From Acidobacteriota bacterium (GTDB lineage Bacteria > Acidobacteriota > Terriglobia > Acidiferrales > UBA7541): DNA of 64,000 nucleotides. A model generated the notes under the pieces. The model worked only from the letters and a program-made list of their open reading frames with translations, was not told the origin of the DNA and did not search any database. The DNA is taken from the NCBI GenBank assembly GCA_013289585.1, contig JABCZR010000020.1:1-64000 (forward strand), in the 5' to 3' direction. Below, one piece after another: positions 1 through 64,000 of the stretch (positions are counted from its first letter, which is position 1; each line of letters starts with the position of its first letter). The translations under genes were made by a program, and so were the position numbers.

Positions 1-102
1 TCTTGACTGATACCGAACAGCGCGGGTTATCCCCCACACCGCCAGCGTCCCCGCGACTATGCCAAACACTATCTGAAAGAGGTCAGGATTTCCCACGTTC
101 AT
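1..102 (-). CDS. Partial membrane protein, N-terminus only
   Basis: An ATG at 102 opens a minus-strand frame that stays open for all 34 codons to the left edge of the window. The peptide begins MNVGNPDLFQIVFGIVAG and has one strongly hydrophobic stretch (about residues 8-25) followed by basic residues, as in a single-pass N-terminal membrane anchor. The rest of the gene lies outside the window, so no function can be given. A weak purine-rich site precedes the ATG by about 12 bases. The call rests on a plausible membrane segment in an otherwise featureless stretch; it could be chance. Confidence 0.35.
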   Translation of the reverse strand, partial: MNVGNPDLFQIVFGIVAGTLAVWGITRAVRYQSR

Positions 103-185
103 GCCTGGATGACCCTCATTCCGTAAGGGTAAGCGTCGGGGAGTCAGCGGTCCAGATGGGTGTTGGGCCGGTCGAGCGAATCAGT

Positions 186-211
186 CACTTGGACGATAAA
201 CGCCGTAACCG
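186..211. repeat. Copy 1 of a 26-nt near-direct repeat
   Basis: This stretch matches 7249-7274 at 23 of 26 positions in the same orientation. On the minus strand both copies can be read as VTA-(F/L)-I-(V/I)-QV with mostly third-base differences, so they may be remnants of a shared coding sequence rather than a recombination site. The two copies flank the DUF3604-HupE operon. Confidence 0.4.
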
Positions 212-278
212 TCCAAGTAAAGTATTACTTCACATCTCCGGTAAGGCGACTTACCAGGAGTTGGGCCAAATGAGCAGA

Positions 279-521
279 TCAGGATTTGGTGGATTGTTTC
301 TTTCTTCGCTCTTCTACGATGGCGCCAGCCGTGAAGCCCAGGAGGCCGCTCTCCATTTTGCGAATGATTTGCAGAACCCGCAGTGCGCCTGATGGATCAA
401 AATCTAGGGAGTACGCGGCAGCGTTCAACCTAACATAACCCTCTGGATGCTCGAAGAGTGTCAGGACTTGTTTCTGAGCTTCCAGTCCCCTTGACTCCAG
501 CTCCGAGTATGTCTTCTGCAT
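279..521 (-). CDS. DUF2019-like small protein
   Basis: An 80-residue protein taking the ATG at 521 as start. The core around residues 25-55 (HPEGYVRLNAAAYSLDFDP followed by GALRVLQII) resembles the alpha-helical DUF2019 family, HEAT-like single-domain proteins often found as immunity or orphan proteins near mobile regions. The frame stays open upstream to a TTG at 566, but the ATG gives the more usual family length. It overlaps the 3' end of the next upstream minus-strand frame by 61 bases in another frame, which suggests either a genuine overlap or a frameshift between two halves of one gene. Family call is by resemblance only. Confidence 0.45.
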   Translation of the reverse strand: MQKTYSELESRGLEAQKQVLTLFEHPEGYVRLNAAAYSLDFDPSGALRVLQIIRKMESGLLGFTAGAIVEERRKKQSTKS

Positions 522-898
522 CGTTCTGTTCCTACTGTTTGCCTTCTTGGGATCTGCGGCGCGCAAAGCCTCGCCTTGTTCGCTGTTCGCTCAGTCTGAT
601 CTTTTACCCACGGACCGATTTTCTGCAATGCACTTTGTCCATTAGGCGACGACAAAAGGTGAATCAATGCCAACGGTCCGGTCGTCAAGAGTGAAATGCC
701 TTGTTGGGCTGCAACAATCCTCCGGCATAGGTCGTCAAACATGGCCGGAAGGCTTCCGACCTCTTGAACTGAGAGACTGTAGGTAGTAGTGATCTCGACT
801 GGCAATCGAATGTCTCCCGCTATTGCATCAAAATTGAAATTCTGAGGCAGTTGTGGACAAATTCGACTTTCTACTAGCTTGGTCTGCGGTAACTGCAT
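461..898 (-). CDS. Hypothetical protein
   Basis: A 145-residue frame with no recognised domain. Residues about 1-110 look like a soluble mixed protein; the last 35 residues are rich in Arg and Cys and look like out-of-frame sequence, and this tail lies over the start of the DUF2019-like gene. A frameshift near 560-600 that joins this frame to the DUF2019-like one is therefore possible: the alternative frame is open from a TGA at about 594. It is given as one gene because no decisive break can be shown. Confidence 0.35.
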   Translation of the reverse strand: MQLPQTKLVESRICPQLPQNFNFDAIAGDIRLPVEITTTYSLSVQEVGSLPAMFDDLCRRIVAAQQGISLLTTGPLALIHLLSSPNGQSALQKIGPWVKDQTERTANKARLCAPQIPRRQTVGTERCRRHTRSWSQGDWKLRNKS

Positions 899-918
899 TT
901 CTGCCTAAGGTCCGCAAG

Positions 919-1281
919 TCATCGGATACGTGGTGGCTTACGAGTGAGAAACGGCTTGAAAAACTTATATTCATCAACACAATCAATAAGGCAACGTAAC
1001 CCACCGAGTGAGGTCATGAAAGGAGCGCTCATTCGACCCTCGATTGCTGAGAACAGGACTTGAGCAAAGGAGTCGCGGCCCAACATTCCGCCTCTCGTTA
1101 GGGATAACCCTGCAAGAATTGATTCAGGATGAGCAAGATTTGTCCTAATCCCGTGCAGTTCTTTGAACCATTCCAACTCCGCAGCCAGGAACAATCCCGC
1201 GAAACTCAGACCGCTTCCATGCGGACTGTAAGTTTTGACAGTTTCCATGGCCGTCCCCTGATATAGGCTGCTCGCTAACAT
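919..1281 (-). CDS. Hypothetical protein
   Basis: A 120-residue frame (start ATG at 1281, or internal ATG at 1248 giving 109 residues). No signal peptide, membrane segment or known motif is visible. It lies in the same direction as the two preceding small minus-strand genes and is separated from the next by only 20 bases, so they could be co-transcribed. It may be accessory-region cargo; function unknown. Confidence 0.35.
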   Translation of the reverse strand: MLASSLYQGTAMETVKTYSPHGSGLSFAGLFLAAELEWFKELHGIRTNLAHPESILAGLSLTRGGMLGRDSFAQVLFSAIEGRMSAPFMTSLGGLRCLIDCVDEYKFFKPFLTRKPPRIR

Positions 1282-1440
1282 GCGTGCTTCAGTTCGAAGT
1301 TAAGCGTTCCTGCATTATCGGAACCGCGCTCGCAAAGACACTATGTCGCTCAAGAGTCGAGACATAGTTCTGGAATACCGACGGGACTGGTTGACGTGTG
1401 ACTGCAATTCCACTTTCGGCCCAAAAAGAATGGAGCAAAC

Positions 1441-3792
1441 ATGAGCAGGAAGAATGGGTCTACAAGAAATTCCTTAGTGGCTTGGATTCTTGTGACGATG
1501 GCATCGGTCGTGTTGTTTGGTGCGGTGGCGCGGTCGAAGATGAATACAAACGGCACGCACCGGCGAACGGCAGACTCGGTTTTGGCAGCAGCCGTTCCCA
1601 CACCGGTAGCTCCTGTCGAGAACAATCCAGAGCGCAACGCTTACTTTGGCCAGACGCATATACACACAAGTTGGTCGCCGGACGCCTATATCTTCGGCAA
1701 CACGGTCACTGGGCCTGCAGACGCATACAAATACGCCATCGGCCAGCCTATTAAGCACCCCGCCGGATACGAGGTGCAGATCAGGACACCTCTCGACTTT
1801 GAGGGCGTGACCGATCATGCAGAATACGTTGGCGTTATGCGCCTAGCGAACGAACCCAATTCGTCGATCAGTAAGCTGCCGATCGCTCAGAAACTGCAAG
1901 TCAAGAGTCAAGCCGATGCCACGAGAATATTCCAATGGCTCGCCGCGAGCCTGGGCAAGAACGAACCTATCAAGGAATTACTGAGTCCCGAGATTACGAA
2001 CACCGTCTGGAAAGAGAATATCGCGATTGCTGACGAGTATAACAAGCCCGGCAAGTTCACTGCGTTTGTCGCATATGAATGGACTTCAATGCCGGACAAT
2101 CGGAACATGCATCGTAACGTATTTTTCCGGGATTCGACGCATGTGCCGCTAGCCCCGTATTCCTCGATCGATTCACAACACCCCGAGGACCTGTGGGCGT
2201 GGATGGACGCCCAGCGCAAAGCGGGCAACGAGTTACTGTGCATCTCACACAACGCCAACCTGAGCGATGGTCTCATGTTCCCCATTGACGTGGACAGCAA
2301 GGGTAAACCCATTGACGCCGCGTGGGCAGCGGAGCGGCTGAACAACGAGGTGCTGACTGAAATCAAGCAAGTGAAAGGCACTTCGGAAACTACCCCTGAA
2401 CTTTCCCCGACTGATGAGTTCGCTGGCTTTGAGCTCATGAATTATCTAATCGGACTCGACAACAGCAAGTCCAATCCACATGGCAGCTACGCTCGGGAGG
2501 CGTATAAGAACGGATTGGCATTGCAGGACAAACGGGGTTTCAATCCCTATAAGTTCGGATTTGTGGGAGCAGGTGATTCCCACAATACGGCTGCGTCCTA
2601 CAGCCAGTCTAACTATTTCGGTGACCACGCGATGATTGATCCCACACCGGAAGCTCGACTGTCAGGCAAGGTGGTCGCTGGAATGACCGTCATACAAACC
2701 GGTACTTCGGGGCTCGGTGGAGTATGGGCAGAAGAGAACACCCGGGCTTCGATCTTTGACGCCATGAGGCGCAAGGAAACCTTTGGGACCTCCGGTGTTC
2801 GGATTAAGGTGAGACTATTCGGTGGCTGGGATTATCCGAATGATGTTTTGGAAAAGAAGGACTGGGTGAAAATTGGCTATGCTCAAGGCGTGCCGATGGG
2901 CGGCGACCTTCCTGCGAAAAAGAGCAAGGAACCGACGTTCATTGTTTGGGCAGTGAAAGACCCGGTTGATGGCAATCTCGATCGCATTCAGATTGTCAAA
3001 GGCTGGTCCAAGAACGGCGAGACCTTTGAAAAAGTTTACGACGTTGTTTGGTCAGGGAATCGGAAGCCCGATCCGAAAACCGGCAAAGTTCCGGAAGTGG
3101 GGAATACGGTGGACGTCCCGAACGCCAGCTATACCAACACGATTGGCGTAACAGAACTAAAAAAAGTGTGGAAAGATCCAGACTTCGATCCCAAGCTGAA
3201 TGCATTTTACTATGCCCGTGTGATTCAAATTCCAACTCCACGATGGAGCACTTACGATGCCAAGAAGTTAGGAGTGCCGCCACCGTCATCGGTGCCCGCC
3301 ACAATTCAAGAGCGTGCGTGGACTTCACCCATCTGGTACACGCCGGCTGCTGAGGCACGAGCCAGCGGCAAACAAGATCTCACCGTGGCCGACATAACGG
3401 CTAAGGGTGGAGTGCCGCTTGATAATGCCCAATTGAATGAGCTGATCGTTGGCAAATCCATCTGGGTACGCAACAACGTCACCGGCGAGCATTTCAGGGT
3501 TCAATATGGAAGAAATGGCCAGTATTTGGTACAGCCGACGACGGGCAAAAGCGCAAAACAAACCAGTGAGTTCGGCAATTTGATGCGAAGCGCACAATAC
3601 GAGCAAGCTCCGGAATACTCCATTCAAAACGGCAAGATCGTCAATGTGATCGGCGACGGGACGCTTCAACTTGCTGTATATAAACAGGGCGACAAATACA
3701 TTGCCGCCCGTGGTAGCGAGTTCGGTTACGCGAACTACGAGATCATTCCGCCGGTCCTCAATTTGCTTGAGCCTGTAAAAGCCAAACCGTAA
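1441..3792 (+). CDS. DUF3604 family secreted protein
   Basis: A 783-residue protein with an N-terminal membrane/signal segment (residues about 12-31). Family hallmarks of DUF3604, a PHP-phosphoesterase-like group, are clear: NAYFGQTHIHTSWSPDAY near residue 62, FEGVTDHAEYVG near 120, a CISHNANLSDG stretch near 267 and GAGDSHNTA near 377. The His and Asp residues in these motifs are the expected metal ligands. The last 120 or so residues form an extra C-terminal region with repeated strand-like sequence, longer than a minimal family member. It leads an operon with a PPIase and three HupE-like genes, an arrangement that suggests an envelope metal-linked function. Substrate unknown. Confidence 0.85.
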   Translation: MSRKNGSTRNSLVAWILVTMASVVLFGAVARSKMNTNGTHRRTADSVLAAAVPTPVAPVENNPERNAYFGQTHIHTSWSPDAYIFGNTVTGPADAYKYAIGQPIKHPAGYEVQIRTPLDFEGVTDHAEYVGVMRLANEPNSSISKLPIAQKLQVKSQADATRIFQWLAASLGKNEPIKELLSPEITNTVWKENIAIADEYNKPGKFTAFVAYEWTSMPDNRNMHRNVFFRDSTHVPLAPYSSIDSQHPEDLWAWMDAQRKAGNELLCISHNANLSDGLMFPIDVDSKGKPIDAAWAAERLNNEVLTEIKQVKGTSETTPELSPTDEFAGFELMNYLIGLDNSKSNPHGSYAREAYKNGLALQDKRGFNPYKFGFVGAGDSHNTAASYSQSNYFGDHAMIDPTPEARLSGKVVAGMTVIQTGTSGLGGVWAEENTRASIFDAMRRKETFGTSGVRIKVRLFGGWDYPNDVLEKKDWVKIGYAQGVPMGGDLPAKKSKEPTFIVWAVKDPVDGNLDRIQIVKGWSKNGETFEKVYDVVWSGNRKPDPKTGKVPEVGNTVDVPNASYTNTIGVTELKKVWKDPDFDPKLNAFYYARVIQIPTPRWSTYDAKKLGVPPPSSVPATIQERAWTSPIWYTPAAEARASGKQDLTVADITAKGGVPLDNAQLNELIVGKSIWVRNNVTGEHFRVQYGRNGQYLVQPTTGKSAKQTSEFGNLMRSAQYEQAPEYSIQNGKIVNVIGDGTLQLAVYKQGDKYIAARGSEFGYANYEIIPPVLNLLEPVKAKP

Positions 3793-3854
3793 GGCACGCG
3801 GAAACGATATAAACAGCCGACAATTAGAAGAACCGACGAGGCCTTGGACCAGAA

Positions 3855-4823
3855 ATGAGTTTGACAACATTGGAGATGCAAGAAACGCAGCCCACGGTCG
3901 AAAGACCAGGGCTGCGTAGTTATTTTATGGGGATACTTCGCAAGGCATTTCGGGAGCCTCTCGTCCATTTCCTGATCATCGGGCTCGCGCTGTTCGGGCT
4001 CTATGCATGGATAGAGAGAGGACGCGCGAGCAACCGCAATTACCAGATTGTTTTGACCCTGGACGACTTGAGGCAGTTGGACATGTCTTTCGTATCGCAG
4101 TGGCACAGGCAACCGACCCCGGTGGAATTTCGCGCACTGGTAGAAAGTTTTATACGGCAAGAGGTGTTGTACCGCGAAGGGCTAGCGATGGGGCTGGATA
4201 AGGATGACACCATCGTAAAGCGCCGCATGGCGCAGAAAATGGAGTTCCTATCGGAAGATATGGCCTCGGCGCACGAGCCAAGCACCGATGAGTTGAAAGC
4301 CTGGTACGCCAATAACTCCCAGAAGTTTGCGCTGGCAGACCGCGCTGCGTTTCGCCATTTGTTTTTTGGATTTGATCGCCGCGGGCAAAACGCGCGGACC
4401 GACGCACTCGCGGCACTGAACAAAATCGCGGGTAAATCGGAAGACAGTCCGCTGGGCAGGGAATTAGCGGACCCCTTTATGTTTCAAGACTATTACGGCG
4501 ACCGCGCGCCGGATCAACTCGCAAAGGAGTTTGGACCAGCGTTCGCCATCGGCCTGTATAAGTTGAAGCCGAAAACGTGGCAGGGTCCGATCGAATCGGG
4601 CTACGGATGGCACCTAGTGTGGATCGAATCGATTATGCCGGGACGAATCCCCGCGTTTGAGGAAGTTGAGCCAGCCGTGAAGACCGCTTGGCTGGCGGAT
4701 CAGAAGGCCATGGAATGGCAAAAAGCCTACTCCAAGATGCGCGAGAAATATGAGGTCTTGGCACCTCAGCCGCCGCCGGAAGCAACTGAGTCCAAGGGCG
4801 GGCCGCCGGCGTTAGCGCCATGA
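3855..4823 (+). CDS. Parvulin-type peptidyl-prolyl isomerase (PPIC-like), membrane anchored
   Basis: A 322-residue protein with one membrane segment at about residues 40-55, then a SurA/PrsA-like periplasmic part. The N-terminal helical chaperone region (FRALVESFIRQEVLYREG near 95) and a C-terminal rotamase-like region ending in GPIESGYGWHLVWIESI (near 245) fit the PPIC fold. The tail is Pro/Glu-rich. It would help fold secreted partners, perhaps the DUF3604 protein next to it. It begins 62 bases after the DUF3604 stop and its own stop overlaps the next start by four bases (ATGA), so it is translationally coupled to the HupE genes. Catalytic activity is not assured from sequence. Confidence 0.8.
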   Translation: MSLTTLEMQETQPTVERPGLRSYFMGILRKAFREPLVHFLIIGLALFGLYAWIERGRASNRNYQIVLTLDDLRQLDMSFVSQWHRQPTPVEFRALVESFIRQEVLYREGLAMGLDKDDTIVKRRMAQKMEFLSEDMASAHEPSTDELKAWYANNSQKFALADRAAFRHLFFGFDRRGQNARTDALAALNKIAGKSEDSPLGRELADPFMFQDYYGDRAPDQLAKEFGPAFAIGLYKLKPKTWQGPIESGYGWHLVWIESIMPGRIPAFEEVEPAVKTAWLADQKAMEWQKAYSKMREKYEVLAPQPPPEATESKGGPPALAP

Positions 4824-5833
4824 AGGCGTCGCGACATTGGTGCGTGGCGTTGATAATGATCGCCGGCGCGGCGTTCGTTCCATCCTGTACGGCCCACGAG
4901 ACGCGGCCTGCATACCTAGAGATTAAGGAAATCTCTCCTGACCATTACGACGTTGTGTGGCGCACGCCGGTGAACGCTGGCATGCGTCTGCCGATCGTGC
5001 TGCAACTGCCCCCTGAGGCGAAAAGCGTTACTGCGCCAACCACGCAAGAACTTACCGATTCCCTACTTGAGCGGCGTTCGATTGTGGTTGCGGGAGGCTT
5101 GGGCGGAAAGCGAGTCGACTTTGTCGGGTTGCAGGGCACCATCACGGACGTCTTGGTGCGCGTGCAACTAATAGATGGTCGAAGTTGGTCGACCATCGTG
5201 CGGCCATCGCAGGCGTGGATCGACATTACTCCAAACCAGGGGCGGCTGGGTGTTGCCGGAACGTATGTAGCGCATGGCATTCGGCACATTTTATTTGGAC
5301 CGGACCACCTTCTCTTCGTGCTGGGGTTACTGCTCATCGTGAAAAACCGCTGGATGCTTCTAAAAACGATCACCGCCTTCACAGTGGCACACAGCATCAC
5401 ATTGGCGATTGCGACGCTAGGCTACGCAAACGCGCCAACGCTGCCGCTCAACGCCGCAATCGCGTTGAGCATCTTGTTTTTGGGGCCGGAGATTGTAAAG
5501 GTGTGGCGGGGCGAATCGAGTTTTACGATCCGTCATCCCTGGGTAGTGGCGTTTGCGTTCGGGTTACTGCATGGATTTGGATTTGCGAGTGCACTGACCA
5601 GTGCGGGATTGCCATCGAATGAACTGCCCTGGGCGCTTTTGAGTTTCAACGTAGGTGTCGAGATCGGGCAGGTGGGCTTTGTAATTTTGATTTTGTTGCT
5701 GGAGCGCGCATTTCGCGTACTGGAAATTCGCTGGCCGCGCGTGGTCGAAGCGCTTCCCGGGTATGCAGTGGGCTCGTTAGGAGCATTCTGGACCATCCAG
5801 CGCGTGGCGATCTTGGCTGGAGTAATGCGATGA
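4820..5833 (+). CDS. HupE/UreJ_2 family membrane protein with periplasmic N-domain
   Basis: A 337-residue protein with a signal peptide (residues 1-25), a soluble domain of about 120 residues, then several membrane helices. The membrane part carries the family motif HGIRHILFGPDHLLF near residue 155, later AFTVAHSITL and HGFGFASAL, whose conserved His/Asp residues are thought to handle Ni or Co in HupE/UreJ proteins. Starts inside the previous stop (ATGA) and ends in the same way with the next gene, so the three HupE-like genes are made together. Transport of a divalent metal is a family inference; the ion is not known. Confidence 0.82.
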   Translation: MKASRHWCVALIMIAGAAFVPSCTAHETRPAYLEIKEISPDHYDVVWRTPVNAGMRLPIVLQLPPEAKSVTAPTTQELTDSLLERRSIVVAGGLGGKRVDFVGLQGTITDVLVRVQLIDGRSWSTIVRPSQAWIDITPNQGRLGVAGTYVAHGIRHILFGPDHLLFVLGLLLIVKNRWMLLKTITAFTVAHSITLAIATLGYANAPTLPLNAAIALSILFLGPEIVKVWRGESSFTIRHPWVVAFAFGLLHGFGFASALTSAGLPSNELPWALLSFNVGVEIGQVGFVILILLLERAFRVLEIRWPRVVEALPGYAVGSLGAFWTIQRVAILAGVMR

Positions 5834-6438
5834 AGCGGCCGGTTTGCGGCTTGCTGGCGCGGTGGCTGCCGTTGGCGGTGGCGGCGTTGTGTTTTTCGCA
5901 GAGCGCCGAGGCACACGTTCAGAAGGGCGAAGCAATCGGATTTCTTACTGGATTGCGGCATCCGGTTTCGGGGCTGGATCATGTGCTGGCGATGGTCTCT
6001 GTTGGATTATGGGGCGCGCAATTGGGAGCGCCTGCGGTGTGGGTCCTGCCAGTTGCGTTTCCCATGGTGATGGCGCTTGGTGGAATGATGGGCCTGATGG
6101 GAATTCCCCTTCCTGGAACTGAATATGGAATTGCGGCGTCCATGATTCTGCTTGGGGCGGTGGTCTTCTTTGAGTTGAAACCGCCGCTATGGGTAGCGGG
6201 CTCGCTGGTGGCATTTTTCGCGATTTTTCACGGGCACGCGCACGGAACGGAATTGCCCCCCGGACAAAACGGCTTGCTCTACAGCATGGGATTTGTGTGC
6301 GCGACGGGATTGCTGCACGGTGTGGGGATCTTGATCGGGCTGGTGCACCGTTGGACGTGGGGGCAGATGTTTTTGCGATTGGCGGGAGCGTTTACTGCAT
6401 CGATGGGCGTGTTTTTCGTCTGGAAGGCGTTCGCATGA
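5830..6438 (+). CDS. HupE/UreJ family permease
   Basis: A 202-residue protein with a cleavable-type N-terminus followed by six or so hydrophobic helices. Just after the signal it has GLRHPVSGLDHVLAMVSVG, the classic HupE/UreJ signature, and later FHGHAHGTELP, a His-rich motif found in nickel-linked members. The length is the usual family size. Four-base overlaps on both sides show tight coupling with the neighbouring HupE-like genes. No hydrogenase or urease genes are visible in the window, so the linkage here is to the DUF3604 protein rather than to a nickel enzyme. Confidence 0.85.
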   Translation: MKRPVCGLLARWLPLAVAALCFSQSAEAHVQKGEAIGFLTGLRHPVSGLDHVLAMVSVGLWGAQLGAPAVWVLPVAFPMVMALGGMMGLMGIPLPGTEYGIAASMILLGAVVFFELKPPLWVAGSLVAFFAIFHGHAHGTELPPGQNGLLYSMGFVCATGLLHGVGILIGLVHRWTWGQMFLRLAGAFTASMGVFFVWKAFA

Positions 6439-7037
6439 AGCGCGCACGTTTGATCGTGCTGGCGACAGCGACAACGGTTTTCTTCTTGTGCCCCCCACCT
6501 GCCTCGGCACATTTAAATTCGACAGGAATGGGGCCGATGTATGACGGGTTACTGCATTTTCTCCTTAGTCCGGAGGATATTGTGCCGGTGGTGGCGCTCG
6601 CGCTGCTCGCGGGCTTGCGCGGGCCGGAATATGGCAGGCGGGCGCTTTTTCTGCTTCCGGTGAGTTGGTTTGTGGGATGTTTTCTGGGAACGATGTTTCA
6701 GTGGGCCACGTCATGGCCAGTGGCTGCGATTTCCTTTCTGATTTTCGGCGGTTTGGTAGCTGCAAATGCGCAATTGTCGTTGCGCGCGATGACTGTGCTG
6801 GCCGGTTTACTAGGATTGGTGCACGGCTGGATGAATGGCGCCGGAGTGCCGTGGTCATTCTCGCTAGTCGGTGCGTATGCGGGATTGGTGGCTGGAGTAT
6901 TTGTAGTTGTGGCGCTAGTGTCGGCGTTCGTGATTAGGCTGCGACCGCCATGGACAAGGATCGCGGTGCGCGTGGCTGGAAGCTGGATTGTTGCGACCGG
7001 ATTGTTGTTGCTCGGCTGGTCGGCGCGGCGCGGGTGA
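6435..7037 (+). CDS. HupE-like membrane protein, third of the operon
   Basis: A 200-residue membrane protein starting at ATG 6435, chosen because it overlaps the previous stop by four bases and opens a clean signal peptide (MKRARLIVLATATTVFFLCP). A longer frame opens at 6189 but that part lies over the previous gene. The mature protein starts with a His (AHLNSTGMGPMYDGLLHF), keeps small-residue-rich helices and the LGLVHGWMNGAG motif, but lacks the HPxxGxDH signature of its neighbour, so it is a diverged member. Its last 28 residues have a close relative encoded at 17523-17609. Confidence 0.75.
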   Translation: MKRARLIVLATATTVFFLCPPPASAHLNSTGMGPMYDGLLHFLLSPEDIVPVVALALLAGLRGPEYGRRALFLLPVSWFVGCFLGTMFQWATSWPVAAISFLIFGGLVAANAQLSLRAMTVLAGLLGLVHGWMNGAGVPWSFSLVGAYAGLVAGVFVVVALVSAFVIRLRPPWTRIAVRVAGSWIVATGLLLLGWSARRG

Positions 7038-7345
7038 CCACGGAAAGTCTAAGCTGGCGGGTGGTGTCCAAGTGGTTGCCTCGTTCACGCGCTTGCGAAA
7101 AATCTAATAAGCCTCTCTGAGTACTTGCCTTTGCGTTAGTCGCGGCCAAAAGCTCAAGTACCGCCACCATTTCGACGAATCCTTCACGAGGATTCTCCAC
7201 CTTAAGATAGTCTCGGTCGTTTTGTCGGCTGCACGGAAACCATCGCGGCACTTGGATGATTAACGCGGTAACCGGACATCTGAAAACGATCCAAAAGCAC
7301 ATGATTGCATAACAATGTCGGCTCCTCGACCCGAGTAGACTGTGG
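7038..7345. other. Intergenic stretch with degenerate coding remnants
   Basis: No intact gene is seen. The minus strand can be read as a protein-like piece (for example ENPREGFVEMVAVLELLAA near 7145-7200), which looks like a relic of a lost gene. The stretch includes copy 2 of the 26-nt repeat (7249-7274) and ends where the IS110 remnant becomes readable. Confidence 0.4.
7249..7274. repeat. Copy 2 of a 26-nt near-direct repeat
   Basis: Matches 186-211 at 23 of 26 positions in the same orientation; the pair brackets the DUF3604-HupE operon and its upstream small genes. Confidence 0.4.
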
Positions 7346-8352
7346 TTGTTCGACGACCAAAGGCTCGGGAGAGTCGGAATCGGCGTGCGCTTAGGAATGG
7401 AGGCTACCGGATATTCACGCTGGTTCGAGCGGCTACTGGCTGAATTAGGTTTCGAGCTGTGGATCGGCGATCCCGCGGAAATCAAAACCAGACGAGTGAA
7501 GAAGCAGAAGACCGACCGCAAGGATGCCCAACTCTTGCTCAGACTGATGCTGGAAAATAACTTTCCTCGAATCTGGGTGCCAGATCCGGAGAATCGGGAT
7601 CTTCGACAACTGTTGTGGCACCGGCATCGGTTGGTGCAGATGCGCACGCGGATCATGAATCAACTGCAGGCGCTAGCGATGAACGAGGGCTATCGCTGGA
7701 AGAAGAAACTATTCAGCGAACAAGGACGAGCGCAGTTAGAGAAGCTCTCGTTAGCTCCCTGGGCCAGTCGGCGCCGGCAAGAGTTGTTGGAGCTGTTGGA
7801 CCGCATGAATCCGACCATTGAGGAGTTAACTGCAGCGGTGGAGCGGGAAGTCAGGAAGCGACCCGAAGCACTGCGGCTGATGACGCATCCTGGCGTGGGT
7901 CCGCTTACGGCCCTGGCCTTCGTGCTGATCATTGGAACTTGGGAACGTTTTCCACGTGGCAAGCAGATCGGCAATTACGTGGGGATGATTCCGAGTGAGA
8001 ACTCCAGTGCGGGCAAGCAGCGGCTGGGGCACATTAGCAAGCAGGGCAATTCCTTGCTGCGCTTTTTGCTGGTGGAGGCGGCCCAAGCGGCGGCGCGGTG
8101 CAACCCGGACTGGCGGCGGCGCGGTGCAACCCGGACTGGCGGCGTCGCTACTTCCATCTGGCGATGCGTCGGCACAAGAGCATAGCCAAGGTAGCGATGG
8201 GGCGCAGGCTGGCGGTTCGGTTGTATTGGATGTGGCGGAATGGATGTGAGTATTCGCCGTCGTTAGAGTTCGGTTCGTACGCGGGGCAGCTCGGTACCGG
8301 ACATGGCGTGAAGCAAAGCGTCGTCCACATGATGGGGCACCCCGCTCCCTGA
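7346..8352 (+). pseudogene. IS110 family transposase remnant
   Basis: The frame from 7346 reads as an IS110 transposase from GMEATGYSRWFERLLAELGF onward, through QKTDRKDAQLLLRL (acidic catalytic region) to the C-terminal Tnp_20 domain with HPGVGPLTALAFVLIIGTW and KQIGNYVGMIPSE. About 50 N-terminal residues, with the first acidic residue of the DEDD nuclease, are missing; only a poor TTG start is available. Near the end a 26-bp tandem duplication shifts the frame: the true C-terminus (YFHLAMRRHKSIAKVAMG) continues in another frame to about 8352. So the gene is broken at both ends and cannot be active. Terminal inverted repeats were not identified. Confidence 0.88.
8087..8144 (+). repeat. 26-bp tandem duplication (2.2 copies)
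   Basis: Positions 8087-8118 are repeated exactly at 8113-8144, a period of 26. Because 26 is not a multiple of three, the duplication shifts the IS110 reading frame. Removing one unit restores a normal C-terminal sequence (ARCNPDWRRRYFHLAMRRHK). Confidence 0.92.
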
Positions 8353-8766
8353 AAAGGGAGTTTGAACGAGTAATCATGGTCGAAGTACGGATCGAAGAGA
8401 TGTTTAGGTCGGACTGAAGCCGATCGAAAGATTACAAACGAGCCATGGTCGTCGATGCAGAAAAAAGAAACCGAGAGAGAACGAAAGAGAAAAACTCTTT
8501 TAGGTGAAAAGAAAGAAGTGTGTCCAAAAAGTGTTGGACAGGGCCGACATTGTTAGAGATGTTCGGTTATCATCGAAGAGCGCGTGTACCTAAACATCGT
8601 GACGAAGTTCTGCTGTATGAGGAGCGACTTTCGCGTCCACAACGGTGGTGGATTCTCGGGCTGAACACATACGGCAGAAAGATCGAATCGGTCCGGGACG
8701 CGCTATTGAAGCTGTAGAGCCGGACGAAGAGGCTAAGCTAGGCGACCGTAGGAGCAAGTGGCACGC
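8353..8766. other. Gene-free stretch at element edge
   Basis: No convincing gene. It holds the probable 3' end of the IS110 remnant, a strongly purine-rich run around 8458-8520 and a short inverted repeat (TCCAA ... TTGGA near 8522-8537). A 65-codon plus-strand frame at 8520-8717 has no recognisable features and was left out. Confidence 0.4.
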
Positions 8767-11541
8767 CTAGCGGCCAGGGCTGAGGTCTCGTTCGATTGTC
8801 CGCTCCCTCTCCAGAGTTGGAGAAGAGGTTGGCTCGCTCTTTTGAGCGACCCGTGGTTCTGTTGCGCCAGTAGACTCCAATGCTGATCTGCGTGAAACAT
8901 CGCGGCCGAGGCCTTCGGCAAGGGCGGTTTTATCATTGGTGTAGATTTGCGCATCGTAGCGGCTACGCGACACCGCGACGTAAGCCAAGCGACGATTGAC
9001 GAGCTTCTCTCCTCCCTGCTCGGTGTCTACATGGATGAGCACGCGGTCAGCCGTCTGCCCCTGGCTGCTGTGGCTTGTCACCGCATAGCCGTAGTCGAGA
9101 TGCGGATTCTCTCGAATGTTGAACGCGATCGCGCGACCCGCGTCCAGACGGATTTGGAGGTTGCCACTAGCCTCGACCTTCTCGATAGTGCCCAGCTCAC
9201 GGTTGGCGACATGCTGGTCTCGATTCGGAGCGGTGAACTGTATGCGGTCGCCTTCACTGAACGCTCGCTCTGCGCCTCGGTACAGCGTCACACCTTGTAA
9301 CCGGCGAGGGTCGTAGCACAGACCTTGGCCATTCGCCCGTTCAATCGTGACGTGGTTCTGTTTCTCATCAACGCCTTTGACGTGCGCGTACTCTCCTGGT
9401 GCAATACCAAGTGTCTTGCTGCCCTTAGCGTAGCGCACCACATTGCCGGGTTCGTACTGGGCGGCCCACCGACGATCTGCTCCAGTGATCTCCTGCCGGG
9501 CGACTAACACCCTCATCTGGTGTTCGAGGTACGGCATTTGGTCCGTATCCTGCATTGCATAGTGGATCGCTTCGTTGATAGCCATCCGCGATTGGTTGTC
9601 GGGCGACACGACGAGCGTGCCTTTGGGCTGCTTCGCATATTCATGCGCGATCACAGCGATACGCTCGTCCCGATCGAAGATCTCATGCACGCGGCCGTCG
9701 GCATTGAGTTTCTCCATCGCCTCATTGACGTGGCCTCGCGAGAGCTTTTCTACAACCTCTTTGAGTGCCGGATCTTTCTGCCGAACGATCTCGTCCAGTC
9801 GAGCCGTCTGGATTCCGGCATCCTGCAACTGCTGATACGGTTTGCCCGCTTCGACGGCTTGGTGCTGGCGTGTGTCGCCAACAAGCAACACGCGATCGTC
9901 TTTCTGCAGCCGGTGGAGAAATTCGTTCATTTGCCTCGTGCTCGCCAAGCTCGATTCGTCCAGGATGTAAAGCCGTTTCCGTCCTTCGTGCCCCTCATAG
10001 CTTTGGGCAAGATGCCGTTGCAGCGTGTTGGATCTGATTCCACTTTCTTCTAATTTCTGCGCAGCACGAGAGGTGGGCGCCAATCCCTTGACGATGTAGT
10101 TCTCTCGTTCGGCGGCTTCGCGGATCGCCGCAAGAGATGTAGTCTTGCCCGCGCCTGCCATGCCTTCGAGCGCCGTCACTTGATCGCGACTCGACAAGAT
10201 TTGTTCTACAGCCCGGTGTTGCGTATCGCTCAGATGGCCATGTGCTTCCCGGATAGCCCAGCGAGTTCCAAAACTTACTAGCGCCTCATGCCGATCTTGT
10301 CCGGCGCGCATGGCATTGACCGTGTCCCGTTCGTAGCCGATCATCTCCGTGGTTGTAAACGCCCGGTCGGGCGAGTCGCCGTTCCTTTGCACTTCGACGA
10401 ATTCACCTGATTTGATGCGCTCTTCGAAGTTCGCTTTCACTGAGGCCAGCGTCGCTCCACCCATGGAGCGCCTGAGCGCATCGGTCAGCAGGGCTCGCTC
10501 ATCGGCTACGGCATCGCGTTCGAAGTTTCGTTCTTTGGCGAAGGTCACAGCCGAGGGAGCAATATTCTTTCCCGCATCCTGGCCAACGTCACGCGCTCTT
10601 GCTTTGGCCCCCGCCGTCACGTGCTGAGGCTGGTCCCCAAACTCAATTGCCATGTCCTTGTGTCGCTGCTGCATCTCTTCATGCGAGAGCCCGATCTTCG
10701 CCTCGCGCGTGTGATGGGCGGCGATCTGCGCAGCGGCCGCACCGCTCTGATTCTCCATCGCCAGATGCTCTTTGATCTGTTTCCGGCGTGGACTCGAAGC
10801 GTCGAGATACTCGCGGCTATATCCCTTGATTTCCGGTTGACCGCTCTTGCCGTGCTCGATCTCGTAGCCCAATTCTTGCAAACGGTGCGCCAGTTCTGAG
10901 CGATATATGGCGGTGGCATACTGCTGCGTGCGATAGAGTTCCTGCGGTTGAAGTGGACGTGTTTCTCCATTGGCCGTTTCTGTCAGATTGAAGAAGACCA
11001 CGTGCGTGTGAAGCTGCGGGGCTGCATAACCGTTCACGGGCCTCGCGCTATCGTGCTCGAATTTTGTGGCGATCCAATTTCCAGTCGTCTCCGGTGGGAG
11101 ATTTCCTCCAAGCCGCGCCTGGACATATCGCTCCATCTCGTCCAGCGCGACTCCAAGACTGGCTCGATGGGCCTCTTGCACGCGTTCATCGCCACCCACA
11201 AGCGCCGTCAGCGATACGCTTTTGGGCGCGGAGAAGGTGGCATCCCAGCCTGCGCGGTGCTCCATCGTCTTGACTGTTTTGCCTTGCTCGTTCACATATT
11301 CCCGCATAGTCTGATGGCGAACTAACTGCTCGCCGCTAACCGGATGCTGGCCATCGCTGAGGCGCTGAAATTGTTGCTCTTGGACGCCACCCCGCAGACC
11401 CCACTTCTCGGCCAATTTCCCGTGCCACTCACCGCGTATCCGGTCGCCTTCGCTGTAGTAGTTCTCCTGCGCGTTGCTAAACTCCTCCTGATGATAAGCA
11501 CGTGCTTGACCTGCACTGAGAGGCTTGGAAATGGTAAGCAT
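8767..11541 (-). CDS. MobF-type relaxase/helicase (TrwC/TraI-like)
   Basis: A 924-residue conjugative relaxase. The N-terminal TrwC relaxase domain has a Tyr pair at residues 28-29 (candidate catalytic Tyr) and the three-His metal site in the form H163-D ... H178-T-H180 (PQLHTHVVFFN). The C-terminal part is an RecD/TraI-like superfamily 1 helicase with Walker A GMAGAGKTTS at 460-469, a Walker B-like LYILDESSLAS and a late SHSSQGQTADRVL motif. It nicks one strand at oriT, stays bound to the 5' end and unwinds DNA for transfer. It starts six bases after the stop of the coupling-protein-like gene and probably belongs to one operon with it and the small mobilization gene. Frame intact. Confidence 0.92.
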   Translation of the reverse strand: MLTISKPLSAGQARAYHQEEFSNAQENYYSEGDRIRGEWHGKLAEKWGLRGGVQEQQFQRLSDGQHPVSGEQLVRHQTMREYVNEQGKTVKTMEHRAGWDATFSAPKSVSLTALVGGDERVQEAHRASLGVALDEMERYVQARLGGNLPPETTGNWIATKFEHDSARPVNGYAAPQLHTHVVFFNLTETANGETRPLQPQELYRTQQYATAIYRSELAHRLQELGYEIEHGKSGQPEIKGYSREYLDASSPRRKQIKEHLAMENQSGAAAAQIAAHHTREAKIGLSHEEMQQRHKDMAIEFGDQPQHVTAGAKARARDVGQDAGKNIAPSAVTFAKERNFERDAVADERALLTDALRRSMGGATLASVKANFEERIKSGEFVEVQRNGDSPDRAFTTTEMIGYERDTVNAMRAGQDRHEALVSFGTRWAIREAHGHLSDTQHRAVEQILSSRDQVTALEGMAGAGKTTSLAAIREAAERENYIVKGLAPTSRAAQKLEESGIRSNTLQRHLAQSYEGHEGRKRLYILDESSLASTRQMNEFLHRLQKDDRVLLVGDTRQHQAVEAGKPYQQLQDAGIQTARLDEIVRQKDPALKEVVEKLSRGHVNEAMEKLNADGRVHEIFDRDERIAVIAHEYAKQPKGTLVVSPDNQSRMAINEAIHYAMQDTDQMPYLEHQMRVLVARQEITGADRRWAAQYEPGNVVRYAKGSKTLGIAPGEYAHVKGVDEKQNHVTIERANGQGLCYDPRRLQGVTLYRGAERAFSEGDRIQFTAPNRDQHVANRELGTIEKVEASGNLQIRLDAGRAIAFNIRENPHLDYGYAVTSHSSQGQTADRVLIHVDTEQGGEKLVNRRLAYVAVSRSRYDAQIYTNDKTALAEGLGRDVSRRSALESTGATEPRVAQKSEPTSSPTLERERTIERDLSPGR

Positions 11542-11547
11542 GTTCTT

Positions 11548-12423
11548 TTATTCGAAAAAGCGCCTCGTGGTGGGCTTCACGGCGTGCTCCAACTCTGTTT
11601 CCTGACTCGGCGGTTGCTCTTGTGGCGCTGATTCCTGTCGCGTGCGGCTCGCTGGGGACCCGCGATCTATTCCCGCATTCGGGGCTGCTCTCCTGACTGG
11701 TTCCTGAGGCGCAGGCTCGACCGGCACCAGAACGGGGGGATTCTCTTTGCTTGGTGGAACAGGGAGTTTCTTGCGAAGTCTGAACAGTCTGTCCAGCATC
11801 GTGCGTTTGCCGTTCACTAAGCCAAAGCCCCGGAAGCGGTGCGTGGGATTGTGCTTCGCCACATTCGCCAAATTCGGGCCACTTGGTTTCTTCCCATAAC
11901 GCAACGGAATAGAACGCTTCCGGTCCAGATAGGTCGCCGGCAACAGGCCCGCAAAGAACAGAACGAGCCCGGCCCACAAAGCTGGCCGGACAAGATCCAT
12001 CAAAGTTTGGTTCTGATAAATCCAGCTCCCGAGGTAGGTGTGCATCTCGGAGTTGTTGCAATAAGTGCCATGGAATTCAAGGCGCATCGCGCCGTGCTTC
12101 AAGGCTTGGTCGGTGAGTGCGAAGGTGTTCTCCCCGCTTTGCGCAACCACAGGCACCACGTCATTGTCCAGCGCCAATCGGCTCCCCTTACGCGTAACAA
12201 CTTGCAGCAGGGTGTACCAGCCGTTGTCGCGGACAACACCGACTATCTGCGAGGCCGAATAAGCACCAAAATAATGTCGCTCAAGGGGTGTCCATACCCG
12301 CTCGTAACGAAACCCCTGGACTCCCAGAGTTGCCACGATGGAGAGGAGCACGAGGAGGTAGGTGTACACAGGCTGAATGCTCATTCCCCCCATGCTCTTT
12401 GCTCGGCCCCATTCCGTGCGCAT
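11548..12423 (-). CDS. Conjugation membrane protein, coupling-protein-like but lacking an ATPase
   Basis: A 291-residue protein, start taken at ATG 12423 (MRTEWGRAKSMGG). The N-terminal 190 residues have two membrane segments (about 18-35 and 150-170) separated by an extracytoplasmic domain, as in the N-terminal anchor of TrwB/TraD-type coupling proteins in related elements. After a short basic stretch (GKRTMLDRLFRLRKK) where the motor domain would normally begin, the sequence passes straight into a Pro/Glu/Gln-rich disordered tail; there is no Walker A motif. The coupling role is inferred from context and my recollection of similar proteins. It may be a truncated derivative or a distinct accessory membrane protein. 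Confidence 0.55.
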   Translation of the reverse strand: MRTEWGRAKSMGGMSIQPVYTYLLVLLSIVATLGVQGFRYERVWTPLERHYFGAYSASQIVGVVRDNGWYTLLQVVTRKGSRLALDNDVVPVVAQSGENTFALTDQALKHGAMRLEFHGTYCNNSEMHTYLGSWIYQNQTLMDLVRPALWAGLVLFFAGLLPATYLDRKRSIPLRYGKKPSGPNLANVAKHNPTHRFRGFGLVNGKRTMLDRLFRLRKKLPVPPSKENPPVLVPVEPAPQEPVRRAAPNAGIDRGSPASRTRQESAPQEQPPSQETELEHAVKPTTRRFFE

Positions 12424-12448
12424 TGCTTTGCTCCGATTGGGTTGTCTC

Positions 12449-12778
12449 TCAGCCTCGCTGTGGCTCCTTAGTTGCACTCATCAGCCGGTCCATTGCCTTT
12501 GCCAACTTGCCCGCATCGGCGTGTTTAATAATGTCGTCCATAGCTGTGCTTGTGAGCTGCTCTCGATTGGCAATAGAAAACAGGACATTCATTAGAATCG
12601 TTCGCAGGGCCAGCAGCTCCGCCACAATGGTTTGCTCGGCGGGACTTGGCTCAACTGCCTTCAACAAAGTTTCTCGCACCCACTCACTGATCGTCTGATC
12701 GCCCGCGAGAATTTCAAAATGCGCATACTCCTCTTCGGTGACTTTGGTGCTGATGGACTTGGTACGTGGTGTAGGCAT
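12449..12778 (-). CDS. Small mobilization protein (MobC/ribbon-helix-helix-like)
   Basis: A protein of 109 residues from ATG 12778 (an ATG at 12790 adds four). The N-terminal 45 residues (TKSISTKVTEEEYAHFEIL then ISEWVRETLL) fit a ribbon-helix-helix DNA-binding domain of the kind found in relaxosome accessory proteins: basic beta strand, helix, helix. The C-terminal half is helical. It sits between the candidate oriT and the membrane/relaxase genes, the usual place for a protein that bends oriT and helps load the relaxase. Family assignment is by pattern and position. Confidence 0.6.
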   Translation of the reverse strand: MPTPRTKSISTKVTEEEYAHFEILAGDQTISEWVRETLLKAVEPSPAEQTIVAELLALRTILMNVLFSIANREQLTSTAMDDIIKHADAGKLAKAMDRLMSATKEPQRG

Positions 12779-12799
12779 TGCGGACTCCATAGTTCTGAA

Positions 12800-13020
12800 T
12801 CACAGGCAAGCAATTGGGCGCGGCGTGACGCCCAACAAAATCAACAAGTTCCCCTACAGGAACCAAGAGTTGTTGCGAGCCGAGCGCAGTGAACGAAAAG
12901 TGGCGAGCTGCCGCGTTTGCAACAAGTTCCCGTATAGCAACCTTGGTTGCTGTACAGCACCCGAAACGGGGTGACGTGTCCGTCCAACTCCCGGTGCCGA
13001 AGGCACCGTTCTTCGCAAAA
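12800..13020. other. Candidate origin of transfer (oriT) region
   Basis: The gap between the mobilization operon and the next minus-strand gene holds two similar direct repeats of about 24 bases, at 12841-12864 and 12919-12942 (both begin CAACAAGTTCCC after one base), each with a nearby inverted arm (GGTTGC or GTTGTTG). A perfect hairpin follows at 12992-13008. Repeats beside a relaxase and an RHH protein are typical of oriT, but no nic site was identified. Confidence 0.4.
12992..13008. terminator. Hairpin CGGTGCC-GAA-GGCACCG
   Basis: A perfect 7-bp GC-rich stem with a three-base loop. It lies just downstream of the minus-strand gene ending at 13047, so it may stop that transcript, or be part of the oriT structure. 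There is no long T run. Confidence 0.4.
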
Positions 13021-13046
13021 CGAGGCTCGGACACCGATTCACGCAA

Positions 13047-14207
13047 TCAACCCTGTTCGCCATACTCCAGCCGAAGCTCGTCCAGCCAACTCTGAATCTC
13101 CGGGACCGCCAACCCCTTAAGAACTAGTTCGCGCAGGGCATCCCACTCAGTCTCATTGAATTTGATGGACACATCGTGTTGCCGGAGATCAAGCGAAAAC
13201 TTCGTACTGCCGATTTCCTTGGAGACTGTCATGAGGAAGTGCCTACCACTCCACGAATGCTTTGCCGACCATCCTTCGAGCATCGCCCGCAATTCAGCCA
13301 AGTCAGGGTAGCGCGTAATCAGATACTTGAACCGGCGCGCGGGGCCAAAGTCGATATACATGCCCAGCTCTGGGCAAGCTGTCGAAGTAAACGAGAGCTC
13401 GAAGTCCTCCAACTTGATCGGGTCAGGTAGGATAATTCGCCTGCGAAAGTCATCTTCGTTAGAGCCAGACTGGCGGACGGGCTGGCGGTCATGCCTTACC
13501 CAATGTCCCCTCGCAGCGAGGCCCCAAATAGTCGGCCAATAAGGGGCAAGCACCTGATCGAGCCTGGTGCTGTCCACTCCTTCGTCCCGAACTGCAATGA
13601 GTAAGCACGCTCCGACAGCGCCAGGACTCTGCCATTTCTCAGCGGGTTTCAAGAGTTCCCTGCGAGTCGAAATCTGTTTCAGAACTGCTTGGTGTACCTT
13701 CTCTCCGTCCTTATCGAGAGAAGCCTTGGAATCAATAGACTGGCCTCCGAGATTTCGGAAGTAATACCACGCGTGCTTCGATGTGGGATTCTTCCGGTTA
13801 AGATAGACAGCTTCGAAGGCGTCGAGCAGCGCGAGATACGAGTCCCTGGATGGAATGGCAGGCCAGAGCAACGGTGGCTCTTGCCTCTCCTCCTCTGTCG
13901 CGATTTGAACGTAATGCGTGAGCACGTCCCACTCGGCGGCAGATAGTGTGTGCTGCGATTCCCACTTCTTGCGAATGCGATAGAGAGAAGAGGTCGGCGT
14001 GCTAAGCATCTCGTGCCGCACTGTCTCGCGATCCAAGCCAGCGCCGCGCTCTTCGATGACAAGGAAGGCGGCCTCTCCCAGAGACACCTCGCGTCCTAGT
14101 TGATCACCGAGGACTTTCTGATAGCGCTCTAGGAGTTTCAGGCGCTCTTCGTTGAGGCGAATCGAAATGACCTCATAGCGGGGCTTCTTTTTGAGGAGCG
14201 ACATCAT
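13047..14207 (-). CDS. Element-borne hypothetical protein with DNA-binding-like N-terminus
   Basis: A 386-residue protein, no signal or membrane segment. The first 50 residues (KKPRYEVISIRLNEERLKLLERYQKVLG) look like a ribbon-helix-helix region: a short basic strand then two helices. The rest is unfamiliar, with many Trp/Arg residues and no enzyme motif. It starts right next to a palindrome and is divergent from the excisionase/integrase pair, so a role as a control protein of the mobile element is likely from position; a replication or transfer role cannot be excluded. Confidence 0.6.
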   Translation of the reverse strand: MMSLLKKKPRYEVISIRLNEERLKLLERYQKVLGDQLGREVSLGEAAFLVIEERGAGLDRETVRHEMLSTPTSSLYRIRKKWESQHTLSAAEWDVLTHYVQIATEEERQEPPLLWPAIPSRDSYLALLDAFEAVYLNRKNPTSKHAWYYFRNLGGQSIDSKASLDKDGEKVHQAVLKQISTRRELLKPAEKWQSPGAVGACLLIAVRDEGVDSTRLDQVLAPYWPTIWGLAARGHWVRHDRQPVRQSGSNEDDFRRRIILPDPIKLEDFELSFTSTACPELGMYIDFGPARRFKYLITRYPDLAELRAMLEGWSAKHSWSGRHFLMTVSKEIGSTKFSLDLRQHDVSIKFNETEWDALRELVLKGLAVPEIQSWLDELRLEYGEQG

Positions 14208-14208
14208 G

Positions 14209-14240
14209 TTGACACATTATCCTACACTGTTGTACAGTGT
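14209..14240 (+). promoter_or_regulatory. Divergent control region: promoter overlapping a palindromic operator
   Basis: A plus-strand promoter candidate TTGACA (14209-14214) and TACAGT (14233-14238), spaced 18 bases, points at the excisionase/integrase genes. A perfect palindrome ACACTGT-TGT-ACAGTGT at 14224-14240 overlaps its -10 box, and the opposite strand has a GATAAT box for the divergent 386-residue gene. One regulator bound here could silence both directions; the RHH-like product of that gene is the obvious candidate. Confidence 0.5.
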
Positions 14241-14370
14241 TTACGTAATCGTAGCTCATTCGGCGACTGGATGCAAGAGGAATTTTCTTGAGAGCACTCT
14301 CGGAAGCTGGAGAGCCAAATCGACGAGGTAATCGTCGATCTTGTAAACCCGCAGGAGTCACTTCGACGCA

Positions 14371-14616
14371 ATGGCTGTATCCTCACAAATCGAAACCTCG
14401 GTGCACATCGAGCGGCACTACGCCGTTACGGAAATCGCCGAAATGTGGAACTTGAGCTCTGATAAAGTCCGTGAGCTTTTCGAGCGTGAAGCTGGTGTGC
14501 TTGTGATTGGGGAATCGAATCCGCGCTGCAAGCGGCGTTATCTTACTTTGCGCATTCCGCAATCGGTCGTCGAACGCGTTCACGCTCGGCTGTCATCGAA
14601 ATCAGTATCGCGGTAG
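14371..14616 (+). CDS. Excisionase-like helix-turn-helix protein
   Basis: An 81-residue protein placed 12 bases before the integrase gene. Residues 15-60 (HYAVTEIAEMWNLSSDKVRELFEREAG) form a winged-helix/MerR-like DNA-binding segment, followed by a basic RCKRRYLTLRIP strand, as in small recombination directionality factors and AlpA/Xis-like proteins. Size, motif and position fit a protein that biases the integrase toward excision or activates its expression; this is inferred, not proven. Confidence 0.65.
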   Translation: MAVSSQIETSVHIERHYAVTEIAEMWNLSSDKVRELFEREAGVLVIGESNPRCKRRYLTLRIPQSVVERVHARLSSKSVSR

Positions 14617-14628
14617 GAGGTCTATCTC

Positions 14629-15951
14629 ATGCTCACAGCCTATCGAAGACATCTCAAGAATTGCAGACGGCGTGATGAAGGCCGAAGTTATCGCAACTGC
14701 AGGTGCCCCATTTGGGTTGACGGAATACTGGGTGGCGCGGAGATACGTGAATCACTGAAGGTCCGGGACTGGCAGCGAGCCCAAGAAATCATCCGAGAAT
14801 GGGAGATCGAAAATCGCCGCACATCTCAGCTGACAAGGAAATCTACGCAGGAAGCATGGAAGGAATTCCTAGCGGACATCGAGGCTCGCAAACTCAACGA
14901 CTCTACGGCACGAAAATACAAGTTGTTGAACCGCCAAATGGAAGAGTTCGCCCAACGACGCGGTCTTCGTGTCCTTGCCGACTTTGACTTGTCGAAGGTA
15001 AGTCAATTTCGCTCCGAATGGAAAGATGGTCCCCGTTCGAGTGCCAAGAAACTCGAACGGTTGCGCGCATTCTTTCGCTTCGCTCAAAAACGGAAGTGGG
15101 TAACCGAAAATCCGGCACTCGATCTGAAGGCCCCGAAGATAACTCTCTGTCCTACCCTTCCATTTGGCCGCGAAGAGATGGTGCGAATTCTCGCAGCAAC
15201 TGACCAATACAAAGAAGAGATGCCGAGTCATGGGATGGAGAACGGACGGCGCATTCGCGGTCTTGTTCTTCTACTTCGTTACAGCGGGATGCGAATTGGT
15301 GATGGGGTCAACTTCAGCACAGATAGGCTCGAAGGCAACCGTCTCTTCCTCTACACGCAGAAGACGGGTGTCCCAGTGAACACAATCCTTCCGGGATTTG
15401 TCTTGTCGGCGTTGGAAGCAACGCCAAAAGTCACAGATAAGTTTTTCTTCTGGAGCGGAAGGGGAAAGCTAGAAAGCATCGTGCGGAGCTGGCAAACGCG
15501 ATTGCGCAAACTCTTCAAACTCGCAAACGTTCCGAATGGACATGCGCACCGCTTCCGCGACACGTTCGCTGTTGAATTGCTTCTTGCTGGAGTTCCCATC
15601 GAACGAGTCTCGATTTTGCTGGGCCACCAAAGCGTGAGAATTACCGAGAAGCACTACGCACCGTGGGTGCGCTCGCGACAGGAACAACTGGAAGCGGATT
15701 TGGCTAACGCCTGGAGCCGCGATCCGCTCGTTCTTTCGCAAAGTGGGGTACACCAGAGGTACACGGAAAGGTGCGACCCAACAACTCATTCATCTTCAAC
15801 AAGAAAGAGTGGTGCCCGGGGTGGGAGTCGAACCCACATGAGGAAAAATCCCCGGAGGATTTTAAGTCCTCAGCGTCTGCCATTCCGCCACCCGGGCAGC
15901 GGCAGTACAAATCTAACGAATACGAGGACACACTGCAACACCGGCTCATGA
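14629..15951 (+). CDS. Tyrosine recombinase/integrase reading into tRNA-Leu
   Basis: A 440-codon frame. A small Cys/His cluster near the N-terminus (H8, C12, C24, C26) could bind zinc; a SAM-like core-binding domain spans about 70-155; the catalytic domain has Arg222 (SGMRIGD), Lys245 (TQKTG), His307 and Arg310 (HAHRFRDT), His333 (LLGHQ) and Tyr343 (EKHYAPW), all present. The natural family end is near residue 375. From residue 394 the frame runs antisense through the tRNA-Leu gene, giving a meaningless tail ending at 15951. This suggests the attachment site lies at the tRNA 3' end and integration replaced the original stop. Confidence 0.88.
   Translation: MLTAYRRHLKNCRRRDEGRSYRNCRCPIWVDGILGGAEIRESLKVRDWQRAQEIIREWEIENRRTSQLTRKSTQEAWKEFLADIEARKLNDSTARKYKLLNRQMEEFAQRRGLRVLADFDLSKVSQFRSEWKDGPRSSAKKLERLRAFFRFAQKRKWVTENPALDLKAPKITLCPTLPFGREEMVRILAATDQYKEEMPSHGMENGRRIRGLVLLLRYSGMRIGDGVNFSTDRLEGNRLFLYTQKTGVPVNTILPGFVLSALEATPKVTDKFFFWSGRGKLESIVRSWQTRLRKLFKLANVPNGHAHRFRDTFAVELLLAGVPIERVSILLGHQSVRITEKHYAPWVRSRQEQLEADLANAWSRDPLVLSQSGVHQRYTERCDPTTHSSSTRKSGARGGSRTHMRKNPRRILSPQRLPFRHPGSGSTNLTNTRTHCNTGS
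15810..15897 (-). tRNA. tRNA-Leu (anticodon TAA)
   Basis: An 88-nt tRNA including an encoded CCA end. The acceptor stem GCCCGGG pairs with CCCGGGC, the anticodon stem/loop is GAGGA-CTTAAAA-TCCTC with TAA anticodon, a long variable arm (class II, as expected for Leu) is present and the T arm contains GGTTCGACTCC. Its 3' end faces the integrase gene, so it is the likely integration target. Confidence 0.95.
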
Positions 15952-16081
15952 GCAGCGGCTGCGCGAATGAAGCGGGGCCAGCATTCATGTCGGTTAGACC
16001 ACTTTCAAGGGAGAAAATTTTTGGTCTGTCTTCACTCCCTGGATGCTGACGGTTTACTGCTACTGCCATCCGGAGCATGTG

Positions 16082-17074
16082 CTACGGCTTTGGAGTGGAG
16101 GGCGGGGGAGTTGCAGGTTTTGGAGGCTCAGGCTTCGGAATTCGCAGGGTCCAGGAACCGCCGAACACGATGGTGCGCCCTTGTGCCGTGGCTTTGGCCG
16201 AAAAGGCGTCGTAGAACTTGAAGAAGAAACTGAGTGACTTCGCAGGGAGAATGAAATTGGTCTGAAAACCAATGCCATGAGAGGAGTAGTAGGGCAGGAG
16301 CGCCGTCCTCCCGCCATTGTTGCTCACCTGCCACTGGTCATAGCCGACGAGTCCAAATTGAAACAGCCTGCTGAAATCTTTCTTCAAGGGTAGAACCTGC
16401 CCGAAGGCCCACTCCATGGTAAAGGCCTGGCCCGGCGTAATGTTGGTGCCGGCTTTTTGACCGTGGATTTCCCAGACGGTAGCGAGGTTCGCGCTGGTGC
16501 CCTTGTTCTTGGTGACATAGAAGGTGGTGTTGGTTGTTAGATCGTTACCCCAATACCCGGAGCCCACGTTGTTGCTGGCTCCCGCGGTGAACCGGCCGGT
16601 GGGAGCGGTGAAGCCATATCCGACGTTGACGTCAGCGCGTTTCAAGTGCCAACCCAAGTTCACTGGCTGGACATACATATCGGCAAAACCTGTGCCGCCA
16701 CCGTTGGCGCTGAGATTCGTTCCGGTAATGTCCGCCACCAAGGAACCATTGGCAAACGCCAATACGATGTAGGGCATGAAATATCCGCCGAGGAACTTGT
16801 GTTTCGGGACGTAATAGAGAATATTTTCGTCCACCCAAAATGCATAAGTGCCGGTAATTCCCGGAACAGCGTTTCCGTTGGAGTTATTCAATTGGCCTGC
16901 GGAGTAATTGAGCGCCAGATTACCGTAGGTGAAACCAGGATCGGGGATAGCGCCAGCGTTGAGGCCCCACTGGCCGGGAACATACTGCCCTTTTTGTTGC
17001 GCGAGGAGCGGCGAGAGGCTCGCGAGAAAGAGCCATGCCAGAATCAAGAATCCAAATTTGATTGCGTTTGTCAT
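16082..17074 (-). CDS. Outer-membrane beta-barrel protein of the MetA-pathway/SphA-like family
   Basis: A 330-residue protein; start set at ATG 17074 because it opens a clean signal peptide (MTNAIKFGFLILAWLFLASL, cleavage near LLAQ). The longer frame upstream has no such features. The mature part is rich in alternating hydrophobic/aromatic strands and Gly/Asn turns (for example VNVGYGFTAPTGRF, GSGYWGNDLTTNTTFYV), typical of the group annotated as putative MetA-pathway of phenol degradation, porin-like barrels thought to pass hydrophobic compounds. The C-terminal Pro-rich tail is unusual. No catabolic genes lie nearby. Confidence 0.75.
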   Translation of the reverse strand: MTNAIKFGFLILAWLFLASLSPLLAQQKGQYVPGQWGLNAGAIPDPGFTYGNLALNYSAGQLNNSNGNAVPGITGTYAFWVDENILYYVPKHKFLGGYFMPYIVLAFANGSLVADITGTNLSANGGGTGFADMYVQPVNLGWHLKRADVNVGYGFTAPTGRFTAGASNNVGSGYWGNDLTTNTTFYVTKNKGTSANLATVWEIHGQKAGTNITPGQAFTMEWAFGQVLPLKKDFSRLFQFGLVGYDQWQVSNNGGRTALLPYYSSHGIGFQTNFILPAKSLSFFFKFYDAFSAKATAQGRTIVFGGSWTLRIPKPEPPKPATPPPSTPKP

Positions 17075-17765
17075 GTTCGAAATTATCGCTTTCTTACTTT
17101 GGGATTGGGGGCGCTCACCTCTCGTTTCGAAAACAGTCGAGAAAAATCGTAAGTTCATAATCGTAAGGGAGGCAGTTATTCTCCCGATGCATGGTAGGCG
17201 GGGGATTCTCTCGAAGAACATTGTACAGAGTAACAGGGGGCCACTGCATGCGAAGCACAGTGGATGGAGCTCTCGGTTCGTCGCCCATAAAGGTGAAATA
17301 ATAGCGTAAACCCGCCGCTTCGGATTAATGGAAACGCCGGACAAGCTCAGTTTTCGGCATTTCATCGGCCGGTGCGCCCGACTATAGGCTGTCACTTTTG
17401 ACAGTGGTGAGGATGCGGGCGCTCAGATTTACTGCGGTGTCGGTTTGAGGCTCACAGAGCACGAACAGGTTCGCCTACCATTTCGGGAATGAAGGGTGAG
17501 TCCCGTGCCGTTGCACCGTCATTGGACGAGGATCGCCGTACGTGTCGTTGGCAGCTGGATCGCCGCCTCTGGTTTGCTGATGTTGGGCTGGGCCTTGCGG
17601 CGAGGGTGAATTTAGCCTATGCGGGTACAAATAGCTCTCTGGCTCCGGCCAGGTGAGCATGTCTACCCGTTTTGGCGTAAAATGCCGCCACCCGTTCTGC
17701 CACGGGGAGCATCCAAATTGTGTCCAAGACCCGCGGGTGCCTTCCCGCCCGCCTGAGGAGCGAAT
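17075..17765. other. Intergenic stretch before tkt, with a HupE gene relic
   Basis: Nearly 700 bases without an intact gene. It holds the 5' flank of the outer-membrane protein gene, the HupE 3' fragment described separately, and the region upstream of tkt, where no convincing sigma-70 promoter was picked out. Confidence 0.5.
17523..17609 (+). pseudogene. Orphan 3' fragment of a HupE-like gene
   Basis: The plus strand reads WTRIAVRVVGSWIAASGLL then MLGWALRRG and a TGA stop. This equals the last 28 residues of the third HupE-like protein (6435-7037) with six substitutions. A stop codon (17490-17492) lies just upstream and no other part of the gene is present. The nucleotide match is clearly lower than the protein match, so it is an old paralogous piece, not a fresh copy. 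It marks a past rearrangement to the right of the mobile element. Confidence 0.85.
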
Positions 17766-19832
17766 GTGAGTCAGCCGAAAACGCAACTGGACTTCGATCA
17801 ACTGAGCATCAATACCATCCGGACCCTGGCAATGGATGCGGTACAGCAGGCAAATTCCGGGCATCCGGGCGCGCCGATGGGCCTTGCACCTGTGGTGTAT
17901 GAGCTGTGGCAACGCTATTTGCGGTATGACCCCGCGGATCCCACGTGGCCGAATCGCGATCGCTTCGTGCTCTCCGCCGGTCACGCTTCGATGTTGCTCT
18001 ACGCCACGCTGCACTTGACCGGGGTTCGTGCCGTCAATGCCAAGGGCGAAGTTCTGAACGAGCCAGCCGTTTCTATGGAAGAAATCAAGCGATTCCGGCA
18101 AATCGGCAGCAAGACCCCAGGACATCCCGAGTCGCACATCACCTCTGGAGTGGAGACAACCACCGGGCCGCTGGGGCAGGGAGTGGGGAACAGCGTGGGG
18201 ATGGCGATTGCCGGGAAATGGCTGGCGGAGAATTTCAATCGGCCGGGTTTGGAGATGTTCGATTTCAACGTTTACGCGATTTGCGGAGATGGCGACCTGA
18301 TGGAAGGAGTGGCGTCGGAAGCCGCATCCCTTGCGGGCCATCTGAAACTCTCGAATCTCTGCTGGATCTATGACAACAACCACGTAACGCTGGATGGCCC
18401 GGCGTCGTGGTCCTTCAATGAAGATGTGATGACGCGCTTTATCGGGTATGGATGGAACGTGACGCGGGTAGCGGACGCGAACGACCTGGGGATGTTGAGC
18501 CGCGCGTATGAAACCTTTCTGAAGACGGAGGACCGGCCGACGCTGGTGGTGGTGGACAGCCACATCGGTTATGGATCGCCGCACAAGCAGGATTCGTATG
18601 AAGCGCATGGCGAACCGCTGGGCGAAGCGGAGATCAAGCTGGTGAAACAGAACTACGGATGGCCGGAAGATGCGAAGTTCCTCGTGCCGGATGGAGTGTA
18701 TGACCAATTCAAGAATGGGGTAGGTGCGCGGGGCGCGCAAGCGCGCGCTGCGTGGAAAACAAAATTTGAAGAATACAAGAAGCAATTTCCGCAACAGGCC
18801 GATGAGCTGAACAGAATGCAGACGGGGCAATTGCCCGACGGCTGGGACAAGGACTTGCCGAGTTTCCCTGCCGATCCGAAGGGCATGGCCACGCGGGAAT
18901 CTTCAGGAAAAACGTTAAACGCGCTTGCGAAGAATATTCCCTGGCTGATGGGCGGTTCGGCGGATCTCGCAAAATCCAACAAGACGAACCTGATATTTGA
19001 TGGCGCGGGGGACTTCTATCCGGATCAGTTTCACGGGCGGAACGTGCACTTTGGAGTGCGTGAACACGCCATGGGAGCGATCGTAAACGGCATGACGCTT
19101 TCGAAGCTCCGGGCGTTCAGCGCGACGTTCTTCAATTTCAGCGACTACATGCGCGCGAGCATGCGGTTGGGCGCGGTGATGGAGATCCCGTCGATCTACA
19201 TTTTCACGCATGATTCGATCGGGGTGGGAGAAGACGGACCCACACACCAGCCCATCGAGCAACTGGCGTCGCTGCGCGCGATGCCGAACATGCTGGTTCT
19301 GCGGCCGGGCGACGCCAACGAAGTGGTGGAAGCTTACAAGATCGCCCTGCAACACACGCATGGTCCATCCACGCTGGTGTTCACGCGCCAGGCCATGCCT
19401 ACGTTCGATCGCACGAAGTATGGGCCAGTCTCGGGAGTGGCGAAGGGCGCTTATGTCCTGGCCGATGCTCCGGGCGGAAAACCGGACGTAATTCTCATGG
19501 GCAGCGGCAGCGAAGTATCGCTTTGCATGGAGGCCGGTGAAAAATTAAATGCGGCAGGGATCAAAGCTAGAGTTGTCAGCATGCCTTCCTGGGAACTTTT
19601 CGAACAGCAGGATGCCGCGTACAAGGAGAGCGTTTTCCCATCCAGCGTCACGGCACGCGTTTCCGTGGAGATGGCTTCGGTATTTGGCTGGGAGCGCTAC
19701 GTAGGCCTGAAGGGCAGAATGATCGGGATGCGCAGCTTTGGCGCTTCGGCACCGCTGAAGGACCTGCTAAAGAAATTTGGTTTCTTGACGGACAATGTGG
19801 TGGCGGCCGCAAAGGAACTTCTGGGAAAGTGA
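17766..19832 (+). CDS. tkt: Transketolase
   Basis: A 688-residue cytosolic enzyme that moves two-carbon units between sugar phosphates with thiamine diphosphate, linking the pentose phosphate pathway to glycolysis. Visible hallmarks: [11 protein letters not shown] near residue 30, the ThDP/Mg motif [19 protein letters not shown] with a downstream Asn (DNNHVTLDG), and [19 protein letters not shown] in the pyrimidine-binding domain, containing the His/Glu-region residues of the active site. Length is normal. The GTG/ATG choice is simple: ATG 17766 is preceded by GAGGAGCG. It leads a run of pentose phosphate genes, with rpiB eight bases downstream. Confidence 0.97.
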
Positions 19833-19839
19833 GTCCGGA

Positions 19840-20304
19840 ATGAAGATTGTGATCGGATCGGACCACGCTGGGTTTCAATTGAAAGTAGCCATGGGAGATT
19901 TGTTGCGCTCGCTGGGGCACGAGGTCCTGGATGTCGGGGCGTTCAACGAAAATCCTTCCGATTATCCGGATTTTGCCGAGGCCCTGGGCCAGGCGGTGTT
20001 GGATGGGAAGGCGGAGCGCGGCGTGCTGATCTGCGGCAGCGGCGTGGGTGCGAGTGTGGCAGCGAATAAGCTGCCGGGAATCCGCGCGGGCATGTGCCAC
20101 GACACGTACTCGGCGCACCAGGGAGTCGAGCACGACAACATTAATGTGCTGGTGCTGGGTTCGCGCGTGATTGGTGTGAAGCTGGCGGAAGACCTGGTGA
20201 AGGCTTTTCTTGGCGCAAAGTTCACCAACGAAGAGCGGCACGTGCGGCGTCTGGGAAAGGTGAAAACGATGGAAGCGAAGTTTGGGGCCAGGTTTAAGCC
20301 GTAA
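19840..20304 (+). CDS. rpiB: Ribose 5-phosphate isomerase B
   Basis: A 154-residue enzyme interconverting ribose 5-phosphate and ribulose 5-phosphate. Start ATG 19840, seven bases after the tkt stop. It carries [11 protein letters not shown] at the N-terminus, [17 protein letters not shown] (with the general-acid/base Cys) and [18 protein letters not shown], all characteristic of the RpiB/LacA-B fold. The length matches the family. Co-transcription with tkt is expected. Confidence 0.95.
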
Positions 20305-20397
20305 GCGAAGCGGTAGGTTTTCAAAGCTAGACATGCTCCCACCTCGTTGGGAGTACAATAGAGTTTCCAAGTTTTGCAAACGCGAAGGAGAACCACG

Positions 20398-21561
20398 ATG
20401 ACGACAACTTCCGCAATCCCAAATCTCGGCACAGGGCAAAGCGCCAATCCACTCAAGGGCCTGCTGGCCTACGGGCAATCCCCCTGGATGGACTACATTC
20501 GCAGGGACCTGCTGACCAGCGGAGAATTGAAGAAGTATATTGATAACGACGGTCTGCGCGGGATGACTTCGAACCCCGCCATTTTCGAAAAGGCTATAAC
20601 CGGGAGCAATCTCTACACCGATATTCTCTCTTCGCCGGACGCGAAGAAGCTGAATGCTAAGGGCCTGTTTGAAAAGATTGCCATTCGCGACGTGCAGGAC
20701 GCTTGCGATATTTTCAAGACTGTTTACGCGGAATCGAAGCGGCGCGACGGTTACGTGAGCCTGGAAGTCTCTCCCTATCTCGCGAACGATACGAAGGGCA
20801 CGATCGAAGAGGCGCGGCGGCTCTGGAAAGCCGTCGACCGGCCGAATGTAATGATCAAGGTTCCCGCGACACCAGAAGGCGTCCCTGCCATTCGCCAGCT
20901 TCTGGAAGACGGCCTCAACATTAATATCACTTTGCTTTTCGCGCAGTCCGCGTACGAAAAAGTTGCGGAAGCGTTCCTTGCGGCGCTGGAAGCACGCGCC
21001 GCCAAGGGCCAGGACGTCAGCCACATCGCCAGCGTCGCCAGCTTTTTCGTCAGCCGCATTGATTCTCTGGTTGACAGCAAAGTCGATGAGAAGTTGAAGA
21101 CGTCCGCGGACGCCGGCCAAACCGCGCTGCTTGAAAGCATTCACGGCAAGGTCGCGATCGCCAACGCAAGACTGACCTACAAAAAGTATCAGGAGCTGTT
21201 CGGCGGGGCGCGCTGGAATGCACTGGCGGCGAAAGGCGCGCAGACGCAGCGCCTGCTGTGGGCCAGCACCAGCACGAAGAATCCGAAATACCGGGATGTG
21301 ATTTACGTGGAAGAGTTGATCGGCGCGGACACGGTGGACACCATTCCGCCAGCGACCTTCGATGCTTTCCGCGATCACGGGAAGCTGCGTCCCAGCCTCA
21401 CGGAAAACGTTGAGGGAGCGGCGAAAACCATGGCGGACCTCGCCAAAGCCGGCATTTCGATGAAAGAAGTTACGGAGAAGCTGTTGGCGGATGGGGTCAA
21501 ACTCTTTGCCGATGCCTTTACCACGCTGCTGGCCGCCACCGGTAAAAGCGCTGGAGTTTAA
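20398..21561 (+). CDS. tal: Transaldolase (long form)
   Basis: A 387-residue transaldolase. Start ATG 20398 is chosen over an upstream in-frame codon because AAGGAG sits eight bases before it. GMTSNPAIFEKAI (residues about 57-70) and the Schiff-base lysine segment NVMIKVPATPEG are clear, as is NINITLLFAQ. The size and N-terminal extension match the long transaldolases of Actinobacteria, cyanobacteria and Acidobacteria rather than the E. coli form. It exchanges three-carbon units between sedoheptulose 7-phosphate and glyceraldehyde 3-phosphate. A 93-base gap separates it from rpiB. Confidence 0.95.
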   Translation: MTTTSAIPNLGTGQSANPLKGLLAYGQSPWMDYIRRDLLTSGELKKYIDNDGLRGMTSNPAIFEKAITGSNLYTDILSSPDAKKLNAKGLFEKIAIRDVQDACDIFKTVYAESKRRDGYVSLEVSPYLANDTKGTIEEARRLWKAVDRPNVMIKVPATPEGVPAIRQLLEDGLNINITLLFAQSAYEKVAEAFLAALEARAAKGQDVSHIASVASFFVSRIDSLVDSKVDEKLKTSADAGQTALLESIHGKVAIANARLTYKKYQELFGGARWNALAAKGAQTQRLLWASTSTKNPKYRDVIYVEELIGADTVDTIPPATFDAFRDHGKLRPSLTENVEGAAKTMADLAKAGISMKEVTEKLLADGVKLFADAFTTLLAATGKSAGV

Positions 21562-21712
21562 GCTTGGCCGCAAGCGAGGAATTCAGGGCAACGCCGGGTA
21601 GGTCCGGACTGTTGTTGAAGCTTTCCCAACCAACTCGAAGAAGAACCTCAAAAAGGCGCGCTGGAAATGGCGAAGTAGAGTTCTTTCACCTTAGGAGCAG
21701 AGGAGCGACACG

Positions 21713-22732
21713 ATGCAACTCGGCATGATCGGACTAGGCAGGATGGGCGCCAACATGGTGCGGCGCCTGCAAAAAAACGGGCACAAGTGCGTTGTGTATG
21801 ACCGAAGCGCGGACTCGGTAAAACAGTTGGAGAGTGAAGGCGCGATCGGATCGACTTCGCTGGATGATTTCGTCAAGAAGTTGCAGAAGCCGCGCGCGAT
21901 CTGGTTGATGGTGCCGGCGGCGGTGGTGGATGCCACACTCCACGATCTGGTGGGCAAGCTGGAGAAAGACGACATCATCATTGACGGCGGAAATTCCTAC
22001 TACATTGATGACATTCGGCGGGCGAAAGAGCTCTCCGCCAAAGGCATTCATTACTGCGACGTGGGTACGAGCGGCGGAGTTTGGGGCCTGGAGCGCGGCT
22101 ACTGCCAGATGATCGGGGGCGAGAACAACGTCGTGAGGCATCTGGATCCCATCTTCAAGACGCTGGCGCCCGGACGCGGAAACATCGATCGCACACCGGG
22201 CCGCGAAAAAGCTTCCGGCACGTCCGAAGAGGGCTATCTGCATTGCGGGCCTTCCGGAGCGGGGCATTTCGTCAAGATGGTGCACAACGGAATCGAATAT
22301 GGATTGATGGCTGCGTACGCGGAAGGCTTGAACATCTTGAAGCACGCGAACGCCGGCAAATCGAATCGAGAAGTTGATGCGGAAACCACACCGCTTCGGA
22401 ATCCAGACCACTATCAGTACGATTTCAACCTTGCGGATGTCGCGGAGGTCTGGCGCCGCGGCAGTGTGGTGGCTTCATGGCTGCTCGACTTGACGGCGAT
22501 TTCCCTGCTGGAACAGCCGACACTCGAACGATTTTCCGGGCGCGTATCGGATTCCGGCGAAGGCCGCTGGACCATTCTCGCAGCGATCGAATCCACGACG
22601 CCTGCGCCCGTGCTCACCGCCTCGCTGTACGAGCGCTTCACATCACGCGGCGAAGATGATTTCGCGGCGAAGGTGTTGTCTGCGATGCGTTTCCAGTTTG
22701 GCGGTCACGTCGAGAAGAAATCCGGACACTAA
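21713..22732 (+). CDS. gnd: 6-phosphogluconate dehydrogenase, short (YqeC/GndA-like) type
   Basis: A 339-residue protein that oxidatively decarboxylates 6-phosphogluconate to ribulose 5-phosphate. Rossmann start [29 protein letters not shown]; substrate-binding [19 protein letters not shown]; and catalytic [21 protein letters not shown] with Lys and Asn in place. At about 340 residues it is the short class, usually NAD-preferring in other bacteria, rather than the 470-residue dimeric class; cofactor choice here is inference. RBS AGGAGCG precedes ATG. zwf follows closely. Confidence 0.95.
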
Positions 22733-22781
22733 TTCAAGGTTGCGCAAGCCGTTCCGTGCTCGAAGACAGGAATTCCCACCG

Positions 22782-24359
22782 ATGATCGCAAATCACCAGG
22801 ATTCGAATCCTACCGCGGCGCCCTGCGTGATGGTCATCTTTGGCGCGAGCGGCGATTTGACGAAACGTAAATTGATTCCCGCGCTGTGCAATCTGGCGCT
22901 GGATGGTCTGCTGCCCCAACAGTTCGCGATTGTGGGTTTCGCCACCAACGACTACACGACGGAAGGTTTTCGAAAAATGCTGGGAGATGAGATTCCCAAG
23001 TACGCTCCCGGGCCGCTCGACCTGAAAACCTGGGACTGGATGCGGGAACGCATCTATTACGTTCGTGGCGATTTTCAGGACGTCGAAGCGTACAAGCGGC
23101 TGCGCGAACAGATTGAGCAAGCCGACCAGATTCACAACACTCTGGGAAACAGATTCTTCTATTTGGCTGTAGCGCCGCGATTCTTCTCCCCGATCGTCAA
23201 AAAGCTGGGCGAATGCTCACTGACCAAGGAAGAAAACGGCCATTGGGCGCGCGTCATTGTGGAGAAACCGTTTGGCCATGACCTGGAATCGGCGAAGCAG
23301 CTCAACCAGGATTTGAAACAAGTCCTGACGGAAAACCAGATCTATCGCATCGATCACTATCTCGGCAAAGAGACGGTGCAGAACGTGATGGTCTTTCGCT
23401 TCTCGAACAACATCATTGAGCCGCTGTGGAACCGCAACTACGTAGACCACGTGCAGATCACCGCGGCGGAAACCGTGGGCGTGGAGCATCGCGGCGGTTT
23501 TTATGAGACAGCCGGCGCGTTGCGAGACATGGTGCCGAATCATTTGTTCCAGTTGCTGACCATGACTGCGATGGAACCGCCGATCTCCTTCGATGCCGAT
23601 CAAGTCCGCAATAAACAGGCGGAAGTGCTGCACGCCATCCAGCCGTTCACTCCGGAAGATGTGCTGAAAAACACCGTGCGAGGCCAATATGGTGGAGGCA
23701 TCGTGGACGGCCAGCGCGTCGCGGGCTACCGCAGCGAACCGGATGTTTCGCCGGATTCGAATACGGAAACGTTTGTCGCCCTGAAATTGCAAATCGACAA
23801 CTGGCGCTGGGCTGGCGTGCCGTTCTACCTGCGCACCGGAAAGCGGCTCGCGCAGCGCACGACGGAGATCGTGATCCAATTCCGCAGGACACCGTTCGTT
23901 CTGTTTCGCAATACTAGTGTCAGAAATCTAGAGACGAACCGGCTGGTCATTCACATTCAGCCCGAGGAAGGCATTTCGCTAAGTTTCGGCGCAAAGGTCC
24001 CAGGATCGGTGATGAAGCTGGGCCTCGTAAATATGGACTTCGATTACAGCACCTATTTTGGGTTGGAGCACAGCACCGGCTACGAGCGGCTGCTGCGGGA
24101 TTGCATGGCGGGCGACGCCACACTGTTCCAGCGCTCGGACATGGTGGAAGCCGGATGGAACGTGATTCAGCCAATCCTGGATGTCTGGCGCGCTTTGCCC
24201 GCGCGGGGCTTCCCGAATTACGCGGCCGGTTCGTGGGGCCCGATTGAAGCTGATGATTTGCTGGAGCGCGACGGTCGCCCCTGGCGGCGCATCGGCGAAG
24301 AGGAAGTCGACAAACGCGGACGGATTGCCGTCCCGGAAAAGACGGGGATCATCACCTGA
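22782..24359 (+). CDS. zwf: Glucose-6-phosphate 1-dehydrogenase
   Basis: A 525-residue enzyme, first step of the oxidative pentose phosphate pathway. Start at ATG 22782; an in-frame opening further upstream lies within gnd. Nucleotide-binding [16 protein letters not shown] near residue 20, the active-site [13 protein letters not shown] near 188, and FYLRTGKRL later are diagnostic. Frame intact, normal length. It sits 49 bases after gnd and 11 before pgl, so the three oxidative-branch enzymes form one unit. Confidence 0.97.
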
Positions 24360-24370
24360 GAGGAGCGCAA

Positions 24371-25129
24371 GTGGAACGTGAGATTCGAATCCTGAACGAT
24401 GGAGCGGCAATCGCCAAGCGCGCCGCACAGGAATTCGTGGAATCCGCTACATCCGCAGTGCGCGAAAAAGGTTCGTTCAACGTGGCCCTCGCGGGTGGAT
24501 CAACTCCCAAAGCGCTCTACGGCCTCCTGGTGACCGATGCGGCGCTGCGTTCGCAGGTGCCTTGGGATAAAATGCATCTGTTCTTCGGTGACGAGCGTCA
24601 TGTGGCGCCCGATCACTGCGACAGCAATTTTCGTATGGCGACCGAGGCGATGATTTCCAAATCGCCGCTGAAGCCGGAGCAAGTGACGCGGATCAAAGGC
24701 GAATATCCGGCCACGGAACAAGCCGCGTTGGAATACGAAAAAATAGTGCGCGAATACTTCAAGCTGAAGGATGGGGATTATCCGCGCTTTGATCTATTGC
24801 TGGCGGGAATGGGCAGCGAGGGCCACACACTCTCGCTTTTTCCAGGAACGAAAGCCCTGCATGCCGAGGGGCGGGCTGTTGTGCGAAACTGGGTGGGCAA
24901 ACTGTACACCGAACGCATCACGCTCACCGCGCCGGCAGCCAGCAACGCCGCGCGAATTCTGTTCATGGTGACGGGCGCGGACAAAGCACCGGCACTGAAG
25001 GCTGTACTGGAAGGGCCGTACGAACCGGAACAGTTACCCGCGCAACTGCTTCAGCCAAAGAACGGGAAGCTGTTGTGGCTCGTGGACACCGCCGCGGGCG
25101 GCATGCTCGCGACAGGAATTCGGGAATAA
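24371..25129 (+). CDS. pgl: 6-phosphogluconolactonase
   Basis: A 252-residue DevB/SOL-type lactonase that hydrolyses 6-phosphogluconolactone. It starts with GTG at 24371, with GAGAGGAGCG just before. Motifs: NVALAGGSTPKALYGLL, HLFFGDERHVAPDHCDSNF and a GMGSEGHTLSLFPGT phosphate-binding region. Placed directly after zwf, its partner enzyme. Confidence 0.95.
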   Translation: MEREIRILNDGAAIAKRAAQEFVESATSAVREKGSFNVALAGGSTPKALYGLLVTDAALRSQVPWDKMHLFFGDERHVAPDHCDSNFRMATEAMISKSPLKPEQVTRIKGEYPATEQAALEYEKIVREYFKLKDGDYPRFDLLLAGMGSEGHTLSLFPGTKALHAEGRAVVRNWVGKLYTERITLTAPAASNAARILFMVTGADKAPALKAVLEGPYEPEQLPAQLLQPKNGKLLWLVDTAAGGMLATGIRE

Positions 25130-25162
25130 AAGGCCGCCGCGATTCGCGGGCGCACTTGACTT

Positions 25163-25177
25163 GCCCGTCTTACGGGC
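25163..25177 (+). promoter_or_regulatory. Short hairpin in the fba leader
   Basis: GCCCGT-CTT-ACGGGC forms a perfect 6-bp stem between pgl and the aldolase gene, about 25 bases before its start. It may end part of the upstream transcripts or affect RNA stability; no T run follows. Confidence 0.3.
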
Positions 25178-25201
25178 ACACTGGAAAACGAGGAGAGAGA
25201 A

Positions 25202-26281
25202 ATGGCAACCACTGCGGGCTTGGGAAAAATTGAAACCTATCTCGGCGCGAAAGCTGAATCCCTTCTGGGATTTAAGTTACCGAAAATCGCGAAGGAGCGG
25301 CTGCACCTTCCGGGTCCGGACTTTGTTGACCGCATCTATACCGCGACCGACCGCAATCTCCGCGTGCTCACGAACCTGCAGCGCATGTTTGGCCACGGCC
25401 GTTTGAACGGGACGGGCTACCTCTCGATTCTGCCCGTGGACCAGGGCATCGAACACTCAGGCGGCGCGAGCTTCGCCAAGAATCCCGACTACTTCGATGG
25501 GGGAAACATCGTCAAGCTGGCGATCGAAGGCGGCTGCAACGCCGTGGCTTCCACCTTCGGCGTGCTCGGCTCCGTCGCGCGCAAATACGCCCACAAAATT
25601 CCCTTTATCGTAAAGCTGAATCACAACGAATTGCTGACTTTCCCGAACAAGGCCGATCAAATTTTCTTCGGCACCGTGCAGCAGGCCTACGACATGGGCG
25701 CATCCGCGGTCGGCGCCACGATCTATTTCGGCTCCGAACAGAGTGGCCGTCAAATTGTGGAAGTCAGCCAGGCCTTCGCGAAGGCTCATGAACTCGGCAT
25801 GGCCACGGTCCTGTGGTGCTACTTGCGCAACAACGCCTTCAAGAAAGATAAGGACTACCACCTTTCCGCCGACCTGACCGGGCAGGCCAACCATCTCGGC
25901 GTGACCATTGAAGCCGACATCATCAAACAAAAGCTTCCGGAAAATAACGGCGGCTACCAGGCGCTTAACATGGGCGATTCCAGCTACGGCAAATTCGACA
26001 AGCGTATTTACACCGATCTTTGCAGCGATCATCCCATCGACCTGACGCGCTACCAGGTCGCCAACTGTTACATGGGCCGCGCGGGCCTGATCAACAGCGG
26101 CGGCGCGTCTGGCGCAAACGACTTCGAAGAAGCGGTAGCTACTGCTGTCATCAACAAGCGCGCCGGCGGCACCGGCCTGATCTCCGGCCGCAAAGCTTTC
26201 CAGCGGCCCATGAAGGAAGGCGTCCAACTACTCAATACCATCCAGGATGTCTACTTGAGTCCTGAAGTCACCGTTGCGTAG
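25202..26281 (+). CDS. fbaB: Fructose-bisphosphate aldolase, class I (FbaB/archaeal-type)
   Basis: A 359-residue aldolase splitting or joining fructose 1,6-bisphosphate, DHAP and glyceraldehyde 3-phosphate. [43 protein letters not shown] and [15 protein letters not shown] match the FbaB/DeoC-type class I proteins, which use a Schiff-base lysine and no metal. A strong GAGGAGAG site sits before ATG 25202. Its position after pgl ties the pentose phosphate genes to glycolysis/gluconeogenesis. The C-terminal [14 protein letters not shown] and [12 protein letters not shown] segments complete the phosphate-binding site. Confidence 0.94.
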
Positions 26282-26331
26282 TGCAGCAGGCATAGCTCAC
26301 GTTCACTTGCGGGCAGTTGCTCAGTAGCCGG

Positions 26332-26973
26332 TTAACGGCGTGTAGTTTTTTTGCGCTTGCTCACCAGAATGAAAATCAGAGCCGCAACCGACGCTACGAT
26401 CAGAACGACAACCACAATGAGGACGGCATGCGCATGTCGCGAGAAGAGCGTCAGCACGTGCCGCCCATAGCGAGCAGCCAGAAACGCCAGAAGCGAGTAG
26501 CGGATAGCTCGGCCCAGCGTTAGTGCGAGGAGAAACTTTTTCACTGAATATTGCATGGCTCCCGCGGCGAGCATAAAGATAACCATCGGGGCAGGAGGCG
26601 GAAGCACAGCTACCACGGCGATAGCTCCAAAGCCCCATCGCCCGAAAATTTTGTAAACCTTTTCGAGTTTCCTTGCCGGGAATTTACGTTCGAGGGTTTC
26701 CTTCCCTCCTTTGCGAGCAAGCCGGTAGGTGACGAATCCTCCTATCACGGAACCTATCGTCGCCATCAGGGCGTAATAGAGCCATAGTTCGGGTTTGCGC
26801 GCGGACAGAACGAGCGTGAGCACGTCCATGCTTCCCGGGAGTGGGATCACTGAGCTATCGAGGAGACCCAGCGGAATAAAGCCCAATCCGCCAAGGTGAA
26901 ATATCCAGCGTCGGAAGCTTCGGGCCAGGGTGGGTGCAACGATGGCAAGAATCTGGCGGCTGAGTAATGTCAT
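26332..26973 (-). CDS. VTT/DedA-like (YqaA-type) membrane protein
   Basis: A 213-residue integral membrane protein. LDSSVIPLPGSMDVLTLVLS near residue 38 and IGSVIGGFVTYRLARKGG near 75 fit the VTT (SNARE-associated/DedA) fold, proteins linked to phospholipid or undecaprenyl-phosphate flipping. A Pro-rich PPPAPMV and a C-terminal membrane helix with basic tail (SKRKKTTRR) follow. It converges on the aldolase gene and is probably transcribed alone. Substrate unknown. Confidence 0.78.
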   Translation of the reverse strand: MTLLSRQILAIVAPTLARSFRRWIFHLGGLGFIPLGLLDSSVIPLPGSMDVLTLVLSARKPELWLYYALMATIGSVIGGFVTYRLARKGGKETLERKFPARKLEKVYKIFGRWGFGAIAVVAVLPPPAPMVIFMLAAGAMQYSVKKFLLALTLGRAIRYSLLAFLAARYGRHVLTLFSRHAHAVLIVVVVLIVASVAALIFILVSKRKKTTRR

Positions 26974-27039
26974 TCGTAGATGGCGTACATTCTCGCATGC
27001 AGAATGCGCTGAAGCCCAGAGGCCGAATAGTCCATAAGA

Positions 27040-27951
27040 TTATTTGCTGGTTTGCAGATTTTGAGGAGGCGAAGGGATGCGGGAAACGAGGAGATCCTTC
27101 GCTTCCGAAAGGCTGAGATCGCTCGAGACCGTGTGGAAATCAGATCGCCGCTCGTATTGCTCCTTGCTGATGGTCTTGAATACCGCAAGTCTCCCCGAGA
27201 AATGAATATTGATGAAGACGGTCTTCCACTGCTGTGGACCGACCTCCACTCGTGAAATTTCCACCGTCCCGCTGTCAATCCGCCCCAAAAGCCCGTAACC
27301 GAATTCGACGCGGTTTGTCAGCTGGCCAGTGACTTTTGCCAGGCGTTCGTGCTCCGAATCGATCAAAATGGTTCCCGTGAGGCTATGGATGACCCGAGCT
27401 TCGTAAGTTGGCGGGATGTAGGCGGGATTGGGACGAAACTTTACGCGGAGAAGACTGTCTTCCATACCGTCATAGTCGAACACAAAAGCTTCCGGCATCA
27501 AGCTCATCAGATTCTGGAGCTTAAGTTCATCTTCCTCCTGCGATTGCTTTAGCCTCTGCAATGGTCTTGGGTCTTTCATCAGCTTCCCGATGCGCGCGTC
27601 ATCCTGCTGTCGTTGGTCAGGATTCAGCGCCGCGCCGTCGATGGCCAGCAAACGGTAGAGAGGACCTTCCTTGGTTTCGACTTGCGCTTCGGTAAGTGTC
27701 TGCTTCCCTGCCCGCTTCTCGATCAGGCAGAACCACTTCCGCAGCTTCTCCCGGTCTGTCAGTTCATTTGCGACAACCGCACTGACGAGTTCGCCTGCCG
27801 GGGGCGTGTAAGTTCGATCGCCGCCAGCAATGAAAACCATTCCTGGCGGACGAGTCGAGGCAACCTCGGGTGGCACCTGGCCCGTGCTACCCAATAGGAG
27901 GCCGCTGGCGGCTATCGCGGAGAAGAGAACGAGTTGCCTGGCGTTTTCCAT
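27040..27951 (-). CDS. Secreted hypothetical protein
   Basis: A 303-residue protein with a signal peptide (MENARQLVLFSAIAASGLLLG). The mature region has no enzyme motif; a segment near 150-250 (EAFVFDYDGMEDSLLRVKF, then TGTILIDSEHERLAKVTGQL) resembles beta-strand-rich periplasmic or outer-membrane lipoprotein-carrier-like folds. Similar proteins are, to my knowledge, common but unnamed in acidobacteria. It is separated from the VTT gene by 66 bases and could share its transcript. Function unknown. Confidence 0.65.
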   Translation of the reverse strand: MENARQLVLFSAIAASGLLLGSTGQVPPEVASTRPPGMVFIAGGDRTYTPPAGELVSAVVANELTDREKLRKWFCLIEKRAGKQTLTEAQVETKEGPLYRLLAIDGAALNPDQRQQDDARIGKLMKDPRPLQRLKQSQEEDELKLQNLMSLMPEAFVFDYDGMEDSLLRVKFRPNPAYIPPTYEARVIHSLTGTILIDSEHERLAKVTGQLTNRVEFGYGLLGRIDSGTVEISRVEVGPQQWKTVFINIHFSGRLAVFKTISKEQYERRSDFHTVSSDLSLSEAKDLLVSRIPSPPQNLQTSK

Positions 27952-28787
27952 AACTAAACAAATCCAATATCTCGCACGACGATTTTTCCAGAACCGCGAG
28001 CCAGCCGCTGGGCGGCTGGGAGCAGAGTGTAGTCGTCAAATCTTTGACGCCGCCAAAAGCAATTTTCATCCGGCGGTTTAACCAGGATTTCCGTCATAAA
28101 TTCGAGCGCGCTTGAACCGGGAAGCCGCGTCAATCGATATTCTTGAGGAGACTACCGCTTCGAGAGTCGAGCATCTGTGCAATAAGGAACAGATCTGTAT
28201 TTGTTCCAATTTGGACAGACATCGGAATTTGCGCTTGGTAGGCTTTTTTGGTAACAGGCCCAGTCAGAAGAATAGATGGGTATGTATATGTGGCAGAAAA
28301 AATGTCCAGTTTGCCGGCAACAGTTGGAAAAAAAACTTCCCACCGAGACAATCCCTTGCACCTGCGGTAAGTACATCTGGAAGGGCTAGTGGTTGCTACT
28401 AAGAGTTCGCCAGCCTCGGGGGCTGACATTAGCGGGCGCTGGCCAGCTGAAATTCTTCTAGGTCTTCACTGCGGAGAACTTACCGCGGACATCGGCCGCC
28501 CACATGGCGCGGAGCGATCAAATGCAACGGTGTTTCGACGCCACCGACTTCTCGTCATCAGTGCAAATTGACTAATTTGAGTCTCCTTCCTTATTCTCAA
28601 GAAAACCAGACATAGATCCCGCGAGACGCACCTAAGTCCTTTAGAACTGGCAACACCCCTGGCGCTCACTCGCTATGGCCTCTGCCGCCGCTGCACCTGA
28701 CAGGAATAGGGCAGCCTTGATGCCGTCCCACGAAACAATTTTCAGTTTCGTGCATCACAATTACGAACGCAAAGTCAGGAGAAAATC
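27952..28787. other. Long intergenic stretch
   Basis: Over 800 bases with one small gene candidate (28276-28389) and the 5' flanks of the two divergent genes on either side. No repeat, tRNA or strong terminator was seen. Confidence 0.5.
28276..28389 (+). CDS. 37-residue zinc-ribbon-like mini-protein
   Basis: The frame encodes 37 residues with a CPVC motif at 10-13 and a CTC motif at 28-30 (MYMWQKKCPVCRQQ near the start, TIPCTCGKYIWKG at the end). Two Cys pairs so spaced would form a single zinc knuckle/ribbon, rich in Lys. No strong ribosome binding site is seen, and the reading could be chance, but two correctly spaced Cys motifs in so short a frame are hard to ignore. Confidence 0.35.
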   Translation: MGMYMWQKKCPVCRQQLEKKLPTETIPCTCGKYIWKG

Positions 28788-29561
28788 GTGGCAAACAGGC
28801 TGGATGGCAAGGTGGCGGCGATTACGGGGGGAAACCAGGGCATCGGACTGGCGATTGCACAGCGGTTCGCGCAAGAAGGCGCGGACGTCTCGTTTTGCTA
28901 CCGTTCGAACAAAGCGGGGGCCGATGAAGTCGCACTGGGAATCCAAAAAATGGGGCGAAAGGCTGCGGGCTTTCAATGCGATATCGATCGCGTTGCGGAT
29001 GGACAGAAGTTCATCGTAGATACCGTGGCGCAATTCGGAAAGGTCGATATCCTTGTCAACAACGCGGGACTCGAACGGCGCGCGGATTTCTGGGACGCCA
29101 CCGAAGAGGACTACGACGCGGTTCTGAATGTAAATCTGAAAGGCCTGTTTTTCATCACCCAGGCATTTGTGAAGCACCGCATGCAGGCGAAAGCTGGCGG
29201 CAAAATCATCAACATCAGCTCCGTGCATGAAGAACTTCCCTTCCCCCATTTCAGCTCCTATTGCGCGAGCAAGGGCGGCGTGAAAATGTTGACACGCAAT
29301 CTTTCGATCGAACTGGCCCCTCTGGGCATCACCATCAACAACATTGCTCCAGGGGCGATCGAAACGCCGATCAACACGGCACTGCTCAACGACCCGGCAA
29401 AGCTGAAAGCGTTGCTGGGAAATATCCCGTTGAAGCGGCTGGGCAAGCCGGAAGACGTAGCCTCGATGGCTGCATTTCTCGCGAGTTCGGAATCCGATTA
29501 TGCAACCGGAACGACGTTTTTCGTGGATGGCGGGCTCACGTGGAACTACCAGGAACAGTAG
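28788..29561 (+). CDS. Short-chain dehydrogenase (glucose 1-dehydrogenase-like)
   Basis: A 257-residue NAD(P)-dependent SDR, GTG start at 28788 preceded by CAGGAGAAAATC. TGGNQGIG cofactor loop, NNAGLERR, catalytic Ser in NISSVHEELPFP with Tyr-x-x-x-Lys (SSYCASKGG), and APGAIETPIN make a classical SDR. The VHEELPFP and DGGLTWNYQEQ signatures are those of the group labelled glucose 1-dehydrogenase or 3-oxoacyl-ACP reductase-like. Substrate is not certain. It stands between the pentose phosphate cluster and rpe, so a sugar substrate is reasonable. Confidence 0.85.
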   Translation: MANRLDGKVAAITGGNQGIGLAIAQRFAQEGADVSFCYRSNKAGADEVALGIQKMGRKAAGFQCDIDRVADGQKFIVDTVAQFGKVDILVNNAGLERRADFWDATEEDYDAVLNVNLKGLFFITQAFVKHRMQAKAGGKIINISSVHEELPFPHFSSYCASKGGVKMLTRNLSIELAPLGITINNIAPGAIETPINTALLNDPAKLKALLGNIPLKRLGKPEDVASMAAFLASSESDYATGTTFFVDGGLTWNYQEQ

Positions 29562-29614
29562 AGGGGGAAGACGGGCAGCTGTAGAATGGATAATTCTTAA
29601 AAGCACATTTTCGC

Positions 29615-30295
29615 TCAGGTGCGGATGAGCGTTGCCGAACGCGCGGCCTCCAGTAATTTTCTCGCGTTATCTCCGATATCGCCCTTGCCGAAAACGGCGT
29701 TGCCGGCAACAAGTATCTCCGCACCGGCGCGAACGATTTCGCCTACCGTATCGAGAGCTACTCCTCCATCGATCTCGATGCGGAAAGCCAGCCCTAATAC
29801 TTCGCGTACCTCCACGAGTGTTTTTACTTTGTGCAGGGCCCCGGGAATGAATTTTTGCCCGCCGAATCCCGGATTCACGGACATCACCAGGACGTGATGC
29901 ACCATGTCCAGCACTTCATCCAGCATCATCACCGGGGTCGCGGGGTTCAGCACTACTCCTGGCTTGCATCCATGGGATTCAATCAGCTGCAGCGTGCGAT
30001 GGAGATGCACGCAAGCTTCCTGGTGCACGGAAATCCAGCTGGCACCGGCTTCTGCAAACGCGGGAATATAGACGTCCGGATTTTCGATCATCAAATGGCA
30101 ATCGAGAATCACACCAGGAAAAGCCTTCCGCAGGGATGCCGTCACCAGGGGGCCAATGGTGATGTTCGGAACAAAGTGGCCGTCCATCACGTCGACGTGC
30201 AGCAGGGTGCCGCCGCCGTCGAGCGCGGCTTTAGCGTCCGCGCCAAGCCGTGAAAAATTTGCCGACAAGATGGAAGGTGCTAGTTCGATGGCCAT
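29615..30295 (-). CDS. rpe: Ribulose-phosphate 3-epimerase
   Basis: A 226-residue TIM-barrel enzyme interconverting ribulose and xylulose 5-phosphates. LAPSILSANFSRLG, HVDVMDGHFVPNITIGP, LDCHLMIENPD and VMSVNPGFGGQKFIP are all textbook motifs, with the metal-binding His/Asp residues present. It completes the pentose phosphate set though it is on the other strand and 3.3 kb from fbaB. The convergent SDR gene ends 53 bases away. Confidence 0.96.
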   Translation of the reverse strand: MAIELAPSILSANFSRLGADAKAALDGGGTLLHVDVMDGHFVPNITIGPLVTASLRKAFPGVILDCHLMIENPDVYIPAFAEAGASWISVHQEACVHLHRTLQLIESHGCKPGVVLNPATPVMMLDEVLDMVHHVLVMSVNPGFGGQKFIPGALHKVKTLVEVREVLGLAFRIEIDGGVALDTVGEIVRAGAEILVAGNAVFGKGDIGDNARKLLEAARSATLIRT

Positions 30296-30393
30296 GTCCG
30301 CCGTGTCATCCCTTCTCTTCCTTGAAAAAAGAGATTATACGCGTAAGTTCTACGAAGCTTTATGAAATTGCGATTCGAAAGAGAGCCCACGGA

Positions 30394-31434
30394 TCACCAC
30401 GGAATCGTCCGCTGTTTCAGGCTGCTTTCGCGCGCGAGTTCGAGCACGCGCATGACGTCGAGGGCATAGTCCGGAGTGACTGCGGGCGCAGCTCGCCCGA
30501 GAATGGCGTCGCGCACGTTTGAATAATAGTCGCGGTAGTCGCAGGGGGCAGGAGGAATGCGACGCTGCGCGAACGAGTCTCCTGCGGGAACGGTGAGGAC
30601 CCCCCAATTTTCTTCAGGTTCGAATCCCCACGCCTCACCTACGGGAATGTTGCCATGGCGTAGATTGTTCTCTTGCGGATCGAAAGATTGCTTTACAAAG
30701 CTGCCCTGAGTGCCAAACAGGACGAAGCGCGGGCGCGGCGCCGCGGCAAGGATGCTCGATCTAAGAACCGCGCGCAGGCCAGCTGGGTAACGAAACGTGA
30801 TATCGAAGGCGTCGTCGGCAAGGGCGTTTTCACGCTCGATTCGAACGTCCCCCGTTACGGCTTCTGGCAGGCCAAACAGCACCAGGGCGTGATCGATGAG
30901 GTGCGGCGCAATATCAAGAAGGATGCCGCTGCCGGGACGTTGCGTTTCGCGCCACGCGCCGGGCTTCAGTTGCGGTCGGTAACGATCGTAGCTCGTTTCG
31001 AATCGGACGACGCGTCCCAGCGAACCCGCAGAAACGAGTTGCCGGATAGCCTGAAAATCGCCGTCATAGCGGCGATTTTGATACACGGTCAGAAGCCGGC
31101 CCGTGCTTTTGGCAATTTGCACCAGCGAACGAGCTTCCTCAAGAGTAGTAGCGAAGGGTTTATCCACAACCACGTCGCGGCCTGCCTCCAGGCACCGGCG
31201 CGCGATCGGATAATGAGTGTCGTTGGGAGTGGCGATGACGATGAGCTGGATGTCCTTGATCGCGAGCAGTTCGCCCAGATCGCGCACGATTCGAACGTCG
31301 GGATACTTCTCGCTAGCTTCGTTGCCGCTGCGCTGCAGGATGGCTGCAAGATGCAATCCAGGCACGGCGCGAATCACCGGGGCATGAAAAGCGCGCCCGG
31401 CAAGTCCAAATCCGACGAGGCCAACTTCAATCAT
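30394..31434 (-). CDS. Gfo/Idh/MocA family oxidoreductase
   Basis: A 346-residue NAD(P)-dependent dehydrogenase. Rossmann GLVGFGLAGRAFHAPVI at the N-terminus, the family lysine segment DVVVDKPFATTLEEA near residue 93, YQNRRYDGDF and HLIDHALVLFG (catalytic Asp/His region) follow. Many members act on sugars or inositols, and the NRRYDGDF signature is shared with YdgJ/IolW-like proteins. It lies just upstream of rpe on the same strand (99-base gap). Substrate unknown. Confidence 0.88.
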   Translation of the reverse strand: MIEVGLVGFGLAGRAFHAPVIRAVPGLHLAAILQRSGNEASEKYPDVRIVRDLGELLAIKDIQLIVIATPNDTHYPIARRCLEAGRDVVVDKPFATTLEEARSLVQIAKSTGRLLTVYQNRRYDGDFQAIRQLVSAGSLGRVVRFETSYDRYRPQLKPGAWRETQRPGSGILLDIAPHLIDHALVLFGLPEAVTGDVRIERENALADDAFDITFRYPAGLRAVLRSSILAAAPRPRFVLFGTQGSFVKQSFDPQENNLRHGNIPVGEAWGFEPEENWGVLTVPAGDSFAQRRIPPAPCDYRDYYSNVRDAILGRAAPAVTPDYALDVMRVLELARESSLKQRTIPW

Positions 31435-31558
31435 CTGAGGATCCTTCTTTCGAAGCGAATGGTAAAGGGTATCGAATTTTCAATTTCTGCGTAGAAGGAT
31501 TTTTCGGAAATGCGAAGTTGCCTGGAAGGGCTGCGTACCTCAGAATGATTTCTAACTC

Positions 31559-32755
31559 ATGGACGAACAATCCTCCCCGGCAACATCGATGGCAACGAAT
31601 ACCCAGCAGCATCGTAAATTGCTTTTCTTGCTGTTCGCCGGATTCGTGCTCAGCGGAATCGCAACGACTGTCGTGGGGCCGATGCTGCCCGTCTTCATCC
31701 GCAGGTGGTCGCTCGATGACGGTCAAGCCGGGCTCTTTTCGTCGGTCCAATTTCTTGCGGCACTGGCGGGAACGTTGGGATCGAGCGTTATCGCGGCTTG
31801 GGGCGGCTACCGGCCGGCTTTGGTCCTGGGTTACGCGTTGATGGGTGGGGGACTCGCCGGCCTCAACGCGGACTCGCACTCGCTTGCTCTGGCCGCCACT
31901 GCGTCATTTGGATTGGGCTATGGATTAATCACTCCTGGAACGAATTTATTCGTGGCGGAATTGGGAGGCGCAAAAAGCGCATCGTTATTGAATTTGCTTA
32001 ACTTCACCTGGGGGGCTGGAGCGATGGCCTGCTCGCCGCTGATCGCAATGGCACTGAGACGCAATGTAATGGCGGGCTTGTTGAAAAGCTTTGCGATTTA
32101 TGGGGGCCTCATTGTAGTGGGCCTTTTGTTTGCGTCGTTTGGTTCTGAAAAGCATACAGAGAAGGATGGGAAAGCAGCACTGGCAGGATACCCGCGAATC
32201 AGCCTGGCGGTCACGATGGCACTGGCTGCTCTGTTCTTCATTTATGTCGGAGTCGAAACGAGTGTCGGCATTTGGGCGGCCGAGTACGCCAAGAGACTGG
32301 CGAACGGAATCACGAGCATGACCACTCTGGCACCAATGTTTTTTTACGCAGGACTTACATCCGGACGCGCTTCCGCGCCGCTGGTTCTAGGGCGGCTCTC
32401 GGAAAGAAAAACCGTCCTCGGGGCTCTAAGTCTGGCCGCGGCAGGAATGGCTCTGCTGATCGCTTCTACAAGGCTGGAGATCGCCTTGCTCGCCGTTTTT
32501 CTTGCAGGGTTGGGCTGCGCAAGCCTTTATCCCATCTACATTGCCTGGCTCTCGCGCTGGTATGGCGTGCGTGCGAAACACGTAGGTGGCGTTCTGTTTG
32601 CCCTGGCGTCACTGGGCGGCTCTGCTGGGCCATGGCTCGTAGGATCAGTTTCGAAGCACGCTGGAAGTTTGCGCATGGGATTGCTCGTGCCTCTGGCGGG
32701 CGCCGTCACGATGATCTGCCTGGTGTTGCTCCTGCGGCGGCAAACATCCGCGTGA
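31559..32755 (+). CDS. MFS transporter
   Basis: A 398-residue permease with about 12 membrane helices (FLLFAGFVLSGIATTVVG, and so on) and MFS loops such as AAWGGYRPALVLG and a second-half LGRLSERKTVLGALSLA. The overall pattern recalls the FucP/sugar-type transporters, consistent with a nearby sugar dehydrogenase, but the substrate is a guess. ATG 31559 or a second ATG 30 bases on could be the start. The histidine kinase gene begins 14 bases after its stop. Confidence 0.82.
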   Translation: MDEQSSPATSMATNTQQHRKLLFLLFAGFVLSGIATTVVGPMLPVFIRRWSLDDGQAGLFSSVQFLAALAGTLGSSVIAAWGGYRPALVLGYALMGGGLAGLNADSHSLALAATASFGLGYGLITPGTNLFVAELGGAKSASLLNLLNFTWGAGAMACSPLIAMALRRNVMAGLLKSFAIYGGLIVVGLLFASFGSEKHTEKDGKAALAGYPRISLAVTMALAALFFIYVGVETSVGIWAAEYAKRLANGITSMTTLAPMFFYAGLTSGRASAPLVLGRLSERKTVLGALSLAAAGMALLIASTRLEIALLAVFLAGLGCASLYPIYIAWLSRWYGVRAKHVGGVLFALASLGGSAGPWLVGSVSKHAGSLRMGLLVPLAGAVTMICLVLLLRRQTSA

Positions 32756-32769
32756 GGTATTCTTAATCC

Positions 32770-34113
32770 GTGCAGAATGGCGCTTCGTCGCAACGCTCTC
32801 CGACAACCGGATTGCTCCTAGGGCTGGTGATCACACTGGCAGCGGTGGTGACCTATGCGTCCTACATCACCGTGCAGCTTGCCGGACTGCGTAAGCTCCA
32901 AAGCGAGATGGTGGACCGCAATCGCAGAGATTCACTTCAGTTGCTGCGCATCCAGAACGATTTGAATTCCGTCGCGCTGGCAATGCGCGACATGCTGGAC
33001 ACCACCGAGCCCTATCCGCTGACGGCCTGGACTGCTCAATTCGAACGCATTCACCAGGATCTCGATGCCGGGCTAAGACTCGAGGAAAGCCTCGCTGCGG
33101 TGAACCGTACTCCGGAACAGCGGCAGTATCTCAGTCAATCAGCGGCGCAGTTCTGGGACGCGGTAAACCGCATGTTTGCTTTGGCACAAAACGGCAAAGA
33201 GGCGGAGGCCCGTGAACAGATTCGCCTGACGTTGCAAGCGCGGCAACAAGCGCTCAGCACCGCCGTTTCGCGCCTTCTTGTAGAGAACAATGAAGGGGAA
33301 GAGCAAGCCGCTGTTCGGATCGCGCAGATTTACGAGGGCGTTCAGCGCCAGCTGTATATTTTTCTTGTGGCGACGCTTATCGCCATCGTTTTGACGAGCC
33401 TCTACCTGATTCGCAGCAACAGGCAGATTTTTGCGCGGTTGGCGGAGCTTTCCGAGCAACGCAGCGAACTGGCGCAGAAACTGATTGCCACGCAGGAGTC
33501 GACCTTGCGGCACATCTCCCGCGAACTCCACGACGAGTTTGGTCAAGTGTTGACAGCGATCGGATCGATGCTGCGCCGCGCCGGCAATCACGCACCGGAG
33601 AATTCGCCTCTGCGCCAGGATTTGCTGGAAGTGCAGGAGATCGCGCAATCGACGTTGAACAATATTCGCACGCTATCCCAGGCTTTGCATCCAGTGCTTC
33701 TCGAAGAAGCCGGCCTCGAGAGCACTCTCGACTGGTATATTCCAATGGTTGAACGCCAAGCGGGACTTGCACTGCACTACGAGAAGAACGGACAGCCTTT
33801 TCCGGTGGAAACTGGCGCGGGCGTACACGTCTATCGCATCCTGCAGGAGGCGCTGAACAATGTGAGCCGGCATTCCGGCGCACGCGAGGCCTGGATACGT
33901 CTAAACTTTTGTCCGGATGCATTGGAGCTGGAAGTGGAAGATCACGGAACGGGTTTTGTCGCTGAGAAAATGCAGCGCGGCATCGGGCTGGTGGCCATGC
34001 GCGAACGCGCCGAACTGATTGGCGGCGTGCTGGCAATCGCGCCCAGCTTGCAAGGTGGCACAGTGGTTCGGCTGCACGTGCCCAGGGTAAAGGCGGAAGT
34101 ACATGGGGCATAA
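32770..34113 (+). CDS. NarL-type sensor histidine kinase
   Basis: A 447-residue kinase, GTG start. N-terminal membrane helix (about 13-34), an extracytoplasmic helical sensor of about 150 residues, a second helix (about 196-215), then HisKA_3 with His254 (ISRELHDEFGQVLTAIG) and a HATPase_c domain (EALNNVSRHSGA, EDHGTGF, GIGLVAMRERAELIGG). Its stop overlaps the following response-regulator gene by 11 bases, so they form one pair. The signal is unknown; the sensor domain is all-helical, of the kind seen in chemoreceptors. Confidence 0.93.
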   Translation: MQNGASSQRSPTTGLLLGLVITLAAVVTYASYITVQLAGLRKLQSEMVDRNRRDSLQLLRIQNDLNSVALAMRDMLDTTEPYPLTAWTAQFERIHQDLDAGLRLEESLAAVNRTPEQRQYLSQSAAQFWDAVNRMFALAQNGKEAEAREQIRLTLQARQQALSTAVSRLLVENNEGEEQAAVRIAQIYEGVQRQLYIFLVATLIAIVLTSLYLIRSNRQIFARLAELSEQRSELAQKLIATQESTLRHISRELHDEFGQVLTAIGSMLRRAGNHAPENSPLRQDLLEVQEIAQSTLNNIRTLSQALHPVLLEEAGLESTLDWYIPMVERQAGLALHYEKNGQPFPVETGAGVHVYRILQEALNNVSRHSGAREAWIRLNFCPDALELEVEDHGTGFVAEKMQRGIGLVAMRERAELIGGVLAIAPSLQGGTVVRLHVPRVKAEVHGA

Positions 34114-34732
34114 GATCACCGTCCTGCTGGCCGACGATCACGCGCTCGTGAGGCGCGGATTCCGCCGTATGCTGGAAGACGACCCCGAGATTTCCGTCGT
34201 AGGAGAAGCCAGCACCGGCAAGGAAGCCGTGCGGCTGGCCTGCGAATTGCGCCCAAAAGTAATTGTGATGGATTGTGCGATGCCGGAGCTGAGTGGCATC
34301 GAAGCCACAAGAAAAATCCTGGAATCATTCCCGGAAGCAGAAATCCTCATGCTGAGCATGCACTCCGAGGAGACGCTGGTAGGCCAGGCACTCGACGCGG
34401 GAGCGCGCGGTTACGTTCTGAAGAATGCCATGGATCTCGATCTGGTCAGCGCGGTGAAGAGCGTGGCCGGCGGCATGACGGTTCTTGATCCACAAGTCTC
34501 GCGCCCGGACGCGCTCCGCGGGGAACGCGGCGGAGGATTGACGCCGCGCGAACTGGAAATCCTGCAACACATCGTTGCAGGTAAATCCAACAAGGAAATT
34601 GCCGTGGGCCTCGGCCTAAGCGTGAACACCGTCGCAGTTCACCGCGCGAACATCATGGCGACGCTAGGAATCCACAAAACGGCGGAGCTGGTCGTTTACG
34701 CGATTCGAAACGGTCTGGTTAATCTTCCATGA
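34103..34732 (+). CDS. NarL/FixJ-type response regulator
   Basis: A 209-residue regulator. Receiver domain with acidic pair DD at 11-12, phospho-acceptor Asp57 (VIVMDCAMPEL) and the conserved Lys (GYVLKNA); LuxR-type helix-turn-helix at about 145-205 (LTPRELEILQHIVAGKSNKEIA). It is the partner of the overlapping kinase. The next gene, a CRTAC1 protein, starts within its stop (ATGA), which makes the CRTAC1 gene part of the same operon and perhaps of its regulon. Confidence 0.95.
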   Translation: MGHKITVLLADDHALVRRGFRRMLEDDPEISVVGEASTGKEAVRLACELRPKVIVMDCAMPELSGIEATRKILESFPEAEILMLSMHSEETLVGQALDAGARGYVLKNAMDLDLVSAVKSVAGGMTVLDPQVSRPDALRGERGGGLTPRELEILQHIVAGKSNKEIAVGLGLSVNTVAVHRANIMATLGIHKTAELVVYAIRNGLVNLP

Positions 34733-36426
34733 TCCGCCGGGACTTTCTGCTGGGGGCCTGCGCGGCAGGATTCGCGGCAGGACTGCCTTCTTCAAGCCTT
34801 CAAAAAGAGTCGAGCGCGGGGCTCACCTTCGGGTTTTCGGATGTGACTGCAGCGGCCGGCATTCAGTTTCGTCATAACAACGGTGGGTATGGCGGTAAGT
34901 TTCTCCCCGAGACGCTCGGATCGGGATGCGCGTTTCTTGATTACGACAGCGATGGCTGGCAGGACATCCTGCTCATCAACGGAATGGATTGGGCCGGCCA
35001 CAAACGTCAGCGATCCACCTTGAAGCTCTATCGCAATAATCGCAACGGAACGTTCACGGACGTCACGCGAAGCGCCGGGCTGGATATCGAAATGTATGGC
35101 ATGGGCGTGGCCGTCGGCGACTTTAACAACGATGGCTTCGAGGATATTTTTGTTTCGTGCGTTGGGCAGAGCCGGCTATTCCGCAATAGCGGCAAAGGAA
35201 CTTTTGTTGACGTTACGCGATCGAGCGGACTTTTCGGACATCAGGGCTTCAGTACATCCGCGCTTTGGCTTGACTATGACCGGGATGGCTTGCTCGACCT
35301 CTTCGTCTGCAACTACGTGCGTTGGTCCCCGGAGCACGATGTCTTCTGCAGCCTGGACGGCACGCACAAATCCTACTGCACGCCCGAAGCGTATCGCGGC
35401 GATACTTGCTGGCTGTTCCACAATCGCGGCGACGGAACGTTTGAAGACGTGACGGCAGCTAGCGGAATTTTCGATACCAGCTCAAAGTCACTTGGTGTTG
35501 CCATGTTTGATTACGATCAGGACGGCTGGCCGGATTTGCTGGTAGCCAACGATACGCAGCCGAACAAGCTGTATCGCAATCTGAAGAACGGCAAGTTCAA
35601 GGATGTCGCAGTGGAAGCCGGGCTGGCGTTCAGCACCGAAGGAAAAGCGCGTGCTGGCATGGGCGTGGACATCGGGGACTTCGAAAACTCCGGTAAGCTT
35701 GGCGTAGCGATCACTAACTTCGACAACGAAATGACCGGGCTGTATCGCGTGAGCGCCCCCGGAGTTTTCGACGATATCTCCATGCTCTCCGGCATTGGCT
35801 CGGCATCCCGAAACACTCTGGGCTTCGGCTGCATGTTCCTGGATGTGGACCTCGACGGCTTGCTGGACCTCACCGTTGCCAACGGCCATATTGATGAAAC
35901 CGTCCGAAATATTCGCGGGAATACAGGATACGCTCAGTCTCCGCAACTTTTCCTGAATCGTGGCGGCGGGAAATTTCGCGACGTGGCTGGAGAAGTCGGC
36001 GGCGGCTTCGCGGCGCCGAAAGTGGGGCGAGGACTGGCTTACGGAGATTTCGATCGCGACGGCGACCTCGACGTGCTGATGACTACGAACAACGGGCCCG
36101 CGTATTTATACCGGAACGACCAAATATCTCATCCACGGAGCATCCGGTTTCAGTTGCAAGGAGTGAAGTCCAATCGGGACGCTATCGGTGCGGTGGTTCG
36201 CATTTTTTATGACGGACAAAGCCAGATCAGGATGGTCCGCGGCGGTTCCAGCTATCTTTCGCAATCGGAGTTGCCGTTGACCTTTGGCTTAGGGCCCCGC
36301 GACAAGATCGATCGCGTGGTGATCGACTGGCCCAGCGGCCGCAACGAAGAATTCAAGGATCTCCGCGCCGACCGCTCATACAAATGCCTGGAAACAAAAG
36401 GGATAGAGGCGCAGCAAGGCTTCTAG
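34729..36426 (+). CDS. CRTAC1/ASPIC-UnbV repeat protein, Tat-type signal
   Basis: A 565-residue exported protein. MIRRDFLLGACAAGFAAGL is a twin-arginine-like signal (RRDFLLG). The mature part is a beta-propeller of FG-GAP/VCBS repeats with several Ca-binding-like loops (DYDSDGWQDIL, DFNNDGFEDIF, DYDQDGWPDLL, DVDLDGLLDLT, DFDRDGDLDVL), ending in the ASPIC/UnbV domain (KSNRDAIGAVVRIFY then SSYLSQSELPLTFGLG). Closely resembles the second CRTAC1 gene at 40100. Family members are secreted or surface scaffold proteins of unknown role. Placed in one operon with the two-component pair. Confidence 0.93.
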   Translation: MIRRDFLLGACAAGFAAGLPSSSLQKESSAGLTFGFSDVTAAAGIQFRHNNGGYGGKFLPETLGSGCAFLDYDSDGWQDILLINGMDWAGHKRQRSTLKLYRNNRNGTFTDVTRSAGLDIEMYGMGVAVGDFNNDGFEDIFVSCVGQSRLFRNSGKGTFVDVTRSSGLFGHQGFSTSALWLDYDRDGLLDLFVCNYVRWSPEHDVFCSLDGTHKSYCTPEAYRGDTCWLFHNRGDGTFEDVTAASGIFDTSSKSLGVAMFDYDQDGWPDLLVANDTQPNKLYRNLKNGKFKDVAVEAGLAFSTEGKARAGMGVDIGDFENSGKLGVAITNFDNEMTGLYRVSAPGVFDDISMLSGIGSASRNTLGFGCMFLDVDLDGLLDLTVANGHIDETVRNIRGNTGYAQSPQLFLNRGGGKFRDVAGEVGGGFAAPKVGRGLAYGDFDRDGDLDVLMTTNNGPAYLYRNDQISHPRSIRFQLQGVKSNRDAIGAVVRIFYDGQSQIRMVRGGSSYLSQSELPLTFGLGPRDKIDRVVIDWPSGRNEEFKDLRADRSYKCLETKGIEAQQGF

Positions 36427-36536
36427 TGTTTTTCCATTATTGCCAGCCCTGGCACTGCCACATATAAATGACGCAACCAGTAACATCGCTTCTAGATGAG
36501 CCGGGCAGGCTTATTTCGAGGCACCCAAACTGAATT

Positions 36537-36567
36537 GCGGCCGGATGTTACTCAAACATCCGGCCGC
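36537..36567 (+). terminator. Strong hairpin between CRTAC1 and cytochrome genes
   Basis: A perfect 12-bp stem (GCGGCCGGATGT / ACATCCGGCCGC) with a 7-base loop. It lies 110 bases after the CRTAC1 stop. It lacks a long T run (only TGTTGT follows). It lies upstream of the preferred cytochrome start at 36598, so a start upstream of it at 36496 is unlikely. Confidence 0.6.
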
Positions 36568-36597
36568 TGTTGTAATGTACGGTGGTTGCGAGCCGGG

Positions 36598-39483
36598 GTG
36601 GAAATAGTGGCGAGGTCGTCGAGAGAGCGTTGGTTATTGGGGAGCCTGATTGCGCTGATCGTCAGTGCAGCGTATTTGTACGCGTACCCTTCCGCGACAA
36701 TTTTCTTTGGCATCGTGGTGTTGTTTCACGTTGCCACAGGAATCGTTTTTGCCCTCCTGCTGGCTTTCACACTGTTTCGATTGCTTCGTGACGGAACGCT
36801 GCTGGAACGCTTTGGCTGGGTCCTGCTCGCGGCAGGAGCGGTTCTCGGCATCCTGCTAATCAAGATTGGGACTCCCAATCACTTGAAGTCGTGGCTCTAC
36901 GCTCACATCGCGCTGTGCCTGTTCGGCGCGGTGTGTTTGTTCGCGTCTCGGCTGGCATCGCACGGCTGGCTGGGTAATAGCGTTGCGCGGCGCGGTTTGG
37001 GATTCGTCGCGCTGCTGCTCCTGACAGCAGGAATCGCCGCTGGTGGTTGGTGGACTCGCGAGATCGCCTGGAAAAATGCGAATCGCATTTCGAATCCGCA
37101 TATGCCGCCGGAAACCATGGACAGCGAAGGTGACGGGCCGCAAGGGAAATTCTTCCCCAGTTCCGCGCAGACCAGACATGGCGGCAACATTCCCTCGCAA
37201 TACTTCATGAAATCCGAAGCTTGCCAGCGCTGCCACGCCGACATCTACAAGCAGTGGAACAGCTCGATGCATCATTTCTCGTCCTTCAACAACCAGTGGT
37301 ACCGCAAGAGCATCGAGTACATGCAGGACGTTGCGGGCGTGCAGTCTTCGAAATGGTGCGCGGGTTGCCATGATCCCGCGCTGCTCTACAGCGGAATGTT
37401 CGATACCCCGATTAAACAGATCGTGGACCGCCCCGAGGCGCGCGCCGGGCTCGGCTGCCTGATGTGTCACAGCATCGTGCAAGTGAAAAGCACGATGGGC
37501 CAGGGCGACTTTTTTCTGGAGTACCCGAAGCTGCATGAACTTGCCGCGAGTGACAATCCCGTTGTCCGATCGCTCCACGATTTCCTGGTTCGCTTGAATC
37601 CGGAGCCACACCGCCGCACGTTCTTGAAACCCTTCATGCGCGCGGACACGGCAGAGTTCTGCTCTTCCTGCCACAAAGTTCATCTGGATGTCCCCGTAAA
37701 TCACTACCGCTGGATCCGCGGCTTCAATGAATATGACAACTGGCAGGCCAGCGGCGTTTCTGGCCAGGGTGCGCGTGCATTCTACTATCCGAAAGCGCCC
37801 ATGAACTGCGCCGATTGCCATATGCCGCAAGTGCCCTCAGGCGATGACGGCAACATCAACGGACTCGTTCACTCGCACCGCTTCCCCGGCGCCAACACGG
37901 CTGTCCCCACGGCGAATGAAGACCAGGCGCAATTCGAGTTTGCAAAGAAGTTTCTGCAGGACAAACAACTGACAGTGGATATTTTCGCTATTTCACCCGC
38001 CGGAAATGAATCAAACCCGGCTGCGGGGAGAGAAATCGGAAAGCCGGAACTTTCGACCACTTTCGCTGTAGGCGAAGAATCGGATATTTCGCTGCCGAAA
38101 GGGCCGGCCGGGGAGCTGCGTCCGATTACCGCTCCCATCGATCGAACCGATGCAGCTGTGCGCCGGGGCGATGATGCTCGCGTGGACGTTGTAGTCCGCA
38201 CACGGAAGGTGGGGCACTTTTTCCCCGGCGGCACCGTTGATGCTTTCGACGTGTGGCTCGAGCTGCAAGCCACGGATGAGAAAGGCCAGATCATTTTCTG
38301 GAGCGGCAAAGTCGAAGACGATGGCAGAGGCCCCGTCGAACCAGGCGCTCACTTCTATCGTTCGCTTCAGATCGATGGGCACGGCAATCCTATTAACAAG
38401 CGCAACGCCTGGGCCACTCGCTCCGTTGTTTACGTTCACCTGATTCCTCCGGGCGCTGCGGACACCGCGCACTTTCGCCTGCACGTTCCGGAAAACGTGG
38501 GCGAGAAGATCACACTGCATGCCAAGTTGAACTATCGAAAGTTCGGCTGGTTCAATACGCACTTTTCATTCGCGGGCATAGAGGACCAATCGCGGCCGCA
38601 AGGCGGCACTACTCCGGACTATGACGATCGCAAATGGGAGTTCACGGGCGACACGTCGAAAGTGTCCGGCAATCTCAAAGCGATTCCTGATCTTCCTATC
38701 ATCACCATTGCCGAGGATACCAAGACGTTGCGTGTCCTCGCGCGAACCGCTCCACCGCCCCAACCGAAGACCACCAGCACAAAAGAGGATTGGACTCGAT
38801 GGAATGACTATGGGATTGGCCTTTTCTTGCAGGGTGATCTGAAGGCCGCTGGCGCCGCGTTCGAGAAAATCACCGAAGCCGATTCGAAGAATCCCGACGG
38901 CTGGACCAACATCGGCCGCGTCCTGGTGCAGGAGGGCGACACTGCCGGAGCGCGAAAGGTGCTCGAGAAATCGCTGGCGATTGATCCACGTCTGGCGCGA
39001 ACAAACTTCTTTTACGCGCGCGCTCTCAAGGAAGACGGCGACTACGACGGCGCCATCACTCACCTCAAGATCGTCCTCGAACAATTTCCCCGCGATCGCG
39101 TCGTGCACAACGAGCTGGGCCGCGTTCTTTTTCTTCAGAAACGCTACGCCGACGCGGTGAAAGAGTTCGAGCAAACTCTCTCCATCGATCCCGAAGACCT
39201 GCAAGCGCATTACAACCTGATGCTCTGTTACAACGGCCTTGGCGACGATGCCAAAGCAAACGAACACAAGACGCGCTACATGCGCTTCAAGGCTGACGAA
39301 TCGGCTCAGTCCATTACCGGGCCGTACCGGCAGACGCACCCCGACGACAATAATGAGCGCCAGCCAATTCATGAACATGTCAGTGTTGCGATGGGCGCCG
39401 CCCAACCAAAGAAGGCCGCGGCCGGAAAGCCTGCATCGAAAACTGCGGCTGCCGAAAGCGTGAAGCCCGGCGCGGGACAATAG
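36598..39483 (+). CDS. Membrane-anchored five-haem cytochrome c with TPR domain
   Basis: A 961-residue protein using GTG 36598 (36607 is also possible); the frame opens at 36496, but that stretch contains a strong hairpin. The N-terminal 180 residues hold about four to five membrane helices. Then come five CxxCH haem sites at residues 209 (CQRCH), 254 (CAGCH), 287 (CLMCH), 355 (CSSCH) and 404 (CADCH) with scattered distal His, as in multihaem cytochromes c of the NrfA/HAO-like type. A beta-rich central part follows, and TPR repeats (about 720-900: EKITEADSKNPDGWTNIGRV, YNLMLCYNGLG). It is probably an electron carrier on the outer face of the membrane. Partner unknown. Confidence 0.9.
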   Translation: MEIVARSSRERWLLGSLIALIVSAAYLYAYPSATIFFGIVVLFHVATGIVFALLLAFTLFRLLRDGTLLERFGWVLLAAGAVLGILLIKIGTPNHLKSWLYAHIALCLFGAVCLFASRLASHGWLGNSVARRGLGFVALLLLTAGIAAGGWWTREIAWKNANRISNPHMPPETMDSEGDGPQGKFFPSSAQTRHGGNIPSQYFMKSEACQRCHADIYKQWNSSMHHFSSFNNQWYRKSIEYMQDVAGVQSSKWCAGCHDPALLYSGMFDTPIKQIVDRPEARAGLGCLMCHSIVQVKSTMGQGDFFLEYPKLHELAASDNPVVRSLHDFLVRLNPEPHRRTFLKPFMRADTAEFCSSCHKVHLDVPVNHYRWIRGFNEYDNWQASGVSGQGARAFYYPKAPMNCADCHMPQVPSGDDGNINGLVHSHRFPGANTAVPTANEDQAQFEFAKKFLQDKQLTVDIFAISPAGNESNPAAGREIGKPELSTTFAVGEESDISLPKGPAGELRPITAPIDRTDAAVRRGDDARVDVVVRTRKVGHFFPGGTVDAFDVWLELQATDEKGQIIFWSGKVEDDGRGPVEPGAHFYRSLQIDGHGNPINKRNAWATRSVVYVHLIPPGAADTAHFRLHVPENVGEKITLHAKLNYRKFGWFNTHFSFAGIEDQSRPQGGTTPDYDDRKWEFTGDTSKVSGNLKAIPDLPIITIAEDTKTLRVLARTAPPPQPKTTSTKEDWTRWNDYGIGLFLQGDLKAAGAAFEKITEADSKNPDGWTNIGRVLVQEGDTAGARKVLEKSLAIDPRLARTNFFYARALKEDGDYDGAITHLKIVLEQFPRDRVVHNELGRVLFLQKRYADAVKEFEQTLSIDPEDLQAHYNLMLCYNGLGDDAKANEHKTRYMRFKADESAQSITGPYRQTHPDDNNERQPIHEHVSVAMGAAQPKKAAAGKPASKTAAAESVKPGAGQ

Positions 39484-39521
39484 ATCGCGCGGGAATCAAT
39501 TCATTTCCACGAAGAGGCGAG

Positions 39522-40088
39522 ATGACCTGGATCAAAACGATTCGAATGGATGAAGACGAGCGCGTGAAGAAAGCGATCGAGGACGAGCGAAAGCTCTATC
39601 CCGTGGAATACCGCACGCCAGCCCCGGCTGTCGATCGCGGCGAAGCGGAAAGCATCACCGCGTCGCATTCGCTGATTCCCGATGCTCTGTATCACTCGTT
39701 TTCGGCGTTTGGCACGATGCTGTCGCCCGACCTTCCGCTGAAGCGCCACCAGCACGAGATGATCGCCACCGTCGTGTCCGTCACGAACCGGTGCCACTAT
39801 TGAATTGAATCTCACGCAGAGTTTCTGCGTAGGGTCTTGCTGGACGAGAACATGGTCAACCTGCTCCGTAAGGACTATCGGACCGCGCCGATAAGCGAAC
39901 AGGACCGCGTGATGCTGGACTACGTGGTCAAGCTGACGAAGGATGCGACGTTGTGTCGCCCGGAGGATCACGCGAGATTGCGCGCGGTGGGCTTCGACGA
40001 CAAGGGGATTCTGCAAATTACTCTAATCGCCGCGTGGTTCAACTACATTAATAAAGTCGCCGACGCTCTCGGTGTGGGCCGCGATTGA
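39522..40088 (+). CDS. AhpD-like peroxidase-related selenoprotein (in-frame TGA as Sec94)
   Basis: The frame from ATG 39522 (GAGGCGAG before it) is interrupted by a TGA at 39801-39803 and then continues in the same frame, with no second start needed, to 40088, giving 188 residues. Around the TGA the sequence is [16 protein letters not shown]-(TGA)-I-E-S-H. That is the AhpD motif E-x11-C-x2-C-x3-H with the second, reactive cysteine replaced by TGA, so selenocysteine is the simple reading. A SECIS-like hairpin lies directly behind (39814-39830). Both halves match carboxymuconolactone decarboxylase/AhpD proteins in order. It is expected to act as a thiol/selenol peroxidase or disulfide reductase. 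Stops 11 bases before the second CRTAC1 gene. Confidence 0.85.
39814..39830 (+). promoter_or_regulatory. Bacterial SECIS-like hairpin
   Basis: ACGCAG-AGTTT-CTGCGT, a perfect 6-bp stem with a five-base loop whose second base is G. Ten bases separate the TGA from the stem and 16 bases separate it from the loop, inside the range known for bacterial SECIS elements, where the G in the loop contacts SelB. The hairpin is inside the coding sequence, as in all bacterial selenoprotein mRNAs. Confidence 0.7.
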
Positions 40089-40099
40089 GCTATGGGGGA

Positions 40100-41815
40100 A
40101 TGGTGAAACGTCCGTTTGCAACCGTTGCCGTTTTTGTTCTCGCCGTATTTCTGATTGCTCAGACACAGACTAAAGCCGCTCCCGATACGTCGTCCATTCA
40201 GTTCCACGACGTTACGCAACCAGCCGGTCTTCATTTCGTCCACAATAATGGCGCGTTTGGGAAAAAGTTCTTGCCCGAAACCATGGGCCCCGGCGTTGCT
40301 TTCATTGATTACGACAACGATGGCTGGCCCGACATTTTTCTCGTGAATGGGATGGATTGGCCGGGGCATGTTCAAAAGCATTCCACGCCTAAGCTGTACC
40401 ATAACAATCATGACGGCACGTTCACCGATGTGACGCATAAAGCCGGTCTCGACATCGAGATGTTCGGAATGGGTGTGGCCGTGGGCGATTACGACAACGA
40501 CGGCTACGACGACCTCTTCGTCACCGCGTATGGGCAGAGCCATCTCTTCCACAACAACGGCAACGGCACCTTTACGGACGTCACGCAAAAAGCGGGACTG
40601 AGCGGGCCCAAGGAATTCAGCACCAGCGCGGCATGGGTAGACTACGACAAGGACGGCCGTCTCGACCTCGTCGTCGGAAATTATGTGCAATGGACACCAG
40701 AGACGGATCTTTACTGCACGCTGGATGGAAAGAGCAAGTCGTACTGTACGCCGGAGTCCTATAAAGGCACATCCGTGCGGCTCTGGCACAATCGCGGCGA
40801 CGGAACATTTGAAGACGCCACGCAAAAAGCGGGCCTCGGCGAGCCCACCTCGAAAACGCTCGGCGTCGCAGTTCTCGATTACGACAATGATGGCTGGCCA
40901 GACCTGTTATTTTCGAACGACACTCAGCCCAACAAACTGTATCGCAACAACGGCAACGGAACTTTCACGGAGAAGGCTGTCGTTGCCGGCGTTGCTTTCA
41001 GCGAAGACGGCGTGGCCCGCGCGGGCATGGGCGTGGATGCATCGGACTACGACCATTCCGGCTATCCCAGTCTCCTCATCACCAATTTTTCAAATCAGAT
41101 GCTTTCGCTTTATCACAACGAAGGAAGAGGGCTGTTTGTGGACGAAGCTCCACGATCGGAGATCGGCCGCGCTTCGCTCCTCACGCTGGGGTTCGGCTGC
41201 TTCTTCTTTGACTACGACCTCGACGGTTGGGCCGATGTCCTGGTCGCCAACGGCCACATCGATGCGGACATTCAACGCGTGCAAGCGAACGTGAAGTATG
41301 CCATGCCGCCCCACGTGTTCCGCAACGACGGCAAAGGCAAATTTCAAGAAGTCACCAAGTCTCTGGGGCAAGCTTTCGATTCTCCACGTGTGGGGCGCGG
41401 CGCAGCCTACGCGGACTTCAACAACGACGGCCGCCTGGACCTGCTGCTCTCCACCAACGGGGGCCCGGTCTATTTATTCCGGAATGACGCGCTAGGCGCC
41501 GCTGCTTCCTACCACAGCCTGCGCTTCAAATTGATCGGCGTGAAATCCAATCGCGACGGCATTGGAGCGACGGTCAAGCTTACGTCCGGTGGAGAAACGC
41601 AAACGCAGATGCTTCGCAGCGGTTCCAGCTATCTTTCCGCCAGCGAACTCGTCTTGACTTTCGGGCTCGCGCAGCACGATAAGGCCGATGCCATCGAAAT
41701 TCGCTGGCCCAGCGGCCAGGTAGACCGTCTTTCCAGCGTGCCCGCAGGCCAGACCGTCACCGTGACCGAAGGAAAAGGAATCACTGCCGCCCGCGCGTAC
41801 GGAAAGAAAAACTGA
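40100..41815 (+). CDS. CRTAC1/ASPIC-UnbV repeat protein, second copy
   Basis: A 571-residue exported protein with a Sec-type signal (MVKRPFATVAVFVLAVFLIA). ATG 40100 is preferred: GGGGGA lies just before it, and the TTG at 40085 lies in the selenoprotein stop. Five or more VCBS/FG-GAP loops (DYDNDGWPDIFL, DYDNDGYDDLF, DYDKDGRLDLV, DYDNDGWPDLLF, DFNNDGRLDLLL) and a C-terminal ASPIC/UnbV domain (KSNRDGIGATVKL, SSYLSASELVLTFGL). It is a paralogue of 34729-36426 along its whole length, differing in the signal peptide type. Coupled to the upstream AhpD-like gene. Confidence 0.93.
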   Translation: MVKRPFATVAVFVLAVFLIAQTQTKAAPDTSSIQFHDVTQPAGLHFVHNNGAFGKKFLPETMGPGVAFIDYDNDGWPDIFLVNGMDWPGHVQKHSTPKLYHNNHDGTFTDVTHKAGLDIEMFGMGVAVGDYDNDGYDDLFVTAYGQSHLFHNNGNGTFTDVTQKAGLSGPKEFSTSAAWVDYDKDGRLDLVVGNYVQWTPETDLYCTLDGKSKSYCTPESYKGTSVRLWHNRGDGTFEDATQKAGLGEPTSKTLGVAVLDYDNDGWPDLLFSNDTQPNKLYRNNGNGTFTEKAVVAGVAFSEDGVARAGMGVDASDYDHSGYPSLLITNFSNQMLSLYHNEGRGLFVDEAPRSEIGRASLLTLGFGCFFFDYDLDGWADVLVANGHIDADIQRVQANVKYAMPPHVFRNDGKGKFQEVTKSLGQAFDSPRVGRGAAYADFNNDGRLDLLLSTNGGPVYLFRNDALGAAASYHSLRFKLIGVKSNRDGIGATVKLTSGGETQTQMLRSGSSYLSASELVLTFGLAQHDKADAIEIRWPSGQVDRLSSVPAGQTVTVTEGKGITAARAYGKKN

Positions 41816-41899
41816 ACGCCGTTCGCCGCTCCCGTTTCTCCTTGTGGGCCAGTGATTTCTCAAACTGCAAGCAAGATCCTCTTCCAGATTCCAAAACAA

Positions 41900-41926
41900 A
41901 ACGCCCCCAAATGAATCGGGGGCGTT
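41900..41926 (-). terminator. Rho-independent terminator of glnA
   Basis: AACGCCCCC / GGGGGCGTT, a perfect 9-bp stem with a nine-base loop, followed on the minus strand by a T-rich tract (TTTGTTTTGG). It lies between the convergent CRTAC1 and glutamine synthetase genes and may work both ways. Confidence 0.85.
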
Positions 41927-41950
41927 CTCCATTGCCATGATGCAATCGTT

Positions 41951-43381
41951 TTAGAACTGGTTCCAGAGGAACTGGTTGTAAACCTCGTGGTGATACTGCA
42001 CCTCGGGAACTTTTACGACTGTTCCAAGTGCCCGCGGGCACCGGTCGGCAGCAGCGCGCTTCAAATCAGCGTAGCGAGCCTTGACGTCTGCCCCGAAGAG
42101 CTTCGTGGTCCAGTCGGCCTTTTCGAAATTCTCCAGTGCCGTATAGATGTTGTCCGGGAGGTACCGTTGGGCGGAGCGTAGATTTTTGATCTTGGCGATC
42201 TCGCCGTCCAGCCCGGTCTTGAAGATGGAGTACATGACCATGTAAGGGTTTGAGTCCGGAGCAACAGCGCGCACTTCCGTGCGCATGCTCTTCTCGTTGC
42301 CGATGGGGATGCGGACCATCGCGCCGCGGTTGACCGCCGAAGCATTGAGCTGATTGGGCGCCTCGAAGTGCGGGTCGAGCCGGCGGTACGCGTTGACGCT
42401 GGAATTGATCAGCAAACAGATATCGTTGCCATGGCTGAGAATGCGATCCACGAACTCCCAGCCGAATTTACTGAGTTTTTCCTCGCCCTTGGGATCCCAG
42501 AACACATTCTTGCCGTCCTTGCTGATCGAAACGTTGGTATGCATGCCGTTGCCATTCACGCCGACTACGGGCTTCGGCAGGAAGCACGCGGTGAAGCCCA
42601 TATTCGTGGCCACCTGCCGGCAAATCAGTTTGTAAAGCTGAATCTGGTCTGCGGCAGAAACCACTTCGCCGTACCCGTAGTTGATTTCGAATTGCGATGG
42701 CGCCACTTCCGGGTGGTCTTTTTCGTTCTGAAAACCCATGGCTCGCTGAACTTCGGCGGTGGTATCAATAAACGTCCGTAGCGGATCACCCGGCAGGGAA
42801 TGGTAGTAGCCGCCGGTATTGACGTATTCGAATTTTCCGGTTTCGTTGTAACTTCGTTCCGCGTTCTGGCCTTTGAAAAGGAACCCTTCGATCTCGTTCG
42901 CGGCGTTCAGCGCGTAGCCTTTTTTCTCGTGGAGGTTGTCGGCATAGCCCTTCAGCACTCCGCGAATGTCGGCGGCATACGGCGAACCGTCCTTGTCGAT
43001 CACGTGGCCAAAAACCAGGACCTTGCCCGATCCGAACACATCCGCAGGCGCCCAATAAAAAGATCCCCAGTCCATCGCCAGCCGCAGATCGCTCTCCCGT
43101 TGCGCGGTGAAGCCGCGGATCGACGAACCATCGAACGTCAGGTTGTCCCAGCTCTTGATCAAGAACTTTTTGTCGTAGTCGAGCATATGCAAGCGGCCTT
43201 CGAGGTCACTGAACAGTACCGTCACGGCCTTGATCCGCTTTTCGTCCGTTAAATACTTGATGCGCTCTTCCTGGATTTTGTGCTCGGCAACGCGCTTCTG
43301 CCGCTGCTCCTTGGCCTTCAGATTCAACTGCTCCAGCTCGTCATAGGAAAGGGCTAGAAAATTGCGCAGTTCGTTCGACAT
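41951..43381 (-). CDS. glnA: Glutamine synthetase
   Basis: A 476-residue type I glutamine synthetase, start ATG 43381 with GAGGAG before it. LTFDGSSIRGF (near 85), the metal-binding NEIEGFLF, NGNGMHTNVSI, the SSVNAYRRLDPHFEAPN region and NRGAMVRIP plus EVRAVAPDSNPYM (ATP and glutamate sites) are intact. The first 45 residues are an extra basic, helical stretch. The adenylylation loop (NLYDLP) of the GSI-beta class is not found, so control by covalent AMP addition is unlikely. It makes glutamine from glutamate and ammonia in the cytoplasm. Transcribed alone, ending at a clear terminator. Confidence 0.96.
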   Translation of the reverse strand: MSNELRNFLALSYDELEQLNLKAKEQRQKRVAEHKIQEERIKYLTDEKRIKAVTVLFSDLEGRLHMLDYDKKFLIKSWDNLTFDGSSIRGFTAQRESDLRLAMDWGSFYWAPADVFGSGKVLVFGHVIDKDGSPYAADIRGVLKGYADNLHEKKGYALNAANEIEGFLFKGQNAERSYNETGKFEYVNTGGYYHSLPGDPLRTFIDTTAEVQRAMGFQNEKDHPEVAPSQFEINYGYGEVVSAADQIQLYKLICRQVATNMGFTACFLPKPVVGVNGNGMHTNVSISKDGKNVFWDPKGEEKLSKFGWEFVDRILSHGNDICLLINSSVNAYRRLDPHFEAPNQLNASAVNRGAMVRIPIGNEKSMRTEVRAVAPDSNPYMVMYSIFKTGLDGEIAKIKNLRSAQRYLPDNIYTALENFEKADWTTKLFGADVKARYADLKRAAADRCPRALGTVVKVPEVQYHHEVYNQFLWNQF

Positions 43382-43575
43382 GAATCTCCTCAAATTGGGA
43401 TCAAACTAAAAGTCAGGGGCAAATTCCCGGGTGGCTTGGGACTCGCCAGCCCGGCATTAGGGTATCGCGGCGCTCTTCCGACCGTCAATCCAAAGACCTG
43501 ATATAAAGGATTCAAAAGACCGCAACAGCCGCAGTCCACATTGGCTGGAGGCATGAAAACCCGAGAAAACAGGAT

Positions 43576-43650
43576 TGGTAGCGATACCGGGATTCGAACC
43601 CGGATTTTAGCCTTGAGAGGGCTACGTCCTAACCCTTAGACGATATCGCC
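43576..43650 (-). tRNA. tRNA-Glu (anticodon CTC)
   Basis: 75 nt with encoded CCA. Acceptor GGCGATA pairs at the 3' end (TATCGCT with one G-T), the anticodon loop is CT-CTC-AA with an intact stem (GCCCT/AGGCT region), and the T arm is CCGGGTTCGAATCCCGG. It is preceded by a short spacer from glnA and lies downstream of the chimeric gene. Confidence 0.95.
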
Positions 43651-43783
43651 GGAGCCTTCTTGTTGCGGGCTGCCGCCGCGAACTCGCAGCACGTTTTATT
43701 ATTTTCGCACGGACAATCAGTGCATTCAAGCACTGCTGAATTTCTGGCGTCATACTTGGCGTTCTTGCCGCTGAGGATGGATT

Positions 43784-44392
43784 TCAAGAAAACTTCTTCA
43801 GCCCGAGCAATTCCAGCGCGACCAGAATCACGAATTGCAAGCCGTAGACAAGGTAGCGCTTCCACAGGCGTCTCGGTTCGATGAGTAACCGGAAGAGCCA
43901 TTCGAATCCATTCTCGCGCATCCACACCGGCGCTCGCGGGACGCGCCCGGTGTGAAAATCAAATGCCGCGCCCACGCCGATCAAAACAGGCACGCTGAGC
44001 CGCTCACGATGCGCGAACATCCAGCGATCCTGTTTTGGCGCGCCGAGTCCCACCCAGACGATGTCCGCTCGCGATCGCTCGATTGCCTCGACGACTTGGC
44101 GATCCTCTTCCGGAGTCAGCGAGCGAAACGTCATGCGTTTGAACTCCACCATCAACCCCGCGTCCCGGTTTAAAATTTCCAGGATTTGTTCGGCTGCCGC
44201 CGCTACACGCTCCAGGTTGTCCGCCGCGAGGCCCCGTCCTTCGCGCATCACTCGCGGTGTCCCGCGCGGCCCCGCCGGTTCACCCTGCGGTTGCTCCCGC
44301 GGACCGCTCTTTTCCTGCCCTGGCTGCTGCGCGCGCGCCTCACCGAAATTCAACAAAATCGCTGCGCACAAGAAAATCAACGCGTGCTTCAA
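43784..44392 (-). CDS. Chimeric gene: EPS-export N-terminus fused to WecG/TagA C-terminus
   Basis: A 202-residue open frame made of two unrelated parts. Residues 1-86 have a signal peptide (MKHALIFLCAAILLNFGEA) and the segment DNLERVAAAAEQILEILNRD and GLMVEFKR, which is the opening of acidobacterial SLBB-type polysaccharide export proteins as I know them. From residue 87 on it is the C-terminal half of a WecG/TagA/CpsF (GT26) glycosyltransferase: LTPEEDRQVVEAI, WVGLGAPKQDRWM, IGVGAAFDFHTGRVPRAP. The junction falls near base 44132. Most of both genes and anything between them is missing, so this looks like a deletion scar kept in frame. It overlaps the receiver gene by four bases. Confidence 0.8.
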   Translation of the reverse strand: MKHALIFLCAAILLNFGEARAQQPGQEKSGPREQPQGEPAGPRGTPRVMREGRGLAADNLERVAAAAEQILEILNRDAGLMVEFKRMTFRSLTPEEDRQVVEAIERSRADIVWVGLGAPKQDRWMFAHRERLSVPVLIGVGAAFDFHTGRVPRAPVWMRENGFEWLFRLLIEPRRLWKRYLVYGLQFVILVALELLGLKKFS

Positions 44393-44772
44393 GACACGCC
44401 TCCCTTCGCCGGAACCGCGCGCTCCCGCATCGCCTCGAGCAACGCCTCCTCGCTCGCCTCCATCGTCCTCGAATGGATGTCGAACGAAGCCCAGTAGAGA
44501 ATTCCCAGATTTTTATTGGGAGCCACCGCGATAATCCGCAGCGCTGGAAATTCCCGCAGCAGCACATCGCAAAGAGCGGGCCGCCTCTGCGGCTCATTCA
44601 GTGCGATCAGCAGAAAATCCGGCTTCGTCGCTGCCACCAGCGAAGGCACATCCTGCTCGTTTTCCGTTTCCCCCACCACGCTGATTCCTTCTTGTCCGGA
44701 AAGTGTCGAGAGCACCAGTTCGTGCAACAACCGCGGACGATTGGCTACCACCACTCGGACACTTGTTTCCAT
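44389..44772 (-). CDS. Stand-alone receiver-like protein
   Basis: A 127-residue CheY-like protein with no output domain. It starts SVRVVVANRPRLLHELVLST, where the acidic cluster of a true receiver is replaced by Asn/Arg, so the metal site seems lost. The Asp at FLLIALNEPQRRP is also absent (Ala-Leu-Asn); a phosphorylatable receiver is doubtful. Such proteins stand beside exopolysaccharide export genes in acidobacteria (recalled, not checked). Its ATGA stop overlaps the chimeric gene start. Confidence 0.65.
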   Translation of the reverse strand: METSVRVVVANRPRLLHELVLSTLSGQEGISVVGETENEQDVPSLVAATKPDFLLIALNEPQRRPALCDVLLREFPALRIIAVAPNKNLGILYWASFDIHSRTMEASEEALLEAMRERAVPAKGGVS

Positions 44773-44921
44773 GCAACCCTCCGGGGCACCGACAGTAATG
44801 GGAAATTAAAAATGAGGACAGGCTGGAAATGGTACGGGGGTGGTAGTCCTGTGGAAACTTGGTTTGGTACTCAGAAAATTTGGGACTGAGTTGGTACGGT
44901 GTGGGTACTTCGCTGCCTGCT

Positions 44922-45383
44922 TTATTTCGCCGGGGTTACCGCTACTTCTGGCTGTTCTCTCATCAGCGGCCGCACGGAAAAAAATTTGTGGCGGCACGGT
45001 TCACAGCGCAAGGCCGGCAGGCGTAGAACGCGCCCGATCATCGCGGTCACTCCGGGCACGTACTCCGCCGAGATTCGTTGCAACGCGTGGTTCCCGCAGA
45101 TTCCGCAATGGGCGTAAAGAAAACTTCGCCAGGGCATCGCGCGCGCGTAAAATCGCGCTTCGCAGCCGTCACAGCGCCATGGCAGCACTCCGGAGAATCC
45201 AAAAATATAATCCAGCACTGTCCGGCGTCGCGAGCGCCGGGTGTTCGAACTTTGGCAATTCGGGCAAGCTAGCGGAGTGTTTCCGATTGGCTTTCTCCCC
45301 GGCAAGAATAGGCGAAAGTTGCAATCCTCGGCAAGAGGCAGTCTCCTTCTCGACACGGTACAATAAGGACGAGGAGCGTCCAT
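44922..45383 (-). CDS. Zinc-ribbon hypothetical protein
   Basis: A frame of up to 153 residues. Two CxxC pairs of a treble-clef/zinc-ribbon kind are seen at ACPNCQSSN and RCDGCEARF (about residues 40-75), and two more at HCGICGN and RCEPCRHKF (about 92-130), so two metal sites are likely. The ATG at 45383 shares a CATG with the queF start on the other strand; the true start is more likely internal (a GTG near 45355 or later) because the first 28 residues have no features. Function unknown; a small DNA- or protein-binding protein is plausible. Confidence 0.6.
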   Translation of the reverse strand: MDAPRPYCTVSRRRLPLAEDCNFRLFLPGRKPIGNTPLACPNCQSSNTRRSRRRTVLDYIFGFSGVLPWRCDGCEARFYARAMPWRSFLYAHCGICGNHALQRISAEYVPGVTAMIGRVLRLPALRCEPCRHKFFSVRPLMREQPEVAVTPAK

Positions 45384-45789
45384 GCCCGACTACACCGCTG
45401 AACACGCCCGCGCCGGCATCAACTCCAAATTGCCGGAGCTCGAGACCTGGCCCAATCAGTTCCCCGGCTACGTCATCACCACGCGCTTTCCGGAATATTC
45501 CTCGGTCTGCCCCAAGACCGGTCTGCCGGACTTCGGCACCATCACCATTCAATACATGCCGAAAAAAGATTGCATCGAACTCAAAGCCCTGAAAATGTAT
45601 CTCCTCGCCTATCGGGACCTCGGCATCTTCTATGAAAACGCCGTCAACAAAATCCTCCGCGACATCGTCGCCGCCGTCCGCCCCGAATGGTGCGTCGTCC
45701 GCGGCGAATTCACTCCCCGCGGCGGCCTATCCACGTCCATCTTCGCGCGCTGGCCCTCGGTTCGCCCTCACGGTAAACGCAAGAAATAG
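45382..45789 (+). CDS. queF: NADPH-dependent 7-cyano-7-deazaguanine reductase (QueF, type I)
   Basis: A 135-residue enzyme reducing preQ0 to preQ1 in queuosine biosynthesis. Catalytic Cys43 and Asp50 are in the segment SVCPKTGLPDFGTI; the KALKMYLLAYRD helix and the CVVRGEFTPRGGLS strand complete the tunnel-fold. Short YkvM-type length. RBS GAGGAG just before ATG. No other queuosine gene lies in the window. Confidence 0.95.
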   Translation: MPDYTAEHARAGINSKLPELETWPNQFPGYVITTRFPEYSSVCPKTGLPDFGTITIQYMPKKDCIELKALKMYLLAYRDLGIFYENAVNKILRDIVAAVRPEWCVVRGEFTPRGGLSTSIFARWPSVRPHGKRKK

Positions 45790-45833
45790 GAGGGCGGGGG
45801 ATTTGACTGCTCCTCGACTATCTTAATCTGCGG

Positions 45834-46400
45834 CTAAGACGCCGCCTGGGCGCGCGCCAGCTCTGGCGTTCCGACCAGCTCATCAAACAGCGTGCGGTAA
45901 TGAATCATCGCCTGCCGCAATTCTTCCGTGCTGGCCTTCCCAGTGGTTTGACGAAGCGCAATTCCGTGCGCTAGCCGGTAATTTTCCAGGACCAGAGGAT
46001 AGTCCACGGAAATATCTGCCGCGCGTTGTTCAAAGTCGCTCACCGGATAGCCACGCGTCGCCATAACATCGCCCAGCAATTGATCGGCCTCCGTCACTGC
46101 GCCACCGGGGCTGTCAACAAACCGCGCCTGCACCTTGCTCCACGACTCGATGTAGCGGGCACGATCGTTCGGGCCAAGAGCCCGGATGTGCAAACCCTCG
46201 ACACGATCCGTGCGCTTATCGAGCCCCGCTTCAGCTTTTCTCCGGCTGTCGCCAGCTTCCACGGCGCGTTCGTATTCCTTCTCACCAAACTGGCTGCGGA
46301 GTTTTGCGCTGTGGCGCTTGCGGCCAAAACTCATGGCAGCAATCACCACAACTGCGATCACAATCACGCTACAAATAATGATTATTGCCGTTGTATTCAT
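45834..46400 (-). CDS. Membrane-anchored hypothetical protein
   Basis: A 188-residue protein, start ATG 46400 (the longer frame has no features). MNTTAIIIICSVIVIAVVVI is a single N-terminal membrane anchor, followed by a basic, helical soluble part (about residues 28-180: FGEKEYERAVEAGDSRRKAE, QADQLLGDVMATRGYPVSDF). Proteins with this plan are common in soil bacteria but unnamed. No metal or enzyme motif. It converges on queF. Confidence 0.6.
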   Translation of the reverse strand: MNTTAIIIICSVIVIAVVVIAAMSFGRKRHSAKLRSQFGEKEYERAVEAGDSRRKAEAGLDKRTDRVEGLHIRALGPNDRARYIESWSKVQARFVDSPGGAVTEADQLLGDVMATRGYPVSDFEQRAADISVDYPLVLENYRLAHGIALRQTTGKASTEELRQAMIHYRTLFDELVGTPELARAQAAS

Positions 46401-46559
46401 GCGAATTACCCCAGCTTTCTTGCCAAATCCATCGGTCGGGTTTGGAATTCCGCAGTTCCACGGAGGCGGTCGGACAGATGATCCGTCATCCCAAGGCTGC
46501 TGTCTGTTCCAATACGGACACTTGGTCCGCTGGCCCTCCGTCCGACGCCACGCCAAAGG

Positions 46560-47200
46560 ATCCGAATGTCGAAAGGTCTGAACGTCTGGAGGCCGGAATG
46601 TCGAAGCGATGAGACGACGGAATGAGGTAAGGAAGTAAAGAGGTAACGAGTGGAACGTTTGAACGTTTGAACGTTTGAACGTCGAAAGACGGGGAAGACG
46701 GTGCTGAGGCGAGGGGTGCGTCCCAGAATGGGAATTGTTGGGGGCAGGCGGCCCCCTCCCCCATGTTTTTTGTAAGCATGTGATTCGATTGAGGTTGCCA
46801 GGTGGGGGGCTGCTAAGGATGTGACAGAAAAGGAGTTACACCGTTGAACGTTGGAACGCAGGAAGGCTGAAAGCTGAGGAGCCACCCCGCCCCGCTGTTT
46901 TTTGTAAGTGTTGAATCTAAAGGATTTAGAGATTGCGTAAGTCGTTTGTTTGCAATACTTGCGGGGGGATTTGTAAATGTTGCCGCTAAAGGAGTTAGGG
47001 GAGCGGACTGTTGGCAAGAAAGTAACGGTCTGAGATGGGAAGATCTCGGAGGAGTTAGAAGGACAGCCTGGCGGGCGGTTCCCGGTAGGGGAACCGGGAT
47101 GCAAAAAGCGCACATGGTTTGCGGGCACGGAGGAAGCGTGCCGAATACATCAATAGTTATTACATATCGGTATACTTAGTCAAGGATTACTTTAAGTGGT
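46560..47200. repeat. Repeat-rich intergenic block
   Basis: No gene is supported here. The block holds an exact 8-bp tandem array (GAACGTTT, 46653-46682) and three or so loose copies of a longer unit of the type TTTTTTGTAAGTGTTGAAT with a following AAAGGA-TTAG segment: about 46763-46800, 46898-46933 and 46968-47000. Each is preceded by a run of C or G. Degenerate units of this kind look like dispersed intergenic repeats. Confidence 0.6.
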
Positions 47201-47334
47201 TTGCATGGAGGGGGATAGACCTTCGAGGCTGCGGGTAAACAGGGTGTCCGATTCAATTTGGATTGAAAAAAGTCAAAGGCCCAGGTGCAAAATCGGCACC
47301 TATGGCACCCGGCATCTAATTAGCTCGTTGCGCG

Positions 47335-47847
47335 TCAGTTTGCCGGGGGAACCCCCAGATCAATTTTCCTTTTGCTTTCCGCTCCGCGGGGAGGCTGGAA
47401 TATATAAAGGGTGTCGGACTTAGGAGAGTGCCTGATGGTTGCGTACGGAGTTTTTCCTGCCTTGGGATTTCCCGGACCGTTGTATTCCGAATAGCCTGGT
47501 GCTTCATGCTGTTCCGGGGTGTCGATATCTTGCAGACTTGTTTCGATGTAGGCGTTGAATGAGGGCGTGTTCTTAAACCTCTGGCCAAGGAGTACGAAAA
47601 GAATTCTCAAATTTGCCTCCGAGAATTCGGAGGGATCCATCAAAATGGTGATGTCTCTGCTGGAACCGTCCATTCCACGATCGTTGTAAATAATCGCGTA
47701 CCTGAAAACGGGGTGGGCGAAGATCTGGGAGGTGCCTTTGGCCGTTCCAGTTTGAACGAACAAGTAAAATACACCGATTGTAACCAGGAGTGTAATAGCC
47801 TTCAGAGATGTTTCGCTAATCGGATCTTTGCACCTTAATTTTTTCAT
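47335..47847 (-). CDS. Hypothetical exported/membrane protein
   Basis: A 170-residue protein. Start ATG 47847 (MKKLRCKDPISE) is preferred over an upstream in-frame codon at 47868. One membrane segment at about 15-33 (LKAITLLVTIGVFYLFVQ) makes it a single-pass protein with an outside C-terminal domain. No known motif; the C-terminus is rich in Pro and Lys. It stands alone between the repeat block and the RAYT element. Confidence 0.55.
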   Translation of the reverse strand: MKKLRCKDPISETSLKAITLLVTIGVFYLFVQTGTAKGTSQIFAHPVFRYAIIYNDRGMDGSSRDITILMDPSEFSEANLRILFVLLGQRFKNTPSFNAYIETSLQDIDTPEQHEAPGYSEYNGPGNPKAGKTPYATIRHSPKSDTLYIFQPPRGAESKRKIDLGVPPAN

Positions 47848-48053
47848 TGTGTTTTGAACCCCGCACACTTGCTATTGAAGAAATTCGATAGCACCGGTGA
47901 AGCTGTTTCTGGTGTTGAGTCAAGACCCAGTCTGTTGTTAAGCGCAAAATCAAGGTTTCGCGGGTGGCCCATTGAATCTCCTGCGAGGTTTATCTTGACG
48001 GCGACACGCGAGGAGAGCATACCACTTCTTCAATTCATCGCGGAATAGCGTGA

Positions 48054-48097
48054 CGAGGGTGCCCTACCCTTTCGGTTTTGGTTTATGAAAGGGTGGG
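48054..48097 (+). repeat. Left REP-like inverted repeat of the RAYT element
   Basis: 44 bases that match the reverse complement of 48826-48869 at 43 positions. Inside it, CCCTTTC and GAAAGGG can pair into a hairpin. It contains the RAYT stop codon region, so the gene's last codons lie within the repeat. Confidence 0.85.
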
Positions 48098-48664
48098 AAG
48101 TTCTCGACTTTGCTTTTTCCCGACCTTTGATTTTGCAGGTTTTGCAGAATCCATCTTCAAAAGGCCCGCCTCTGCGCGTGCATAGAAGGACCAACTGCTC
48201 CATGGCCAATCCCTGGGATGCGTCACCAGTTTTCTTTTGATCGGATTGGCGTACATGTACTCGAGCTTCTCCTGCAACTTTTTCGCGGTGTAGACATTGA
48301 AGTCGTAATATCTCCGCTGCCAGAAGCGCCGCAGCTCGCTGCCGGTGGCTGGAAAATTCAGGGAGAGCTGACCAGGCGGACAGCGCTTTCGCGTGCGCAT
48401 TGCTCGAGACACTCGCTGCTTCAAGACCTGGAGCAGTTGTGCGAGATTCCCCCGTGTGGGTTCACTGATCAGCAAGTGCACGTGTTCCGGCATCACGACA
48501 TAGCCGATGAGAAGCGCTCCGCAGCGGTTGCGGACCTGTCCTAATATCTTTACAAACAGATTGCGGGTTCGGACGGTATCCAGGAGCTGCCGCCGCTCGT
48601 AGCAGCTGAAAGTGATGAAGTGAAAATCGCCATGACCGTGAAGGCGCTTGAGTTTTCTGGGCAT
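48083..48664 (-). CDS. REP-associated tyrosine transposase (RAYT, Y1_Tnp)
   Basis: A 193-residue protein, start taken at ATG 48664 because MPRKLKRLHGHGDFHFITFS is the usual opening of the family. HUH-type nuclease: His-x-His at 61-63 (MPEHVHLLISEP) and the catalytic Tyr136 in EYMYANPIKRKLV. The C-terminal region carries WPWSSWSFY and a basic tail. RAYTs nick at REP hairpins, and the gene is flanked by such sequences here on both sides. Looks intact. Confidence 0.9.
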   Translation of the reverse strand: MPRKLKRLHGHGDFHFITFSCYERRQLLDTVRTRNLFVKILGQVRNRCGALLIGYVVMPEHVHLLISEPTRGNLAQLLQVLKQRVSRAMRTRKRCPPGQLSLNFPATGSELRRFWQRRYYDFNVYTAKKLQEKLEYMYANPIKRKLVTHPRDWPWSSWSFYARAEAGLLKMDSAKPAKSKVGKKQSRELPTLS

Positions 48665-48825
48665 GAGGAGAAGAAAGCCCCACCATTCCAGTAACCGAAA
48701 AGGACAGGACACCCACGCTTGTTACTTCCCAGTAACTTATAGAAGTGGGATTTTCTCATTAGCTGTTCCACAAAGGCAAACGATGGATGGCACAGTGACC
48801 GGAGAAAATACGAAGAGAGGAAGGC

Positions 48826-48869
48826 CCCACCCTTTCATGAACCAAAACCGAAAGGGTAGGGCACCCTCG
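48826..48869 (+). repeat. Right REP-like inverted repeat of the RAYT element
   Basis: Inverted copy of 48054-48097 with a single mismatch. Together the pair bound an 816-bp unit holding one RAYT gene, which has the look of a non-autonomous or self-mobilising REPtron. Confidence 0.85.
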
Positions 48870-48966
48870 CGGGTTCACCTCGGGCTGTTTTGCCTATTTT
48901 TCCCCAGGACTGCAGTAGTGCTCGACGCCACGAACCTGCTGTTCGCGAACAGAGGCCCCCGGCGTT

Positions 48967-51351
48967 TCACTCGTTGGTGTACACGAGCCTGCCAATTTCA
49001 TCTCGACGCTGGTAAACCAGAGCCAGTGGGATCAGCGGCGGCGCGCAGGTGCCAGATGCTGTCATCGTGCCTCCAGCGCCGCATCCGCTCGGCCGGGTAG
49101 CTTTGCCTTCTCCGCCTTCCGGGGGATTGAAGAACCGCCTCGCCTCTTTGACCGCAACCTTGCCACTCAGATATTCCGTGATGCCGTTCTCGATGTCCGA
49201 GGGAAACGATGGCACAGGGCCAGCCAGTTTCGCCTGGTAGGTCTTCAACATCACTTCTCTAAATACCGGAAGAGCGGCTCGGCCGCCGGTTTCCATGCCG
49301 CCCAGTGAGCGGTTGTCATCGAATCCGATGCGTACGGCCACGGTAATTCCATCGGGGCCGTAAGTTGACCCCACAAAAAGGGCATCCCGATAGCTGTTCG
49401 TCGTGCCCGTCTTACCCATCACGGGGATGGGGAAACTGCTCGCGTCCAGCGCGTGCGCCGTCCCCGAAGGAATGCGCACCACGCCCCGCAGTCCTTCCTG
49501 GATCATGGACAGTCCCACGTCGTTCCCGTTGCTGGAACAGCAGGGCACGGAATGGCTGTAAACAACCAGTCCGCCGCCACGCTCGATCCTTGCAATCAGG
49601 TACGGCTCCGCATGGATGCCGCTGGCCATCATGCGGTAAGCGTTCGCAAGCTCGAGTAGCGTGACTTCCGAGGCGCCGAGGGCCGTCGTATCATAGCGAT
49701 GTAACAACGTTTGGATGCCAGCGTCTTGGGCCGTCCTCAATACCGAATCGATTCCAATCTGCTGCACAATCCAGATGGCCACCGCATTTCGCGACTCCGC
49801 CAGCGCCTGCCGCGCCGGGATGATGCCTTTAAACTCGCCGTCAAAATTCGCAATCCACTTCAGACGCTGCCCTGCCGACGTGGCCACGGCAATGGGCTCA
49901 TCCGGCACAGGAGTATCCAGGTCCAGCGCGCCCTGGCGAAATGCCGCCAGATAAACAATCGGCTTCATGGCCGAGCCGGGCTGGCGCAAGGACTGGGTGA
50001 CGCGGTTGTAGTCGCTGTAAGTGGTGTTGTGATCCTTGTATCTGCGCCGCCCGCCTGCCTCCGCGAGGATCGCGGAATCCCGGTTCCGCAGAACGACAAC
50101 CGACCCCTGAATCAGCCCCGCACTCTTGGGATGCCGCTTTTCATAGAGGTCCAAGCCGTTCTCGAGCGCGGCATTCGCCAAACGCTGAATCCGCTCGTCG
50201 ATCGTGGAATAAACCTGGATGCGTCCCTCCAACAATTGGTTTATGCCCACATCCGAGGCCGCTGCAACGTCGAGGCCCTTTAATTCGTCGAGAACATTTC
50301 CCACTGCTGCGGGTGCTTCGTTTGGAACATTCAAGTGGACAGCCAGAAGAATGGGAGCCTGCTGGCAGCGCGCCGCAGTCTGCGTGGAAATAAAATGGTT
50401 CTTAACCATTAGGGCGAGGATCTGATTTCGCCTGCGAAGCGGTTTTTGATTGTCTGCCTGGGTTGGCGCATACTCGCCCGGCGACTTGGTGATGCCTGCA
50501 AGAAGCGCCGCCTTGTCAGCGTCCTCCACCGTGAGCGCCGCTAGCGGGAGGCCAAAATAATATTGCGACGCCGCGGCGAAGCCGTAGCGCCCATTCCCCA
50601 GGTAGATGAAACTCGCATAACGCGCGAGCAATTCTTCCTTGGCCCTGCGCTTCGATCCGTACCGTTTCCGCATCTCTCCTTCAATCCACAGCGAGAGACG
50701 CATTTCCTCTATCTTCAACAAGATTTTGTTTGCGCCCGGCACGCCGATCACGAAGGCCAAAACATGCGAGAGAGCACCCGCCTGCTGCAACGCACTGCCA
50801 TTTTTCGTGCTGATGAGTTGTTGCAGAAAGTAGCCGCGGACCAGTTGTTGGGTAATCGTCGAGCCGCCTTGCGGAAACACCGCCGCGCGCTCCCCAGGAT
50901 TCTCGCCGCCTGATCCTGCGAAGCGCGGCATCAACCCGCGAAGATTGATCTTCCCAAACAATCGCGGGAACACCGAATAATCCACTCCCGCGTGCGAGAA
51001 AAAATTCTCATCCTCGGCCGAAAGGATCGCCTCCCGCAGCACGTCGGGAATATCCTTATATTGAATGATCTCGCGCCGTTCCCTGCCCAGTTCGATGACC
51101 ACCTGGCCATTTGCATCGTAAATATGTCCAATCGTGGGAGGTTCGAAGCGGAGAAACGCTTCGAGGTCGGGCAAGTTCTTCCGGTTGTAGCTGATGTAGA
51201 TCAGTCCGAAAAGGACCGCCACCATGGGCGCGGCGGCCAGCGCGGAAGCAACGCGAACCCAGCGCTTCGCCTGGTATACCCTGCGTATGCCGGAAAATAT
51301 TCTCGGAAAGGTCCAGGGAAACCGCAGAAAAAGTAACTGAGTTTTGAGCAT
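48967..51351 (-). CDS. Bifunctional penicillin-binding protein (class A, PBP1-like)
   Basis: A 794-residue enzyme that polymerises and cross-links peptidoglycan. N-terminal membrane anchor (about 35-55). The glycosyltransferase (GT51) domain has EDENFFSHAGVD near 113 and GGSTITQQL at 162-170. The transpeptidase domain has Ser460 in PGSAMKP, SRN at 520-522 and KTGTT at 647-651, all intact. The C-terminal tail is short and Gly/Pro-rich. Gene alone on the minus strand, beside the RAYT element. Confidence 0.95.
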   Translation of the reverse strand: MLKTQLLFLRFPWTFPRIFSGIRRVYQAKRWVRVASALAAAPMVAVLFGLIYISYNRKNLPDLEAFLRFEPPTIGHIYDANGQVVIELGRERREIIQYKDIPDVLREAILSAEDENFFSHAGVDYSVFPRLFGKINLRGLMPRFAGSGGENPGERAAVFPQGGSTITQQLVRGYFLQQLISTKNGSALQQAGALSHVLAFVIGVPGANKILLKIEEMRLSLWIEGEMRKRYGSKRRAKEELLARYASFIYLGNGRYGFAAASQYYFGLPLAALTVEDADKAALLAGITKSPGEYAPTQADNQKPLRRRNQILALMVKNHFISTQTAARCQQAPILLAVHLNVPNEAPAAVGNVLDELKGLDVAAASDVGINQLLEGRIQVYSTIDERIQRLANAALENGLDLYEKRHPKSAGLIQGSVVVLRNRDSAILAEAGGRRRYKDHNTTYSDYNRVTQSLRQPGSAMKPIVYLAAFRQGALDLDTPVPDEPIAVATSAGQRLKWIANFDGEFKGIIPARQALAESRNAVAIWIVQQIGIDSVLRTAQDAGIQTLLHRYDTTALGASEVTLLELANAYRMMASGIHAEPYLIARIERGGGLVVYSHSVPCCSSNGNDVGLSMIQEGLRGVVRIPSGTAHALDASSFPIPVMGKTGTTNSYRDALFVGSTYGPDGITVAVRIGFDDNRSLGGMETGGRAALPVFREVMLKTYQAKLAGPVPSFPSDIENGITEYLSGKVAVKEARRFFNPPEGGEGKATRPSGCGAGGTMTASGTCAPPLIPLALVYQRRDEIGRLVYTNE

Positions 51352-51652
51352 GTGAACAGCTTATAGACGGAGAACGGGCGGTCCCGAATCCTACTCCCGT
51401 TTCTCGCACAACTTTCTGGTGCCTGCTTGATCGAAGCATCCAGCCTCGCATATCGCGAGTTTACATTCTGTGCGATATGAGTCACATCAAGATCGCGCGT
51501 TACTCGCGGCTTTACCAATGGTTCGGCACTGCCGGGTTTCGAGGCCAAGGAAAGAGACCGTGAGGAACGAAAGCTGATCGAACAGCGGGTCGTCACGCTT
51601 GTCAGCTATCAGCTGCCATGTCGAGGCCTATTTTCCGGAGAGCTTCACCGCG
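51352..51652. other. Intergenic stretch
   Basis: About 300 bases between the PBP gene and the small membrane protein; no gene, repeat or clear terminator was seen. Confidence 0.4.
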
Positions 51653-52036
51653 TCATGGAAGGAAAAGAACAAGCGTATAAATCCCCAGCGTGGTCCCAAA
51701 CGGAACTTCAGACACCGACAAAAAGGCTGCAATGAGAGCGAGGGTACGGGCTGGGCTTTGATTTGCCAAGAGCGCGACGCCCGCCAAAATCCCAAAAATC
51801 CCGCAGATAATAGACAGAACAATCAGGCCGGCGTAAACGATGTGAAAATCACTCATCAACGCAAACGGATTGGCTACTCGACTCAGGAGGGCACCAAACA
51901 TGACCGTGGCCGTTCCGCTGAAAAGAACCAGCCAGATTCCCACGACGACGCGCAACACTCCATAAACCAGCCAGCAAACACCCAGGATTCGCCGATGATC
52001 GCCCGGATTGCCCGCCCTTACTTCACTCAACGGCAT
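51653..52036 (-). CDS. Small four-helix membrane protein
   Basis: A 127-residue hydrophobic protein with about four membrane helices (CWLVYGVLRVVVGIWLVLF, IVYAGLIVLSIICGIFGILA and two more). No charged catalytic motif. Such DUF-type proteins are widespread in acidobacteria and unassigned. It is transcribed away from the coiled-coil gene. Confidence 0.6.
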   Translation of the reverse strand: MPLSEVRAGNPGDHRRILGVCWLVYGVLRVVVGIWLVLFSGTATVMFGALLSRVANPFALMSDFHIVYAGLIVLSIICGIFGILAGVALLANQSPARTLALIAAFLSVSEVPFGTTLGIYTLVLFLP

Positions 52037-52341
52037 TTCGTCTCCTGCTCATTCGTTCGCTCCACTGTTCCGATTACGCTTCAGTGGAAATGGTGTCAAG
52101 TGAAACTAGCACGAAATGAAACTAGTGTCGCACCGGCCGTTGGCGGGCGGCGCGGGCGAAGACGGGTTCAACGGGGATGGCGGGAAAGACAGCGGGCTGA
52201 ATGACAGGAGATGAAGAACGGGTCTAAAGACCCGCCACTACAAGGTCACCGCAGGGGCGCGGTGGACAAGCAGCGCGTTGCAGGCCATAATTTCTGTTTG
52301 GCGCCATAGCCGAGCATGGCGCCTATGACTGAGGAGGGGGA
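52037..52341. other. Intergenic stretch with hairpin
   Basis: 305 bases that hold the leader of the coiled-coil gene. A perfect hairpin GGCGCCAT / ATGGCGCC (52300-52323, 8-base loop) lies just before its ribosome site. A second weaker inverted repeat (GGGTCTAAAGACCC) lies near 52221-52234. Confidence 0.5.
52300..52323 (+). promoter_or_regulatory. Leader hairpin upstream of coiled-coil gene
   Basis: Perfect 8-bp stem, ending 18 bases before the ATG at 52342 and about 10 bases before GAGGAGGGGG; it could affect access to that ribosome site or mRNA stability. A role is inferred from position only. Confidence 0.4.
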
Positions 52342-53241
52342 ATGAGCATTTCTCCAAACGTACCGAGCCCGCAGGAATCGTATCAATACGAATCCGCGGG
52401 CACGCCGCGCTGGATTGGGATTCTGTTTGGCGTGGTGATCGCGGCTCTGGCCGTTCTTGGCTTTGCGGGTTACTCGACGCAATCCGGTTTGCGGCAGGAC
52501 CTCGCCAAGCAGCAGGAACAGAACAAGATTCTGACCGCGCAACTGGATCAGGCCAACGCGCGCCTGGCCGAAATGAAAGGACACCTGGAAGTCACGGAAC
52601 AGAAAGTCGGCATGACGCAGGCGGAAATCTCCAAGGCCCAGAGCCGCGCCGAATCCATCCGCAAGGAACAGCAGAACGCCGACCAGAAGCTGAGCGCGCA
52701 GCTTTCGCAGGCGCAGAAGGAAAACGAGGAAAAACTCGGCGCGGTGGCCACGGAAGTCGGCGGCGCCAAGAAAGACATCGAAGCCACCAAGAACGACCTG
52801 GAAGCCACAAAAACCAAAATGGCCAGCGCCATGGGCGACATGAACGTGATGAGCGGCCTGATCGCGCGCAACCGCGACGACCTGGAAGAATTGAAGCGCA
52901 AGGGCGACCGCAACTATTACGAATTCACTCTGCAGAAGTCCAAGACGCCGCAGCGCGTCGGGCCGGTGCAGGTCTCGCTGAACAAGACGGACCCGAGAAA
53001 ATCGAAGTATACCGTCACGGTGATCGCCGACGACAAAACTATCGAAAAGAAAGACAAAACTTCGGGTGAGCCGGTGCAGTTTTATGTGGCGCACATGCGC
53101 GGCGCACCGTATGAACTGGTAGTTTTCGACGTCGGCAAAAACCAGATCTCCGGTTATCTGGCAACACCCAAGGATACGGGCACAGCGGCCGCTCCGGCCG
53201 CGGCCCCGCCGGCAGCAGCACCGGCAGCGAGCAAGCCATAA
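52342..53241 (+). CDS. Membrane-anchored coiled-coil protein
   Basis: A 299-residue protein: short cytoplasmic N-terminus, one membrane helix (about 24-44, WIGILFGVVIAALAVLGFAG), then a long coiled coil (about 50-190, LRQDLAKQQEQNKILTAQL and so on, heptad pattern, with AEISKAQSRAESIRKEQQN), a small beta domain near 195-265 (YYEFTLQKSKTPQRV) and an Ala/Pro-rich tail. No known catalytic motif. The plan fits a structural or scaffold protein of the cell envelope. Very strong GAGGAGGGGG ribosome site. Confidence 0.7.
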   Translation: MSISPNVPSPQESYQYESAGTPRWIGILFGVVIAALAVLGFAGYSTQSGLRQDLAKQQEQNKILTAQLDQANARLAEMKGHLEVTEQKVGMTQAEISKAQSRAESIRKEQQNADQKLSAQLSQAQKENEEKLGAVATEVGGAKKDIEATKNDLEATKTKMASAMGDMNVMSGLIARNRDDLEELKRKGDRNYYEFTLQKSKTPQRVGPVQVSLNKTDPRKSKYTVTVIADDKTIEKKDKTSGEPVQFYVAHMRGAPYELVVFDVGKNQISGYLATPKDTGTAAAPAAAPPAAAPAASKP

Positions 53242-53271
53242 TACTTAGGATTGCTAACAAGTTGGCTCACT

Positions 53272-53300
53272 GAGGCCGGTTCATTTCCTGAACCGGCCTC
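53272..53300 (+). terminator. Terminator-like hairpin
   Basis: GAGGCCGGTTCA / TGAACCGGCCTC, a perfect 12-bp stem with a five-base loop, 30 bases after the coiled-coil gene. No T run follows, so stop efficiency is uncertain. Confidence 0.65.
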
Positions 53301-53450
53301 GCCCATTCTGCAAGAAGTCTTCCCGCCCGCTTCCGCAGACCTGTTCCGCGTTCTGGAAACAACGCGTGGGACAAGGCTTCTGTCTTTTTCGCACCGGCGC
53401 TAGCATGGAAAGTGAAAAACTTTCATGCCACCTGGCTCTGGAGCGGTCCA

Positions 53451-55229
53451 ATGAAATCCATACGCATTCGAACCCTTCTCGCGACAGCGATGCTTGCGAT
53501 TACTCTCCTCGGCGTGGGGACCAGCCCTGCGCGCGCGCAAGCTCCGCTGGAGCCCGGGCAACTGCCGTCGCACACGGTGTTCTACCTGAACTGGCGCGGC
53601 GCTCCCGCGCCGGACGTTCGAAAGGCCAACTCCCTGCTGGCGCTATGGGATGATCCGGACTTTGCGCCGGCGCGCTCGGCGCTGGCCACGAATATGCTCA
53701 ACTCTTCGCAGGAGAAATCAGAGGCAGCGAAATTGACTCCGGAAGAGATCCAGGAATACGCGTCGCTGCTGGAAAATGGATTCACGCTCGGTTATTTGAG
53801 CGAACCCGCCAAGCATGCCGCAGCAAATGCCGCCGCTGCGAAAGAAGCCAAAGTCCCGGCGTGGAATGGCATGTTTTTTGTGTATGACCGTACCGGCAAA
53901 GAGCTCCTGCTGACAAAAGCGATCCTGCGTGTGCGCGCGCAGCAAAAAGATGTGCCAAATCTTTCGCAAGTCACTCTCGGAGGCGTGGCGGTCCTCAAGT
54001 CCGAAGGAAAAAGCGGGGTCACCTACTGGGCGGAACACGGGAAGTACGCGGCCAGCGCGAGCGAGCGCTCGGTGATGGAAGAAATCCTGGCGCGCCTGGA
54101 CGGCAAAGCTCCCGCGGCGGCGTCGCTGGCGCAAACTCCGGCGTATCAGGAAGCGCAGCCGATTGCCGGGAGCGGTATGCTGGACTTTTTCGTGGGCATC
54201 CCGGACCTGAAAGAAATGGCATCGGATTCGAACGCCAGCAGCATGAAAGTGCGCCCGCTGCTCGACGCGGCGAAGCTCGAAGCGATTCATTCGATCTGTG
54301 GCCACGTTACGCTCGAGGGCGCGAAAACGCGAATTCAAGCGGCAATATTGGGCGATGCGGCGCCCGGAACGCCGTTTGACATCTGGTCCTCCGGCCAATC
54401 AACGCCGGCTTCGCTGGCGCTGGTTCCCGCGGATGCGATTTCCTACAGCTTCGCGGAAATTAATTTCATGGGCGTTTACGATATCGTGAAGCGCGTGGCG
54501 CGCGCGGCTTTTCCGCAGGGACAGCAGGGCAACGCGGATCTGCTCGATACCATGGCGCAAGCGCGGCTGGGAATGCCGCTGACGGATGCTATCGGATTGC
54601 TCAGCGGAGAATTCGCTTCGATGCAATCCAATCCGTCGATGGACAGCGCCAAGCAAGTGTATTTCTTCGGGATTCGAAAGAAGCCTGAGGCACTGAAACT
54701 GCTGCGCTCGGTTTTCGGGGATCAACTGACGTCGGAACGCAGCGAGGGCGAGACAACTTTCGTGAAGATTTCCCTGGGCGGAAAGCAGGGGAGCGCGGGC
54801 GTTGCGCAATGGAATTTTTTCAATCTGGCGGTGACACCCGACATGATCATTGGAGCCTCGCGCACGGAGACGATTCGTGAAGTGCTTGCAAACCGGGCCA
54901 AGGGCGCGGGATTCGCGAGCCTCGCCGGCGTGCCGCAATTTCAAGCGGGCCGGGCGCAGTTCCAGGAAAAAGTCAACGGCCTGAGTTATTTCGATTTTCA
55001 AAAAGTGGACTGGCCGGCCGCGAAAGAACATTGGATGGAAGAAGCAAAGAAGAACTCCACGGCAAAAAGCCTGGATCCCGCGCAAAAATCGGCCCCGACT
55101 GCCACTAGCACGGGAATGGACTGGCTCGCACAAGTGAATCCGCAGGTGTTTTCGCGACACCTGCATTATTCGTCGAGCGTTTCTTGGAAAGACGCCAAGG
55201 GAATCCATTGGGACCAGTGGCTGCAGTAG
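53451..55229 (+). CDS. Secreted hypothetical protein (DUF3352-like)
   Basis: A 592-residue protein with a signal peptide if it starts at ATG 53451 (MKSIRIRTLLATAMLAITLLG, ending near RAQA); a GTG at 53412 adds 13 unlikely residues. The mature protein is Ala-rich with blocks of alternating helices and strands (LPSHTVFYLNWRGAP; YLSEPAKHAAAN; LTSERSEGETTFVKISLGG), reminiscent of DUF3352-type proteins that bear repeated alpha/beta units. No motif allows a function. The VWFA gene begins eight bases after its stop, so one operon is likely. Confidence 0.6.
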   Translation: MKSIRIRTLLATAMLAITLLGVGTSPARAQAPLEPGQLPSHTVFYLNWRGAPAPDVRKANSLLALWDDPDFAPARSALATNMLNSSQEKSEAAKLTPEEIQEYASLLENGFTLGYLSEPAKHAAANAAAAKEAKVPAWNGMFFVYDRTGKELLLTKAILRVRAQQKDVPNLSQVTLGGVAVLKSEGKSGVTYWAEHGKYAASASERSVMEEILARLDGKAPAAASLAQTPAYQEAQPIAGSGMLDFFVGIPDLKEMASDSNASSMKVRPLLDAAKLEAIHSICGHVTLEGAKTRIQAAILGDAAPGTPFDIWSSGQSTPASLALVPADAISYSFAEINFMGVYDIVKRVARAAFPQGQQGNADLLDTMAQARLGMPLTDAIGLLSGEFASMQSNPSMDSAKQVYFFGIRKKPEALKLLRSVFGDQLTSERSEGETTFVKISLGGKQGSAGVAQWNFFNLAVTPDMIIGASRTETIREVLANRAKGAGFASLAGVPQFQAGRAQFQEKVNGLSYFDFQKVDWPAAKEHWMEEAKKNSTAKSLDPAQKSAPTATSTGMDWLAQVNPQVFSRHLHYSSSVSWKDAKGIHWDQWLQ

Positions 55230-55236
55230 AAGCGCG

Positions 55237-56268
55237 ATGCAGCCTAATCGTTTTTTTGGGTGGGCGCTACGCGCAGCCGTCCCGTTGTTCGCGGGAGTGT
55301 TGTGGCTGTCTTCGCTAGATTACGCGCGGGAAAATCCACAGGAAAACTCGCAGGCCATTCGAATCCATGTTGAGCGAGTAAATGTCGGCGTCATCGTCAC
55401 CGATCCCAGCGGGAAATTCGTGGAAGGATTGCGCCGCGAAAACTTTCACATTTTTGATAATGGTGTCGAACAACCGCTGACGGATTTCGCCACCATCGAG
55501 GAGCCGGCGCAGGTGCTGATGCTCATCGAGGCGGGCCCTGCAGTTTATCTTCTGGAGGGTGGCCATCTGCAGGCTGCGTTGGGGTTGCTGAGCGGGTTGT
55601 CTCCCGAGGATCGCGTCGCGGTGGTGAAATATGCGGATGCGCCACAGACACTCCTCGATTTCACTCCGGACAAGCAGGCCGCGGTGGCGGCCTTTGGACA
55701 CTTGCGATTCAACCTGGGGTTCGGTTCGCTGAATTTGACGGCGAGCGTTTCGAAAGTTATCGAATGGCTTGCGAGCGTGCAGGGAAAAAAGAGCATTGTT
55801 TTGCTCTCCACGGGTGTGGACACTTCGCCTTCGAATGAATCAGTCAGAGCGATACAACAGCTCAAAATTGGCGACGTCCTCCTTTTTACAGTTTCGCTGA
55901 AAGGCGGGCTGCAGCCTGCGCAGCCCGCAAATAAGAAAAAATCGCAGCCCGCCAGCTCCAGCAGGACGGCTCAGCAATTCGAACAAGCGGACCAACTTTT
56001 GAAAGCGATGGCGGATTCCACCGGTGGGCGTGCTTATTTCCCTGGGAACGCCAAAGAATTCGACGCCGCGTATGCGGAGATCGCGCAACTGGTCCGTCAC
56101 GAATACAGCCTGGCGTTCGCGCCGCCCACGAGCGACGGCATGGTGCACACCATCGAAGTCCGTGTCGACGTCCCGAAGCCCTCAGCTGCGAACGGGCCAG
56201 CGCCTTCGTATCGTATCGACCATCGCCAGGCGTATCTCTCTCCCGCACCGGCCGCATCAGCCAAGTAA
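55237..56268 (+). CDS. VWFA-related protein of the acidobacterial type
   Basis: A 343-residue exported protein. A signal peptide (1-28) leads a beta-rich segment IRIHVERVNVGVIVTDPSGKFVEGLRRENFHIFDNG (35-70, the usual acidobacterial VWFA N-domain), then a VWA fold. The metal site that should read DxSxS is IEAGPAVY here, so the MIDAS lacks its Asp and Ser residues and probably binds no metal. A later Thr/Asp (LSTGVDTSP) is kept. A Ser/Lys-rich insert follows. Role unknown. Confidence 0.8.
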   Translation: MQPNRFFGWALRAAVPLFAGVLWLSSLDYARENPQENSQAIRIHVERVNVGVIVTDPSGKFVEGLRRENFHIFDNGVEQPLTDFATIEEPAQVLMLIEAGPAVYLLEGGHLQAALGLLSGLSPEDRVAVVKYADAPQTLLDFTPDKQAAVAAFGHLRFNLGFGSLNLTASVSKVIEWLASVQGKKSIVLLSTGVDTSPSNESVRAIQQLKIGDVLLFTVSLKGGLQPAQPANKKKSQPASSSRTAQQFEQADQLLKAMADSTGGRAYFPGNAKEFDAAYAEIAQLVRHEYSLAFAPPTSDGMVHTIEVRVDVPKPSAANGPAPSYRIDHRQAYLSPAPAASAK

Positions 56269-56371
56269 TCCTTAGCAGAAATCTTTCGCGATAGTAGAAT
56301 CGATGGCCTATTGGCGCTGATGTAGTAGATTGTGCTGGCGACAGAGAACCATTTCGTATGCGGAGGCAGCA

Positions 56372-57265
56372 GTGGCACTCGCGATTACAGGTCTTTCCAA
56401 GACTTACCCGAACGGTGTAACGGCTCTTAAGAACCTATCACTCACGATTGGGAACAGCATGTTTGGGCTTGTGGGGCCAAACGGCGCCGGCAAGAGTTCC
56501 CTGATGCGTACTATCGCCACACTGCAGGACCCGGACTCCGGCTCCATCGAACTCGATGGCATCGACGTGCTGAGGCAGAAAGACGAGGTCCGGCGCATCC
56601 TGGGCTACCTGCCGCAGGAATTCGGCGTCTACCCCAAGATATCTGCCCTGGACATGCTGCAACACATCGCCGTGATGAAGGGGATGACTTCCGCGGGCCA
56701 GCGCAAGGAGACGGTGGAGGCGCTGCTGCAACAGACCAATTTGTGGGAGGTCCGCAAGAAAGCGCTTTCCACGTTTTCAGGGGGAATGAAGCAGCGGTTT
56801 GGCATCGCGCAGGCGCTGCTCGGCAATCCTCGGCTGATTATTGTTGACGAACCCACAGCCGGGCTGGACCCCGCTGAGCGCAATCGCTTTCTGAACTTAC
56901 TTTCCTCGCTGGGCAGCGACCGAACCGTGATCCTATCGACGCACATCGTCGATGACGTGCGCCAGCTGTGCCCGCGCATGGCCATCATCGCCTCTGGCGA
57001 GGTACTTCTGGAGGGCCCGCCAAATGAAGCCCTTGCCGCTCTCGATGGCAAGATCTGGTCAAAGGTGGTCGCCACGAACGACGAAATGCGCGCTTTGGAA
57101 ACGCAAGTTCACATGATCTCGACGCACCTCGTTGGCGGACAGCACGAAGTGCGCGTGTACGCTGACGGTTCACCCGGGAGCACTTTCCGCCCGGTGGATT
57201 CCAGCCTCGAAGACGTTTACTTTCTTAACCTTTCGCAACAGGCCAAGCGGCAGCTTCCGAATTAA
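56372..57265 (+). CDS. ABC transporter ATP-binding protein
   Basis: A 297-residue ATPase, GTG start at 56372 with GGAGGC before it; frames opening earlier do not add family sequence. Walker A GPNGAGKSSL (near 35-44), Q-loop YLPQEFGVYPK, signature FSGGMKQRFG, Walker B LIIVDEPTAGLDP, H-loop STHIVDDV. Type ABC-2/CcmA-like. It pairs with the following permease-peptidase gene 24 bases on. Exported substrate unknown. Confidence 0.94.
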   Translation: MALAITGLSKTYPNGVTALKNLSLTIGNSMFGLVGPNGAGKSSLMRTIATLQDPDSGSIELDGIDVLRQKDEVRRILGYLPQEFGVYPKISALDMLQHIAVMKGMTSAGQRKETVEALLQQTNLWEVRKKALSTFSGGMKQRFGIAQALLGNPRLIIVDEPTAGLDPAERNRFLNLLSSLGSDRTVILSTHIVDDVRQLCPRMAIIASGEVLLEGPPNEALAALDGKIWSKVVATNDEMRALETQVHMISTHLVGGQHEVRVYADGSPGSTFRPVDSSLEDVYFLNLSQQAKRQLPN

Positions 57266-57289
57266 GCTGGAGCACATAGAGGATCCGAC

Positions 57290-60200
57290 ATGGCACTCTT
57301 TTGGGAGTTTTTCACCTTCGAGCTGAAGTTTCGATTCAAGAGCCTGTCCACATATGTTTACTTTATCGTATGGCTGATGTTTTCGTTTCTGAACGTGGCG
57401 TCCGAAAGCTTCGGTCCCGTGGGCAATAGTAACGGCAAGATCCTGCTGAACGGCCCATGGGCCAACGCTTACAACGACATCGGCGCCGCGCTTTTCGGCA
57501 TCATTATTATTGCGGCGATCTTTGGGACATCGATCCTGCGCGACTTCCAGCGGGACACCTACCAGATCCTCTTTACCCAGCCGATCTCGAAATTCGCGTA
57601 TCTTGGCGGACGCTGGGCAGGGTCCTTTGTCACCGCGGTGTTCGCATTCTCCGGCACGATGTTTGGCACTTTCCTCGGCACGTTCGCGCCCTGGGCAGAC
57701 CATACGCGCATCGGACCAAATCATCTCTGGACCTACCTTCAGCCTTTTCTATCCATCCTGGTGGTGCAGATCTTTTTCCTTGGGTCTGTATTCTTCGCGG
57801 TCGCCGCACTCACCCGCAAGCTGTTCATCGTTTATCTCCAGGGTGTGGCGCTGTTCATGGTGTACATCATCGGGATCACAGTGTTCTCGGCGACGCGGTC
57901 GCTGGAGCGCTTCTGGTCGGGGATCCTTGATCCCGTTGGCTTCATACTGTTCGACGACGTTACGCGCTACTGGACAGTCATTGAGAAGAATACGATGCTG
58001 GTGACTTGGTCGCCGGCGCTCTCGGGCGGCGTGTTGCTTTACAACCGTCTCCTCTGGCTCGCTGTTGGCCTTGTCTCACTTCTTGCCACGTGGGCGCTCT
58101 TTCCGATGTCCGTGGAGGCTCTGACGGCGAGGTCGCAGGGCCGGCGCGCCGCCAAAGCGAAACAACAGGAACTCACGGAAGCCCAGCCCGTGCGATCCCT
58201 GGTCACCGCGCAGCTTCCCGATGTGCATCAGGCGTTTACACCCGGCACCACGTTTTCCCAATACATCTCACTCACACGGCTTCGACTGCGAAACATTGTC
58301 CGTGACATACCGTTCTGGGGAATGGTGGCGCTGCTGATCGCATTTGGAATCAATAATGGCCATTTTGCGGGACGCGTCGCCGGACGAAACATCTGGCCAG
58401 TCACATACTTGATGGTGCAGGCTGTCGAGGGCAGCGCGCTCCTTTTCCTATACATTGTCGCCACCCTGTATGCCGCGGAACTGTTGTGGCGGGAGCGCGA
58501 CACGCACTTCGATGGCATCCATGATGCACTGCCGATGCGCGAATCCACCGACTGGCTTTCCCGCCTGACAGCCATCATCGTCGTCGAACTCACCCTCCTG
58601 ACAGTCGCGATGTTCGTCGGCATAGTGATGCAGACAGTCGCCGGTTACTACCATTACGAGCTCCTCCAGTATTTCAAGGAACTCTACATCGTGACGTTTC
58701 CGCAAGTCCTGGCGTTCACGCTGCTCGCGCTGTTCGTGCAGACGATCGTCTCCAACAAGTTTGTGGGCCACGGCATCGTAATTGGCTTGTTCGTGCTGAT
58801 GCCTATCCTCTATGGATTTGGGTGGGAGAACACGCTGTACCTGGTCGGCCAGACACCCACGTACACGTACTCCGACATGAACGGTTACGGGCACTTTGTG
58901 CCTGCGTTGTTTTGGGCGATTACTTACTGGCTGGCGATCACCGCCGTGCTGGGAGTGCTGTGCATCGCGCTGGCCCGCCGCGGAGCGGAGGACTCCTTGC
59001 GGGCGCGCGCCCGCGCCGCCTTTCGGCTGGCGCCGCGACTGGCGCCACTCGGCTTACTTTTCGTAATCATTGCGGCCTGCGCCGGGGCCTGGTACTTCTA
59101 CAATGCTCACGTCCTGAACGAGTATCTGGACTCCAAGGCGCGCCGCCAGATCCAGGCCGGCTATGAACGGCAGTTCAAGCAGTACGAAAATCTGCTGCAG
59201 CCCAAGGTCACGGCAGTCGATACCACCATTAACATCTATCCCGAGCGCCGTTCTTTCGACGGAAACGTACGATTCACGCTCCAGAACAAGAGCAAAGAGC
59301 CGATCACTCAAGTCCATGTGACCGATCAGAGGCAGTCGGTGACGAACCTCCAGTTTGATCGCCCCTTTCGGCTCGTCAGCTCTGCGCCGCGCGGTATCTA
59401 CTCTATCTATGCCCTTGAGCAGCCGTTGGCGCCGGGCGAAATCCTAACGCTCACCTGCAACGTCGGGCACCAGACCCGAGGGTTCCGCGACGGCAACGAG
59501 CCTCCCGAGTTCGCCTACAACGGTACATTCTTTGATTCCGACTACCTTCCCTACATCGGCTATAACCCCAATATCGAGCTTGACGATCCGCGCCGGCGGC
59601 GCGAAGAGAAACTTCCGGACCTCGAAGAAATGGCCCACCGGGGTGACCCCACTCATTCGGTAGACAATATCTTCACGCGGGAGTCCGACTGGATCACCTA
59701 CCACACGGTCGTCAGCACCTCAGCGGACCAGATTGCCATTGCGCCCGGATATCTGCAGCGCGAGTGGCAAGACAGTGGGCGCCGCTTCTTCGAGTACAGC
59801 CTGGGCTCGACGCACATCCTGGACTTCTTCTCCTACATTTCCGCCCGCTACCAGGTGCGAAAAGAGATGTACCACGGACCCAATGGTGACGTCGCGCTCG
59901 AGATCTATTACGATCCTGCTCACACCTACGACCTCGATGACATGCTGGCGAGCGCACGCGCTGGACTCGATTACTACCAGCGTGTCTATAGTAACTACCA
60001 GTTCACGCAGTTCCGCATCCTGGAGTTCCCGCGCTACAGAACATTCGCGCAGTCCTTCCCCAACACTATCCCGTACTCGGAAGGCATTGGCTTCATCGGC
60101 CGGATCCTCAAGCCAACGGACATCGACTTCACCTATTTCGTGACGGCCCACGAGCTCGGCCACCAATGGTGGGGACACCAGCTTGTTGGGGCCAATGTTG

Positions 60201-60979
60201 AAGGTTCCAACATGATGTCGGAAAGCCTCGCGGAGTACTCCGCGCTGCAGGTGATGGCGCACAAGTACGGCAGCGATCTGATGCATCGCTATCTGCGGCA
60301 CGAACTTGATACCTATCTTCGTGGCCGCTCGAGCGAAACCCGCCACGAGCCGCCCCTCGCGCTGGTCCAGCGCGAACCTTACGTGTGGTATCAGAAGGGC
60401 GGGCAAATCCTGTATACGCTTGCCGACTACTTGGGGGAAGACAAACTCAACCTGGCACTTCACAACTTCCTGACGCAGTACCGCTATGCCAACGCGAACA
60501 ATCAGGCCGACGCCCACGACAATGTCCGCGCCGCGGGGGCCATCGACGGGTCCTATCCCGATACGCGTATGCTGGTTGACGCGATCAAGGCGCAAACGCC
60601 GCCGGAACTTCAGTACCTGGTGGAGGACGGCTTCAACCGCATCGTTCTTTATGACAACAAAGCCATCAGCGCGACTTCGCAGAAAACGGCGGACGGCAAA
60701 TACAAGGTCACGCTGGAGGTGCAGGCGCGAAAGGTGCAGGCGGATGGAAACGGGGCGGAGACGCCCGTGGCATTGGCGGACTACATCGAGATCGGAGTGT
60801 TCAGCGGAAAGAAAGATGAGGAAAAGCCGTTGTACCTGAAGAAGGAAAAATTCACGGAAGAACACAAGACGTTTGTGATCATCGTCGACCAGCAGCCCAC
60901 ACTGGCGGGGATTGATCCCTACAACAAGCTGATTGACAAGAATTCGGACGACAACATGATCGATGTCACCAAGCAGTGA
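57290..60979 (+). CDS. ABC permease fused to M1 aminopeptidase
   Basis: A 1229-residue membrane fusion. The first half holds two sets of about six membrane helices each (ABC-2-type permease). The second half is an M1 peptidase domain with HELGH at residues 954-958 and Glu978 (SESLAEYS). The spacing HExxH-x19-E is one residue longer than the usual x18 of M1 enzymes, a form I associate with this fusion family. The domain probably faces the periplasm, so peptides may be cut during transport. It works with the adjacent ATPase. Widespread in acidobacteria; substrate unknown. Confidence 0.9.
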   Translation: MALFWEFFTFELKFRFKSLSTYVYFIVWLMFSFLNVASESFGPVGNSNGKILLNGPWANAYNDIGAALFGIIIIAAIFGTSILRDFQRDTYQILFTQPISKFAYLGGRWAGSFVTAVFAFSGTMFGTFLGTFAPWADHTRIGPNHLWTYLQPFLSILVVQIFFLGSVFFAVAALTRKLFIVYLQGVALFMVYIIGITVFSATRSLERFWSGILDPVGFILFDDVTRYWTVIEKNTMLVTWSPALSGGVLLYNRLLWLAVGLVSLLATWALFPMSVEALTARSQGRRAAKAKQQELTEAQPVRSLVTAQLPDVHQAFTPGTTFSQYISLTRLRLRNIVRDIPFWGMVALLIAFGINNGHFAGRVAGRNIWPVTYLMVQAVEGSALLFLYIVATLYAAELLWRERDTHFDGIHDALPMRESTDWLSRLTAIIVVELTLLTVAMFVGIVMQTVAGYYHYELLQYFKELYIVTFPQVLAFTLLALFVQTIVSNKFVGHGIVIGLFVLMPILYGFGWENTLYLVGQTPTYTYSDMNGYGHFVPALFWAITYWLAITAVLGVLCIALARRGAEDSLRARARAAFRLAPRLAPLGLLFVIIAACAGAWYFYNAHVLNEYLDSKARRQIQAGYERQFKQYENLLQPKVTAVDTTINIYPERRSFDGNVRFTLQNKSKEPITQVHVTDQRQSVTNLQFDRPFRLVSSAPRGIYSIYALEQPLAPGEILTLTCNVGHQTRGFRDGNEPPEFAYNGTFFDSDYLPYIGYNPNIELDDPRRRREEKLPDLEEMAHRGDPTHSVDNIFTRESDWITYHTVVSTSADQIAIAPGYLQREWQDSGRRFFEYSLGSTHILDFFSYISARYQVRKEMYHGPNGDVALEIYYDPAHTYDLDDMLASARAGLDYYQRVYSNYQFTQFRILEFPRYRTFAQSFPNTIPYSEGIGFIGRILKPTDIDFTYFVTAHELGHQWWGHQLVGANVEGSNMMSESLAEYSALQVMAHKYGSDLMHRYLRHELDTYLRGRSSETRHEPPLALVQREPYVWYQKGGQILYTLADYLGEDKLNLALHNFLTQYRYANANNQADAHDNVRAAGAIDGSYPDTRMLVDAIKAQTPPELQYLVEDGFNRIVLYDNKAISATSQKTADGKYKVTLEVQARKVQADGNGAETPVALADYIEIGVFSGKKDEEKPLYLKKEKFTEEHKTFVIIVDQQPTLAGIDPYNKLIDKNSDDNMIDVTKQ

Positions 60980-61140
60980 AGAAGCGGTTCACGGAGTCGA
61001 GCTCATGACTTCGACTACAAATGTGACAATGGAAAATCACTTTTCTGGCTGGGGTACCTGCGGCATTGGTTAAATCCGAAAGAAGCCGCGTCAGGGGTAC
61101 TCCATACAAGTTTGACCTCCAGTGCGAAGAATTGGGGAAG

Positions 61141-62265
61141 CTACTCGCTTCTTGCCCAGGCCTTGGCGTTTTCGAATTTCTCGCTGCTTAGCCAAACCTT
61201 TTTCTCCCAGTCATTACCCATCTCGATGAAGGCCGCTTGTGCGGCCACCTTGTCATCCACCTTGAAAGCCATACTGGCGAAACGATTCCGCTTCATGCTG
61301 GAAACACCGTAGAGTTGTTCGAGCGCTGCGTAGCCCTGTTTGATTCTTGGCCAGGACATATTTTGAAGAGCGGTTTTTTCTGAATCACACTGACAGGCAA
61401 CGAGGCTGGCGACTTCGAAATAGAGAAAGTCGCCTTCCTGGCCGCCAACGCGATCGGAGATTTCTTTAGCGAAAGCTTCCGCATCCCCTTGATCGCCATA
61501 CCACTTGGGCTGCAGGAAATACGCGTACTCACGATAGAAATGATAGAAGTGAGGTTCGGAGGCGACGGCCAGTTCCATGAGTTCCCTGGCTTGCGATTTA
61601 TCCCAGCCTTGGGCGAGGGCCACATTTTGCATCACTTCAAACCAATAAGGACATTTCTGCTTCAGGCGCGCGGCTTCCGCCAAGGTGGCGGCGGCCAGTG
61701 CAATGCGTTCCCCATAGAGTTCCCATCCTTCCTCCGAAACGCTGTCCGCATATCCACCGCCCCTGGCCTGCCATGCGTAGCCCACATAGGCTTGGGCGAG
61801 ACTAATGCGTGCAGCGGCTGAATCTGGTTTTGCGGCAACCCACCGTTTCAGCGAATCCAGATTCATCTTCCAGTCGGATTCATCGGAATGTTCGCGGATA
61901 AATGTGGTGTCAACGGCGTCATAGAAGGCAAACAGTTTCCAAACGCCTCCAAGAATTCTGCCTTTGCCCTCGCGTGCTTCACTAGCCGCTTTTTCAAGTT
62001 GATCGAAATTTTCCTGACTGAAATACTGTTTTATCGGGCTCTCGTACTCCTGCTCGGTTTGAAGATTCCCGGGAATGCTCTTGGGCCGCGCGACGAGTGG
62101 CGCGGTTGTTGTCTGGATGGCGTGGCTGGCCGGGTTGTAGTCGCGAGCAATCTGAAGCAGGGCGTGGCTATCCACGTGTGCTGACGCGTGCGTTCGCCTG
62201 CAAGCACTAGCGGCAAGGCAAAGACTCAAGGCCAGAAGAAATGTAAGTCGCCTGCAAGAGAGCAT
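61141..62265 (-). CDS. Lipoprotein, DUF4034-like
   Basis: A 374-residue lipoprotein. Start ATG 62265 is chosen since it opens a lipoprotein signal (MLSCRRLTFLLALSLCLAAS) with lipobox A-S-A-C; the longer frame does not. Helical repeats in the body (DSAAARISLAQAYVGYAWQARGG then YGERIALAAATLAEAARL) resemble DUF4034/TPR-like proteins. The sequence has many Trp/Tyr residues. Family assignment is by resemblance; function unknown. Confidence 0.6.
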   Translation of the reverse strand: MLSCRRLTFLLALSLCLAASACRRTHASAHVDSHALLQIARDYNPASHAIQTTTAPLVARPKSIPGNLQTEQEYESPIKQYFSQENFDQLEKAASEAREGKGRILGGVWKLFAFYDAVDTTFIREHSDESDWKMNLDSLKRWVAAKPDSAAARISLAQAYVGYAWQARGGGYADSVSEEGWELYGERIALAAATLAEAARLKQKCPYWFEVMQNVALAQGWDKSQARELMELAVASEPHFYHFYREYAYFLQPKWYGDQGDAEAFAKEISDRVGGQEGDFLYFEVASLVACQCDSEKTALQNMSWPRIKQGYAALEQLYGVSSMKRNRFASMAFKVDDKVAAQAAFIEMGNDWEKKVWLSSEKFENAKAWARSE

Positions 62266-62502
62266 GAACCCGTCCTTTTTACCGATTGAGGTACTTAAAT
62301 CGTATGAGACCCGGGCTCGCAGAGAAACTGTACTAAGGGACTGGTTTCGATGTTGGATTGGACACACTGGGAGGGCGCTTGGAGATGTCCCGATGCCCGG
62401 AGCGTTTGGGGTTGATCCGATTGTGCGCCCAGTCCAACGGTATCGAACGGTAAGAGTGTTACGATAATTGATTGTTGCACTTCATGTTCAGGAGACTGCG
62501 AA

Positions 62503-63138
62503 GTGAAAAAAAGATTGGGCATTCGTTTCGCCGCAGTGGTTGTGGTCCTGGCGCTTGCATCGCTGCCTCTCTTCGCGCAGTCCAAGATTGTGGAGCGCTG
62601 GGTCCTGACGGGCTTGCCGATGCCGCCGATCAAGAAAATCCTGGTCATCGCGGCGCTGGAAAATTATCTAATCCGGCAGGAATTTGAAGATGAAATGGAA
62701 AAGCTGCTGGCCAAATCCGGGGTGGAGGGTGTTCGGAGCCACATGGTTCTCCCGCCGAGGAACGAACTGATGGAAGGCGAGATGAAGGAGCGAATCAAGG
62801 AGGGAGGCTACGACGCGGTGCTGGTGGTGCGGCCGAGAGCGGTGCGCACGGAAACCGAAGAGGTTGTAACCGGAGTGGCTTATGTTCCGCCGCCGGGTTA
62901 TTACAATTTTTGGCCTTACTGGCAGGCGGCCTACCGCGAGGTGGTCATCAGTTCTTATCTGAAGGAAAACACCATCGTCCGAGCGGAGTTCAATCTTTAC
63001 AACACCAGGGATGAAAAGCTGTTGTGGAACGGCGAGAGCGACACGGTCTATTCGAAAGATTTCGGGAAGCTGGGCAAGAGCTACGCCAAGATGCTCGTGA
63101 ACCAATTGAAGAAGGATAAAGTGATCGGGAAGAAGTAG
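62503..63138 (+). CDS. Secreted hypothetical protein
   Basis: A 211-residue protein, GTG start at 62503 with CAGGAG before it. Signal peptide MKKRLGIRFAAVVVVLALA ends near FAQ. The mature part (IKKILVIAALENYLIRQ; YDAVLVVRPRAVRTETEEV; VRAEFNLYNTRDEKLLWNGE) has strand-helix order like DUF4136-type lipoproteins that sit at the outer membrane. No catalytic residues seen. Confidence 0.6.
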   Translation: MKKRLGIRFAAVVVVLALASLPLFAQSKIVERWVLTGLPMPPIKKILVIAALENYLIRQEFEDEMEKLLAKSGVEGVRSHMVLPPRNELMEGEMKERIKEGGYDAVLVVRPRAVRTETEEVVTGVAYVPPPGYYNFWPYWQAAYREVVISSYLKENTIVRAEFNLYNTRDEKLLWNGESDTVYSKDFGKLGKSYAKMLVNQLKKDKVIGKK

Positions 63139-63195
63139 ATCGCGCCGAGGATAGCTGGCGAGAAACCTGCTGGTCCGTTGGGGATTGCTCCCGGG

Positions 63196-64000
63196 CTATT
63201 CGAACTCTTTCAAGGTGCGGGCCATGTCGCGCATTCTCTCGTCCATCAAGGCGAAGACAGTTCCTTCTTCGAATTTTCCGTCGCTCTTTTTTTGCCCTGC
63301 GGTGCATCCCGTGAGGATTTCGATGCCTTGTTCGATTTTCGAAACGGGCCAGATGTGAAATTTTCCCGCGGCGACGGCGTCGAGAATGTCTTCGCGGAGC
63401 ATCAGGTCTTCGACATTGGACTCCGGCATCATCACGCCTTGCGTTCCGCTGAGGCCTTTGATCCGGCAGACATCGAAAAATCCTTCGATTTTTTCGTTTA
63501 CTCCACCGATGGCTTGAATATCGCCCTGCTGGTTGATCGAGCCGGTGACGGCGATGTCCTGACGCAGCGGCAGACTGGAAAGGGCGGAGACAAGTGCGTA
63601 AATTTCCGTGGAGCTGGCGCTGTCGCCGTCCACACCGGAGTAGGATTGTTCGAAACAGATACTCGCGGCGAGCGAAAGAGGCTTGTCTTGCGCGAAGCGG
63701 CTCCGCAAATAGCCGGCGATAATGTGGACGCCCTTGTCGTGGAAGCGTCCGCTGAGATTGGCTTCGCGCTCGATGTTGATGAGTCCCGCTTTGCCCAAGG
63801 CGGCCGTGGCGGTGATTCGAACGGGCTTGCCGAAGGAATAGCCGCCAATCTCCAGAACGCTGAGACCATTGACCTGGCCGACTCGCGTGCCGGAAACATC
63901 TACGAGGAGCGTGCCTTCCTGGATCATTTCGCGGATGCGCGTTTCGATCAGGTTGTGGCGTTCCATTTTTGAGGATAAAGCGCCGCGGACGTGAGCGGCG
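63196..64000 (-). CDS. Lon-like ATP-dependent protease, C-terminal part
   Basis: The minus frame is open to the right edge, so this is the 3' portion. The internal ATG at 63966 is not a true start, because family members continue N-terminally with an AAA+ domain. The protease domain is complete: NLIETRIREMIQEGTLL, GQVNGLSVLEIGGY, FEQSYSGVDGDSASSTE with the catalytic Ser, and INQQGDIQAIGGVNEKIEG with the catalytic Lys. The pattern matches the LonB/LonP2-type (Lon protease family without N-domain). It degrades misfolded or specific proteins in the cytoplasm. Its tail ends with an acidic/Arg-rich stretch. Confidence 0.88.
   Translation of the reverse strand, partial: AAHVRGALSSKMERHNLIETRIREMIQEGTLLVDVSGTRVGQVNGLSVLEIGGYSFGKPVRITATAALGKAGLINIEREANLSGRFHDKGVHIIAGYLRSRFAQDKPLSLAASICFEQSYSGVDGDSASSTEIYALVSALSSLPLRQDIAVTGSINQQGDIQAIGGVNEKIEGFFDVCRIKGLSGTQGVMMPESNVEDLMLREDILDAVAAGKFHIWPVSKIEQGIEILTGCTAGQKKSDGKFEEGTVFALMDERMRDMARTLKEFE

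Follow-up and report, generated by a model that had tools for sequence, protein, structure and literature searches.

A reading frame that ends at an internal TGA and resumes directly behind it may be a decaying gene, a sequencing artifact, or the coding sequence of a selenoprotein in which TGA is read as selenocysteine (Sec). This question is raised by an AhpD-like gene on contig JABCZR010000020.1 of assembly GCA_013289585.1, which derives from an Acidobacteriota bacterium. We analyzed the first 64,000 nucleotides of this contig, hereafter the window. The TGA lies at the position of a redox-active residue and is followed by a hairpin, which led the initial annotation to propose a selenoprotein.

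One reading frame and one internal TGA

The frame can be read directly from the sequence, opening with ATG at 39522, meeting an in-frame TGA at 39801-39803 and closing with a terminal TGA at 40086-40088; there are no other stops between 39522 and 40088. The read-through protein has 188 residues and carries the motif E79-x11-C91-x2-U94-x3-H98, in which the TGA occupies the second Cys of the AhpD signature E-x11-C-x2-C-x3-H, as is also seen when Cys homologues are aligned. It matches the Pfam CMD domain (PF02627) at 32.9 bits (cut-off 23) and passes the cut-off of TIGR01926, "peroxidase-related enzyme," at 104.7 against 81.8 bits, the scored sequence including an additional C translated from the terminal stop. 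The two halves scored separately reach 19.5 and 64.6 bits, both below the TIGR01926 cut-off, and for this reason it is plausible that databases annotate the region as fragments. The proposal that two half-frames form one AhpD-like gene, split solely by a TGA at the second Cys of the signature, is thus upheld. The features of the locus are collected in Table 1.

Table 1. Features at and around the AhpD-like gene, in window positions.
Feature	Position	Strand	Basis or remark
Histidine kinase and response-regulator-like pair, head of the cluster	32770..34732	+	Kinase: Pfam HisKA_3 and HATPase_c; regulator read from sequence
FG-GAP/ASPIC-UnbV protein, upstream of the cytochrome gene	34729..36426	+	Domain scan
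Multiheme c-type cytochrome with TPR repeats	36496..39483	+	Pfam Cytochrome_C554 and TPR matches
Predicted AhpD-like selenoprotein gene	39522..40088	+	188 codons plus stop, TGA read through; PF02627 and TIGR01926 matches
Active-site stretch, codons 79-98 (E79, C91, Y93, U94, H98)	39756..39815	+	Invariance in close homologues; alignment
Putative selenocysteine 94 codon TGA, second position of CxxU	39801..39803	+	TGA in 73/73 distinct close homologues
SECIS-like hairpin, in coding sequence	39814..39830	+	7 pairs, loop GTT (or 6 pairs, loop AGTTT)
CRTAC1-like FG-GAP/ASPIC-UnbV protein, downstream	40085..41815	+	Domain scan; listed start TTG 40085, in-frame ATG 40100

Conservation of the TGA, the hairpin and the Sec machinery

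We searched 399 genomes from the window's class with the read-through protein, taking matches at E<=1e-50 as close homologues. Such a homologue is present in 57 of them, the source genome included, and the Sec-site codon is TGA in 57/57. A scan of genome_contigs added 35 further loci, partly the same genes. At an identity of at least 53%, we obtained a first set of 67 distinct close genes and six new ones, all with TGA at the homologous codon (67/67, and 73/73 in total). The 67 include three pairs of near-copies (>95% in the compared stretch) and leave out L092, an Abditibacteriales-titled relative whose Sec codon (L092 1087) is masked (N) in the collection. E79, C91, Y93, U94, and H98 are each kept in 67/67. 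By record title or taxonomy the close homologues belong to Acidobacteriota, Gemmatimonadota (L082, L083, L085), and Armatimonadota (L091); many source records are metagenome-assembled genomes and single titles need caution (L069 is titled Betaproteobacteria). No Cys form occurs among the 73 sampled genes. Comparing the other close genes with that of the window, hairpin codons excluded, gives 1678/1130/3130 differences at codon positions 1/2/3 ahead of the TGA and 1248/988/3178 behind it. Since third positions are in excess on either side of the TGA, both halves evolve as coding sequence and are selected as protein. Further lesions were seen in 4/57 class genomes: the gene is frameshifted in G194, G324, and G381 and has an additional in-frame TGA in G385. 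G223 holds a further, weaker gene copy with several stops. These may reflect decay or assembly error. At the loci L163, L162, L164, L165, and L166/L167, the TGA is kept alongside the added frameshifts or stops.

We also assembled a distant set of 47 homologues at 24-44% identity, with 27 TGA, 19 Cys, and one TGG (Trp) codon at the Sec site; the members were hand-picked from the matches of the class-wide search (15 for showing no stop, the rest for TGA), and their Sec to Cys ratio is therefore meaningless. L128, a piece of 101 bases, is left out. In a tree that includes the distant set, the 67-gene branch alone is resolved as a unit with good support (100/99), the order of the Cys groups being unsure because of several long branches. 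The TGG belongs to L113 (G025:C29), a member of a neighboring subfamily that retains 6/7 hairpin pairs and has a sister, L135, with TGA at the site; either a recent loss or an assembly error could explain it. In L115 (G008:C41), which lies inside a Sec group, Ser stands in place of the first Cys and the Sec codon is TGT (Cys), so that SKYC replaces the CxxU pair at both positions. In three genomes of the same order (L132, L136, L139), two TGA-bearing AhpD-like genes adjoin each other on opposite, converging strands.

The hairpin behind the TGA has the 6-bp stem first described for it (ACGCAG-AGTTT-CTGCGT), with a loop that begins 16 nt after the TGA, and counting the closing A-T pair gives 7 bp (ACGCAGA-GTT-TCTGCGT). 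It fits the bacterial SECIS-like hairpin as characterized in the available sections of PMC1088965, which lies just after the UGA and has a small apical loop with a G. The single sequence by itself gives modest evidence for it: out of 200 dinucleotide shuffles covering a 60-nt stretch, 23 are as stable (z -1.20), and when the gene is recoded with the protein fixed and the codon usage of the window, all 7 pairs survive in 280 of 20000 versions, and 72 of 2000 fold equally well. Codons 98-103 of the 67 close genes hardly vary (CAC in 66/67, GCA, GAG, and TTT in all 67, CTG in 66, and CGT in 63), and their normalized codon entropy is 0 to 0.13, whereas 80 other conserved positions in this gene average 0.76, with a minimum of 0.33. 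This freeze reflects a constraint on the RNA, not on the protein. All seven pairs are kept in 63 close genes and six of seven in the remaining four. They are likewise complete in 19/27 distant TGA homologues, and at least 12 of the 27 have a swapped pair; the C-G pair of the window is G-C in 13 of the 27 and C-G in nine. In the register of the window, eight of the 27 form just 3 to 5 pairs. The hairpin is absent from the 19 Cys homologues (maximum 4/7 pairs), and overall 99% of the pairs are formed in close, 86% in distant TGA, and 34% in Cys homologues.

The source genome (4.73 Mb, 32 contigs, 97% complete) encodes the full Sec machinery that the proposal called for, with selA at 572.4 bits (cut-off 267.9), selB at 363.1 (242.25), selD at 353.3 (125), and a tRNA-Sec at 65.6 bits (gathering 47), which ARAGORN also calls as tRNA-SeC with anticodon tca. 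The same genome contains a second gene with an in-frame TGA (L154 1501-2268; G000:C26:28076-28843), which reads RVUHGPTV and scores 177.1 bits against a formate dehydrogenase alpha model, over part of the model and below its cut-off. Its downstream hairpin, GGTCTCA-AGTT-TGGGACC, has AGTTT at the apex, as does that of the AhpD-like gene, and the product is probably a second, formate dehydrogenase-like selenoprotein. Across the class, selA is found in 291/399 genomes at E<=1e-30, in 56/57 of those with a close homologue vs. 235/342 of the others (Fisher 8e-8, relatedness ignored). The sole gene-bearing genome without a selA match, G327, is 85% complete and in 800 contigs. Members of the window's genus such as G005, G022, and G214 have selA and no close homologue, so the AhpD-like gene cannot by itself explain why the pathway is retained.

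How should the TGA be read in the light of these observations? An in-frame stop does divide the frame, and some relatives bear the further lesions noted above, as would suit a pseudogene in which a nonsense mutation struck a formerly Cys-encoding gene and the similarity is a relic. However, the stop is always TGA and always at the same site in the 73 genes, third-position differences are in excess on both sides of it, and the hairpin codons are almost frozen at synonymous sites; moreover, the close relatives are unshifted at the TGA site and share the same TGA and hairpin. We regard a pseudogene as wholly improbable. The initial annotation had also held that a random stop was unlikely to fall on this codon, and the 73/73 recurrence bears it out. 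A sequencing error was rejected on the same recurrence, the coding-type divergence, and the conserved hairpin. The TGA could also be read through without Sec, by a near-cognate tRNA or as Trp or Cys, and the TGG of L113 is in keeping with this. Nonetheless, the genome has a complete Sec machinery, the conserved hairpin accompanies TGA and is absent with Cys codons, the residue replaced is an invariant redox Cys, and TGA serves as the ordinary terminal stop in 40/67 close homologues, leaving such readthrough very unlikely. TGA 39801-39803 is very probably read as selenocysteine because the codon is conserved, the hairpin occurs where the codon is TGA but not where it encodes Cys, and the Sec machinery is complete. 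SelB carrying Sec-tRNA-Sec would recognize the mRNA hairpin just downstream and the ribosome would insert selenocysteine at the TGA; we infer this recognition from the machinery present and from the comparative evidence. Overall, we have high confidence that the gene product is an AhpD-like selenoprotein belonging to the TIGR01926 group, with Sec inserted by way of the hairpin and SelB and with redox chemistry that is likely to be that of AhpD.

Predicted fold, active site and gene neighborhood

An AlphaFold2 model built from 26 sequences has a mean pLDDT of 87.6. Its best PDB matches, all of them AhpD-like and peroxidase-related, are 6k40 at the top (TM 0.81) along with 2prr, 2oyo, 3c1l, and 2pfx; these five are 22-30% identical to the window protein, and a sequence search of the PDB finds the same entries. 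PA0269 (2o4d) likewise counts among the closest proteins by sequence and fold. For the product we predict an all-helical AhpD-like fold with E79, C91, Y93, U94, and H98 on the active-site helix pair, and the model, the 6k40 match, and the invariant residues agree with an AhpD fold bearing a relay of E, C, Y/H, C/U, and H. In the accessible text of PMC3141380, a five-residue proton relay is given for PA0269 (Glu36, Cys48, Tyr50, Cys51, His55) and for M. tuberculosis AhpD (Glu118, Cys130, His132, Cys133, His137). PA0269 and its kin, as far as they are described there, are Cys proteins, whereas the window protein would have Sec for the second Cys. M. tuberculosis AhpD (1gu9, 1knc) shares the active-site motif (Glu118, Cys130, Cys133, His137; PMC3141380) and is a weak fold match (E 0.03, TM 0.47-0.51).

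E79, C91, Y93, U94, and H98 correspond to the relay residues of PA0269 and AhpD. It is established for AhpD which Cys attacks, and by analogy U94 would be the attacking and C91 the resolving residue. Once activated through the Glu/His relay, the selenolate of U94 would reduce a peroxide or disulfide and then bond to C91 as a selenenylsulfide, to be reopened by a cellular reductant. Peroxidase or disulfide-reductase chemistry can thus be proposed from the relatives.

The selenoprotein start codon lies 38 nt behind the cytochrome gene, and the downstream gene, its start listed as TTG 40085, overlaps the stop codon of the selenoprotein gene. The short gap and the overlap suggest one transcript, and in the window's genus the gene is probably co-transcribed with the multiheme cytochrome gene and that of the downstream FG-GAP/ASPIC-UnbV protein, for which we take CRTAC1-like to be the appropriate name. 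We compared 68 neighborhoods with flanks of differing length (0.2 to 6.3 kb per side). A cytochrome just upstream together with a CRTAC1-like protein just downstream occurs in 26/68, comprising 25/29 from the window's own genus plus one from a different genus in its family. At L031, L034, and L047 there is only a CRTAC1-like (FG-GAP/ASPIC-UnbV) gene, directly upstream of the selenoprotein gene, and the other 39/68 (L042 included) have neither neighbor at these distances. Elsewhere the nearest same-strand neighbor is a permease at 10/54 loci by similarity (AA_permease_2 in a Pfam scan of one representative) and an MFS transporter at 4/54 (one representative scanned). With the cytochrome/CRTAC1 flanking nearly confined to one genus, we rejected the operon as a general guide to function. 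Because the neighbors change between lineages, the context suggests redox or envelope stress, not one pathway. Our literature search found no paper on CRTAC1 and cytochrome in Acidobacteria.

The product may also be a selenoprotein with a more specialized role on the AhpD fold, such as reductive dehalogenation or service as a redox partner of the cytochrome/CRTAC1 products. The tight association with the cytochrome/CRTAC1 cluster in the window's genus and with transporter genes elsewhere, the presence of the Bmp8 debrominase among the weaker structure matches, and the Sec-only nature of the branch all lend themselves to this idea. However, the gene context varies between lineages, the complete five-residue relay known from AhpD-like peroxidase-related proteins is present, and Bmp8 ranks below the AhpD-like peroxidase-related structures. 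We therefore hold a specialized enzyme to be somewhat unlikely, and AhpD-like redox chemistry remains our preferred reading.

A probable Sec-only branch of a known selenoprotein family

AhpD-like selenoproteins were taken from the outset to be a known class, and CxxU members are indeed listed under COG2128/TIGR01926 in the available portions of four papers (PMC1088965, PMC2398784, PMC9312934, PMC13188914), including the Sargasso Sea and GOS surveys (PMC1088965, PMC2398784). A 2026 review lists the AhpD-like selenoprotein MCB9421940.1 (PMC13188914), and a GOS table gives 902 Cys vs. 299 Sec forms for AhpD-like 1 (PMC2398784), each in the part of the paper available. Two AhpD-like (COG2128) selenoproteins, and four selenoproteins of three families in Acidobacteria, appear in the accessible part of PMC1794560. 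An acidobacterium with three known selenoprotein genes is tested in PMC12013277, in the available text of which the word "AhpD" is absent. The window protein resembles this family in passing its cut-off and in its CxxU motif, the hairpin after the UGA, and its Cys homologues. It differs from the surveyed members in that its branch is non-marine and, by record title, of Acidobacteriota, Gemmatimonadota, and Armatimonadota; from AhpD-like 1, as tabulated for GOS, in that the branch shows no Cys form among the sampled genes; and from the listed members, going by their descriptions, in the cytochrome/CRTAC1 context found in one genus. NF041238 (AhpD-related, CFYUT) and NF053654 (YciW-related) share the fold and align over the CxxU region, and at 52.1 bits (cut-off 175) and 30.8 bits (cut-off 310), respectively, the window protein is a member of neither. 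AhpD sensu stricto (TIGR00777) was rejected at 18.8 bits against a cut-off of 191.95.

In a literature search on AhpD-like/TIGR01926 selenoproteins and Acidobacteria, no title or abstract opening described the branch, and a description may already be in print. Scanning viral_contigs for an exact pattern derived from the hairpin yielded 0 matches. The protein search of plasmids returned 155 records, none at or above 60% identity; among the 20 listed, 19 are annotated "peroxidase-related enzyme" and one is unannotated. By its sequence, then, the window gene would belong to an already listed selenoprotein family, within which it represents a well-supported new branch. What is new here is that the branch is Sec-only in all sampled genes, that its SECIS hairpin is near-invariant, and that it has a cytochrome/CRTAC1 setting in the window's genus. 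A bolder reading, which we consider distinctly unlikely, would make it a Sec-obligate, specialized branch of the AhpD fold that catalyzes a Cys-incompatible reaction, with a SECIS hairpin near letter-identical in three phyla, and that has been recruited in one acidobacterial genus to serve a multiheme cytochrome/CRTAC1 system as its redox enzyme in the cytoplasm.

An apparently broken gene thus becomes a well-supported selenoenzyme, and the Sec machinery of these Acidobacteria gains a second identified user beside formate dehydrogenase. A branch that lacks a Cys form in 73 sampled genes and has a nearly fixed hairpin offers a clean natural set in which to study why reversion to Cys never happens in some enzymes, and how tightly SelB constrains its RNA target.
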